From: Watersipora subatra | Lineage: Eukaryota > Bryozoa > Gymnolaemata > Cheilostomatida > Watersiporidae | Reading direction: 5' to 3' | DNA: 64,000 bases | Assembly: GCF_963576615.1 (NCBI RefSeq) | Contig: NC_088714.1 | Coordinates: 45,417,772 to 45,481,771, forward strand | Shown: piece by piece, positions 1 through 64,000 of the stretch | Layout: the number at the start of each line of letters is the position of its first letter | How positions within the stretch are numbered: the stretch's first letter is position 1 | Translations under genes and position numbers: made by a program | The notes under the pieces: generated by a model | Database searches by the model: none | What the model was told of the DNA's origin: nothing | Seen by the model: the letters and a program-made list of their open reading frames with translations, nothing else

Positions 1-1480
1 AATGTGTCCCAGGCTCTCTTTCTCCTCCCTTCCCACCCCTAAGAGAGCCATGCCCAGGCTAAAGTATGGACATGAGCGCTCCAAATTGAAATGGTAGTAC
101 ACTGGGAAATAGTGAGCAGGTATTTTAAATACAACTATGAATATGCTAAAAGAGGTAATGAAGGGATGAGTCTTAATTGCTCAATGCTGGAATCAACCTG
201 GCGCAAGTGACAAAAGAAAGAAAACTGAAACAAATTATATTAATTCTTTAAGAACAAGAACCAAAGAAAATTGATCAATAACAATAAAGAGATTCCAAGA
301 GCAGCTTAAAAACAAGCAACTGCATAACCAAAAATTTGGTGGCTATTTTTAGGTAGCCAACAATGCTGCTGTTCATCAAGTTCGGTTTCCTTGATGGTGA
401 CACTAAGAGAGTTAAGGTTGTCTGAAACTACATAAAAAAGATTGCACTGAAATAATTAGCTTACCACAATATAAATTGGCTAACTGGAGTGGTTGCTAAA
501 TAATGATACCAGGAGGAACGAAGTAAAATTGTTAAGAAAAATTTAGCAAGTATAGAATAACTGGTTATAGTAGAAAGCAACTATTTTTAAATAAAAAATA
601 AGAAAATTTCATAGTAAATATCTTTGGATTTTCTGGAAAGTTTTGACTGAGAACAAAAGGAAGCAGAGATAATAAGAGTAAAGGAAGATCAATAGACAAT
701 AAATGGAACCTATTTTGTAAGATTCTCCCATCAGCTAAGGACTGAGGGTCAAAGATTAAATTCAACAGTTTTATTATAACTGTCGAAAACCGAAAGGGAA
801 GAAAAAAGTCGGTCAATAGTCTTTACCTATCATCGCTTGACTGTAAAAATTTACAATTAGTTGTAACTGTAGCTGTCATAAAGTGAGAGCAAAAAGCTAA
901 AATCAGTCATTAGAATGTCAAGAGGTCAAAAGTTCAAGAGCAGAAGATGAGAAACCTTAAATCAGTATTGAAAACAGAGCTCTCAATGCTTGATAGTAGA
1001 AAATGGGCAAATTATAGGGAATAGTTGGGAACGGAATGTGTGGTTAGAGTCTTGGATGTAGCGAAAAAGCTGGAAAGAGGAAATTATACATTCGACGTAC
1101 AGAAGAATGTAGACAGAAAACTCTACACCACTCTATATGGGTAAGTAATAAAATGAGTGTAAGTGTAAATTCAAGATTACGTTCAAAGGTAGTGTAAGTT
1201 CTCCAAATGTCTTCTGTTATTTACCTCACCCTCTGCCTTTCTTACTACATCTAGCAATTATTACTATTACTACTTCAACTACTGATACTATTATTTTTTT
1301 CTGTTAATATTTATCTTACTATTGTTATTACTATAATTATTGTTACTATTAATATTCTTGCAATTTTTACTATTATTACTGTTTTATTTTCTGTTACTAA
1401 GAAAAGTGTGCTCATCTCTGCCTCCCCTCAAATCTTAATCCAATCAAATAATTAAAGCATGGCTGGTAGGTTTAACTAAC
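1..1480. other. No gene recognised; downstream of partial minus-strand gene
   Basis: The minus-strand gene whose exons lie at 1481-4527 must continue into or beyond this stretch, but I could not identify its next exon. About 1250-1400 is low-complexity sequence rich in TTA and CTA triplets. Nothing else is supported. Confidence 0.4.
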
Positions 1481-4400
1481 CAAAGATCAGCTGTCCGCTT
1501 CCATCTATAAAAATATCAGCATATCTGGCTGTAACATCGGGATGCTGTTTGATCCATCGGGAGATTTCACCTGTACCACTTCGCTGAAATCCCAGTTGCA
1601 TGATTCGAGCTGTGCACACCAGCTCTGAACTACATAAATACTGAACAGCAGTCCATAGAAAGAATAATGACTTAAAGTTTAATTACTGCCAAAATATTTA
1701 CAAGCAGCCTTCAGATTGTCATCTTTAATGCTAACACAAAGATACAGGCCTCGGTTGGTGTATAACTTAAAATATATTTCCAATAACTTTCCAAATGGGT
1801 AGATGTTATAACTAGAATAATCATTGTTAAGGAAACAGGTAAAAATGTCCAGAATATGTACAGACATTTACTCTGTAGAAAGTCATAACGGGTCAACCAT
1901 TTGCCACATGCTGTAGCAGCAAGTATAGCCAAAAATCAGGACTTCATCTTTTGCTGCCTTCATTTTTAAAACTAGGGAAAATCTACTATTACCCTTACTT
2001 ATACTTATTGTACTTACTTTCCACTTTCTAAGCTGGCCATTGCATCACTGCCACATGATGAAGCTGTGCAGTAGCTGAAACAAGTGCCATTTGGAAACTC
2101 AGACAGAATGGTGGCTTGCTCACAATTGGCAGGGACACCGAGCGTGATTGGGTACACCTCAGCTGGTACCTCCTAAAAAATAGTTATTTTCTTTCACACA
2201 AAGTTTCACCATTGTTTCAAAATCTATCCTAAAGGTTGTTTAAAGCTTATTCCTTTATCAGAGTTTTTAATCTTTTCTACCTAATTGCGTCAATAATATT
2301 GATTAATCATTCAAGGTAGCATTATATTCGTGTTTTATCACTCCTCTTCACAAGTTGTTAACATTTGCTATAAAATCTAAATTTCTTTTGTCAAGTTGTG
2401 GCATGTGCCATCTGATGTTTTTGCCATTGCATGAATATTTATTTACCACAGGCCAATTCTTTGAAGCAAATAATAATTTCAAACTGCCAATATTCTTTTA
2501 AATCCATTGCAAGTTAAATTTTTGTAGTACTATTTGAGTAGAAATAATATTAAGGAAAGGCTGCATTCATTTTAAGATTTAAAACTATGTGTTATATATT
2601 TTTAAAAGTACTAACATAGCAAAAAAGACCTAATGACCTGAGAACTAAGAGCAACAAAAACCCATACAGTGACTAACTTAAGAGTCCTTAAAAATGGCTT
2701 TTCCACCACAGTAAAAATCAACGAGCAAATCTATATATATATATTTCTCATTGTTGGTGTGTAGGTGTGTCTAGCTATAGATATAGCTATAGCGCACATT
2801 GATTATTTTACCAATGCGCCCACGCGTTATGATGCCCCGTTAAGAAATATATTTTCGTAAGGTTCAGTTACTACAGCTAAGGTCAAGGCCAATTCTTCTC
2901 ACGCGAACAATTATATTGAAACATTTTGGGACCTAAATATATGCAACACAAAGCTTCTACGTCTTTTTCTCGTTAGGGAAAATTTGTTCGGCCCACGAAA
3001 TCAACAATAATTTATCCAGAATCTGAAGTTTGGCTATTAGTGTACCGATTATATATGTTATTAAAAGATACACATCCCTGAACTCGCAATGGCGAGTTAT
3101 CCGTATCCGTTCTCCGGTATATCCGGTATCCGTTATAATGAACACGATTAGCTAACATAGCTGAAACAAGTGCCATTTGTTTCATAAAGTAAAGGATAAA
3201 ATTTCTTTTAAATGTTTGAAGTTTGCTAAAATACATACTAAAACTTCCTTCGCTAATGTATGTGTTTAGTAAATTAAATTCATTCAAGTTAAATTCAGCA
3301 TTTAAGTTGCACGCCTGTCTCAAAAGTAAGAACTCTCCAAGTAGTGCATTTTAATGTGCTATCTTGCAAATCATAACCACAAAATGCACTAAAGTCACTG
3401 TAGGTACCTATATAGTTACCAAGGTTAACATGGTATTTTGGTACTATTTTTAATGATGATGATTTTTACTAGGAGGTGATTGCATCAGATAATGACTGTG
3501 GGTTTCTATACCACTCTATGTACATCTAATAACCTACAATATTTCCGCACACTAATTTTCGCCAACACTGAAACAAACTGAAATCATATAATTTTATACC
3601 AAATATTCTTTTATTGGAATCGTATCAAAATAGACTATATTTAACCATTACTCTCTAATAAGTTCACATTTACGTTTAAACACTTTTACAGTTTTATTTT
3701 CCTTCAAATTTATTTCAACGAAACGCTTCTTTCAAGTAATGAATTTTTAAACTTCCATTTGTTTGAAAACCTTTACAGTTGTTTTATTTTCTCTCTTAAT
3801 TTATTTCAACTACACAAAACATTTCTCTCATGATATGTAGTATAAAAGTTAGAATGGCAAATGCTGTTATATGTTGAATACAAATCAATTTTCTGTCCAA
3901 AGACTTTTTATTACCCGGGCAATCCCGAGTAGCACAGCTAGTTATTGTATATAGCATAGTGAGTCTGTCTGCAATTTGCTTAGAAATTGTTTATAAATAA
4001 GTACCCAAGTTCCATCATCAACATTGCGTCTGACTCTTCTTCCTGATAGCGGGGCATCATTTACACCTTCGACATTAGCCATTTGAGGAACTGGTGACAG
4101 TTGGCTGTGAGAGTTTTTAGCAGAAAGTTGTGTATTCATTACTAGGATGCCTGTGATGAAAAGCAGTGTAAGAACAGAGAGCAAGAGGTCAACAGCCCTC
4201 ACACGTAGGAACCATCTCTTCAAGCCTGGGAAATAAAACATTTGATAGTCAAAGACTATGGAAGTGCCATGTAAATTGCAATGCAAAATTTGAACTCATC
4301 ACAAAGTAATTTCCAATAACCAACCAAGAACTATATTAACGAGCTTAGAATTGCAGAATGTACTATTTATTTAGTTTTTATATGTATAGAGTACTACCAG

Positions 4401-4527
4401 AATATTGTTTAACCAGCTTATACTAGCTAAAACTTAATAGTTATCTATAGTTTATTGAATCAATCAACTCCATATTGGTGTCTATGCAAACAAAAACTAG
4501 TACAAAATAATAAGTACACTTACCCAT
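1481..4527 (-). CDS. Type II membrane sulfotransferase-like protein, 5' part, four exons visible
   Basis: Coding pieces in transcript order: 4527-4524 (ATG plus one base), 4225-4005, 2172-2018 and 1629-1481. Phases agree at each junction (1, 0, 2) and the last exon ends in phase 1 at a GTTAGT donor. The start is the ATG in an AAAAAATGG context at the end of an exon that may begin near 4647 (acceptor CACACAG); that exon is otherwise taken as 5' UTR. The protein opens MGLKRWFLRVR followed by a membrane segment at about residues 12-31, giving a cytosolic-N, lumenal-C orientation. A lumenal stem has a basic GRRVRR site, and a cysteine-rich exon (CEQAT..GTCFSYC..SSC) follows. The fourth exon has a P-loop LGFQRSGTG (about 139-147) then WIKQHPDV, as in 5'-phosphosulfate-binding loops of carbohydrate sulfotransferases. 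Golgi location and sulfotransfer are inferred. The 3'-phosphate motif and C-terminus lie outside what I can see. Read-through of the upstream exon as coding is the main alternative. Confidence 0.6.
3530..3945 (-). repeat. Interspersed repeat remnant in first long intron
   Basis: On the minus strand this starts with a TAGCTGTGC..CCCGGGTAATAAAA sequence, a GC-rich tip unlike its AT-rich surroundings and typical of the end of a dispersed non-coding repeat. It lies in the intron between 4005 and 2172. Borders are approximate and the class is unknown. Confidence 0.3.
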
Positions 4528-5093
4528 TTTTTCAAGGTCCTGGCAGACGAGAAAATAACAATCAAATCCGAGAAGCTGAGTTAACGCTCTGGCTGACACT
4601 AAGGGATTGGTTGGATGAGAAGGTTCAAGTGATCTTTCTATATCCAGCTGTGTGTACAGCAAGGAAACAAATCTCCAATATTACTGTGAAATGTTAAACT
4701 AGAATATAAAAGGATATACGGTTGCTAAAGAGTGTCAACTATTTTTGGAAACAATTTGACTCTTACCAGGTGGCCTTTAAGAGGAGAAATGGACTAAGCA
4801 CTCAAGTCAACACTCTATAATACTTTCGCAATCTTTTATTCATATGTGAACAGGGATTGGTTCAAGAATAAAGCAAACACCCAATAACGTAATTGTCATT
4901 GTTGACATCAAACCAGGCTGAACGAGTCTGAGCTGGCGCGTGATTGAATGCTATTATAGAATTGATTGTTGTTCAGGCTAACTGTTAGCTAGGAGCAGTA
5001 GAGGTAGTCATATAAAGGTCAGCACATTACGGAAGGAAATATGAAAAATGGCTGCTGCTTTTTAACTTATTTCTCAAAAAATTATTCTGTCAT

Positions 5094-5094
5094 A

Positions 5095-5124
<30 letters not shown>
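5094..5124. repeat. (AAT)n microsatellite
   Basis: About ten uninterrupted AAT triplets. A second, shorter AAT run lies at about 5817-5836. Confidence 0.9.
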
Positions 5125-5126
<2 letters not shown>

Positions 5127-5544
5127 CATTAGTACACATACAGTGTGCACTATGGCTAATATCTTTTTTGAGGTTAACACAGAGACTGCAGAGTAAAAAC
5201 AGGCAATGTTAAGATAAAGTCAGGCATTGCCTTGGCTTGTCACGTGTGCGTATGTCTCTAGACTACTTTATAATAATAAGAACTCAACAGAGTAAACAGA
5301 GAAGTTGAATGTGTCCAACAAGAGATAAATGAAGGAGTTTCCTAAATAGATCTATCGAGCTAACTTATCTGCTGCTTCATTTATTCATGGGGAAAAGAAT
5401 ATGTTAGACACTTAAGCAAAAGGGTAGATCTGTTACGATGCAGCTTAACATCAATGCTATGAATAATGTGTTGCAAGCATGGCGTGGCAGTTTATTCTAT
5501 TTCATTGCGTATGAACTAGATATGTCATAGATTAGATTATAGTT

Positions 5545-5735
5545 TAGAGATTAAATACTGCAGCTATAGAATGAATCATAGAGTTACGGATTAGACTCTA
5601 CAACTGTATATTACATGTAAGTACTACAGTTATAAATTGAAGACCTACAGCTATAGGTTAGATACTACGGTTGTAGATTTGATACTAGAGTTATAGCTCA
5701 AATACTACAGTTATAGAATGAATACTACAGTTATG
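5545..5735. repeat. Degenerate ~20-25-bp tandem repeat
   Basis: Successive copies of a motif like ATACTACAGTTATAGA with point changes and small length variation; at least eight copies are visible. Confidence 0.6.
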
Positions 5736-6380
5736 ACTTCTTGGCAATGAGTGGTATGAGGGTGAAGTCTTTATATCATGTTTGAATTTTAATATCATAT
5801 CTGTGAAATTGTAAAATAATAATAATAATAATAATGGTGTTTGCTAAATGCTTCGGGTACATGATTGGCATTTATTGATCAAGAAGATAAATCTCTGTAA
5901 CACTTCATTAAAGAAAAGCCAAAAGCCTTAACTCGGTATTTAATGTCCAACGGCTACAATATCTTATTGGCTGTGGTACATAAGAGATGCTGAAGTTTAA
6001 ATAAGCAAGCATGACAATACTGTCAAAGCCAGGATTACCTCCTTAAGTTATATTCGACCAAAGAATAGGAAAAAGTCATAAGGTTGAGATGATCATTATT
6101 TGATGTAGCATCTTGTAGCATCTATGTACTTTTTGCATGTGTGTAGTTTGTTTACAACTTATTCTGTAGCCATGGGCATAACTCAAAAAATTCTATACTC
6201 ATTTCATTAATTAACAGAAGTTTACATCTGTGTGTTTACGCCAAGGCAAGTTATTGATTGTTAAATACCTCTTTGGCACTCATTTATAATCTTGTAAGAA
6301 TAAGTCCTATCTGACTAACACACACTTTTTACACCAGTGATGTGTAAGCCTGAACCACACTGAAAATATATATTTTTGTG

Positions 6381-6545
6381 CGTTTGAACGTTGTAGGTGA
6401 ATATTTGCATGTGCATATCTGGTGTCAGAAGCGTTACTCGAACATTGTAGGTAAATATCTATATTTATCACATGCACTACTTCAATACCGTAGGTGAATA
6501 TGTGTGCCTGTCACAAGCTTTGCTTGAACGCTAAGAATATATTTG
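6381..6545. repeat. Degenerate ~55-65-bp tandem repeat
   Basis: Three diverged copies share a core like GAACGTTGTAGGTGAATAT, each followed by a CATGTGC or TCACATGC variant. Confidence 0.5.
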
Positions 6546-7185
6546 CATTTATAATAAGGGTTACGTAAATGGTCAAAGTCGGTATGTGTAAACATTAGCA
6601 AATCTTTTGTCATAATTTAGGAAGAAGATGAACGTGTCTAAAGAAACTCAATCCTTTTCAATAAACATTATTCATGTTTCTAAATATTTCTAACAGTAAG
6701 CAGAAATGTAAATATTGCAATCCTATTTACATTCACAGTTGTAGTACTTGTGACTAAGTCAGCGCTAGTAGGTTCCGGTATAACTTTAAAGTTTCTTTCA
6801 TCGCAACGCGAATGGCGAGCAAACTGATTCCAACAAGCGAAGCTACAAAAAAGGCCAATTTTAGAACTGATTTAGCTTTGATTGCTTTGACAAAAGTCTT
6901 TCAATTTGTCTCTTAACTTATTAATAAATGCATAGACATCTTAAAATAAGTGCAAATGTTTTATATCAAATTAGAATTATATTAATTTTTCAAAAATTCA
7001 CGTTTAATCAATGATAACTTTATTACATAATGACACTTATTATCATGATACTTTTATTATACTGTGAGATTTGTTATGCAGATTGCAAGAGAAAGCAGAA
7101 GACAGAGCTGCATGGAAGTCAGTGATAAAGCCTAAACCATGAGACAGTCATTGTCGAAACGACCGACTGTAAGAGGGATACATCA

Positions 7186-7343
7186 AATATTATCATGATA
7201 CCTTTATTACCTGTGATATATATTATCATGATACCTTTACTACATTGTGATATATATTATAATGAGACCTTTATTACACTGTGATATACATGTATATTAT
7301 AATGATACCTTTATTACACTATGACATATATTATCATCATGCA
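7186..7343. repeat. Tandem repeat, ~40-50-bp unit
   Basis: Four diverged copies of TTATCATGATACCTTTATTA followed by CTGTGATATATA. A related single copy lies at about 7035-7075. Confidence 0.65.
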
Positions 7344-10300
7344 TTTATTACAACCATTGTGATGAGTACATGCTAATGTAAACTGGCTAGTAAGTAAGAG
7401 AAGCTGCAGCAGAAAAAGGCAAAATGCAAGCAAAGCAAAATAATTTTGCCCTAAACACCAAATTTTATTATAAATGCTGCAACTTGAAATCATGCTACAT
7501 TTATCAATTATTTTTATTGCAGACTGTTTAGTACAATGGTAAAACAACTTGCATGTTTTTTTTATTTACTCACAGACAAACTTCAAGCTAATTATGATAA
7601 ACGCTGCTAATCCAAACACAATTGCTGTCATTCACTGCTGCATCAGCTACCACACCAAAGTATGTGAATTTGTACAGTAGTTTGTACTGCATTGTAGTCT
7701 TTGGGTGGAGTCGATGAACAAGTTAATAGCATCATTGTCAACAACTGCCAGCCACATTCTAAAAGGTCAAATATAAGTCATGGGTTTTAATAAGAATGCA
7801 CTCACTAGCAAACATCAATGGTGTTTTGAGCAAAAACAATAGGGCTAATATTTTGATTATTTTCTGGCTATGCAGACAATTGTATTGACAAGGTATGATC
7901 AATAAAAAATAACATCTGGTTTTATGGAAAAACACACTCCACCCAGTTCTATTCATTTTTTTGCTTAAAATAACATTTGAATAACTTCTTTCCTTCACGA
8001 CCATAATCAGGGTTTCATGTTCCATGTTCACTGAGCTATTAATCTACAAGTGCAATTCTGTATTGAGTTTCTTCTATGTAGTTAAGTAAATAGGGTACAC
8101 TGACTTTAGCTACTCTTAAAATGGGACATCAGATAAACACAGAACTGGCGACTTTCTGAGTGTATAAGATATACCATATTCCAGGGTATTTATCTAAAAC
8201 AAAATGATTATCAAAATGCCGAATTTAAAGCTTGAACTCTCGAGACACTTTGTCATATATATTTTATTGCCATCATATGATTGCATTGCTCAAGCAATTG
8301 CAGTTAGCATTCTTTTGTTATTACTAATAATTATTGTCATCCTTATTTTATTGCTATAGTTCATTGCTAAGAAAATTATGATTAGCATTTTCTACAAAGC
8401 CAGTCACTTACCAGTCACTTACCAGTCATTTGCTAGCAACTGGCCAGTGACTGGCCAGTCAAGATAATAGTGCCTATAATAGTAGTACTAAAGACCATTT
8501 TCATAGTGGTTGCATTAAAAAATAATAGTGTGCCGTCTGTCATTTGGATCTTAGTTTGAACTGGAAAAGTGTCAAGAAGTCAGAAAATGAGACAGATGGC
8601 AGCCATCATGCATGCGAGAAAAGCAGTAGCTTAAAGTAGGTTAGACTATCCAAGTAAGTTAGGTAAACCAATTTTTGTGAGTAATTTTTTGCCAGTTATG
8701 TATTTATCTGGGCTTCTGACAAAACAATGTGCAGCCAAAAACGCAAACTGCATGATCAACTTAGTCGAAGCTGTAGCAATATTTATGTTCAAGTTTCTGC
8801 CAGTTGCATAGAAGCTCAGAAGTAACAGAGGGTATAGACATCATAAAGATTATTGCAAGGTTATCATATTAGTCCAACCAAACTTTCAAATTTTTTTGCA
8901 GAGCTAGCAGTTAGCATGTTTCCTAATACAAACTTTGGTTAGCTATAGTCTCCATTGCTACTCACCATGGCTAGCCAGTCTCCATAGTTACTCACCATGG
9001 CCTTTTGAAAGTACTTTTTTGCACCAATTTTTCAACATTATTTCGCTCCCTCTCCTCCCCTTCACCCCTTTACTCTCTTGTTATTTTTCAATCATTCATG
9101 TTTACGTGTGTTACTACATGCATATCAGGTTCTCTAGTTTGTATACTCTTCTATTGGAAGTGGTGACAAGATTGCCCTGATATATTGATGTATATCAAGT
9201 TAAACATCTTGCAAATTCCCGTATCAGTGATACCTATTTGTAGAACATTAGTCTTTAAATGTTGTGCAGAAATACATCTGGTCTTTTGGTTTAGCACCTG
9301 TTTAACCAATGTCTTTGAAGGGTGTAAAAAAGAATTGAAGACAATTCTACTAAATATTAAAAGATTTCAATTGAGGGCTATTAGGTAATCTTTGTAAAAG
9401 GTAGGACCTGTCTAATTTGAAATCTGAATGGGCGGCTTTGTTGGTGATTTTGAAGTCTACCAAATTACAGATCTGTTCTGTGTTAAACATTTCTCAAAGT
9501 AGAATTATTTCTAATTGCTTTCAAGTGTTGCCAAGTGTAGATTCATAATTAATCAGAAATTAAAGTAAATTAAAGTCTTTTATCTTTTGATACATTATTA
9601 GGTTCTCTCAGGACCAATATTGGTTTTAAGCTTTAAGTTCTCTCTGACTACTCATGGCTCTTGCTTTTCTCAAAATCAATATTTACTTCTGGTACCCAAC
9701 AGTTTTTTACATTTGCGGCGTTCACGTTTGATGAAAATCTTTGATATTGGTGTTTTTATTTCAATAATTTTGTGCACTATTATCAAATTCGCTTTTCCGG
9801 TGAGAACTAAAAGAATTACGAGTTCTCTGTACAGTAGTTTGGAAATTTTGCTAGTAACACATGTTACTAACATTCAATTGTGAATGAGCTTCTCATATAA
9901 GTAGACTTCATGTTGTTTTTCAAAGGCCTACAAGTTCTCGGTAGTGAGAGTTTTTATAGGGGTTAACCACAGCCGTTACTTTCTATTAGTAAATCTACAT
10001 TGTCTCTGTGCTGTGTGCTTTAAAACTTAATGTGAGAAAATATTTCAGATATGATGTTCTTGTTTAGCTTGCCTATGTTTCCAGCAGCCTCTGGCTGCCT
10101 ATATAAGCATAGCTTTTAATAGAAGCAACGGATTTAGATTCAAGGAACACCCTGTACATATATGTATCGTATTTACTCTCTAACTAACTGTCAGATCTAT
10201 TTGAACTCAGTGTACTCATTTAGCATTCTGAGATTGAACGGTTTGATAAGTGACAATGAAAACATTAGACTCTTGATCATGAAATGCAGTTAGCAATACA

Positions 10301-10638
10301 TGATACAGATGTTTTAAAAAACATGTATATGTAGAAAGTGGTGACACACTATCATGTGCATGATTGCTAATGGCTAATACAGATTGATCATATTTGTCTA
10401 CTTTTGGAGAAAGTTAAGCGCGATAATAAGGAGTGAGTTGATCATATGCCCTCTTTGTAATAACTTTCATTATGAAGCATAAGTGTGGCCTCTGTAGCAT
10501 ACTGTAAGTGAGTAGACTTGAGAATATTATATAATTTATCAATAGTTGAATCATTCAAGGAATGATTTCTCTCTAGGTGTTAGAACTGTGTTACGAGGTT
10601 TTGGTGCCTAGCCCTACTTTTGATGTTTTCATTTCCAG

Positions 10639-10754
10639 AAACATCTGACACAGTATTACCAGCCTTCAAGGCTGCTTTCATTGACCTGACAGCAACCTTG
10701 GTCAACATCCCTTTCTATAGAAAGGGCATAAAAGCTAAAGATATTCTATATTAA
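10639..10754 (+). pseudogene. Possible cytochrome P450-like exon remnant
   Basis: An acceptor-like TTTTCATTTCCAG precedes a 38-codon open frame ending in a TAA, with no donor. The translation includes LVNIPFYRKGIKAKDILY, which resembles the P450 segment where a Pro-Phe pair precedes a Lys-Gly-x-Lys-Ala-Arg-type helix, as in CYP26-like enzymes. In another frame just downstream (about 10788-10830) a weak REKILEVIDLQ peptide would be consistent with a frame-shifted continuation. No heme-binding cysteine motif or flanking exons were seen. This rests on short pattern similarity only, and chance is a real alternative. Confidence 0.25.
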
Positions 10755-12020
10755 CTTCTCTGTTTTTCCATGCATCAGAAAAAGGAAGGGAGAAAATCCT
10801 TGAGGTTATCGACCTACAACATAGTGATATAATTCCGCTGTTTATATTTTCCTAATTTTACATAGCAACTTTCTACATAGTCTACAAATATAGCAAAACT
10901 GCCAAACTCTACTTTTTAAGAAGAATATCTTTTGTAAATTAGCACATATTAAATATTTAAACTGATATGAAAGTATTTGTCAAATAAGCGCTGCCACAAT
11001 TTTTCATAGGCATTCAATTGACTAAAAGAAGTAGCACCAACACAGGTAATTGCTTCTCTTTCTAAATTTATCTGAAGGCCTCTACGTGTACACTTTTAGT
11101 TTTAGACTTGTCTTCAGCGCAAGATTTCTAGATAGAGTAAAAACCTCTAAATAGGTTATTTAATTCTTGATGGTATCACAACGATATATGTATAAGTTGA
11201 TAATCATCAACCGATCCAGCTATACAATCAAAAGTGGAGCTGGACAGTTGACCTTTAGATTTGCAAGATTACAAAAACCTAACAAGTTGATTATCTGATA
11301 CTTTTATCACCAGTTTCTAGCCACTCAACTATAGTCTGCTAGATGACTTTATGAGTAGCTCTATGCCTGCATGAAGTAGCCATGTTGGAATTAAAGTAAA
11401 AATGGAGTGAGAGCTAAACCATTTGGCAACCGATGGACAACAGTGTCATATTCTATAGCGTAAGTTAGATGAATAGGTAAAATGGAGTTTTCTTCTCTCT
11501 TGATTCAACAATTTTTTATCCACAAGAGTAGACAACTATTGTAGTAGCACATACTATTTTTATTATTAAAGCTGTCCTCATATGTATATGACCAATAACA
11601 GTTTTAAATCAAAAACAACATATGTTTCATTTACTGAATTTGCTAGCAAATATAAGTCAAGTTGTACATTGTACCCACACAAAAAAAAACAGTCCAAGAT
11701 GCGAAATCAGCTAATGGGCCACAGTATAAAACAAGCGGGTCGACATACAAAAGACCTTTTGTATGTGGAAACATCTGTTGCAAATCGAAGTAAAATTTTT
11801 AACAATAGACTTTAAAAACTTACAACTTTTGCATTTATGGTTTTTTGTAAGTAGAGGGTTTACACTGTTCGACTGTTTACAACAGTATGTAATTCTTATT
11901 TTATAGAAAAAATGTAATAGATTTTATGACCTTAAAAATTTGTAATTTTAAATCAAATGTTCTGAAAATCATTTGCTGAGAAAATTAAATGCACAAAACT
12001 AAGGACTTAATGACACAAGA

Positions 12021-12124
12021 CTGACAGAGTGTCATAAAGTGCAACACTGACAGAGTGTCATAAAGTGCAACACTGACAGAGTGTCATAATGTGCAACACT
12101 GACAGAGTGTCATAAAGCGCAGCA
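12021..12124. repeat. 26-bp tandem repeat, four copies
   Basis: Unit begins CTGACAGAGTGTCATAAAG and recurs at 12021, 12047, 12073 and 12099 with only one to three differences, implying recent expansion. Confidence 0.9.
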
Positions 12125-12734
12125 ACAGGGCAACCACTGATGACCGCAGAATCAACATCTCTTGTTGAAATAAGATGCAGTACATCTTTATGGGTGCCAT
12201 CCATCATACTTGCATTGCATCATCTGCAAACAGGAACAGATATTCTATGATAATAAACTCAAATCGATGTTCACCATTAAGTATTAGATGTACTCTCTCT
12301 TTCTCATAAAAACTGTGTAAATGCTAGCATAGTTTATTGCAAATTGGTCAAGGAATTTCTATGGTGTTCACTTAGCTCTCTTAGTCTCATCTAACTTTCC
12401 ATCTAGTTTGACAAACTTGTCTGATGTTTATAATTTTAAACTGTCTCAATTTCTTTATACATATGGACTTTTTTCTAAAATACAAAAAATTACATTTCTA
12501 GATATAGTCACATGATTTGTTGCTGTTTATCGCAGTGCAGTTGATGGGTAACATGCGTATCTTAATTATGGATTAGTGTTCAAGACCAGAATTTTGCTAT
12601 TTTTTGTAAACCACTAGATTTCCTTTAAAGATAAAAAACCTGATCTTTAAAAGAACTTTTCAAAATTTTAAGAAATTTTATGTAGATACGAGGCAACCAG
12701 TTAGACCTATTGTTCCACTTGTTTAGGTATATAA

Positions 12735-12902
12735 ATTTGAGTGTCTGTCTGGCTGTCTCTCTGTTTGTCTGTCTGTCGTTCGTTTGTCCAGTTACAGTGA
12801 TAAAGTTTCAGGAGCAAAAGTATTTTCTCAGCACTGCATTGGAACTAGGAGATTCCGGTTTTCTATACAGGCGTGCTATCCACTAGTCCACACAGCCTCT
12901 TA
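12735..12902 (-). mobile_element. tRNA-derived SINE-like element
   Basis: On the minus strand the head (about 12900 to 12835) reads like a tRNA: a GGCTGTGTGG start, an A-box-like TGGACTAGTGG, a GATAGCACGCC D-arm/anticodon lead and a decayed B-box-like AGTTCCAATGC. The body ends in a run of GACA/GACAGACA units at about 12750-12780. This matches a Pol III SINE with a short repeat tail. A related GTCTGTCTGTC piece lies near 25390. Confidence 0.5.
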
Positions 12903-13336
12903 TTGTCCTATGATGGAATAATTGTGTACATACTTATTACAGCAGGTAAAATGTGCACACTTCCAAGTCCTTGGAAAAATACTATTGGTTTCTACTAGCA
13001 TGCTTGATCATGAGACATAATGGTGTGATACAATTATAAGCACAGTTGCAATCAGTGCTCTTATTATAGTAAAGATTTAGACTAGCTTAAGTTACTAGCT
13101 TAAGTTACTCAAGGTCATAAAGAAACTTAGCCAATGTCAGCTACATTACCTGCCACTGTTTTTAAGCTTTTTTCATTACCCATGCAACATCGGACATTCA
13201 CCTATAGTTAGCATATAAAACACATCTTTATACTCATTGTGACTTACATCTTAAGATGGCAGCTAGTACATCGTAGTTTATACTGATAAAAGTTGTCGTC
13301 ATCTACAAAGTACAGAATATCCAGTAGAGAAACTCA

Positions 13337-16300
13337 CTAGTCAGGTTTGGTTTTTTGCAACTCTTTAATCTTCTCCTCAGCGGCAGCTAACTTAGCTGTT
13401 AGTTCCGCAATCTGCCTTTGATACTGTGTTTCCGCTTTTCCTAGCTGCTTCCACTCTCTTTCATGTTCTCTTCTGTTCATCAAAATCTTCTCATCTAGGA
13501 ATAAAGAAGTTAGATTCATCCTAGAAGGAGTGATCATCTAAAGATTACAATCCTTAACCAAATCTAAAAAGCATATATTTTATACTGTATTATATTTATG
13601 CTTTTAAGATATTTCTCACTATGTCAATAACATTGACAACAGAAAAATAATGAGTTTTTTAGATTTTTATAAGTATGCTATTTACATATACAGTAATTTA
13701 ACTGCTTACAAACAGTTATTTTTGTAAATGAAGTATGTGTTACACAGGTATGATTGAAGTTGTATCAAAAAGCAATGTAGTTAAAATCGTTTTAGTCTAT
13801 GCATATTTTAGCCATTCACTTAAGATGATTATTTCCTTGCAAGCAACTATTCAACACAATTTTTTTATAAGTTTCTAAATTATCTAGTAGCTCCACATTC
13901 ATTACAATAAAAAATCTTTAGGATTTATCACCAAGCTAATAATAATAACTGCAGCAGTATATGAGAACAAGCTGTGAGAGAAGAACAAGTTTTTAAAACT
14001 AATATCACCTATAATGGGTGAATATCGAAGGTTAAAATCATGGAATGTATGATTCTTTTTTTTGTTCAAGTTACCAAATTTTTAATAATATTTTTCAGAC
14101 CTACCTTCAAGGCTGTTGTTTATTTCTGGGTCGGCCATAGGCTGAATAGCAGCTTTTATGTTTAAATGCAGATTTTTTTCTAATGATGGTGTTTGCTCAT
14201 TCACAGACAACAATTTGCTAGGAAGATCACTTTTCTGGGATGATCGAGGGCCAATATCTTGATATAGGTTTTCTTCAAAGTCATTCACTTAAAAATATTG
14301 AAACTAAATATATAAAGAATAATGAGAGCAAGAGCTAAATTGGTCTAGTTAAAATAATGATGCAAAAAAACATATGCAGTTTGCCTAATCTGCATAAAAA
14401 CTATATTTGTCTTACCATCACTGCTACGTCGTTACATAATACTCAAATGCAATTACATAAACTAACCCTTATTTTCTGAAAGTACATCAGGCTTGACTAC
14501 ATCTTCTGACTTCTCATCAGCTAGTCCTAAAAAACGCATTCACATATATATATAAATAATGTAAAGTTAATTTTGGTGGTAATATTGTTTTTTGCTATTA
14601 ATATATACTTCTTTTAAAGGATACCATGTTTACATGAAAACCAAAATCAAGTTATACCACAGTATTTTAGGATGTATTTACTAAATAAAACCATGAGGCT
14701 CTATTTTAATAACTTAAGAATACAAAGACTGCATGGCAAATGTTTATGAGCCAATCTTAATTTTGAATTTTTCATTGCAAGTGGCCTTGTTTACTTTCAG
14801 TTTATAACAGAAACGCTACAAAAAAGCTAGCAATAAATGCTTAGTATCATTTGGATTTTATATCTTAACCAGAGCATTTCTACTTTGGTAAGGTATATTT
14901 AATCACATTCTTTAAACAAATAATAATCATGATGACTCATTTTTAGCAACACAATAAAAATTTGTGACACGTATTTTGTGCTTCCTATTTGCATTGTTTT
15001 TAGAAAGCAGATGTACAGTTTTAATGAATATTTTATAAATTTCAAATTTAGGCCCAATTATTCAATTATACCATGAATTATGTACACTGCCAAAAACCTT
15101 AGATATACCTTCATAATATGAATCGGTATCTTTTGGTATCCTGCTTATAACACCCAATAGTTGAGTTTCGTTTCCTGCGGTCGTTTTCACAATTTCTGTG
15201 TCCTGTATCTCAGAGGGCATATCGAATTCATCTAAAAAATCGATTTGAAAGAAAGCAATGTTTCTGAAATAAATGTGTGCTTTACACAAATATATTAATT
15301 TTTTAATCTTTCAAAGTTTTTAGCACATTTGCATAAATAAGATTTTTCATTTGAGTTAAGGATTAAGTAATAGGCCTAGATATACTAAAAACTTTTTTAT
15401 TAGTAAGACAATAGAATATGCTCACTGTGAAGTTCTTAGATCTTATCAAAAGATTCACTAAACATACAAGCATTGTAGCATATCATGTACAGGTGAAACA
15501 GTAACCTAAAATTCTCTAGACATATGAGTTTTGTAACTCGTCATTACAACAAAAATTGTAGCATATGAATTCTAAGATGTGACTCTTGCAACATACCATA
15601 TGCAACTAAAACAGTTATTTACTTTTCAAAAACACCTTTAACATATAATGTTTGAAATTTTTAAAAGCATTGTAGTTTGGTCATCCCTAGCAAAGAAGCA
15701 GGTAGAAATTAGATTGATTAACCAAAAAAAGTTATATGTTTACTTAAACTTTATCAAGCATAATTTAGTGTAAGCTACACTAAATATTTTTATCGCTACC
15801 TCTATCTTTAAGCCAATCAAGTAAAATACAGCATACTCTTTAAAACATATTTGCTACAACACATGACAATTTCAACTATTTTAAAATTCTAGGAATTAAT
15901 TAACTCCATATGTTGAGGGATGGCTGTATAGCAAAGGCTAAGGTTAATAAGTAAAGTATTTTATATAGTGACTTGGTTTTCCATTGCGCTCAAATTTGTT
16001 GAATGTAAGGCATTTAAACTAGAAGTGTATACTTCCCACAATTTTAGGAAAAATAAAGAAGTTTTCACCTTTACTAGATTAACTAAAGGTACATGATAGC
16101 TAAGTTATGTTGAGTCCGTTGGCAGAGGGTAAGTGCACACATGGTGAGCACTAGTAAAAACAAGGATTCAAACTTTTTATAAGTATTGTAATGTTTGGTA
16201 TAATTTATGGTGTTTCCTAGTCTCTGGTATATCTTATCAAGTATATTCTAATCTCTGGTATATCTTATCAGGTATATCCTAGTTTCAGGTATATATTATC

Positions 16301-19300
16301 AAGTATATCCTAGTCTCAGGTATATCTTATCAAGTGTATCCTAATCTCAGGTATATCTTATCAAGTATGTCCTAGTCTCAGGTATATCTTATCAAGTGTA
16401 TCCTAGTCTCAGGTATATCTTATCAAGTATATCCTAGTCTCAGGTATATCTTATCAAGTGTATCCTAGTCTCAGATGTATCTTATCAAGTATATCCTAGT
16501 TTCAGGTATATCTTATCGAGTATATCCTAGTCTCAGGTATATCTTATCAGGTATATCCTAGTCTCAGGTATATCTTATCAAGTGTATCCTAATCTCAGGT
16601 ATATCTTATCAAGTATATCCTAATCTCTGGTATATCTTATCAAGTGTATCTTAGTCTCAGGTATATCTTATCAAGTATATCCTAGTCTCAGGTATATCTT
16701 ATCAAGTGTATCCTAGTTTCAGGTATATCTTATCGAGTATATCCTAGTCTCAGGTATATCTTATCAAGTATATCCTAGACTCAGGTATATTTTATGAGGT
16801 CTCTCCTAATCTCAGGTGTATCTTATCAAGTATATCCTAGTCTCTGGTATTTTATCAAGTGTCTTCTAACCTCATGCTAAAACCAAATGCATTCAATGTA
16901 CACTAGAAATGATTTATTGGAGTTGCTTGCAGGTTTTTGTAGACAAAGTAATTACCATTTCAGTCATAAATTGTTGTAATTTTTTTTAAAAAGATAACTC
17001 TAAATTTATAGATACACGAGTTGCTAAATTTGTACTTATGATCACGTACCCCATTTATTAATAACTATTTTTGACATTGGGTCTCGTGCATTCTTTCACG
17101 GTATGCACAAATAATGTTCCCTTCACTTTAGTGAACTACTAGGACAAAATCTAAACAATTATATTTTACCTTTAAGATAGTATGCTTCAATTTCATCTTC
17201 TGTAAGGGCAGGCATGAGATTCCTTTCTTTGGTTTTGGTGTATGTGTCTTTGAGTGGCTGTAAGGACAAATCTTGCAGATTTATGTTTGGGCTGATAACT
17301 GCTGCTGCCACTGCGTCGTCATCACTTGAAAGGTAATTCTTTTTGTCTTTTTGGGGAAACTTCATGGTTGTACCTTTGTCAACTGTAAAATAAATCAATG
17401 CAATAGTCTTTTTATTTTTAGATAACTGGAAGGTTCCTGAAAGTTCAAAAGTCAGCCATTTTAGTCACGATTTCAGTCACCACGTGTTAGAAGAAAAAGC
17501 TGTGAAAATTGGAGACCTAATGGCCGTGCAACAGTACTGGACCTACAGAATGCTGAGCAATCATTTCATGCTAGCAATTTATGGTTGGTGTAGCTATCAT
17601 CAATCGTTATAGGGCCAAACTGTTGCTGCATAAAGCTACAATAAACTATATATAAAACTTAAAAACACTCAGCATATAAGGAGTAGATACTGAGTGACAA
17701 TGTTTCTTGAGCATTTACGCCGATGAGAGTACTTAAAAAACATATTTAGAGATTTTAGAAATTTTCTAGTAAAGTGTTTGTAGAGTAAAGTAAAGGTTTA
17801 TTAAATCAGCATAAGCAAGGCTTTGCAAACCTTAGCTAGCAAACTATTGTATCTTTTGACATACCATCTATATTGTCATCTTCAGCATCTGCCATGGCTT
17901 TTGACTCCAACATCTCTATAGCAATCATTTCAGAAGTTTTTTTATCTTTGTCTTTGAACGAAAGAAGTCTCTGCATTTGTTTGCTAGTGAGAAGCTCAGC
18001 AACTTTTGATTTCACTGTTTCATGTTGTCCAGCAGAGGCAGCATGGTGAAGTAATGTTTTACCGGATAGATTAGGAAGTGTTATGATTTTGTCTCTGTTG
18101 CTATCATCTAACCGCTGGAGTAAAGAAAATAGTATTTCTGTCTGACCTGTACTAGCAGCATCAGCAACAGCTGTGTTTCCTGCATTGTCTTGGGTCACTA
18201 GCAAATCACATATCTGGACATTGACGAGAGCATCTAGAAGCATTTCAATGGCTGCCTTATGACCATTCAGCGATGCTTGGTGAATTGCAGTTTTACCTTC
18301 ATGATTGGCTTTAGTTAGCAGCTTGTAAATTACATTAACTTCTATTCGCTCCAAAAATATTTTCACTGTGCCTGTATTTCCTGTAGAGACTGCTTCAAAT
18401 ATAACATTATTGCCATCGATGTCTTGCATAGCCAGCAGTTCAATTTGTTTTTCGTTGTTTACCAGATTCATAATGACCTTTACAACCTCATTTTGTCCTT
18501 CATATGCTGCTAAATGAAGAGGGGTGCGACCATTATCATTTGCTATGCTTAACAAATCGCTGACATTGGCTGCTGGTAGAGACTTCAGAAATTCGATGGC
18601 CATATCTGTGTGTCCCATGCTCAGTGATATCAGCAAAGCATTATCGCCTTCACTATCCTCAACTGTGAGCGCATTGTACCAATCGAAAGAAGGCAGTTGT
18701 TCAACTAGAATAGGAATAAAACCAACATGGCCCAGCCAAGATGAAATATGTAAAGAAGAAAGGCCTCGTTGGTTCTTATGGGCTAACAGGTCTATTAAAG
18801 TCTCAGAGCTCACTGATTCTGCAATAACATTAAATGTTTCAACATCACCATTTTGAAACGTTAGATATAATGCTGTCATTCCATCCAATGTCTCAAGTTT
18901 TAGAAGATTATGCCTTTCTGGTAAATTTACTGCTTCGAGAATGTATTTTAAAGCTTGTGTGTGTTTTCTCTCAGCAACCAATACTAAAGCTGTGCTTTTT
19001 TTTGTGTTTTGCTGCTGCAACAGACAGTATCTTTGAGAATCATCGAGCGAGTCTAGGATGGTTTTTAAGGCAGCAAATTGATCTGAAACAGCTGCCCTAT
19101 GAAGAGCAGTTTCTCCCTCTTTGTTTTTAGTTTGTAGAACCTTTAGCTTAGAGTCGGGGTTTATAATGTTTAATATCCAGTCTATCATTGTCGTATGACC
19201 ATTGAACGCAGCAAGAGAAAGGCCCGTGTCACCGAGACTATCCTGTGAATTAATTAAAGCATTGATCTCCTCATTAGAAACCAGTCTGTGAAAGGTTTCA

Positions 19301-20202
19301 GCTACATGAATACTGTTTCCAAGAGCAGCCATATGAACTGAGTTTCTGCCATTAGCATTGCATGCTGTCACAAGTTTATACTGATCATCTTTTTCTAGAA
19401 TGTCAAGTATGTGTTGTACAATGCCCACATGACCTTTATATGCAGCGCAGTGTAGCGTTGTATTTTGGTCACCGTCTAGTAGAAAGAGTAATTCAATCAT
19501 CTGCTGCTTACTAACAAGTTTAATGATAGACTGAACTACTTGAATGTGTCCCCGAAAAGCTGCTCGGTGAAGGGCTGAAGCCATCAATTTGTTGGGCAAC
19601 TCGAGAACTGTGTATCTTTGGTTCAGACTGATAGATTGTAACATGCACTCTACTGCTTCACTGTGACCATAGTGAGCTGCCAATGCAATAGCTGTGTTAC
19701 CTTGGATGTCTTCAATGCTAAAACACTTGTGACATAGTTTTGATGGAACAGCATATATGAGGCTTTGGAAGATATCTACATTCCAATTCACTGCAAGCAG
19801 ATGAAATATTGTACGATTATTTTCGTTTTGCATCTGAAAAACTTGGTATTCGTTTCCAGTTTGGATAGCTTTAAGCAGAACCTTCACAGTCTCTGCATAG
19901 CCATTGTACGCTGCTACAGCTAGGGGTGTGTTGCCATGAAAGTCTCTTTGTTCCAAAAGATAGCTCTTCTCCAGTTCACTGATTGAGCTCAAAATGCTTT
20001 TTATAAGATCGGTGTGACCTATTTTAGCAGCGAGAAGAACTGTTGGCAGCTTGCCTTTATCGGCTTCATTCAGTATGGAAACAATCTGGGATGGTGAAGT
20101 GGCTAAAATTTGACTCTGAATTCTTTTGGCGTCTTCCAAACCATGTCTCATTCTATACTTGGAAAGTGCGTTGAGTAGATTACCATTGTCATTTGAATCC
20201 AT
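13337..20202 (-). CDS. Ankyrin-repeat protein with C-terminal coiled coil, six coding exons
   Basis: Exons in transcript order: 20202-17865, 17382-17170, 15231-15109, 14526-14467, 14287-14105, 13494-13337. All five introns are phase 1 and the joined frame is 3,075 nt (1,024 aa). The start ATG at 20202 (GCTATGG) lies seven bases past an acceptor (TTATCTTCTTCAG, exon edge 20209), so an upstream noncoding exon is expected. The frame opens further upstream only by running into a minisatellite. Residues about 30-760 form 18-19 ankyrin repeats (GNTAL-H-AA-GH type) with a period near 39 residues instead of 33. An acidic low-complexity linker follows, then a C-terminal predicted coiled coil (RQIAELTAKLAAAEEKIKEL). 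It is probably a cytosolic scaffold; no enzyme domain is visible and the partner is unknown. The stop TAG at 13339-13337 overlaps a donor-like GTGAGT, so an alternative longer isoform is possible. Confidence 0.8.
16218..16866. repeat. 31-bp minisatellite with 62-bp alternation, in ankyrin-gene intron
   Basis: About 21 copies of a unit containing CAGGTATATCTTATCAAGT. Neighbouring copies tend to alternate between AAGTATATCC and AAGTGTATCC forms, so the higher-order period is 62 bp. It lies in the intron between the second and third coding exons. Confidence 0.9.
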
Positions 20203-20282
20203 AGCTTTTCTGAAGAAGATAAAGTAGGGCCTAAATTGTTTGCTCTGTGATATATTGAAGATAACTAAATTTATTGACGCTT

Positions 20283-20535
20283 TATCCAGCTTTAATAACA
20301 CATGCATACAAGTTTAATAACACATGCATACAAGTTTAATAACACATGCATACAAGTTTAATAACACATGCATACAAGTTTAATAACACATGCATACAAG
20401 TTTAATGACAACAGTATACACGTTTAATGACACATGCATACACGTTTAATGACACTGGTACAAAAGTTTAATGACACATGTATACAGATTTAATGACACC
20501 TGTATACAGGTTTATTGACATCTGAATACAGGTTT
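20283..20535. repeat. 22-bp minisatellite, left part
   Basis: About 11 copies of a unit like AAGTTTAATAACACATGCAT, near-identical next to the ankyrin gene and diverged toward the copia LTR. The same array resumes after the right LTR, so the element inserted into it. Confidence 0.9.
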
Positions 20536-20729
20536 TGTTGAATATGTACTAGTTTTAGACTTTGACTACTGTCATTATCTTGTATTTATATATAGCTGTT
20601 GTCATACTCTTTGTTCATATTGACTTACTCACCTGTTATGTAATTGTTATGTAATAATCCTTTTACTCTCTTGTCTCACTTATGTAGTAAGTCAGTTGCT
20701 GTTTAGCTTTCAAATATACAAGACTAACA
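20536..20729 (+). repeat. Left LTR of copia element
   Basis: TG...CA-bounded, 194 bp, identical by eye to the right LTR. It contains AT-rich TATA-like TTTATATATAG at about 20584-20596. Confidence 0.95.
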
Positions 20730-20743
20730 GGTTATGGGCCCAG
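20730..20743 (+). promoter_or_regulatory. Primer-binding site (initiator-tRNA anticodon-arm type)
   Basis: GGTTATGGGCCCAG directly follows the LTR. Its complement is the anticodon arm of initiator tRNA-Met (around the CAU anticodon), as I recall for Drosophila copia, where an internal half-tRNA fragment primes minus-strand synthesis. Confidence 0.7.
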
Positions 20744-20909
20744 GCAGGCAAACAAAGAAGCTGTACATGAGTTTGATACCAGAAAAAGGGTGATCGGCTA
20801 TTATACTGACTGACCAACGACTGGTGAACCAGGAGTTAAACAATTGATACCATGAACAGTGAAACAAGCACTACTGAACCAGAACATAGATTCTACCTCT
20901 CATTCTACA

Positions 20910-21446
20910 ATGGATAGTGATAAATGGACAATAGATAAGTTGGACAGTCAGAACTATCAGACATGGAAGTTCCAGATGAAACACATTTTGCTGCTAAAGG
21001 ATCTATACGATATCGTGGATGGTACTGAGAAAGCACCAGAAGGTTCAGCTGATCAAGCGCTGAAAACTGCTTTTAAATCCAGGTATCGTAAGGCTTTCTC
21101 AGTAATTGCTCTATCTGTTAGTACTGAACTTCTCTACTTAATAACAGATACAGAAGCACCTGATGTAGCATGGAAGCGGCTGCAAAACCATTTTGAACGT
21201 AAAAATGACAATGGCTGTGTAGGCAATGAATTTACATTTATCACTCATCATAGCAATACATCTTCATTGCACTGTAGCTCATCCTGGCTAATTGACTCGG
21301 GAGCATCGTGTCAGATGACACCTAACAGGGAAAGTTTTAATAGCTACAAGAAGCTAGAACAAATAGCAATGGTCAGCCTAGGTGATGGTCGAACAGTTGA
21401 AGCTGTGGGAGTTGGTGTTGTAAGTGATGCTAAAGCTCAATCGTAG
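20910..21446 (+). CDS. Copia gag (shortened) fused to start of protease
   Basis: Start ATG at 20910 gives MDSDKWTIDKLDSQNY, the usual copia gag opening. The gag amino-terminal domain runs to about residue 98 (LQNHFERK), then the frame jumps to a protease active-site segment WLIDSGASCQMTP. The middle and end of gag, including the CCHC zinc knuckle, are absent, so there is an in-frame internal deletion of probably 150 or more codons. The frame then ends at TAG 21444-21446 inside the protease domain, a short way into the downstream pol frame. The protein would lack nucleic-acid-binding gag function. How it compares with intact family members needs another genomic copy. Confidence 0.85.
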   Translation: MDSDKWTIDKLDSQNYQTWKFQMKHILLLKDLYDIVDGTEKAPEGSADQALKTAFKSRYRKAFSVIALSVSTELLYLITDTEAPDVAWKRLQNHFERKNDNGCVGNEFTFITHHSNTSSLHCSSSWLIDSGASCQMTPNRESFNSYKKLEQIAMVSLGDGRTVEAVGVGVVSDAKAQS

Positions 21447-24318
21447 AGTTCAATGTGCATCTGCATTTTACAATGTACTTCATGTCCCTCAGCTAACAAG
21501 CAGTTTATTTTCAGTTCGAGCTGCCACTCAGAAAGGCTACATTGTTCAGTTCGGCCATACTCGATGTTGGATTAAGGATGCTAGTGGTCGAGTTAGGGCC
21601 ATGGGATCACTAGCTAATAAGCTGTTCAGTCTAGACTGTGTACAAACTGAAACTCAATATGCAAACACTGCTAGCGCAGAGATTTGGCATCAACGTCTAG
21701 TACATGTGAATAGCACTACTCTGAAAAAACTGAGTAAAGGAAATATAGTCTGTGCTACAAGCTTACCTGCAATAGACATTTCTTTTTGTGAAGGCTGTGC
21801 TGAAGGAAAGATGACTCGTAAACCCTTCAAACCTGTGGGAGATATCAAGGCTACCCAGAAGCTGGAACTAGTGCATTCTGACGTTTGTACAATGGAAACA
21901 GAATCAATTGGAGGTAGCAAATACTTTGTTACCTTTATAGACGATTTTTCTAGATGCTGTGCTGTGTATTTTCTTAGAAACAAATCTGAGGTACCTGAGA
22001 AGTTCAAAGAGTTTGAAGCACATACAACCAACCAATCTGGAAAAACCATTAAAACACTGAGATCAGATAGAGGTGGTGAATACTTGTCTCAAGAATTTAC
22101 CGACTACTTGAAATCTAAAGGTATTCATCATGAACTCACATCAGCTTACTCACCGCAACAAAATGGTGTTGCTGAGCGAATGAATAGAACTCTGTGTGAA
22201 GCAGCGCGTTCAATGTTGTGCCATGCTAAATTGTCAAAGCAATACTGGGCTGAGGCCATTTCTACTGCTGCCTACGTTAGAAATCGGCTTCCTACTTCCT
22301 CACACAAGAATGATCTCACACCGTATGAGAAGTGGTATGAACGCAAACCCAACATAGACAATCTAAGGGTGTTTGGATGTATTGCTTATGCTCATGTTCC
22401 AGATCAACTGCGACAGAAACTTGACAAGAAGTGCCAGAAGCTAAGGTTTATAGGATACAGCAAACAGTCAAAGGCATACCGCCTGCTTGATGAATCGACT
22501 GGTAAAGTCACTACTAGGCGAGACGTGGTATTTGATGAAACAAACTTTACAAATACCGTTAAACCATCATGTGACCAATATACAAAGCAGAAATCTATTC
22601 TTGTTGAACATTCAGTAAATGAACAGACAACTCCAAACCTATCTGGACAATGCACTGGTGAAGGGCAACAGCGACGCATATCTGCTCGCGAACGTAGACC
22701 TCCGGTTCGCTATGGAATTGATGAGTATGTAAGCCAGGCTCAACACGTTGCTCATCAAGCTGGTCACATAATTGAACCAGAGACATTCTCAGAGGCAAAA
22801 CAAAGCTCTCAACATAAGGAATGGATAGAAGCTGCTAGGTGTGAGTATCAGTCACTGATAGATAATAATACCTGGAATCTTACAGAGTTACCTCAAGGAC
22901 GTAGTGCTGTTGGATGCAAGTGGGTGTTTAAAGCTAAACATCGAGGTGACGGAACTATAGAGCGATTCAAAGGTCGTCTAGTAGCTAAGGGTTATTCACA
23001 GCAGCATGGAATAGACTATCATGAGACATTCTCACCTGTTGTTGGTTTTGCAACAATTCGTACGCTACTGGCATATGGTCTTAGTCGCAACATGTACATT
23101 CATCAAATGGACGTTGTAACTGCCTTTTTGAATGGCAGACTTGATGAAGAAGTCTACATGTCTCAACCAGAAGGTTTTATTAAACCTGGATCTGAACATC
23201 TCGTGTGTAAACTCAACAAGTCTATTTATGGACTGAAGCAATCCCCTAGATGCTGGAATCTTGCTCTAGATAGTTTTCTGAAGTCTATAGATTTTTGTCA
23301 GTCCACTACTGACCCATGTGTATATGTTAGGGATAGCAATTCAGGCATCAAAACTATAATGGCTGTATACGTTGACGATCTCATTATAATGAGTGATGAC
23401 GATGCATCATTAATGCAAGTGAAGCATGCTCTCTCAAATCAGTTTAAAATGAAAGACTTAGGACCACTGCACTATTGCTTGGGAGTTAATATTGATCAAC
23501 ACGAATCTTCAATATCTTTAGATCAACAGTACTATCTTCAGCAAGTCATCAATCGCTTTGGTATGCAAGACTCAAACCCGGTATCCACACCTGCAGACAT
23601 AAATGTTAAACTCATAAAAAATGATGGAATCAGTAAGCCTGTAGATTCAAAAAAGTATCAAGCAATGGTTGGTTCACTTTTATATGCTTCAGTTGCAACA
23701 CGTCCAGATATAGCACAAGCAGTAAGTGAAGTGTCAAAGTACAACTCATGTCCAACAGAAGCTCATCTTACTGCTGTAAAGCGAATCATACGCTATATCA
23801 AAGGAACACTGACAACTAAACTTTGCTACAACAAGTCAGATGAAACTAAAGTCATCGGTTATTCCGATGCAAACTGGGCTGGAGACTTAGATAATCGATG
23901 TTCTACTTCAGGTAATGTGTTTCTAATGTCAGGTGGAGCTGTAAGCTGGCAAAGCAAACGTCAAAATACTGTAGCCGTCTCAACGGCAGAAGCTGAATAC
24001 GTCTCGTTATTTCATGCAACACAAGAAGCAATGTGGTTACATAAGTTACTCAATGACATTGATGGCAAGGATGCTCATATGCCTACAACATGCATGGTTG
24101 ACAATCAAGCAGCAATCGCTATAGCTAAGAACACCGCAACAAAATCCCGAACAAAACATATTGACATCAAATATCACTTTCTGAGAGAAGCTGTTGCAAA
24201 TGGACACATTCTTATTAAATACTGTCCATCCGCTGATATGACTGCCGACATCTTAACTAAACCCCTATGCAGAGACCGCTTTGTAGTACATCGGCAGAAC
24301 ATGGGGCTAACAGATTAA
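21424..24318 (+). CDS. Copia pol: protease end, integrase, reverse transcriptase, RNase H
   Basis: This frame is +1 relative to the gag-protease frame and overlaps it by 23 bases; there is no credible initiator of its own. In order: the protease tail with LHVPQLTSSLFSV; the pre-integrase zinc domain (HQRLVH..CEGCAEGK); the integrase core with D..D and an E in the QQNGVAERMNRT region; reverse transcriptase with YVDDLIIMSDD; RNase H with YSDANWAGD and STAEAEY; and the DNQAA..KHIDIKYHF tail. It ends in tandem TAA stops 30 nt before the right LTR. The break lies within protease rather than at a gag/pol boundary, so a disabling indel is likelier than programmed frameshifting. Enzyme domains otherwise look complete. 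Confidence 0.9.
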   Translation: MMLKLNRRVQCASAFYNVLHVPQLTSSLFSVRAATQKGYIVQFGHTRCWIKDASGRVRAMGSLANKLFSLDCVQTETQYANTASAEIWHQRLVHVNSTTLKKLSKGNIVCATSLPAIDISFCEGCAEGKMTRKPFKPVGDIKATQKLELVHSDVCTMETESIGGSKYFVTFIDDFSRCCAVYFLRNKSEVPEKFKEFEAHTTNQSGKTIKTLRSDRGGEYLSQEFTDYLKSKGIHHELTSAYSPQQNGVAERMNRTLCEAARSMLCHAKLSKQYWAEAISTAAYVRNRLPTSSHKNDLTPYEKWYERKPNIDNLRVFGCIAYAHVPDQLRQKLDKKCQKLRFIGYSKQSKAYRLLDESTGKVTTRRDVVFDETNFTNTVKPSCDQYTKQKSILVEHSVNEQTTPNLSGQCTGEGQQRRISARERRPPVRYGIDEYVSQAQHVAHQAGHIIEPETFSEAKQSSQHKEWIEAARCEYQSLIDNNTWNLTELPQGRSAVGCKWVFKAKHRGDGTIERFKGRLVAKGYSQQHGIDYHETFSPVVGFATIRTLLAYGLSRNMYIHQMDVVTAFLNGRLDEEVYMSQPEGFIKPGSEHLVCKLNKSIYGLKQSPRCWNLALDSFLKSIDFCQSTTDPCVYVRDSNSGIKTIMAVYVDDLIIMSDDDASLMQVKHALSNQFKMKDLGPLHYCLGVNIDQHESSISLDQQYYLQQVINRFGMQDSNPVSTPADINVKLIKNDGISKPVDSKKYQAMVGSLLYASVATRPDIAQAVSEVSKYNSCPTEAHLTAVKRIIRYIKGTLTTKLCYNKSDETKVIGYSDANWAGDLDNRCSTSGNVFLMSGGAVSWQSKRQNTVAVSTAEAEYVSLFHATQEAMWLHKLLNDIDGKDAHMPTTCMVDNQAAIAIAKNTATKSRTKHIDIKYHFLREAVANGHILIKYCPSADMTADILTKPLCRDRFVVHRQNMGLTD

Positions 24319-24347
24319 TAAGTGTGCATGTCAAAACTATGTGGGAG

Positions 24348-24541
24348 TGTTGAATATGTACTAGTTTTAGACTTTGACTACTGTCATTATCTTGTATTTA
24401 TATATAGCTGTTGTCATACTCTTTGTTCATATTGACTTACTCACCTGTTATGTAATTGTTATGTAATAATCCTTTTACTCTCTTGTCTCACTTATGTAGT
24501 AAGTCAGTTGCTGTTTAGCTTTCAAATATACAAGACTAACA
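24348..24541 (+). repeat. Right LTR of copia element
   Basis: Preceded by a GTGGGAG polypurine tract (24341-24347) and followed by the second copy of the GGTTT target duplication. Confidence 0.95.
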
Positions 24542-24605
24542 GGTTTGAGGACACCTATATACAGGTTTAAGGATACTGGTATACAGGTTTAATGACATTT
24601 GTATG
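24542..24605. repeat. 22-bp minisatellite, right part
   Basis: Three more copies (AGGTTTGAGGACACCTATAT, and similar) continue the array interrupted by the copia insertion. Confidence 0.8.
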
Positions 24606-27600
24606 CTACCTTAGCTCTGTGTTTGGCTCATTAAGTTTGTATTTAAAGAATATATACACTTTTACTTGCTCTTAACAGAAATTGAAATTAATTTTAAGTG
24701 AGCAATACTTGACAGTTAGCAAGTCTTTACTCCTTTGACCAGCCTGCAGCACCAAGTATCAATTTGTGAGTGTTTTGGTGCACAGTCATACTGTCGCGAG
24801 CTGATTGCAACAAAAAACTTTTTGTCTGGTCAAGGCAGCAAAAGCCTCCAGCAAGTTTAATAATTATGTGGCTTACCAGAGTCACCTTTTCCTTTGATAG
24901 TTTTTACTCCTGTTTAGGATCTACTCACGTGAACAAAAGCACACCGGAAGCACTTTTGTGGCAAATGCTATGCCTTCTTCCAATATAATATAATATACCT
25001 CTCACCGTTTTTTAAACTAAATACTTTCTCTCAATGCGGGTTCCCTCGAGCGTGGCTCTACTAGGTATATGTACTTGAGCGTATCACTTGGTAGTAAATA
25101 GAACTTTGCCGCAAGACTACTGCCGAGTATCCGTATGAATCTCTCAAGCGTGTCAACAGATAACAGTTGAAGGACTGTTTTTGACAGGTTGAATGATCAC
25201 GAATGAGTCATAATTTAGAGTGCAATGAATTGTAATCAAACGAATTCAAATAATTGCATAAGAACTGTCAGACACATTTGAAGCCTGGAGAGCATTTAAA
25301 TTTATTAAATTTTCTTGTTATTTGTAATGGTAGCTGTCTATGAAAACTGTTTTATGACTTCAATCCTTACTATAGTAAGAGCTGTGTTTGTCTGTCTGTC
25401 TTTCAAAAGCTACAGTCACAGGTTAGTAAAAATATGGCATCATTCAGCTTGGCAGCCCAACACTCTTACCCTTGCGTTAATTGCCCTCCTTCTAGTTTTA
25501 TCAGATCAGGTGTGCCCATCAATACTTTCTGTGCTTTAATTTGATAATTATCAACACATCTGATCATCTTTTGCAGCCCAGGGTCCTAGTACAAATAAAA
25601 TGTGCAAGTTGATTGAGTTTTGCTATTCTCAAATATTTATCGAATGTTAAATAAACTTTCTAGATAAAAATGCTTGCGAATGATAGAAACAGCGCTTGCA
25701 AAAGATGGCATTAAAGTATAGTGCAGGCTATTCCATTCTAAACATTTTCCCACTTTAGTAATTTTTATTTCAACTTTAGCAGTTCCGAATACACTGATGT
25801 TCCGAATGCTGCTAAAACTACATCACTATTTATTGACCTGTTAGGTCAATAATTAGTGACATTAATAATAATGGTAATAATTTTAATAAGGTTGATAATA
25901 ATTGTGTTAATTGTCCGCCTTCTGGTGTATTAGATTAGTTGTGCCCATCGTTACTGTCTGTTCTTCATCAACACATTTGATCATCTGTTGCAGCCCGTGA
26001 GACTACCAAGATACTGGTGCCGATAGCTCTAGAACTTGTGTAGTAATAGCCGAAGCCTAGATTTACTTGTTTTGCTACATTGGTATGTCGCAACATTTTT
26101 ATTAGAACTTCGTAATATGGCGGTTTGATTGTTTGGTAGCAATTTTGAAGGTAGATGATTTCAAAATGGTTACCATCTAAAGATATATTGCCAAACATAA
26201 AAATATATTATAAACAATATAATTGTGTAATGGTGATTTATCTAAAACCTTACGATATTTAGAGTGAGCGATGCTAGAACTAAAAACCACAGACATTCTA
26301 GTCTTATAATAAGCTCACTCCATGGCCTCCTACGCACACAGGAATTCATGAATTAAATTTTTCTAATTATCACGAACACAAAACAGCTTCTTTTTAAATT
26401 AAATAAACAAATAAATATCAACAGAAATGGACAGGTTCTTGTTACACAATAATATCGCCACACACCACACGTCATTATAAATAGATGATTTGCGTTTTGA
26501 TTAGGTATTGAAAATTTGCACAATCTAATTGAATCGTCAGGTTATAAATGTATTTGGAAATCAAATAGTTCTATTCTTATATACCGATGTATCGTGTCAA
26601 GTTATTGCTTCATCCATTGTGATCACTGAGGGAGAAATTATCTTGTTAGCTCAGAAGAAACTGAAGTGTCTGGTGATTTATTTAGATAATATTTAAATAA
26701 TTTATTTAGATAATATTTTTATTTATAATATTTAGATAATATTTGCAAAATAAGTTTAAATTTTATATTTATAGCTGGAGAAATTGTGCTTAATACATTT
26801 TAGTATTTAGAACCCTTTCTGGGCTATATGACAAGTTAAAATGGTTCCACAGCATCTAGAAAACAACAAATATCTTTACTAATAACAGCTCAAAAAAGTA
26901 AGCAAAATTCTTTACATTATTGTAAATACCAAATATATTATTATTTATTTAGAATGAGTTATTTTTTATTTAGTCTACTCCTGTAATTACATGCAGAAAA
27001 TTCATGTGCTTTTAGTTTACTTATGTCACAGTTGGAAACGGTGAAAGTTAGAGTCTGCGGCAAACAGTGTAACAAAAAGCAACAACCACGCTAAGATTGG
27101 CATCACAAGAACTGCAACACTAAAATAAGAGCGTGAAAAACTACAAGGCTAAGAATGCATTAGTGTTGGAAGCACTGAAAGGCCAGCTTGAGAGTCAACG
27201 TGAAAGTCAGCGAAGATCGGAATGTAGGTCAGCGTGAAAAGCTACAGAGATAGGAGGCCGAAGCATCAGATATGACAGCTAGGAATGCATGATTGATTGA
27301 AGCGCTGACAGGTCAGCGTGAAAAACAACGGGATAGGAATGCATCAGCGTTAGAGACATTGGAGCGTTGCGAGGACAGCATAATAGTAGCTTTGAAGCAT
27401 TGCCACCCGCTGTCACAAACAGCGTAGTAAATGATGTACTGATGAAAATATTATGATTATCACCATTACGTATGAAGGAGATGTGTTACCATTCTACTAA
27501 TCAATTATAATTGTCACCACTACATACGAAGGAGAACAATACATCACAAGAACTACCCAATATTATTTTGCAGAGTGACAACAAGCACAAGCAGGGACAC

Positions 27601-29336
27601 ATGTACATCAAACCATCAACCGATCGAGTATTTACAACATTTTTATATATATAGCTTATCACATCATTTATTATAGATAAAATGACTTTGTGAAATCATA
27701 ATGTAATTGCGCATGAATTTTAATGTTATAAAAAACAAAAAAACAGTTATATAATAACTGTAAAATGCATCACATGAAATATGAATATCTCTTTTGCCTT
27801 ATGTTAGATAGATAACTATACGTGTAGTTGTCTCAGGATAAGTATAATAGCAAAATTCATTTTGTATGAATCAGCCATTGATGGTTTTCAGGTTATGGCC
27901 ATTCTTGTAGAAATTATCGACTTAGTCTCTTAGCTTATTGACTTGTTAGCTTATTGGAATTCCCAGCATCGTCATGGAATCTCAAAAAAGATGGCGTCAG
28001 ATATCAGCTGTCAGAAAAGAATGCTGGTTGACATCGAAGTTACTAAAAATAGACATTACAGGAATGTTGTGAGATAAACAAGAATGAACTCAGGCAGCCA
28101 ATGGACACTTGTCAACGATCTGAGAATAAGTATATAAGGAGGAGCTGGCAGCAGGCCAAGAAGAGGCAACTGGCAGCGAGCCAGAGAAAAGCAGGGCCAC
28201 TGGCAGCAAGCCAAACTGAAAAAAAGGGGCGCATAGAGAGAGGCTAATATAAGCCCTATTAGCCTGCAGCAGATAGCCTGCAGAGGATAACCCTATTGAG
28301 GAGGATAAACATACAACAGAGTAATTTACCCCAGGAGTTGGGAAGCCAGGAAAACTACTAAGCCCTGAGAAAATAGAATACATTCAGCCCCCCCCCCTGC
28401 CAGCAGAAGGAGCCATCGCTACACGCTGCTTCACTACATGCATCATCGCAGACACGTAACTATTAAACTTAGAAAGGCCATAACTAATAGGGCTAATTAT
28501 ACAAAGCATATTGTTATTTTTGCTTTGGCTAGTTAGATTGACAGCATTGTTATTTTTGATCTTCTAAAGAAAATAGAGTTTGCAGACACTTGAGAACAAA
28601 CCACTGGCACATTCTTGTTGTTATTAGATAATTGCCTACAATCAGTAGTAGGCCTTGCATCTCAATACTACTTGTGTTGAACTTTGATTCTTGGGCTCAT
28701 CATCGCAATAGCGTTATTGTCAATACAAGTTGCACGGAGAACTATAGGAGTGCCCATCTCCATTGATTGAGTTGTTACTTCAATTTGGCCTTATAGCAGC
28801 AGTCTGATTTTTGTGGGCCGAAGTGCCACTTTGTCTGCGGTCAAAATTGGTCTTGGGAGAAATTGAACTCAAGGTCCAGAGGCTAACCATTACACATAGA
28901 ACCATAATATTATTACAATCAGAGAAAACACAAAAACAATACAGTTTTCATTATTACTTCTAAAATTATAAATTTAGAAAATTCAATTATTATCAACAAT
29001 TATTATTATTACTGCTAATAATTAAATATATAATATTTAACTTATATTCACAAATTTCTCCCTTGACACTTAAAATTAACCTAAAGAAGTAGTGCAAAGA
29101 AATATAAAAAGGTGTTTACTGTGTTTAGCCTGGGTTTTAGCATAGGCACTCATGTAATTCCACAACACCCACGAATTTAGAGTTATGCTCTAAATTTCAC
29201 TTTTGTGATGAGAGTCTGTAACTGCTCTATCAATAGCTAGCAAAAATAAGCTAAGATATTTTAGTATACAGTAGAAACATCTGGTGTAAAACAGATACAA
29301 TCTATTGCAGCTTGAGAACATTAAAATATTTATAAA
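24606..29336. other. No gene recognised; scattered repeat fragments
   Basis: No exon chain is supported. A ~100-bp direct repeat pair lies at 25481-25590 and 25910-26005 (shared TGTGCCCATC and TTGCAGCCC). About 27150-27420 holds degenerate repeats of a GCTGACAGGTCAGCGTGAAAA type that translate to Arg/Glu-rich peptides with stops. About 28115-28440 has a TATATAAGGAGGAG box and a poly-C tract resembling an LTR promoter. About 28800-28905 has a tRNA-like ATGGTTAGCCTCTGGACC on the minus strand. None is firm. Confidence 0.3.
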
Positions 29337-29560
29337 TCGTGATCATAGTCAGCTGTAAAGGCACGAGCTTTCTTATCGTCACAAAGCTCTTGTCTTTCGT
29401 TGTTGCAGGTTAGATATCGGTGTTGGATGTTGAATATTGTCAGCTAGGGTAGTGATATTATTAGTACCTGGCTATAATTGTTTTGTAGTTTTATGAATTT
29501 ACCATTGTTGCATCTATTGAAAAAAATTGTCCTGAACATTGTCTACCTGGTAAGCATAAC
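29337..29560 (+). repeat. Remnant of array 3' flank (left edge of tandem array)
   Basis: Matches the 3'-flanking sequence of complete units, for example 48285-48400 (shared GATCATAGT, AGAGCT-like and GGATATTGTCAGCT-like stretches). It implies that another gene unit once lay further left. Confidence 0.45.
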
Positions 29561-29760
29561 TGGAACGAGCCATTCTTTTTTTACCCCATTGTGCGATAAA
29601 ATATATACACATTGCAGCCTGCCATGTCTTTTGCAGGTTTAGTTAAAAAACAAGTGGCATTTAGTTAGCAGGCTGCTGAACAGTCCATATCCATGTCCAT
29701 ATTCAAATGCTCACACTCAAGTTAAGTCAAATGGCATAACCTTGTGATAAGCATTATGCT

Positions 29761-30727
29761 AGGTCAAACTATAAGATTTTCAACCAAGTAAAGTAGCTAG
29801 TAGTGGATAACAGAGTCAGTAGGCAATAAATTTATTTTGCATACTTGAGTGCCTATCAACCTTGAGTGAGGATTGTAAAACTTTTGAGTGCTTAATGGTT
29901 AAGTTTAAACATTTTGGGAAGTGTAAATAGTCATAAATACTGTACTGGGCGAGTGCCTTTTTAGGTTTTTGTAGCATATAATCATAAACTTCCTGCAAAG
30001 GTTGCATGGCTGATGTGCTGAAATTGCAATGAACAAAGCTTAATTTTATGGCAGCAAACAGCAAGTAAACATTTTATATAATAAAAACTATTTTTGCTAA
30101 AATACCATTGAATTCTGTATCAATAAAACTTTTCATAGCAAATATTTCATTTAGACACAACTAAAAGAATAAAAAATTATAGTAATATATGTTTGCACCT
30201 GGCATTGTGTTCTCACTTCAGGTTCGTATGTTTTTTATCGATATCTTTTAGCAGCGTCTGCAAAACTAGAACCTGCAATGAGTAGTAGAGATGCAGCTCC
30301 CACTCATGTGCAGAGAGTGGTTTGGAAAAATCCTTTCAGTAAACAAGCAAGTCTGCAATGTTTTTTCACTGTTTGTGTGTTTGTTTTATTTTACATTAAA
30401 TTACAACATCACAAGATGATAGAAAAAGTAAAGTGCAATGAGGACCCATATGCGCAGTATCATGGCCAGTCAAGGCACAGAGCCCGAATTAACAGATGAG
30501 ATTGTTAATGAAGAAAACATGATTGTCTAAGCAAAAGAAATCAGAACAAATCTATTCCAGAGAGTCTAGCGAGTACTGCTTCAAAGCAGCCCTGAAACCA
30601 ACATGACTATCAATTTTCTTTTGCCAAAATGGCAAGGAATTCCATGCTGATAACACACAATAGGCAACCTGTCTATGATCACCATTGTGCATGAAAGGTT
30701 TTGCTCCAGTTGATATTGATATTGGGA
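29761..30727 (+). pseudogene. Sulfotransferase-like pseudogene (copy 0)
   Basis: Retains upstream block (AGTAGTGGATA), the end of exon 1 with a changed donor (AATGGTTAAG), the intron and the start of exon 2 at 30278 (ATGAGTAGTAGAGATGCAGC). About 60 bp of exon 1, including the ATG, is deleted, and the DR1 element is missing. Exon-2 homology stops at about 30375 (TTTTTTCACTGTT), is interrupted by a LINE tail, resumes at about 30690 (CATGAAAGGTTTTGCTCC) and ends by about 30727 beside copia-derived sequence. Only about 50 of 400 exon-2 codons remain. It is a dead leftmost member of the array. Confidence 0.85.
30376..30689 (-). mobile_element. 5'-truncated non-LTR retrotransposon (LINE) tail
   Basis: On the minus strand the translation includes SAWNSLPFWQKKIDS and GFRAALKQYSLD, the typical C-terminal end of CR1/L2/Jockey-type reverse transcriptase ORFs (WNSLP...F...L..Y). 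A stop at 30554-30552 and about 175 bp of 3' UTR ending AAATAAAACAAACACAC follow. It splits exon 2 of pseudogene copy 0 and so is younger than that duplication. Confidence 0.7.
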
Positions 30728-30751
30728 TTCGTTGTAACAAATCCGTTTGGT

Positions 30752-32400
30752 GAGATTATCCTGTACTGAAAACAGAAAATGGTGGAGAATTTGCGTCTAA
30801 TGAAATTAAAGAGTATTTAAAGTATTTTTGAGCAATAGAGAATCAGTGCTTCATACCAAAGTTGACTGAGCAAAATGGTGTTGCTGAGAAAAAAATAATT
30901 GTACCCTCATATAGTCAGCTCGGACAGTGCTTACTCAGTGTGGACTTCTTAATGCTTTATGGGCTGAGGCTGTCAATACAGTTGCTTATGACAGAAATTG
31001 GGCTCCTAAAATGGCTAACAAACATCATAAAACTCCCTAAAAGTGCTGGTATAGAAAAATTCCCCAATAAAAATAGATTTAAGGCTTCTTGAGTGTGTTT
31101 TTAAAGAATTTAGAAGTTTTTGGTTATGTCCATGTTTTTGATGCCGAGCCACAAAATTTGACAAAAAGGCTCAGAAGCTTTGCATTTTCGGTTATAGCAA
31201 AACTTCAAAATGGAACAGGCTCCTTGATGACTTCATACACAAAGTGGTTAGACAAAATTTAGTGTTTGAAGAAAGCGCATTCACATAAGAGCTTGGTTAA
31301 AAAAGGTGCAGAAAACCATTACAATGAAACTAAAATGTCATAGACATTTCTGGCGGTTGTCTATAGAGACACTTACACCTGTAAAATATTGTTTCAAAGA
31401 TAAGAACTCTCAAGCTAACGGTCACCAAGTGCTTTACATGATATATCATGACAGTCTGATCTGTGAACCAAAAAGCTGTATAGAGGCTATAACAAGTGAT
31501 CAGGCTTTTGAAAGACAGGTAGCAATAAACCAGGAGTATCAACCTCTGATAGAAAATGAACCGTGGAGCTTGATTGAGATACTACCTGAAAGAAACCTTT
31601 CCAATCTAAATGCATACTGAAAAAGCCAGGGAAAAAACCTATCCAGTCTAAATGGGGGTTTAAAGTGAAGCACAATGAAGATGGAAAAATTGAACAGTTC
31701 AAAGTAAGGTTGGTAGGCAAAGGGTTCGGTCAGACCTATGAAATTGATTATAACGATACGTTCTCACCAGTACTGCAGTTTGCACCATTTGGAGCATTGC
31801 TAACATTTGCTGTTCAGAGAAAGATGCCAGCACATAAAATTGATGTTGTTGCTGCTTTTCTGGATGGGAAACCTGAAAAGGAGATATACATGCATTCAGA
31901 TGGTTTAGTCAAAAATGGCAAAGATCATCTGGTGTGTGAACTGCACCATCGCTATTCAGTCTGATATTTGAATGGGGTTTTTGCAATTACATGAAGTCTC
32001 TTGGATTGTCTGAGGGTGATTCTGACCCAAGCCTGTCTATTCACCCAACATTCAACAAGATCGAGGCTGTGTATGTTCACCATCTTATCATGATGAAAGA
32101 GACAAACAGCGCATATGTGCAATCTGAAAGAAAATGTTTCAGCCAGAATCAAAATGAAAAATTTTAGAAGCTGCACTACTCCTTAGAAGTTACAATCGAG
32201 CAGAACGTTGCTAGCGATAGGATAAAGATTCACCAGCAGCAGTAGATTCCTAGTTTACTTGAGAAGTTTAGTTTAGCAAATCCAATTTCGACACCAGCTG
32301 ATCCTGATGTCTAACTCCGTACTGATGATAGAATTAGTAAGGAGATGAATCCAAAAGCTTTACCGGTCGATGACGGCTAGTTTGCTTTATGCTCCATTAT
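30752..32400 (+). pseudogene. Decayed copia pol, part 1 (integrase and reverse transcriptase)
   Basis: Fragments in several frames: an integrase piece (ENGGEFASNEIKEYLK, then EQNGVAEK), and a reverse transcriptase piece at 31665-31964 with KVRLVGKGFGQTYEIDYNDT and KIDVVAAFLDGKP. Further degraded sequence extends to the VSTPAD-like region at about 32290. Many stops and frameshifts are present. It is clearly older than the 20.5-kb element and from a different subfamily. Confidence 0.85.
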
Positions 32401-33662
32401 AAAGAATATAATAATATATAACTAGAAATTCCCCTGTCATACAGCCCACGACCAAAGTGATACTGGAAAAAAGAAAGGGTACTGATGGTTGAGAAATGCA
32501 ATATTAGCAGTCAAATGGCACTGCGGTGCAATAGGATAACTGCAATGGTAGCTGCAATGGTAGCTGTAATGTACTGGGTGTTATTATGTACAACAAGCAG
32601 CAATAATGAAAGGAAAATATTATATGTTTGTATCTTCCCCCTACAATAGGAGAAATGCAATATTAGAAGCAAAATGCACTGATATTGTTAGAATAACCAA
32701 TATTATTAATATAGTAATACAGTAATAATAGAAAACCAATGCACAATTTTGTTTACATTTCAAAACGTCACAGCAACCAATATCAAGAAGTTGTGACATT
32801 TATCTAGATTTTTAGAAAATCTATTTAACAAAATTATTTAGAAAAAATAATAACAGTAACATTGCCCAACACCAGTCACTGTATACTTCGATCTTGTAAA
32901 TTCTAATGACTATTCTTATAATTAAATCTTATAAAAACGAATAATTATTCTTATAATTAAACATCATAATAATCTTATAAGAATCGTTAGAAAAATATCA
33001 TCGTCATTTCCTTTACTTTCACTGCTTTGGACATCGGTTGGAATAACAAAGTACTCATTATAAGTGTCTAAAATGTCAGTTATTTTAAAATTGGCAAAAA
33101 AGGAACGATTACTTTTCAGTACTTCTACGTTAATTACAAAAATTTTCGGCAATTCGACAATGCTATAGACTGGTGAAATGTGCACGTTTTTTCGTGAAAT
33201 TCGCACGACTTAATGGTTCTACTCTCTGTCTCACGGCCTTCTTGGCATTTCGTTGGTCGGTCTTAATTTTGATTAAAAAAGGCTTGTCAAAGTTTTAATA
33301 GCGATTTTAGGCCAAATTAATCTGTTTATTTATGTATAATCTGATCAGATGAGTAAGGTTTAGGGTATTGTCTACAAATTTCAAAGACTTGGTAACATAT
33401 TTAAATAGGTTTTTATGTGTTTTGTATCGTTTTTATACTTAAACGACTCCATTGAAAAATGGTTAAATTCGTTGATGAGATTTCGGTGCAAGGGTTTGCG
33501 ACGGCCATTGATGAATAATTTTCGTGAGTTGTGTGCACATATGCATCTATCATAAAGCTCCCGAACTATCGCTTCGCTCGTGTTTGGTCGTGGGATAATA
33601 TACTGCTTTTGCTTGATATAGCAAAGGCAGTGGGAGCGGTGGTGAAGTTTAATTCGAAACAC
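32401..33662. mobile_element. Insertion splitting the decayed copia copy
   Basis: Copia homology stops near 32400 and resumes near 33663, leaving about 1.26 kb of unrelated AT-rich sequence. No terminal repeat or coding domain is recognised. It starts near AACTAGAAATTCCCCTGTCA, which looks like the edge of a dispersed repeat. Confidence 0.4.
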
Positions 33663-34190
33663 ATTTTAAAGGTGTGAAATCTATCATGAGATACCTTAAA
33701 GACCCACCAGAGCTGGGTTTGCAATACACAAGTAATCAGTCTTTAGTAGGTTATCTTATTGCCATTCAACATCTGGACTCGTGTTCGAGATGGCTAGAAG
33801 TGCATTTAGCCTGCTAAGCAAAAAACAGCCTCTCATGGTTCTTTCCACATTAGTGGCCAAATAAATTGTACTACGCTCTACCAAACAGGAAGCAGTTTGG
33901 TTTTGCAGGCTGAAGGACAACTTCAAATTGGTTATCAAAGGGCTGGCGGCAATCTGAGAGGAGAATCAACCAGTCATCGCAATCATCCCAGACCCGATAG
34001 CTCATGCTCAGACTAAGCACACTGAAATTTGCCATCATTACTTTCCAAAGACTGTGGCAAACTATGTTGTTAGCATTCAGTAATGTTCATCACAAAAAAT
34101 GTTAGCTGGTATACTAACCAAACCAGAATTTTGTAGACCTTCTGAATATTTCAGAGAAAAAAATACCTAGCATAAGAAGGCATTCTTATA
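33663..34190 (+). pseudogene. Decayed copia pol, part 2 (RNase H end)
   Basis: Resumes with KSIMRYLKDPPELGL (the connection before RNase H) and ends with a TKPEFCRP-like tail reading. Numerous stops. Confidence 0.7.
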
Positions 34191-34284
34191 GATGCTTTAT
34201 AACATTCTATTATCAAAATAAGTGGCAGTGCTGTTTATGAATTAGAAACAATATATTAATTTGAAACAATAGCATTGCTTAAAG

Positions 34285-34612
34285 GTGTGATTGCATCAAA
34301 AATGTCAATGATATGATATTAAAACCAATAAGAGACTAAAACATCAGCTACAATCTGTTGTCATTTTTGTCTTTGTATAGACTAGCCCTGTCCAGAGATA
34401 TATGCGTTTGAATGAGATCCTTTTTTGAAACGTTCTGATTCAAGCGGGTGTTTTATTCGTGACGCGTATAGTGATACATGTGAAAAGAGTCCACGAACGA
34501 TAAATATATGATCTCTTTTTTAGCCAATCATCGACACAAAAGTTTTATGTAGATTATAATAAATGTTGTCAATCGTAAAACGCGTTATCTGTGATCTCGA
34601 AGTTAGATTCTA
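34285..34612. repeat. Intergenic unit-boundary repeat, copy 1
   Basis: Homologous to 41137-41455 and 49411-49735. Landmarks are CAGCTACAAT, TTTTTGTCTTTG, CCTGTCCAGAGATATA and GAAAAGAGTCCACGA. The three copies mark the same point in the tandem units. Confidence 0.8.
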
Positions 34613-35300
34613 CAAGTCTCACTTGTAGAAAGTAAGGAAAATTGATCGATTTTCCTCACTTTCTTCAAGTGAAGAAAATCTTCAACACATCTTCAACTCC
34701 CAGAAACAAAGCTTTGAATTGTTGGCTTGGCGTACTAATGCTTTTGTTAAACATTTATTCATTTTTAAAATTACTCGCAATTTATCTAACTCCCAATTTA
34801 AAAGCTTTCAGTATATACGCTAGTAGAACGACATATCTATGAATGACATATATTTATTCCATTTGTCCTGTTGATTGCAGGATGTTTATGTCGTGTGACT
34901 AGCAGAGTAGCTGTGTCAGTCCGGAAACTGCCATAAATGGGAATGAGAGACACAAATCTGTGTTGCACAAACCATAATATGTTTTGTTTGAGTTTGCTGC
35001 AGTAGATTAATTTGTCCTAATATATGAGCTCAACCTATGTGAGTGACCACAACTTGGATGGATGTTTTTAATAAAAATGTTATGCTGAGATGAAAATTTT
35101 TTGGTTTGTAGAAATTATACAATAAAGTAGTATGGTTGAAGCTGATGCAAAACAAGATTTGCAAAACATACTAAATACATCATAGCCCGTTGCCACCTGT
35201 GGTGAAATTTTGTCTGATGGATGGATTTATGAAGTGTAATCAGAGCTGTATTGACAGGTAATTTTGCATAGCTCGACTCAATTCCAACGGACCAAATAAT

Positions 35301-35942
35301 CATTATGTTTCCATGATGCGCAGTACTGCGACGCAGCCCCCTCCGAAGTCGAGGGGATTGTAAGTTTACATGCTGCGCAATGGTTTTCAGCAAATTAGCC
35401 AGAAAAGAGAAATTTTATAAATCGAATCGCCTGATGGAAAAATAGAATTGATCATGGATACCGAACACCAGAAACGGTCTTTTTATGCTTCTGTCGTCAT
35501 TATACTTTTATTTACAATACAAATTCACAAGGTTTTACAAACCTTAACACAATTTTTACAAAGTAATATATTATTTAAACGTTACTTTGGGATTTGCCAC
35601 CTATTTTTCGAAAAGTGTTGGCATCAATAACAAAGTCTAGGAAAGGAATCACCTCATCATCATTGTGGGTGCAGACCATAATTAAATTTAAGTAAAAGAA
35701 GATCGGAAGAATAGAAAAAAACAAGATTAGCGGGATAACTTTTGTACTAGTTCATGGCCTTCGATGAATCGGCTTCCACAGCAAAAGAGCTATGCGCAGC
35801 CACTGCGCAATGTCGTTTCCTTGCTGCAAATTTGCACTGGCTTTGCACTGATCAGTGTGCAGTGATTTCAGTGTGAAGGCGCCATTTCCATGATTCGGAG
35901 AGGGCGCAACTCCGAAGTACTGCGCATCATGGAAACATAGTG
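35301..35942. mobile_element. 642-bp inverted-repeat element (MITE-like), unit A only
   Basis: 30-bp ends are inverted repeats with two differences: left begins CATTATGTTTCCATGATGCG, right ends CGCATCATGGAAACATAGTG. The empty site is visible in unit C (about 51075-51095, ACCAAATAATAAGAGCTC), and comparison shows an apparent AAT 3-bp duplication. No transposase is seen. Confidence 0.85.
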
Positions 35943-37038
35943 AATAAGAGCTCAAAAAGTTCTATGCTGCATGCTACTAAGTGAAAACAAGTGAGTCCAC
36001 AAACCGTCAACCGGGTGCATGAATGGCTTTATTAATCATTTGTCAGATAGGTGGGTTGATTGATGTAGTCTATGTATATATAGTAACCTATGCGTGCATG
36101 TATTATTTTTAAGCCTATATCATTTATACTCTTGTGTACTGCATGGAATACTATTACTCATTTCTGTGTACAAGTATTGCTGTCTCATGGATTGCTGTCT
36201 CTGTGTTTATTGCCTAGTGGTTATGTCATTCCTTGTGTCATTCGATATGTCATAGCTGTTATTGTGTCATTCGAATACGAGCGAGCGGTCTTGGTGTCAA
36301 GTTAGATGGCGACTATACAAGGATAAAAGTATTTATTACAATTGATTTCGAAGAAATTTATGTTTTATGTTCACTATTTTGGTCACCTCATAAAACCATT
36401 GGTTTTGTACTTGAATCAACTAATCAAATGTGACCAGTATATTTTTCTCTAAATTGGAACTAATAATGACTAGATAAAATTGATTATACATGACTTTTTT
36501 GGGGATGCAGTTGGTTTCGCCATATATTTGAAAGTACTCCTTTCAAATATGTGGCTTGCTTATTTTAGTTATTAACTAGTTTCCGGTGTGGGTAGCAACT
36601 GAGAACTCTGCTGATACAAAAGCCGTGATGAAATAAGTTAACTCGACGACCTAATTACTGTAGACTGGAAGAATTGTAGTCGATGCTCAAATGTTTATAC
36701 AGCATTTAGAGAAAACAAATATCACAAATTTTTAATTACACTTATTTGAGGCATCTGAAACATTTATAATAATGCATCTCTGGATAGATTTAAAATTTTA
36801 TCTTAGCAATCAAGAACAATACCAAATAAAATTTATGACAATAGAGTGTGTTAGACTAGATTTTTATCGCAATAGCCGATGTGAATACGAGAGATGGAGA
36901 GATTGTTTCATTATATACATCATTTTGGGCAAGTCTGGGCACATCTTTATTTTCGAGCGTTTTTACAGCGATCAATTTTTGTCGATTTCTATTTTCAAAT
37001 ATCTTGACAATGAGATCGCCTAAAACAATAAAAAATGT

Positions 37039-37157
37039 ATCAACTGATAGATAAGAATCAATACTTTCTGTTAAAAGCAACTAAAATTTGATGTCTTAAA
37101 GGCGTCAAATTTTAGTTGATTTTAACAGAAAGTATTGATTCTTATCTATCAGTTGAT
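37039..37157. repeat. Near-perfect 53-bp inverted repeat (hairpin)
   Basis: Arms 37039-37091 and 37105-37157 differ at one position and are separated by 13 bp. The left arm starts ATCAACTGATAGATAAG and the right arm ends with its complement. Units B and C contain only one diverged arm (about 41838 and 51910), so the second arm arose by local inverted duplication in unit A. Confidence 0.9.
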
Positions 37158-37895
37158 TACGTTTTTAACCATGGTAATCACATGGTTAAAAGTATGAAGG
37201 CGCCAGTTAGTTGGGTATTTACGGTATTACGTTTTTCTGTTTGGTCAGGGTCATAACACATGCTTATATTTCTGCAATTGTACACCTGGTTTTAATAAGC
37301 TTGCTTTCTTTTTGTGAGGGACTTTCAGTTATTAAATACAGGTTCGTACTTGTAGTCAGATTTAAAATTTACTACTCAAATACTCTGTGCAGTATTGTCT
37401 ATGCCATTTGACAGATTAAGGAGCTCTTACTCTACCCCTGGGCCTACACTTCTGTATGCCGGAATAACTTGTGTAAATGAATTCTAAATTACCACTCCTT
37501 CCGCTCATTGGTATGTTTTGATGTTTTTTGATTATAAAGTAGCAGATTGGTAATGAAGATAAGCTACATGTTCTTTGTCAGAGTGTTTGAGATATGCAGA
37601 AACGATGAAAAGTTAAATGAGCAATTATGGGCCATAAAAAAACTATTTGTTAGTTAATTAATTTTGCATGATTGCTTTATGAATTTTGCATGATTACATT
37701 CACAAAAGGAGATTGCATTAAAAATTTATTTGGTAGTTAGTTTAAGTGATTATATAGAAAATAGCTCATTATTTAGTCGTTATTTTATCCACAATATATA
37801 TATAAAAAATCTCGCAGCCTTGGTTAAGAACACGTGGTGTTTATCTCACAGGTTGCTGAATAGGTGGTTAATGATTCTTATACGGCACCCAAGAC

Positions 37896-37908
37896 CGGTC
37901 AAAGGTCA
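37896..37908 (+). promoter_or_regulatory. DR1-like nuclear-receptor element, copy A
   Basis: CGGTCA-A-AGGTCA, one base off a perfect direct repeat with 1-bp spacing, 156 bp before the exon-1 ATG. Confidence 0.55.
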
Positions 37909-38051
37909 TAAAATTAAGATAGGGGTAAGATTCAGACCGGCTACTTGAGTCAACATCGAGGATTGTACATTGACCAAGTAAAGTGGCTAGTAGTGGATAT
38001 CAAAGTTAACAGCCGGTAACGCCATTCTGCGCGCTTCAATCGCTAGCAAGC

Positions 38052-39727
38052 ATGCTGCCTTTATTCCTTCTAGCCTTGCCTAAAATATTGATGAAGTATG
38101 TTCACCATTTCTGGGTGAGGATTGTGAAACTTATTTGGGTGCTTAATGGTGAGTTTAAACATATTTTGGTGCGTCTAAGCAGTTATAACTACTGTTCTGA
38201 ACATTTTTTAGGCTCTTATAGAAAATAGTTATAAAGTGCGTATGTCATGCAAAAAGTGTGTTGCTGATGTTTAGAAGCTGCAACGAAGTTTGTTACTATG
38301 GCAGCAAACAGCAAGTGAACATATGATAAAAAACTGTTTTGTAATTTTATCATAGCATTCTGGCACAGTTAAACTTTTCATTGCAAATATTGCCTTTAAA
38401 CAAGGTTTCAAGATTAAAAGCCTTTCTAATCTATGTTTACTCCTAACATTTTGTTATCATCTCAGGTACAATTTATCTGGTTTACAAATTTATTTTAGGG
38501 ACTTCCGCAAAGATAGAATCTGCAATGAGTGGTAAAGAAGCTGCAGCCCCGGCTCATGTGCAGAGAGTGGTGTGGATCAATCCTTCTAGTAACCAATTAA
38601 ATCCGCAAAGTTTTTTCACTGTTCATGAAAGGTTTGCGCCCGCCGATATTGTTTTGGATAATAGGGTGCATCTTCTGTCAGTCACTTCAAAGACAGCAAC
38701 ATTCACAGAGGTTGACTCTGACATACTTGATTCAAGAAAACATCCTTTTATATGGTTGGCTCAAATAAGGCGTTGTACCAGATTGATTGTTCTACCAGTT
38801 CAATCCTTTTATAAGTTGGTAGACAAGATCGATGTGGAAGATCGAAAAGTAGTTTGGCTCTTCCATACAACCAGATGCGGGTCCACAGCCTGGGTGCAGG
38901 CATTTAACTCTATACCGGGATGGGTTGCCTTTTCTGCACCACAAGCTTTGCATTACAGTATTGTACATGGTGACCATGGTTATAGCTGCGCAGAAAGCTT
39001 TTCTAAAACAGAAGAATACAGACGTATATTGATAGCCACAATAACAGTGTATCTACGACAAACACCTCCAGGTTGGTCAGTCTTATGGAAGGCAATTCAT
39101 CTTGATGAGCACATGATAGGCCATCTCGTAAGGCGTTTTCCCCAGCATAAGCTTCTTGTAGCATATCGAGATGTCCTCCCTGTAGTTAGTTCCTTTCAGC
39201 GAGCTTTTGGGAATTCCGCAACCCTGCGTTATATCGCTGAAAAGCTGATGTACCGAGATCCTTCAGATGTTAAATGGTGGTCTCATATATCCAATTTGGG
39301 CACATTTACTAATGGCTTCAACCATGACTTTTGTATGAAGGTCATTGCTAGGGTAAGACCAAGGACTCTTATCGAATGGTCCTGCTTTACATGGTGTGCC
39401 AAGTTGACTACAATACAGCAGGCTCAACAGAATGGAATCAATATTAAACCACTCAAGTATGATGGTCTGGCAGAAAACAAACGAGCGACAGTTGTCAAAC
39501 TTTTTGAATATTTGGACATCTCATCTGATTATGTAGATTTAGCGTGCGAAGCATTAAACTATGACAGCCAAGCGGCGGCTCCGAATGTCGAGTGGAAAAC
39601 CGGAAACACAAAAGAGCAATACCAATGGATGAAGGATGGTGAAGTTGTTAAGCGGTGCAACATGATATTAGAAGAATTCAGTTTCCCTACTCTTGGCAGT
39701 TCATTTGATTTTCCAAATAGCATATAA
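38052..39727 (+). CDS. Sulfotransferase-like protein, copy A (two exons)
   Basis: Exon 1 is 38052-38148 (GT donor, GGTGAGT), exon 2 is 38499-39727 (acceptor TATTTTAG), phase 1; 441 aa. The exon-1 start (AAGCATGC) is conserved in every complete copy. The joined frame gives an N-terminal hydrophobic and basic segment (MLPLFLLALPKILMKYVHHF) continuing through GTSAKIESAM into exon 2, so the internal ATG at 38525 is probably not the start. A P-loop HTTRCGSTAW (about 155-164) fits a 5'-phosphosulfate loop, and LLVAYRDVLPVVSSFQ (about 251-266) the 3'-phosphate motif. A LKYDGLAENK segment precedes the usual C-terminal helix. The family is probably PAPS-dependent sulfotransferases; acceptor unknown. 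The N-terminus could be a Golgi/ER anchor or signal peptide. All key motifs are intact. Confidence 0.85.
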
Positions 39728-41136
39728 CTACTTTCAGTGTCTTTACTACTGTTTATGATGTTTCTGTAGATTTCATAATGTTCAATTAGTTTTTTTATCA
39801 TAATGGCTATTTGATTGACAGAGTGAAGAGATGGAATAGAGTTGTGCTAGACATTGCATGCAAAACAATGAAACAGCAGTTTGGAAGTACATATGTAGCT
39901 TTTGCTTATGTATCTAACAACTTTTAGCCAATCAATTCAGTTAATCAGTCACATTTGGCACTGTAATTGGTCACATTGAGCTCAATTTTTACTGATGTGT
40001 TTCTCTGGCAGTTTGAATATTAGACTGAATACAGAACTTGTACATGTCTCTGAACTGCTATTTTATTTCAATCAGAATATTCTGCATATACTTGAACAAA
40101 ATTTTTATATTTGAACTGTTGCGTTGTTTATAAGAAAGGAGGTTCTGCCAGTCAAAAGACCGGCAGACATGTTGTGAGCTTTAAAAAACCGATGATAAGA
40201 ATGGCGGTTAGATTAGAGCATAAGTTTTAGGACAGCTGCAGAGTCACACAGCATTAATACTTACTAAGTAAGCTTACCAATAAAGCATAACCTATTGTTA
40301 CTTTACTTGGAAAAAATTTGTACCCCAGACTCTTAGCAGCAATTTGTAGGACAGTAAATCATATTTTGTAAAAGATGATGATTGTTATAACATCTAATCT
40401 TTCTCTTCTCTTTCAATCTTGTACAATATCATCTCAACAATAGTCATTAACCTATAACTTCCTTGAATTGGTTTATTTATATTAACTATAAGGTGCATAT
40501 CTATGCACCTATATATTTACATGTATTTACTTTCAAGTGATCTCACTTCCCTCCGTTGTTGCGCAACATTGTGTACTCTTTCGATAAACTAAAGTCAAAA
40601 AAGAAAAAGTGGCTTTTCAATGCAGGTTGTATTGATGCAAATAAATTGGTAAACTACTTGTTACAAACATTTTTTAGGAAATCTTTGTCGCAAGTACAGT
40701 TGTAAACTACAAGCATCTGAGAGGCTAGTGACAACCAATGCACTCTATTGTTTCGCTATGATCATAGTGAGGTGTGAATGCCAGAGCTGTCCTGTGTAAC
40801 ATAGCCCTTGTATCCTTCGTTTTTTGTGACGCCATTTTATCGTTGTCGGCCATCTTTATAGACAATTTTATCGTTAAAAACACAAAGCTTTTGCAATGAA
40901 TTTCTGAAAACAATGCTATTGTTTGCAATTTTTTATTATAGTAACAAAATAACACCTAAAAGTACTAGTAAATAAAAGAAAAACGATCGTTTTCTACAAA
41001 TATGGCGGCTTTTTCGTGAATGAGTGCATGTGCAAACGACTTGATGACGTAAAAAAATGATGGATTGTAAAAGAGTGAAAGAGTAAAAGATAAAATAGTA
41101 AAAGTAAAAGATATGATTGTGTAAGTAGTAAAAGAT
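39728..41136. other. 3' flank of copy A
   Basis: Colinear with the flank of copy B (47253-49410) over most of its length, including CAGCAGTTTGGAAGTACATATG and the poly(A)-signal region. It is shared duplication-unit DNA with no gene. Confidence 0.6.
40279..40284 (+). promoter_or_regulatory. Candidate poly(A) signal, copy A
   Basis: AATAAA 552 bp after the stop, at the same relative position as in copy B. Confidence 0.35.
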
Positions 41137-41455
41137 GTGATTGTGTCATAAAGGACGATCAAATAAAATTAAACCAATAAAATACTAAAACATCAGCTAC
41201 AATTTGATGTCATTTTTGTCTTTGTATACTTACCCTGTCCAGAGATATAAGCGTTTAAATGAGGCCATCTATTGAAACGTTCAGATTCGAGCGGGTGCTT
41301 CATTTGTGACATATATAGTGATACATGTGAAAAGAGTCCACGAGCGATAAATATAAGATCTCTTTTTTAGCCAATCATTAACACGAAAATTTTATATAGG
41401 TCGTAATAAATGTTATCAATCGTAAAACCGGTTGCCTGTGATCTCGAAGTAAGAG
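41137..41455. repeat. Intergenic unit-boundary repeat, copy 2
   Basis: Homologous to 34285-34612 and 49411-49735. Confidence 0.8.
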
Positions 41456-41527
41456 GTTTTACTTAATTACTAGATCATGCATAGACCTCAATATTTACTG
41501 ACTTAATTGACATCGTTAATTTTCTGA

Positions 41528-41707
41528 ATTAATGCATCGGCACGTTTCATTGATGAACAACAGAATTGTAACCATGCTTCTAGCTCCTGTAAAGGTGACT
41601 CAGAGTTTTCTGAGTATCAGGCGGTTAACATTTGGGGCAGACAGCGCATGGTTAGAGCTGACAGGCGTCAGCAGTGTTATGCTGCAGAGGAAGATAGGAG
41701 AATGGAG
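41528..41707 (+). other. Exon-like conserved open segment, unit B
   Basis: A 60-codon open frame containing SSSCKG and WGRQRMVRADRRQQ ends at GAATGGAG followed by a GTAAAT donor-like sequence. The same frame is open in unit C (49835-49997) with mainly amino-acid substitutions and no stop. It could be an exon of another duplicated gene or a domesticated or decaying element; the protein is not recognised. Confidence 0.35.
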
Positions 41708-41976
41708 GTAAATTTATCTTCAATTTTGAGTGTCCTATATCTAGTCTGGGCACATCATTTTTGTCTGAGCATTTTTAAGAATTTTTTAACAATCTTCAAA
41801 TATCTTGACAATGGGATCGCCTAAAACACCAAACAGCTTATCAACTGATTGAAAAAAATCAATTCTTTCTGTCAAAATCAACTAAAGTTTGACAGCAATC
41901 ACATCATTAAGGCTGCAAGGCACAGGTTTGTGCAAGAAATATATGCTTTGCAGCCTGCTGTGGTTTATGCAGCTTA

Positions 41977-43354
41977 CCCTAGGACACTTATGTATTCGCG
42001 GCATTTAACTTTTGCGTTTTCGCGGTGTCATCCTCTCGTGAAAGTTTCATGTGCGAAACTAAACTATCATAACAAACGAGCGAAAAAGCGAAACTAAATA
42101 GCTTTGTTCATTGATACTGTATAATTGAATTTTATAACGACATTTATTTTAACGTTTTTAACGACCACTATAGCATCGTTAAAATATAAACCAACAAAAT
42201 AATTTGACTGTCAAAATTTATTACGTTATTATTTTGCAATTATTTAGGATTATTTTCCCATTAGGAATGATTTATAATGATAGGAATTTGATGTCAATGC
42301 ACATGCATTAGTTAGCGTTATCGTTTGCTGGGGACATCAATCAATGCAGTGAGCACCGTGTGTTGAAAGAAAATAAGACACATGCACTGACACTCGCAGT
42401 ACTACACAAGCAGCATGGCTCTGGAAAGGTTTGGATTCACCACTGACACCTCTTCAATAACTTGTAATTTTTTTTAGATTTGTTTTGTTTTAAGTGATGT
42501 GACTGACGAGACGTTTTTAAATTAAAATAGGCAAAACATGACCGCAGTTAATACGCTCAGAAAAAAAAACATCTTTTCCTTTTGAGCGTTTTAACAAAGA
42601 TCAATTTTGCGGATTTTATTTTAAGTTCATTCGGAGGCTTTTACGCTTTCGATGGGACACGGCCAAGCGGATGATTGATAAAACTGAATCTTTTGCAAAC
42701 CTTTATAAAAGTCGTTAACAAAAAATATTTTGCCTCTGTTGATGATAATAATGATGCCTAAGAACTACTAGAGGTTGATGTTTGTCTCTATGGCTTGGAA
42801 TGAAGTGGCATTCTACAGCGATAAAAACCGCGTCCATGGCCGTTGGGCAAATAACTTTTCGAATAAAGGATGTTGAGGTCGAGTTATCTGAAGGAATTTA
42901 TCATTGCGTTGGAACTGACCAAACAAATCCGTTTGAGTTGACCTTGTGTTTGAGATGAAATGTTACATTTTATCTGAGGGCGAGTTTTTCGAGTTGGACT
43001 GTACTTACTGTAAAAAATTCCCAAAAAGTTAGGGCGGCTCAGCCGGCCAGCTGCCCCAGTGAAAACTGGCCTGTTGATAGTCCAAGAAACAAATGGCAGC
43101 AAGCGATCAAATTGCATTATCGACCTTGCCCACATCATTCTACCTGCGGTTCACAATTACAAACTAGTCGCAAATTGAATTTTTTTTATCGGTGAACCGA
43201 ACCTGAGGAATATAATTATGTTTGTTCCATTGCATTTATTTTCACATCACTATATTTTCGCACTCATCAGAGCTGCGAAATTAAGTTGCTTCGAAATTTT
43301 ACTCTGTGAGCTACTCACGAAACTAAATACTAGCGAAATATAAGTGTCCTAGGG
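41977..43354. mobile_element. 1,378-bp inverted-repeat element with TA target site, unit B only
   Basis: Starts CCCTAGGACACTTATGTATT and ends with the complement of CCCTAGGACACTTATATTTC; the first 15 bp of the ends match perfectly. TA flanks both ends (41975-41976, 43355-43356). Unit C carries the uninterrupted GTGCAGCTTTATTC at the left junction. Several TTCGC/GCGAAA motifs lie near both ends. A minus-strand 84-codon frame (42884-43138) is unrecognised. The TA duplication suggests the Tc1/mariner-type group, but no transposase is visible. Confidence 0.75.
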
Positions 43355-45402
43355 TAGGCCAGATATTTTGCATGAGAATCATGACTTCGAAACCACATTC
43401 TGATTTATAAAATGAGAACCGTTTGTCTGGTGAACAAACCAAGTATACCATTGGATTTGTCTCAAAAAGCCACACCAGAATATTACCTTTTCAAGTTTGT
43501 AGCACTATATATCGAGGGGAGGTCTCTCCGAGGGTGCCTTCTAACCTTAATCATAGTCAAAGCAACTGAAGAAATCATATCTTAGGTTAATTTACAGGAT
43601 AGATGAACATACCAGCAGACACAGTTTTGGCCAAGTGAAGGACAGCTTTGTGAGTAGTTGATTTGTGTGAGCAGTACCGCACTTCCTTTTAAAAAATCAT
43701 GCATATATTGTGGTGGATGGCGCCCACCTGCATTTAGCCGAGCTGAGCCAAGCCAGAGCCGAGTCAAGCCAAAGCCGAGCTAAGCTGAGTCTAAGCCAAG
43801 CCGGGCTGAGCCGAGCTGAGCCGAGCTGGGCCAAGCTGGGCCAAGCTGAACCGGGCCCAGCCAAGTAGAACAGAGGGGAGGCTTACCAGCTATATAAGCG
43901 CGAACATTTGCAGTAGAGAGCAGAGCTGTTCTGGGCCTGTTCATTGCCTGTTACTTAAGCATTGTTGTACAACTTATGAACTAAGCAGAAAATATATGTA
44001 TAAACTCATGCACCGAATCTTGTACTAGTGGAGGAGAGTGAAGGTCACACAAAACCTTTACAATATGTTTAAATGTAGGTCTTGATGCGTATAAGTGGAC
44101 AACATAATATAATTGGATCTTGTGATTTTCTTTGGTGGCTCATCTTCATCTTCACAAGGTGTATCATGAGTAGCAGGTTTCCGATTCTCTTCATGTAGCT
44201 AAATAAATTCCAGGACAACATTGACTGGGGAAATCACTATCACTTAGTCAGCTTAAACCAATAACCTAGAGTGAATACATGCATGATGTGTCCATTGGAT
44301 AAATAAAGACAACACTAATGATTAAGGCCTAGCTGGATAGAAATTTAGTTATTTTACAAACTGAATACAAGCATCTTGATCAGTAGCCACCACTACTGGT
44401 TTGTACACATTACCATGTCAGCATTCCTTTCATCTTAATAATAATTAATACTTATGTAATCAAATTACATAATTATTTTATAGAATAATTATGAGTCTGG
44501 TTATCTCACCTTAAATGTGTGGTAAAATATCACAAGTTTAAAAAAACACTCACTCACCTCACTGTGTTTTTTCATAGCAAGCTCAATTTTGCTGTTGTTT
44601 GTCTCTGATAGCATATGTTCTGTGAATCTGGTAGCCCTTGCAGACAACTTGAAGGCATACAACATTGAAAACAGACCTTTCAGGCTCTTTAGAAGGTTTT
44701 TTTCCAGCTTTCTAGACAGTGACTAAGTGTTTGACCTGTGTGCTTAGTCAATGTTTAATAAATTAATTTCTTGAGAGCCATGTATGTGGTCTACACAAGT
44801 CATGTCAAAGCTCAAACCATGAATGCACATATCTTGTATCTTACTATTTTCTATGTTTCATCTGTGTCAGTTTATGAAACATAATTATAGTGTTTTGAAA
44901 AAAATTTTATAAGATAAAGCTATTAAACCATATAATTATACACACATGTACATATACGTATGTCAATGTGTATAGTTTACATGTGGGTGTAACAATCGTA
45001 AGATATGGAATATTCGAAAATAGATAGAAGATGAATTTTTACTTCACCAATGACATCCTAAATCACAGCAAAATGATTATGATAAAAAGTTGCAAATCTG
45101 ATGCTTTTATGGAAAGAATCTTATTTACAGGGGAGATAAATCCTAAAACATCATTTTTATCAAATTTTTCATAGCAGTGGGAATGGCAGCTGCGGCAACT
45201 CTTCCATTTTGAATTTTCCATACCGAAATTAGTCTAAATCACTACAGAAATTGCCACTGAAAGAGGTGCCAACGGAACATCATTGTTAGAGCTCTTTTGC
45301 CTGCTCGGCCCATAGCCTGTTTAAATAGTTAATGACTTAAGACTTTTTATTTACCAACTAAAGCGACTGCTGAATAGTTAACAATTCTTTTGGACTCAAA
45401 AT
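43355..45402. other. Unit-B-specific intergenic insertion
   Basis: Most of this has no counterpart in other units. It contains a GC-rich minisatellite and, at about 43888-44010, a GCTATATAAGCGCGAAC box with downstream sequence resembling an LTR promoter/leader. The 5' gene block resumes at about 45290. No gene is seen. Confidence 0.4.
43736..43866. repeat. GC-rich minisatellite (GAGCCGAGCT-like units)
   Basis: About ten imperfect 10-15-bp units such as GCCGAGCTGAGCCAAGC, strikingly GC-rich within AT-rich DNA. Confidence 0.8.
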
Positions 45403-45415
45403 GGGTCAAAGGTCA
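45403..45415 (+). promoter_or_regulatory. DR1 nuclear-receptor element, copy B
   Basis: GGGTCA-A-AGGTCA, 154 bp before the exon-1 ATG. A TGTTGAC Fox-type motif follows at 45473-45479. Confidence 0.6.
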
Positions 45416-45556
45416 TAAGATTAACATACCGGCAAGCTTTAGACTCGTTACTTGTCAACATAGAAGATCGTTTGTTGACCAAGTAACGTGGCTAGTAGTG
45501 GATATCAAGGTTAGTAGACGATAAGGTCATTCTGCACTCTTCAGTAGCTAGCAAGC

Positions 45557-47252
45557 ATGCTGCCTTTATTTCTTCTAGCCTTGCCTCAAATACTGCTGAA
45601 GTATTTTCACCATCTCTGGGTGAGGATTGTGAAACTCATTTGGGTACTTACTGGTAAGTTTAAACATATTCTGGTGAGTTTAAACAGTTATAACTATTGT
45701 ACTTAGTGCTTTCTTAGGTTTTATAAAAAAGTAGTTGTAAAGTGTGTATGTCATGCAAAAGGTGTAATGGTGATGCTCTGAAACTGCAACAGATGGAGTT
45801 TGTTGTTATGGCAGCAAACAGCAAATAAACATATATAATAAAAAATTGTTTTGCTAAATTATCATAGTATTCTGTAACAATCAAACCTCTCATAGCAAAT
45901 ATTGCCTTCAAAAAAGTTTCAAGATTAAAAGCCTTACTAATGTATTAATAATATTAATATTAAACTCCTAGCACTTTGTCATCAGTTCAGGTACATTTTT
46001 ATGTAGTTTACGAATTTATTTAGGAACTTCTGCAAAGATAGAATCTGCAATGAGTGGTAAAGAAGCTGCAGCTCCGGCTCATGTGCAGAGAGTGGTATGG
46101 ATCAATCCTACTAGTAGCCTTGCAGTTCCGGAAAGTTTTTTCACTGTTCATGAAAGGTTTGCACCCGCCGATATTGTTTTGGATAATAAGGTGCATCTTC
46201 TATCAGTCACTTCAAAGACAGCAACATTCACAGAAGTTGACTCTGACATACTCGATTCAAAAAAACATCCTTTTATATGGTCAGCTCAAGTAAAATGTTG
46301 TACCAGATTGATTGTTCTACCAGTTCAATCATTCTATAAGTTGGTAGACAAGATCGATGTAGAAGATCGAAAAGTAGTTTGGCTTTTCCATACAACCAGA
46401 TGCAGGTCCACAGCCTGGGTGCAAGCATTTAACTCTATACCGGGATGGGTTGCCTTTTCTGCACCACAAGCTTTGGTTTACAGTGTTGTACATGGTGACC
46501 ATGGTTATAACAGCGCCGAAAGCTTTTCTAAAACAGAAGAGTACAGACGTATATTAATAGCTATAATAACAATGTATCTACGACAAACACCTCCAGGTTG
46601 GTCAGTCCTATGGAAAGCAATTCATCTTGATGAGCACATGATATACCATCTCGTAAGGCGTTTTCCTCAGCATAAGCTTCTTGTAGCATATCGAGATGTT
46701 CTCCCTGTAGTTAGTTCTTTTCAGCGAGCTTTTGGGAAGTTTGTAAATCTGCGTTATCGCGCTGAACAACTTAGGTATCGAGCTCCTTCAGATGTTAAAT
46801 GGTGGTCTCATATGTCCAATTTGGGCACATTTACCAACGGTTTCAACCATGACTTTCGTATGAAGGTCATTGCTAGGGTAAAACCAAGGACTGTTATCGA
46901 ATGGTCCGTTTTTACATGGTGTGCCAAGTTGACTACTATAAAGCAGGCTCAAGAGAGTGGAATTAATATTAAACCACTCAAGTATGATGGTCTGGCAGAA
47001 AACAAACGAGCAACAGTCGTCAAACTTTTTGAATATTTGGATATCTCATCTGATTATGTAGATTTAGCCTGCGAAGCATTAAACTATGACAGCCAAGCAG
47101 CGGCTCCGAATGTCAAATGGAAAACCGGAAACACAAAAGAGCAATACCAATGGATGAAAGATGGAGAACTCGTCAAGCGGTGCAACATGATATTAGAGGA
47201 GTTTAGTTTCCCTCTTCTTGGCAGTTCATTTGATCTTGCAAATAGTATATAG
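45557..47252 (+). CDS. Sulfotransferase-like protein, copy B (two exons; altered P-loop)
   Basis: Exon 1 is 45557-45653 (donor GGTAAGT), exon 2 is 46024-47252 (acceptor TTATTTAG); phase 1, 441 aa. Layout matches copy A, and the 3'-phosphate motif YRDVLPVVSSFQ is intact. The P-loop reads TTRCRSTAW instead of TTRCGSTAW: one G-to-A change turns the conserved glycine (about residue 160) into arginine. Other private changes include HGYNSAES (for HGYSCAES), ...LRYRAEQLRYRAP and IEWSVFTW. The frame is intact, so it is either an altered or inactive enzyme, or a recently relaxed copy. Close to copy C in both coding and upstream sequence. Confidence 0.8.
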
Positions 47253-47801
47253 CTACTTTCTGTGTCTTTAATACTGTTTATGATGCTTCTGTATACTTCA
47301 TAATCTTAAATTAGTTTTTTATCATTATGGCTATTTGATTGACAGAGTGAAGAGATGGAATAGAGTTGTGCTAGACATTGCATGCAAAACAATGAAACAG
47401 CAGTTTGGAAGTACATATGAAGCTTTTGCTTATGTATCTAACCACTTTTAGCCAATCAATTATGTTAATCAGCCAAATTTGGCACCGTAATTGGTCACAT
47501 TGAGCTCAATTTTTACTGATGCGTTTCTCTAGCAGTTTGAATATTAGATTGAATACAGAACTTGTACATGTCTCTGAACTGCAATTTATTTCAAATAGAA
47601 TATTCTGCATCTATTTGAACTAAATGTTTATATTTGAACTGTTGTGTTGTTTATAAGAAAGGAGATTCTGCTAGTCAAAAGACCGGCAGACATGTTGTGA
47701 GCTTTAAAAAAGCGATGATAAGAATGGCTTTTAGATTAGATCATCAGTTTTAGGACAGCTGCACAGTCACACAGCATTAATACTTACTAAGTAAGCTTAC
47801 T

Positions 47802-47807
47802 AATAAA
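47802..47807 (+). promoter_or_regulatory. Candidate poly(A) signal, copy B
   Basis: AATAAA 550 bp after the stop, aligned with that of copy A. Confidence 0.35.
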
Positions 47808-49410
47808 GCTTAACCTATCGTCACTTTACTTGGAAAGAATTTGTACCCCAGACTCTTAGCAACAGTTTGTAGGACAGTAAATCATATTTTGTAAAAGACC
47901 ATGATTGTTATAACATCTAATCTTCCTCTTCTCTTTCGATCCTGTATAATATCATCTCACCGATATTTATTAACCTATAACTTCCTTGAATCGCAATTGG
48001 TTTATTTATATTAACTATGAGGTGCATATCTAGGCGGTACTCACATGTATTTACTTTCAAGTGATCTCACTTCACTCCGTTATTGCGCAACATTGTGTAC
48101 CCTTTGAATAAACTAAAGTCAAAAAAGAAAAAGTGGTTTTTCAATGCAGGTTGTATCGATACAAATAAATTTGTAAACTATTTGTTACAAACATTTTTAG
48201 GAAATCTTTGTCACGAGTACAGTTGTAAACTACAAGCATCTGAGAAGCTAGTGATAACCAAATGCACTCCATTGTTTCGCCATGATCATAGTGAGGTGTA
48301 AATGCCAGAGCTGTATTATGTAACATAGCTCTTGTATTTTAGCATCGAGTATTGGATATTGTCAGCTGGAGTATTCTATATTCTTAAGTATTTGAACACA
48401 TAATGAAAATATTGCAGTTGTTAGTATTTGGACGGTTTTTAGTATTGGTTTCAAGCCTGGTGTTACCTTGGATGTACATTTTATGTCTTTTATAATAAAC
48501 CAACAACGCCAGAGCTTTACTAGAGAAGTAAACACAAAGTTATGGAATATATCCACATTCTATTCTGAAGCAAGCAATGGCATAATTGCGCAAATGCGTT
48601 TTCTATAGTTGAAAAACCTTCTGATAGCTGTAATTAAAGAATTTACGGTCTCTGTGTAACTACTTTACACTGCTAAAAAATTGTTTTTTTATATTCCAAA
48701 CTGAACTTAAAGTTTTCTTCAAACGGTTATCATTTAGCAAAAGACAACTTTTTGTTGTTTCTATTAGTTACACGAATGACAGCAGTTTTAAAATTGAACT
48801 TACACCAATTTTTTTACATTTCACTAAAAAGTATCGATATTTTTCTATCATTTGTGATTGTCTTTGATGTTTGAGGTATCTGACTGTCAGGATTGCTCTA
48901 GATTAAAAGCAACAAACCTTGATCTGTGGTTAAAATGCTCAAAAGAAAAATACATGCAAAATTACGTCATTGGCTTTTACCGTTGCAATAGTTTACACTG
49001 GTTGTTGCAATACACATCTTTATTTTGTCGGTCTTTTTGCAATTATAGATGTCATAATCACACTTTCGCTTTCTCTAGACCTTTTTACCGTGATCAAGTT
49101 ATATCGATTTTAATCTTGAAACCTCCTGGCAGTCAGACCACTTCGAACATCAAAAACAATCGCAAATAATAGAAAACACCGATACTTTCTGATAAAATGT
49201 ACAAAAATTTGGAGCGAGTTTGTCTTTAAAAAGTGAAATGGACTATTAGGTCAAAACAATACAACTTGTTAGAACATGGCCATTACTTGTTTATAGTTTT
49301 ATGAATCTATTATAATTGCAGAAGAATATTGCACTAAATATTGTTTAGGTAGTTAGTTCAGCTGTTTATGTATTAAGCATCTTTTGTTACTTAACAAAAA
49401 CATACTTGTT
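47808..49410. other. 3' flank of copy B
   Basis: Block-colinear with 40285-41136 and 55130-56080 (for example TTGCGCAACATTGTGTAC). No gene is seen. Confidence 0.5.
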
Positions 49411-49735
49411 AAAGATGTGGTTGCGTCAAAAAAGTCGATCAAATGAAATTAAGTCCAATAAAAGGCTAAAACAACAGCTACAATTTGATGTCATTTTTGT
49501 CTTTGGAGACCAACCCTGTCCAGAGATATATGCATTTGAATGAAGTCATCTTTTAAAAAGCTCACATGCCAGCTGGTGCTTCATTAGTAACGTAACTAGT
49601 GATACATCTGAAAAGAGTCCACGAGCGATAATTATAAGATCTCTTCTTTAGCCAATCATTAGCACGAAATTTTTTTGTAGGCCATAATAAATGTTATCTC
49701 TTGTATAACGCGTTGTCTGTGATTTCAAATTTAGG
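49411..49735. repeat. Intergenic unit-boundary repeat, copy 3
   Basis: Homologous to 34285-34612 and 41137-41455. Confidence 0.8.
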
Positions 49736-49834
49736 GATTTTACTCAATTACTAGATCAGGCACAGTCCTCAATATTTACTGACTTAATTGACATCATTAA
49801 TCTACTGAATTACTGCATCGACACGGACCACACG

Positions 49835-49997
49835 CTTTATTGACAAACAACAGAATTGTAACAATGCTTCCAGCTCCTGTAAATGTAACTCACAGTTTTT
49901 TAAGCATCAGGTGTTTAAAGTTTGGGGCAGTCAGCGTATGGTAAGAGCTGACAGGTGTCAGCAGTATTATGCTGCAGAGAAAGATAGGAGAATGGAG
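49835..49997 (+). other. Exon-like conserved open segment, unit C
   Basis: Counterpart of 41528-41707. An open frame with SSSCKCNSQFF and WGSQRMVRADRCQQYY ends at the same GGAG/GTAAAT donor-like point. Confidence 0.35.
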
Positions 49998-52240
49998 GTA
50001 AATTTATCATTAACTTTGAGTTTCCTTTATATATACTGTTGTGTTTACATTCAGATTATATTTCCCTGTTTGAGACTATATTGTAACATCTTTTGCGAGT
50101 GTGCGTGCAACGGATGCATAGTTATTTCTTGCTATAAAATGACCGGTGTTGATTGTTACATTAACAGCTTCCTAATTAGTCTATACTCTATAGCATCTAG
50201 CAATATACTGGCTTAGATTGATGAACAAGTGTGAAATATACTAAAGGTAATAATTTAAGTACTCATGAATACATTTACTAATTAATAAAATTATAACTTT
50301 TTGCTATCACCAATCATCGTTTCATAACTTTTGTATCGTTTCATTTAGCTATAATATTTGCTTCAAATCTCCTTTGGCAGTTTTAGCTGGTGAATTAGAT
50401 TTATTATTAGAATTTATGTTCACTTCTCACTTGTGGAAAGTGAGGAAAATCGACTAATCAATGCTCATAGTCATATTTAACTCCCAGAAACAAAGCTTCG
50501 AATTGTTGGCTTGGTGCACTTATGCCTTTATTAAACATTCTTTCATTTTATAGTTTTACACACTCAGTCTATCTTACACCCAAATTGAAAGCTTTCAGCA
50601 GATACATGTTAAAACGGCGTATCTATGAATGATGTGTATTTATTACATTTGTTTTATTAATCGCCGGATGTTTATGTGGTGTCATCAGTGGAGCAGTTGT
50701 GGCAGTGTGGAAACTGCCATACACAGAAAAAAGAGACATGAATGTGTGCCGCACAAACCATGATATGTTTTGTTTGAGTTTGCTGCAGTACATTAATTTG
50801 TCTTATTATAGAGCTGAAACTATGTGAGTGGCCACAACTTATATGAATGCTTTTAGTAAAAAATTTGTCAATACGAAAAAAGTTTTGATTGTAAAAATTA
50901 TATAATAAAATAATATTGTTGAAGATAACGCAAAACATGATTTGCAGAACATATTGAATACATTATAGCCCCATTGCCACCTGTGCTCAAATCTTGTCTA
51001 ATAGATGGGTTTATGAAGTGTAATCAGAGCTGTATTGACAGGTACTTTTGCATAGCTCGACTTAATTCCAACGGACCAAATAATAAGAGCTCAAAAAGTT
51101 CTATGCTCCACACTACCAAGTGAAAACAGGTGAGTCTACACCGCAAACTGCCAACCAGATGCAAGGATCGCTTAGTTAACTCTTTGCCACAATTGATGAG
51201 TCGATTGATTTCAAAGAAATTGACGTCTTGCGTTCACTATTTCGGTCGGCTCATAAAACCAACTGTTTAGTTTTTGAATCAACTCATCAAATGTGACCAG
51301 TAATTTTTTTTACAAATTGATGCTAATAATAACTAGATAATGTTGACTATACATGACTTTGTTAGAGATGCTGTTGGTTTTGCCATATATTTCAACACAT
51401 TCTTTTCAAATATGTGACTTGATTATTTTATCTAGTAACTAGTTTTCGGTGTGGGTAGCAACTGAGAACTCTGCTGATACAAAGGCCGTGACGAAATAAG
51501 TTAACTCAACGACTTAATTACTGTGAACCGGCAGAATCGTAGTCGATACTTAAATGTTTAAACAGCATTTAGAGGAAACTACTATGAGAAATTTTTAATT
51601 TCCCTTATTTGAGGCGTTTGAGACATTTATAATAATGTATCTGTAGCTAGATTTAAAATTTTATCTTAGCAATCATGAGCAAATACAAAATAAAATATAT
51701 ACCAATAGAGCCGCGTAGAACTAGACTTTTATCACAATAGCTGATGTCAATACGAGAGATAGAGACAGATTGTTTCACTATTAATAGACATCATTTTGGG
51801 CAAGTCGGGGCACATCTTTTTTCTTTGAGCCTTTTCACTGCGATCAATTTTTGTCGATTTTAATCATCAAATATCTTGACAATGAGATCTCCTAAAACAA
51901 CCAACAAGATATCAACTGATAGAAAAAAATCAATACTTCCTGTTAAATCAACTGAAATTTGATGCAATCACATCTTTAAGGCTGCAAGGCATATGTTTGT
52001 GCAAGAAATACATGTACATGTATATGCCTTGCAGCCAGTTGTGGTTTGTGCAGCTTTATTCAAGAAAAAAACTGGAATTTAGTTAACAGGCTTTTAAATA
52101 GTTAATAACCATTACACTGCACTCATGATACATGAAAGGTCATAACCTTGAAATAAGCCTCATACCAGGTCAAAATATAAGACTTTTTATTGCTCAACTA
52201 AAGCGGCTGCTGAATGGTTAATGATTCAAGGACTCAAAGT
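49998..52240. other. 5' intergenic part of unit C
   Basis: Shares colinear blocks with unit A (34613-37180). It carries the empty site for the 642-bp element and a small hairpin. No gene is seen. Confidence 0.55.
51980..52036. repeat. 15-bp perfect inverted repeat with 27-bp loop
   Basis: GGCTGCAAGGCATAT and its exact complement. The corresponding site in unit B (about 41909-41955) keeps a shorter, imperfect form. Confidence 0.7.
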
Positions 52241-52253
52241 GGGTCAAAGGTCA
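52241..52253 (+). promoter_or_regulatory. DR1 nuclear-receptor element, copy C
   Basis: GGGTCA-A-AGGTCA, 154 bp before the exon-1 ATG. A TGTTGAC motif lies downstream at about 52312-52318. Confidence 0.6.
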
Positions 52254-52394
52254 TAAGATTAACAAACCGGCAAGCTTCAGACTAGTTACTTGTCAACATA
52301 GAAAATCGTTTGTTGACCAAGTTAAGTGGCTAGTAGTGGATATCAAAGCTAGTAGCCGATAAGGTCATTCTGCACTCTTCAGTAGCTAACAAGC

Positions 52395-54078
52395 ATGCTG
52401 CCTTTATTCCTTCTAGCCTTGCCTCAAATACTGCTGAAGTATGTTCACCATCTCTGGGTGAGGATCGTGAAACTCATTTGGGTGCTTAATGGTAAGTTTA
52501 AACATATTTTGGGGAGTCTAAACAGTTATAACTACTGTACTTAGTGCCTTTTTAGGTTTTATAAAAAGTAGTTGTAAAGTGTGTTTGTCATTCAAAAGGT
52601 GTGTTGCTGATGCTCTGAAACTGCAACAGATGGAGTTTGTTGTTATGGCAGCAAACAGCAAATAAACATATCATATAATAAAAAATTGTTTTGCTAAATT
52701 ATCATAGTATTCTGTAACAGTCAAACCTCTCATAGCAAATATTGCCTTCAAAAAAGTTTCAAGATTAAAAGCCTTACTAATCTATGTATACTCCTAGCAC
52801 TTAGTTATCAGTTCAGGTACACATTTATGTAGTTTACGAATTTATTTAGGAACTTCTGCAAAGATAGAATCTGCAATGAGTGGTAAAGAAGCTGCGGCTC
52901 CGGCTCATGTGCAAAGAGTGGTATGGATCAATCCTACTAGTAGCCATGCAGATCCAGAAAGTTTTTTCACTGTTCATGAAAGGTTTGCGTCCGCCGATAT
53001 TGTTTTGGATAATAAGGTGCATCTTCTGTCAGTCACTTCAAAGACAGCAACATTTACAGAGGTTGACTCTGACATACTCGATTCAAGAAAACATCCTTTT
53101 ATATGGTCAGCTCAAGTAAAATGTTGTACCAGATTGATTGTTCTACCAGTTCAATCATTCTATAAGATGGTAGACAAGATCGATGTAGAAGATCGAAAAG
53201 TAGTTTGGCTTTTCCATACAACCAGATGCGGCTCCACAGCCTGGGTGCAGGCATTTAACTCTATACCGGGATGGGTTGCCTTTTCCGCACCACAAGCTTT
53301 GCATTACAGTGTTGTACATGGTGACCATGGTTATAGCTGCGCAGAAAGCTTTTCTAAAACAGAAGAGTACAGACGTATATTAATAGCTATAATAACAATG
53401 TATCTACGACAAACACCTCCAGGTGGGTCAGTCCTATGGAAAGCAGTTCATCTTGATGAGCACATGATAGGCCATCTCGTAAGGCGTTTTCCTCAGCATA
53501 AGCTTCTTGTAGCATATCGAGATGTCCTCCCTGTAGTTAGTTCTTTTCAGCGAGCTTTTGGGAAGTTTGTAAATCTGCGTTACATCGCTGAACAACTGAT
53601 GTACCGAGATCCTTCAGATGTTAAATGGTGGTCTCATATATCCAATTTGGGCACATTTACCAACGGTTTCAACCATGACTTCTGTATGAAGGTCATTGCT
53701 AGGGTAAGACCAAGGACGATGATTGAATGGTCTTGCTTTACATGGTGTGCTAAGTTGACTACAATACAGCAAGCTCAACAGAATGGAATCAATATTAAAC
53801 CACTCAAGTATGATGGTCTCGCAGAAAACAAACAAGCGACAGTCGTCAAACTTTTTGAATATTTGGAAATCTCATCTGATTATGCAGATTTAGCCTGCGA
53901 AGCATTAAACTATGACAGCCAAGCGGCGGCTCCGAATGTTGAGTGGAAAACCGGAAACACAAAAGAGCAATACCAATGGATGAAAGACGGTGAACTTGTC
54001 AAGCGGTGCAACATGATATTAGAGGAGTTTAGTTTCCCTCTTCTTGGCAGTTCATTTGATCTTGAAAATAGCATATAA
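52395..54078 (+). CDS. Sulfotransferase-like protein, copy C (two exons)
   Basis: Exon 1 is 52395-52491 (donor GGTAAGT), exon 2 is 52850-54078 (acceptor TTATTTAG); phase 1, 441 aa. The N-terminus is MLPLFLLALPQILLKYVHH. P-loop TTRCGSTAW and YRDVLPVVSSFQ are intact, so it is a good candidate for an active member. A private change is PPGGSVLW for PPGWSVLW. Nearest to copy B in sequence. A MITE-like insertion sits in the 3' flank where copies A and B have AATAAA, so 3'-end formation may differ. Confidence 0.85.
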
Positions 54079-54676
54079 CTACATGTACTTTCAGTGTCTT
54101 TAATACTGTTAATGATGTTTCTGTATATAGACTTCATGAGGTTGAATTAGATTTTCTTTCATTAACATTTTAAGGTAACAGAATGACATAAGAAAATGGC
54201 TATGGCACAGCAGTTTGGAAGTAGATGTGTAGCTTTTGCTGATGTATATAACCACTTTTAGTCAACCAATTAAATTAATCAACCATGTTTGGTACTGTAA
54301 TTAGTCACATTGAGCTCAATTTCAACTGATGCGTTTCTCTGGCATTTTGAATATCAGATTGAATACAGAACTTGCATATGTCTCTGCAATGCTATTTTAA
54401 TTCAAATATGATATTCTGTTTCCATTTTGACAAAATTTTTAATTCGAACTGTTGAATTTTTTTCAAGAAAAAAGGTTGCGCTATCTAAAAACCCAGCAGA
54501 GATGTTGTGAGCTTTAAAAATAGAAGATTACTATGGCTGTGAGATTAGAGCATAGCTTTTACTTATCCTTATCAACAGCACAGTCACCCAGTAGTAACTC
54601 TACTATACTATACATCATTCGCTCTATGGTTATTGGAAAATAGGGCAAATAGAAAAAGGTTTCAGCTTACTAAAGG

Positions 54677-55124
54677 CTGGTTCACACTGCATCACCGTTT
54701 GTAGACGTTTTCCTTTTGACGTTCATTGTCGACTATGTCAACCATAAACCGATGACATCGATGAAGCAGCGCGAATATGTCGAGAAAGTATGCAGGGGTT
54801 AAACTTTCCCAATATTTGACTGAACATCGACGACGGCCTGTACAATGCGACCCCTTTCTGCAATAGCAAATCACGATCGCGAATAGCGTAATATTTTTAT
54901 TTCCATTCATGATAGTTGCTGCAGAACAAGAATTTGATTAAAGTTCACAAAAACAATAGAGTTTTTTCGCTATAAGTTAAAAAGAAAAATGAGAAAACTA
55001 TGTTATGGAGTATTTGCTGATGCAAACGTGGATGGGTTTGTAATAGTATGACTATTCTGATCATTGACAATCATCAAAGTATTGTGGCATCGACGTTGAG
55101 ATATGGCGATACAGTGTAAACCAG
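54677..55124. mobile_element. 448-bp inverted-repeat element (MITE-like), unit C only
   Basis: Ends are inverted: CTGGTTCACACTGCATC (54677-54693) and GATACAGTGTAAACCAG (55108-55124), with two differences over 17 bp. Units A and B are uninterrupted here. Flanks CAGCTTACTAA and TATAAAGCTTAAC align to CTTACTAATAAAGCTTAACC of unit B, so it landed in or beside the aligned AATAAA. The interior is CG-rich relative to its surroundings and has no coding sequence. Confidence 0.8.
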
Positions 55125-56585
55125 ATTTTATAAAGCTTAACTTATTTTTACTTCTAAGAATTTATACCCCAGACTCTTACTAGCGACTTGTAGGACAGTA
55201 AATCATTTTCTTAGATACCCTGATTATTCTAGCATCTAATCTTTCAACTCTCTTTCAATTCTGTACAATGTCATTTCAACAGCATTTATTAGCTATTAAT
55301 TTCCTTGAAGGGCAAATGGTTTAGTTATATAATAAGGTATTATAATATAAGGTTGTAATTAGTTAGTTATAATTATAAGGTATTATAATATACGTGCATA
55401 GTTATTATTATCTATGCACGTATTTATTTACTTAAAACTAATCTCACCTTACTTAGTTATTGCGCAACATTGTGTACACTTTCGATAAAATAGAGTCAGA
55501 AGACAAAAAGTGTTTTTTCAATGCAGATGGTATTGGTGCAAATAAATTTGTAAACTACTTGTTACAAACTTTTATTACGAGATCTTTATCGTAAGTAGAG
55601 TTGTAAACTACAAGCATCGAAGAGGTTAGTGATAACCAAATGCACTCCATTGTTGCGCTATGATCATAGGGAGATGTCAATGCAAGAGCTGTCTTATGTA
55701 ACATAGCTCTTGTATTTTAGTATTGGGTATTGGTCTTAAGTATTCAAACACATAGTAAAAGTATTGCAACTGTTAGTATTTGAACAGTTTTGAGTATTGG
55801 TTTCAAACCTGGGGCTACCTTGGATGTATATTTTATGTCTTTTATGGTAAAAAACCAACGCCAGAGCTTCACTAGAGAAGTAAACACAAAGTTATGGAAG
55901 ATATCCGCATTCTATTCTGCAGCAAGCAATGGCAATATTGCGCAAATACTTTTTCTATAGTTGAAAAACTTTTTGATAGCTGTAATTAAAGAACTTACGG
56001 TCTCTGTGTAACTACTTTACACTGCTAAAAAACTGCTTTTTTCATTCCAAACTGAACCTAAAGTTTGATTCAGATGGTTATTATAGCAATTTTGTTTGAA
56101 CTTTCAAAAATTGCTAAAACTTTTGGCGTGGAACTTTACTGATGATGATGCAGTTACTGGACATTTCTTTATTCCTTTATTACATTGACAAACATCAGCA
56201 CCAACACCGTGAAGTCTAAAAACATAAAGTTACTATGGTAAGTACTAATTATAAACAGCAAAACAGCAATATTATGTAACGAGTAATTGGTTATACTAAG
56301 TGGTCAAGCCGAGACATTACACAGGCATTCTTCTAGCAAATTACATCAATTAAGCATTTGATACATGTGAAAGCATTCATGGCTAAGCACAGTTCAATAA
56401 CCACTACTTTGTAAACAAAAGGCAGAAAAAATAAAATACACATACCTTTTGCTTTCTTTCTAGCATTTTGTTGAAAATACTTGATAAATACAACAGGGTA
56501 TAAAATGTTAAAGAAAGTTTGTAAAAACATATCATTTTCTTTAATGGCTAGCTAAGCCAGACTGACTAGGGTGAGTGCAGGAAAA

Positions 56586-56587
<2 letters not shown>
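55125..56587. other. 3' flank of copy C
   Basis: Colinear with 47808-48750 to about 56080. The rest is unassigned; no gene is seen. Confidence 0.45.

Positions 56588-56652
<65 letters not shown>
56588..56652. repeat. (TA)n microsatellite
   Basis: About 32 uninterrupted TA dinucleotides, at the 5' truncation point of the PLE fragment. Confidence 0.95.
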
Positions 56653-56655
<3 letters not shown>

Positions 56656-56657
<2 letters not shown>

Positions 56658-56982
56658 TATATATATTGGACTTTTCGAAACAACGTTTAAGGCTCGCTAC
56701 TCTAACCACAGAGCAACATTTAATGACACCAACAAGAGAAATAAAACCAGCCTTAGCAAACATATATGGTAGCTAAAAGATCACACTGAGTATGACATTA
56801 AATGGAGCATTGTCAAGCAATCTGCTGCATACAACAACACTTCTAATTTGTGCAACTTGTGCCTGCTTGAAAAATATTACATTATTATGCACCCTGAAAA
56901 GAGTAGTCTGAATAAACAACAGGAAATAATATCAACCTGCAGACATGATAGAAAATTTCTTTTAGCTGACAGTATTACATAA
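56656..56982 (+). pseudogene. Penelope-like element GIY-YIG endonuclease fragment
   Basis: The frame begins at VIYIGLFETTFKARYSNH, includes NKTSLSKHIW, DIKWSIVKQS and CNLCLLEKYYIIMH, and ends at RKFLLADSIT and TAA (56980-56982). This order (YIG, R-NH, a W-x-L-KD segment, CNLCL-E) is that of the C-terminal GIY-YIG endonuclease of Penelope-like retroelements. The reverse transcriptase is missing and the fragment starts in the TA microsatellite. One in-frame TAG lies at 56769-56771, after SKHIW. It is a 5'-truncated, broken copy followed by a hammerhead-bearing 3' region, as known for PLE terminal repeats. Confidence 0.8.
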
Positions 56983-57159
56983 ACACTCACTGTATATCAT
57001 TTTAATTTACTTTTTGGTAAACTTTGTTTGTGGACAATAACTTTTAGAAGCTCTCTATCTCATATGTAAGCTACAGGCTTGTACCCTGATATTTTAATCT
57101 TTTAATGATGCAGTTTTGAATGTGAGCCCTAACGTTGGCAATAGGGTAGTCATTTTAGC

Positions 57160-57218
57160 ATGAGTTGTTGTCTGATGATTGTACTCTGTACATGAAACTA
57201 TTAGTAACAAAAACTCAT
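57160..57218 (+). ncRNA. Hammerhead ribozyme, PLE-associated (motif 3)
   Basis: Core CTGATGA at 57172-57178 and GAAA at 57194-57197. Stem I pairs 57160-57171 with 57207-57218 (11 of 12 pairs). Stem II is TGTAC/GTACA with a TCT loop. Stem III is a minimal CTA/TAG. Predicted cleavage follows A57206 (GUA). The closing pair of stem II is a U-U mismatch where G-C is usual, so activity may be weak. It lies about 180 bp after the PLE endonuclease. Confidence 0.6.
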
Positions 57219-57512
57219 TTTTAGTCATCTCTTACTTCTTTTATATTTTAGCTCTTACTTCTAGTAATAGAGCATTATGCGAGAGAATCGTGACATTACT
57301 CTATATATATATATGTATATATATATATATGTACTATGGTAAGTACATATATAGGTGCGGCACTATTAGCCTTTGTGCAAAGCTCATCACTTTTGTGATT
57401 TGAGCACTCTGGTGTCAGCACATTGACTTTCTTAAAGTCTGTGAGGCAACCTAGTTGTTTCATGGCAGGAAGTCAACTCTCATTGGTAATGAGATTTGCG
57501 TCCCTTGCCTAA

Positions 57513-57571
57513 GCTCTGAGCTGCACTGATGAGGCTTCAATAGCCGAAACAGTACTGTCTGTAGCATGAGT
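57513..57571 (+). ncRNA. Type I hammerhead ribozyme, unit 1
   Basis: CTGATGA (57526-57532), stem II GGCT/AGCC with a TCAAT loop (57533-57545), GAAA (57546-57549), stem III CAG/CTG with a 2-nt loop, cleavage after C57559 (GUC). Stem I inner part is GAGCTGCA-side pairing with TGTAGC (six pairs including one G-U); after a small internal loop an outer CTC/GAG follows. All conserved core bases are present. The very short stem III suggests activity as a dimer. Confidence 0.85.
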
Positions 57572-57771
57572 ATGTGCTCCCTCACTTCGGTTTGGTTGAG
57601 CACTCTGTGAGAGGTGCGGCACTATTAGCCTTTGTGCAAAGCTCATCACTTTTGTGATTTGAGCTCTCTGGTGCCAGCACATTGACTTTCTTAAAGTCTG
57701 TGAGGCAACCAAGTTGTTTCATGGCAGGAAGTCAACTCTCATTGGTAATGGGATTTGTGTCCTTTGCGTAA

Positions 57772-57830
57772 GCTCTGAGCTGCACTGATGAGGCTTCAAT
57801 AGCCGAAACAGTACTGTCTGTAGCATGAGT
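57772..57830 (+). ncRNA. Type I hammerhead ribozyme, unit 2
   Basis: Same sequence as the first at every core and stem position: CTGATGA 57785-57791, GAAA 57805-57808, cleavage after C57818. The distance between cleavage sites is exactly 259 nt. Confidence 0.85.
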
Positions 57831-57832
57831 AT

Positions 57833-58695
57833 ATATATATGTATATATATAAGGCAAAACAAAGATATTTATTCAGTTGTTACTCTTCAATTGGTCCCCC
57901 CACCAGACTTGGAACCATACTCCAGTCCAATGACAGTATGGGCAACCCCGGGGTAATGACAGTATGAGGAACCACAAAAATGACGAGGTCAGCAACAATA
58001 AAACCGAAGGTCTGTAAAACAGCTTTAGTTTAAACAACAGGAAACTGGTTTGACCACCACATATGTGTGCTTTATTGCTGAAATGACCATACAAATAAAA
58101 TGACCATACCAACAGATAAAATCATTTCTTTTGCAGGTAAATGATTCTATGAGTGAGAGAGTCAATGTGCAGCATACGTCTACAATTGTTTTAAAAGTAT
58201 ACAAATGTTTACAGTTATTATTTAGCAAGAGACAAATTTTCTGCTAGATGCTAGTTACGCGGAGGACACTGGTTTTAAAGTTGCACTTACACCAAATCTA
58301 TTTACCATTTACAAAAAATAATCGATATTTTTATATCATTTCTGATTGCCTTTGACGTTTGAGCTGATCTGACTGCCAGGATGTTTCCAGATTAAAATTG
58401 ACAAAATTTGATCTACGGTTAAAATGCTGCATAAAAATACATTCGTTGAGGCTACAAGGCATATATTTGTTGCACAAATGTATATACTGTGAAGTTGCTG
58501 CTTTATTCAAAAACAAGCAACTGGCATTTAGTAAATAGGCCTTTGAATAGTTAATAACCATTACACTGAACTCATGATATGTGAAAATTCATAACCTTAA
58601 AATGAGCCCCATACCAGGTCAAAATATAAGACTTTTTATTGATCAACTAAAGCGTCTGCTGAATAGTTAATGATTCTTTAACTAGGACTCAAAGT
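57833..58695. other. Intergenic between ribozyme repeat and unit D
   Basis: 57833-58330 is unassigned repeat-like sequence. From about 58330 the upstream block shared with unit C (TTAATAACCATTACACTG, CAGGTCAAAATATAAGAC) begins. No gene is seen. Confidence 0.45.
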
Positions 58696-58708
58696 GGGTC
58701 AAAGGTCA
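58696..58708 (+). promoter_or_regulatory. DR1 nuclear-receptor element, copy D
   Basis: GGGTCA-A-AGGTCA, 150 bp before the exon-1 ATG. A TGTTGAC motif lies at about 58765-58771. Confidence 0.6.
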
Positions 58709-58845
58709 TAAGATTAACAAACCGGCAAGCTTTAGACTCTTTACCTGTCAACATAGAAGATCGTTTGTTGACCAAGTGGCTAGTAGTGGATATCAAGGTA
58801 GTAGGCAATAAATTCATTCTGCACTCTTCAGTACCTAAAGCAAGC

Positions 58846-60542
58846 ATGCTGCCTTTATTCCTTCTAGCCTTGCCTCAAATATTGATGACGTATGTTCACC
58901 ATCTTTGGGTGAGGATTGTGAAACTTATTTGGGTGCTTAATGGTAAGTTTAAACATGTTTTGGTGAGTCTAAACAGTTATAACTACTGTACGTAGTGCTT
59001 TCTTAGGTTTTATAAAAAAAGTAGTTCTAAAGTGTGTATGTCATGCAAAAGGTGAATTGCTGATGTTTTGAAACAGTGACAAGCAGAATTTGTTGTTATG
59101 GCAGCAAACAGCAAATAAGCATATCATATCATAGAACATTGTTTTGCTATTTTATCATAGCGTTCTGTAACAGCCAAACCTCTCATAGCAAATATTTCAT
59201 AGCAAATATTGCCTTCAAACATGGTTTTAAGATTAAAAGCCTTACTAATCTAACTCCTAGCACATTTTTATCAGTTCAGGTACATTTTTATGTGGTTTAC
59301 AAATTTATTTTAGGAACTTCTGCAAAGATAGAATCTGCAATGAGTGGTAAAGAACCTGCAGCTCCTGCTCATGTGCAGAGAGTGGTGTGGATCAATCCTA
59401 CTATTAATCAAGGAAATCCGCAATGTTTTTTCACTGTTCATGAAAGGTTTGCGCCAGCCAATATTGTTTTGGATAACAGGGTGCATCTTCTGTCAGTCAC
59501 TTCAAAGACAGCAACATTTACAGAAGTTGACTCTGACATACTTGATTCAAAAAGGCATCCTTTTGTATGGTTTGCTCAAATCAAGCGTTGTACCAGATTG
59601 ATTGTTCTACCAGTTCAATCCTTCTATAAATTGGTAGACAAGATCGATGTGGAAGATCGAAAAGTAGTTTGGCTTTTCCATACAACTAGATGCGGCTCAA
59701 CAGCCTGGGTGCAAGCTTTCAACTCTATACCGGAATGGGTTGCATTTTCTGCACCACAAGCTTTGCGGTTTAGTGTTGTTTTTGGTGACCATGGTTTTAG
59801 TTGCGCGGAAAGCTTTTCTAAAACAGAAGAATACAAACGTATATTGATAGCCACAATAACAATGTATCTACGACAAACACCTCCAGGTTGTTCAGTCTTG
59901 TGGAAAGCATTCCATCTTGACGAACATATGATACACCATCTCGTAAGGCGTTTTCCTCGGCATAAGCTTCTTGTAGCGTATCGAGATGTTCTCCCTATAC
60001 TTAGTTCGTTCCAGCGAGCTTTTGGAAATTATACCGAGCTGCGGTATCTTGCCGAAAAACTGATGTACCGAGATCCTTCAGATGTTAAATGGTGGTCTCA
60101 AATATCCAATTTGGGGTCAAATACTAATGGTTTCAACCATGACTTTTGTATGAGGGTCATTGCTAGAGTAAGACCAAAGAATCTCATTGAATGGAACTGC
60201 TTTAGATGGTGTGCCAAGTTGACTACAATACAGCAGGCTCAACAGAATGGAATCAATATTAAACCACTCAAGTATGATGGTCTCGCAGAGAACAAACGAG
60301 CAACAGTCATCAAACTTTTTGAATATTTGGACATCTCATCTGATTATGTAGATTTAGCCTGCGAAGCACTAAACTATGACAGCCAAGCGGCGGCTCCGAA
60401 TGTCGAGTGGAAAACCGGAAAGACAAACGAGCAATACCAATGGATGAAGGATGGTGAACTTGTCAAGCGGTGCAACATGATATTGGAAGAATTCAGTTTC
60501 CCTCCTCTTGGCAGTTCATTTGATCTTGCAAATAGCATATAA
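58846..60542 (+). CDS. Sulfotransferase-like protein, copy D (two exons)
   Basis: Exon 1 is 58846-58942 (donor GGTAAGT), exon 2 is 59314-60542 (acceptor TATTTTAG); phase 1, 441 aa. The N-terminus is MLPLFLLALPQILMTYVHH. P-loop TTRCGSTAW and 3'-phosphate motif YRDVLPILSSFQ are intact. It is the most diverged full copy around the presumed acceptor region: ALRFSVVFGDHGFSC, FGNYTELRYLAEK, RPKNLIEWNCFRW. The intron happens to be open in the exon-2 frame from 59076, which could mislead gene finders into a 488-aa single-exon model; conservation of exon 1 argues for splicing. Confidence 0.85.
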
Positions 60543-62710
60543 GTACATGTACTTTCAGTGTCTTTAATACTGTTATTGATGTTTCTGTATATAGACTTCA
60601 TGATGTTTAATTAGATTTTCTTTCATTAACTTTTTAAGGTAACAGAATGACATAAGAAAATGGCTATGGCACAGCAGTTTGGAAGTAGATACGTAACTTT
60701 CCCTTATGTATATAACCACTTTTAGCCAATCAATTAAATTAATCAACCATGTTTGGTGCTGTAATTGGTCACATTGAGCTCAGTTTCAACTGGTGTGTTT
60801 CTTTGGCAGTTTGGATATTAGATTGAATACAAAACTTGCACATGTCTTTGCAGTGCTATTTTAATTCAAATATAATATTTTGCATCCATTTTGACAAAAC
60901 TCTTCTATTCAAACTGTTGGGTTGCTTTCAAGAAAAGAGGTTTGTGTTAGTCAAAAAAACGAGAGATGTTCCAATTTATAGAAATTGCTACTAGATGTGA
61001 CTGTGAGATGAGACCATAGCTTTTGCTTACCCTTACCAGCAACAGAGTCACTCAGTAGTAACTCTGCTATAATATACTATACATCTGTCGTGTTATCGGT
61101 AGCTACAAATAGTGTGAATAGAAAAGAGATTCAGCTTATTAGGATGATTAAACTATATATATCATCATTAAACATGTAAAGACTATGTGAACCAAAAAAT
61201 TAGCAGCAATTCGTTAGACATTGAATCATTTTTTGTAAAAGATCATAAATGCAAAATCTATTCCTGTTTTTCTCCTTTAATATTGTACGATATCATCTCA
61301 ACAATTTCCATTGGCTTTTCGAAGCCATTATTTCATTGACTTGCAAAAGGTTTATTTATATTGTAATTATAATTTTATTTTTTATGGGGCAATATTTTTG
61401 CTAAACAAGCAGCTTGACATGTCTTAACTGAATAGTTACACTAGACAAAATGTGACTATACAACAACTTGTATACAAAATAACAATGTCTATCATTGATG
61501 TGACAGTTTCCTGTCTCATATGTCTGGTTATTATGGATTTCAGTAAGCTAATAACACCGTTGCTTATTATACTTGAGAGACAACCAGATATATAGAATAT
61601 CTGGAGTAGTAGTGTTGTTATAATAACTTGTAATGACATGTGATTTCATTTGTCCTTTTATGTCCTTGTCCTGTTTATCCTTTGCCTGTACTTATTGACC
61701 TATGAGTTAGGCCTTACTGTCTGAGTTGCCTTCATGACGTTACGTTATGCCTTATGTTATGCTAGTCAGTCAGTTGTTCAGAATATATGCAAGCAGCAAC
61801 AACACAGTGCACTGAATTCACGTTTTAACAAGTAGTGCATGACAAGAATGTATTCTTGAATCTTACAGTTCTATTGAACTGTGGCAACAACTGCCACTGG
61901 CTGTCTAAAAGATTTGGTGGTTTGAGCGGCTCACAATTTTCTGGAGGATGTAGCGACTGATTCTGCATATTTTACCATTGTTTATAAATAGTATTATGAA
62001 ATAAAAGCATCCCTCAAGCCTGCCACTTGGTTGGGTATTTGCAGTATTACGTTTTTGTACTCGGTCAAGGTCATGACACATACTTATATTTCTACCATTG
62101 TGTACCCGATTGTTGTAAGCTTGCCTTCTTTTTCTGATTGACCATCGGTCGTTAAATACAGGTTCATACATGCAGTCAGATTTAAAATTTACCACTCAAA
62201 TACTTTGTGCAATATTGTCTACGGCATTTGACAGATTAAGGAGCTTGTTCTCTACACTTGTGTACACCTGGATAACTTGTGTAAAGGGACTTTAACTGCG
62301 ACTCCTTTCACTCATCTGTAGCACTGTCTTCTGATTAGGGTAGCGGATTTGTAATGAGGAAGAGCTTAATTTTTTGTCAGCATGCTTAAGGTGAGCAGCA
62401 AAGAAATAAATTGTCGAATGAGGAACCATAGGCCAAAGTAACACTGATTTTTAGTAAGTAGGCCTAACTGGCTAAAAGCTTCACGAGTTTTACATAATTA
62501 CATCCACAAAACGGTATTGTACTAAACATTGAATTGATTGCTAGTTGGTTTAATTGGCCATAAAATAAATCAGTCATCATTTGGTCATTACATTGTATCC
62601 TCAATATATGCTTGGCTGCCGGCCACAATTCGTTCAGTCTGGGTTAAGAACAAGCAGAGTTATCTCACAGGCTGCTGAATAGTTAATGATTCTTATACTG
62701 CACCCAAGAC
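60543..62710. other. Intergenic between copies D and E
   Basis: To about 61350 it matches the 3' flanks of C and, less well, A and B; the AATAAA of A and B is not conserved. About 61612-61800 resembles a copia LTR loosely. From about 62020 it matches 37200-38050 upstream of copy A. No gene is seen. Confidence 0.45.
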
Positions 62711-62723
62711 AGGTCAAAGGTCA
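62711..62723 (+). promoter_or_regulatory. DR1 nuclear-receptor element, copy E
   Basis: AGGTCA-A-AGGTCA, a perfect consensus DR1, 138 bp before the exon-1 ATG. Confidence 0.6.
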
Positions 62724-62848
62724 TAAAGTTAAGATATACGTAAGCTTCACACTGGCTACTTAAAGTCAACATAGAAGATTATTCATTCACCAAGTAAAGT
62801 GGCTAGTAGCCGATAAGGTCATTCTGCTCTCTTTAGTACCTAGCAAGC

Positions 62849-64000
62849 ATGCTGCCTTTATTCCTTTTAGCCTTGCCTAAAGTACTGCTGAAGTATGTTC
62901 ACCATCTCTGGGTGAGGATTGTGAAACTCATTTGGGTGCTTACTGATAAGTTTAAATATATTTTGGTGAGTCTAAACAGTTATAACTACTGTACTTAGTG
63001 CCTTTCCAGGTTTTTATAGAAAATGATTGTAAAGTGTGTATGTCATGCAAAAGGTGTGTTGCTGATGTTTTGAAACTGCAACAGATTGAATTTGTTGTTA
63101 TGAAAGCAAATAAACATACCATATAGTCAAAACTTGTTTTGCAAAAATATTATTGCACTCTATAACAATAAAACTTTTCATAGCAAATAGTGTTTCAAAT
63201 GAGGTTTCAAGGTTAAAGCCTTTCTAATCTATGTTTACTCCTAGCACTTAGTCATCAGTTCAGGTACATATTTATGTAGTTTACAAATTTATTTTAGGAA
63301 CTTCTGCAAAGATAGAATCTGCAATGAGTGGTAAAGAAGCTGCAGCTCCGGCTCATGTGCAGAGAGTGGTGTGGATCAATCCCTTTAGTTTTCAAGCAAA
63401 TCCGCAATGTTTTTTCACTGTTCATGAAAGGTTTGCGCCCGCCGATATTGTTTTAAAAAATAGAGTGCATCTTCTGTCAGCCACTTCAAAGAAAGCAACA
63501 TTCACAGAGGTTGATTCTGACATACTTGATTCAAAAAAGCATCCTTTCGTATGGTTGGCTCAAATAAAGCATTGTACCAGATTGATTGTTCTACCAATTC
63601 AATCATTCTATAAATTGGTAGACAAGATCGATGTGGAAGATCGAAAAGTAGTTTGGCTCTTCCATACAACCAGATGCGGCTCCACAGCCTGGGTGCAGGC
63701 ATTTAACTCTATACCGGGATGGGTTGCGTTTTCTGCACCACAAGCTTTGGTTTACAGTGTTGTACATAGTGATCATGGTTTTAGCTGCGCAGAAAGCTTT
63801 TCTAAAACAGAAGAATACAGACGTATATTGATAGCCACAATAACAATGTATCTACGACAAACACCTCCAAGCTGTTCAGTCCTATGGAAAACATTACATC
63901 TCGATGAACACATGATATACCATATTGTAAAGTGCTTTCCTCAGCATAAGTTTGTTTTGGCCTATCAAGATGTTCTCCCTATACTTAGTTCGTTTCAGCA
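62849..64000 (+). CDS. Sulfotransferase-like protein, copy E, cut by window end; probably degenerate
   Basis: Exon 1 is 62849-62945 and exon 2 starts at 63298 (acceptor ATTTTAG). The frame is open to the window end. The exon-1 donor position reads ATAAGT where all other full copies have GTAAGT or GTGAGT, so normal splicing should fail unless a cryptic donor is used. The P-loop TTRCGSTAW is intact, but the 3'-phosphate motif reads YQDVLP instead of YRDVLP, replacing the conserved arginine. Nearby RRFPQHK is KCFPQHK, and GDHG is SDHG. With no stop codons yet, it looks like a recent pseudogene or a pseudoenzyme. The upstream region groups with copy A. Confidence 0.7.

Follow-up and report, generated by a model that had tools for sequence, protein, structure and literature searches.

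What kind of element carries two hammerhead ribozyme motifs repeated in direct order within an AT-rich stretch of DNA, and what would move such an element? The question is raised by a locus in the window analysed here, which is the whole stretch of 64 kb (35% GC). The preliminary description had claimed a 259-bp tandem dimer bearing two identical hammerheads whose cleavage sites lie exactly 259 nt apart, and all three claims were borne out. TRF returned a period of 259 with 1.9 copies and 96% matches for 57353-57832, no difference was observed between the two ribozymes over their 62 nt, and the predicted cuts have exactly the claimed spacing (Table 1). The two copies of the dimer, 57353-57573 and 57612-57832, are identical at 214 of 221 positions. 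None of the seven differences falls inside the ribozyme; such an outcome has a probability of 0.096 by chance, therefore the identity of the ribozymes is by itself no evidence of constraint. Both flanks of the dimer consist of (TA)n, which makes its target duplication unreadable; a 22-bp (TA)n stretch containing one G is found on both sides, but being simple sequence it proves little. No second dimer locus was found within the 64-kb window.

Table 1. Features of the locus, with positions in the window.
Feature	Position	Strand	Remarks
Insertion of about 2.1 kb holding the dimer and the neighbouring block	56090..58210	.	Missing from the paralogous tandem gene copy at 48740
Neighbouring block, presumed Penelope-like, 5'-truncated and broken	56246..57331	+	Exact 15-bp repeats TACTATGGTAAGTAC on either side
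Presumed GIY-YIG-type endonuclease, C-terminal part	56671..56982	+	Translation; one in-frame stop
Candidate third hammerhead, minimal type I, tentative	57161..57217	+	CTGATGA 57172-57178, GAAA 57194-57197, GTA 57204-57206
Tandem dimer, very probably of a retrozyme	57353..57832	+	480 bp: two 221-nt copies with a 38-nt unique part between them
Type I hammerhead ribozyme 1	57512..57573	+	Predicted cleavage after C57559; viral covariance models R1, R2
Stem III, 10-nt palindrome ACAGUACUGU	57549..57558, again 57808-57817	+	Either a hairpin of 3 bp in a single ribozyme or a duplex of 10 bp joining both
Unit releasable by double cleavage (predicted), 259 nt	57560..57818	+	46.7% GC; predicted circle 70% paired
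Single-occurrence 38-nt part between the copies	57574..57611	+	Hairpin GUGCUC/GAGCAC, UUCG tip, -10.3 kcal/mol
Type I hammerhead ribozyme 2	57771..57832	+	Predicted cleavage after C57818; scores same as ribozyme 1

Both sites possess the full core and the paired stems that had been ascribed to them. The CUGAUGA core lies at 57526-57532 in ribozyme 1 and at 57785-57791 in ribozyme 2. In both, stem II has 4 bp (GGCU/AGCC) with the loop UCAAU and is followed by GAAA, stem III has the pairs A-U, C-G and A-U, is closed by GUAC and is followed by the GUC cleavage triplet, while stem I is made of an inner 6 bp (one G-U), an internal loop and an outer 4 bp (one G-U). Since stem I is the open stem, the hammerheads are of type I, and both sites show the complete arrangement of this type (core CUGANGA...GAAA...UH, three stems, stem I open). 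The internal loop in stem I and loop II, the sequence of which is common to viral hammerheads, are possible loop-loop partners. On their sequence we take it as confirmed that the two sites are type I hammerhead ribozymes, with cleavage predicted.

The covariance-model check proposed in the preliminary description came out in favour of the hammerheads with models built from viral hammerheads, which recognised both sites strongly, although Rfam scored them below its gathering score. Two models, R1 and R2, were trained on viral hammerheads only, with no window sequence included, and their E-values are rough by the tool's own statement. When the whole 64-kb window was searched with filters off, R1 gave 50.5 bits (E 1.6e-13) for both sites, the next best of its 21 rows being at 11.1 bits (E 1.7). 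As part of the viral panel had been selected using the window's loop II, the model was rebuilt as R2 from those 51 of the 70 aligned rows which lack this loop; R2 gave 46.8 bits (E 2e-11) for both sites, with a runner-up among 26 rows at 10.6 bits (E 2.5). Thus, in both models the dimer sites stand at least 36 bits above the next site. At the gathering score Rfam returned 0 matches in the whole window, and in a relaxed search of 561 bases the two sites reached 20.8 bits (E 0.015) and 22.8 bits (E 0.0033) with HH9, whose gathering score is 52; these two matches had the lowest E-values among 17 rows. The Rfam gathering score is a curation cut-off and no defining property of a hammerhead ribozyme. 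We also searched the window with pattern descriptors. The first returned four rows, namely both sites, a longer-stem-III variant of ribozyme 1 and a weak minus-strand match. The second, which was widened only after a third motif (57161-57217) had been noticed, found three sites in the window against 0 in 500 dinucleotide shuffles of the 64 kb.

The viral hammerheads behind these models came from IMG/VR contigs. A scan for the core together with stem II and its loop found 116 stretches with 119 sites. The free stem II pair was Watson-Crick in all of them (119/119), and 101 of the sites combined a cleavage triplet and stem I with a stem III that was short and closed. A second, looser scan gave at least 120 stretches, and both scans together comprise at least 217 loci and at least 131 distinct sites of the looser pattern, duplicates and sites less than 14 nt from a locus end being left out. 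Of the 131 sites listed from this combined set, 128 had a Watson-Crick pair at the free position of stem II and 120 a stem I of at least 4 bp. The alignment A1 holds the first 70 of at least 95 sites with less than 88% identity whose stem I has 4 bp or more and whose stem III has 3 or more; 98.2% of its cells pair, and its covariation score is 0.772 against 0.145 when shuffled. In one of five measures, the double-sided pair changes, A1 was no better than the shuffles (11 against 10.4).

Compared with these IMG/VR type I hammerheads, the ribozymes of the dimer are alike in core, stem II and loop II, and an identical GGCUUCAAUAGCC was noticed in 27 of the 119 sites, a set picked by that loop. 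The stem III region, on the other hand, is longer in the viral hammerheads, measuring 12 nt in 61 of the 70 aligned rows where the dimer has 8. The loop II UUCAAUA is common to the retrozyme and the 119 viral sites (L001-L116), a set chosen by loop, and it was also the commonest loop (31 of the 131 sites listed) in the combined set, which is partly loop-selected. When the dimer was compared by BLAST with 218 viral loci, only two of 360 rows fell outside the ribozymes, and both were the same 21-nt match in L218. This match, an exact 18-nt pattern that extends to 21 nt, was considered as a relative of the retrozyme body and rejected; we take it as chance, since it is part of an ORF of 666 aa and no hammerhead was matched in L218 up to E 1. 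The exact 34-nt pattern from the ribozyme core to the cleavage site occurred 0 times in bacterial and archaeal genomes. One viral contig (L019, 1264-2934) carries three type I hammerheads with starts 368 and 1278 bases apart.

Cleavage at both predicted sites would release a unit-length RNA, and this unit was folded as a circle. Its energy of -88.0 kcal/mol compares with -72.6 +/- 5.0 for 200 dinucleotide shuffles (z -3.1, with 1 of 200 as low), and 70.3% of the predicted circle is paired against 64.9 +/- 3.4% in the shuffles, in line with the pairing of about 70% or more that characterises the circles of metazoan non-LTR retrozymes. The longest stop-free stretches on the circle are 41 codons on the plus and 81 codons on the minus strand, and the unit is accordingly taken as non-coding. 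ARAGORN found no tRNA gene in the window.

The form of stem III raises the further point of whether each ribozyme would act singly. Two copies of stem III were predicted to form a 10-nt duplex of -13.4 kcal/mol, while a single copy gave no predicted hairpin. For the lone 62-nt ribozyme an alternative fold of -18.3 kcal/mol was favoured over the hammerhead fold of -14.7 kcal/mol by an energy model which excludes loop contacts; in the viral panel the median of this gap, 3.6 here, is 0.2, and it reaches 3 or more in 13 of 70. Given a stem III that is a perfect palindrome yet weak by itself, the folding model and the analogy with published relatives suggest that cutting may be most efficient when both ribozymes act as a pair. 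Axolotl ribozymes, according to parts of PMC7229834 and PMC7761336, cut far better as dimers, and they include one whose stem III of two pairs and a tetraloop can be likened to the form seen here. In the same parts of these papers, however, this form of stem III is said to resemble that of invertebrate ribozymes (PMC7229834, PMC7761336), and because most of these cut alone an invertebrate-type stem III counts against paired cutting.

Taken together, we conclude that the dimer is very probably a metazoan non-LTR retrozyme, that is, a non-autonomous and non-coding retroelement. According to parts of Cervera and de la Pena 2020 (PMC7229834), such elements consist of repeats of about 170-400 nt with type I hammerheads and range from dimers to large multimers. 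The retrozyme layout proposed earlier agrees with the published metazoan elements in size, ribozyme type and dimeric form. Like the retrozymes of Acropora, Mytilus and Ambystoma, the locus shows type I hammerheads, a unit of 170-400 nt and a tandem dimer, and it also resembles them in being non-coding, in its self-paired circle (predicted here) and in a short helix III with a tetraloop. The GC content of metazoan retrozymes is put at less than 50% in the text and at less than 45% in the Figure 1 legend of PMC7229834, and the unit lies below the former and above the latter. Its 259-nt body gave no match to the sequences searched. That this body had looked unfamiliar is as expected, since retrozyme sequences and sizes are species-specific (PMC7229834, in part). 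Where target duplications are present in metazoan retrozymes they exceed 4 bp (sections of PMC7229834), and the Nematostella repeats have 15-bp duplications (a portion of PMC4918200). The dimer adds a new example to a well-described kind and is ordinary in type. Plant LTR retrozymes are alike in that direct repeats with hammerheads delimit a circular RNA, predicted in our case (PMC4918200, in part), but they differ in their type III ribozymes, a spacing of 600-1000 bp, the presence of LTR, PBS and PPT, and a 4-bp target duplication (parts of PMC7229834 and PMC7761336). Instead of type III hammerheads in LTRs of about 350 bp, we observed type I hammerheads in 221-nt copies.

By analogy with these published relatives, read-through transcription would produce an RNA carrying two type I hammerheads, and if both cut, a 259-nt RNA would be freed, which a host ligase of the RtcB kind could then close into a circle. 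A reverse transcriptase acting in trans, probably from a Penelope-like element, would copy the circle into tandem cDNA, and this cDNA would be inserted into AT-rich DNA. Which enzyme moves animal retrozymes is treated as an open question in the relevant parts of PMC7229834 and PMC7761336, and Penelope-like elements are proposed as a strong helper candidate (PMC7229834, in part). A Penelope-like enzyme cuts AT-rich DNA according to portions of Frangieh 2024 (PMC11167929); by this analogy the AT-rich site of the dimer fits cutting by such an enzyme, although it is no proof of it.

A retrozyme may also be present as a dead relic, i.e., as a real retrozyme insertion that is no longer transcribed or mobile. 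This is compatible with the retrozyme reading and was given a probability of its own; we consider it possible, though the lesser chance. The seven positions out of 221 at which the units of the dimer differ speak for decay, as does the in-frame stop in the adjoining presumed Penelope-like stub, whereas the two ribozymes are both intact and identical over 62 nt, an agreement which is itself possibly due to chance (p 0.096).

The surroundings of the dimer bear on the second alternative. The dimer, together with a neighbouring block, lies in an insertion, since the flanks at 55902-56089 and from 58211 onward align side by side with 48550-48955 near the paralogous copy. They have 18 bp in common, which from the alignment reads as an imperfect target duplication of the insertion. 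Five segments of the insertion were searched for and had no other occurrence in the window, the dimer's own repeat aside. The outer parts of the insertion are 56090-56230 and 57856-58210. The block is bounded by TACTATGGTAAGTAC at 56231-56245 and 57332-57346, two sites in the window where 0 of 100 shuffles had two, and the dimer starts 6 bp past the second of these 15-bp repeats and 21 bp past the block itself. A shared (TA)n target for the dimer and the presumed Penelope-like block was also considered, but it lost weight, as the exact 15-bp repeat points to a separate, non-(TA) target duplication for the block.

The block is presumed to be the remains of a Penelope-like element on the basis of a protein motif. 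The translation of 56671-56982 ends in a CxxC...CRH pattern, which we take to be like that of Penelope-like element endonucleases. This protein was matched by nothing in viral contigs, PDB, plasmids, phages or Pfam, none of which is known to be rich in animal retroelements. No part of the block was identified as reverse transcriptase. Downstream of the presumed stub we noticed a possible third hammerhead, put forward tentatively. It is among the three hits of the widened descriptor, which had 0 in 500 shuffles, and R1 gave it 8.6 bits with E 0.17 in 901 bases and did not list it among the 21 whole-window rows; R2 gave it 8.7 bits (E 9.4). Both scores are at chance level for 64 kb. It has a U.U mismatch at the stem II base, and a relaxed search found no Rfam hammerhead family for the motif. 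Its stem III region of 7 nt is longer than that of the helix-III-less Penelope-like form (PMC7761336, in part).

With such a neighbour, the repeat could be the pseudo-LTR of the adjoining Penelope-like element, with no separate retrozyme at all. The closeness of the dimer to the presumed block would suit this explanation, and type I hammerheads do occur in Penelope-like pseudo-LTRs (parts of PMC11167929 and PMC7761336). We nevertheless consider it improbable. When 56060-58260 was compared with itself, leaving out rows shorter than 14 nt and A/T-only rows, the dimer matched the block only in (TA)n-dominated rows with a best E of 1e-4, and the 25- and 15-nt matches (E 2.1) fell on the other side of the dimer. 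Moreover, the candidate hammerhead of the block is of different sequence and a 15-bp repeat stands between block and dimer. The Penelope-like hammerheads of Frangieh 2024 (PMC11167929, in part) are alike in type I topology, with the presumed stub 21 bp away, but Penelope-like hammerheads are described as minimal in parts of PMC7229834 and PMC7761336, whereas in the ribozymes of the dimer stem III is closed and stem I contains an internal loop.

An integrated infectious viroid-like or satellite circular RNA would likewise present a small self-paired circle, as predicted here, with a hammerhead. The minus strand of the dimer, however, is without a CUGANGA core and has no model match above 5.3 bits in 57000-57900, and a genomic tandem dimer is the usual form of a retrozyme (PMC7229834, in part), which makes such an origin very improbable. 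A chance tandem duplication of unique DNA holding a hammerhead-like motif, which could be entertained in so far as a single locus was examined, is scarcely credible against model E-values of at most 2e-11 and a descriptor with 0 in 500 shuffles.

Returning to the retrozyme reading, it may be asked whether one and the same enzyme inserted both the retrozyme and the presumed Penelope-like stub, which has a candidate hammerhead of its own. We regard this as rather unlikely. If true, a helper and its parasite would have landed within about 20 bp of one another in the 2.1-kb insertion, and the genome would directly support a helper role of Penelope-like elements, which is suspected and unproven. 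What the dimer adds is a pair of ribozymes of intact sequence, a paralogous site that is empty of the surrounding insertion and, 21 bp off, a presumed Penelope-like stub; such junctions, gathered genome-wide, could test which enzyme mobilises animal retrozymes.

The insertion 56090-58210 lies beside one of several tandem copies of a long-ORF gene (38525-39727, 46050-47252, 52876-54078, 59076-60542 and from 62670), which over 1.3-3 kb are about 81-89% alike. The two copies scanned showed a sulfotransferase match that is weak and below the cutoff. Elsewhere in the window, ORFs of a copia-type retrotransposon (gag, integrase, RT) are found at 20859-24318. Two repeats of 198 bp, at 20536-20733 and at 24348-24545, are 100% identical, so they are probably the LTRs of a young copia-type insertion. 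The window also contains an ankyrin-repeat ORF and, at 16215-16860, a tandem array of about 21 copies of a 31-bp unit.
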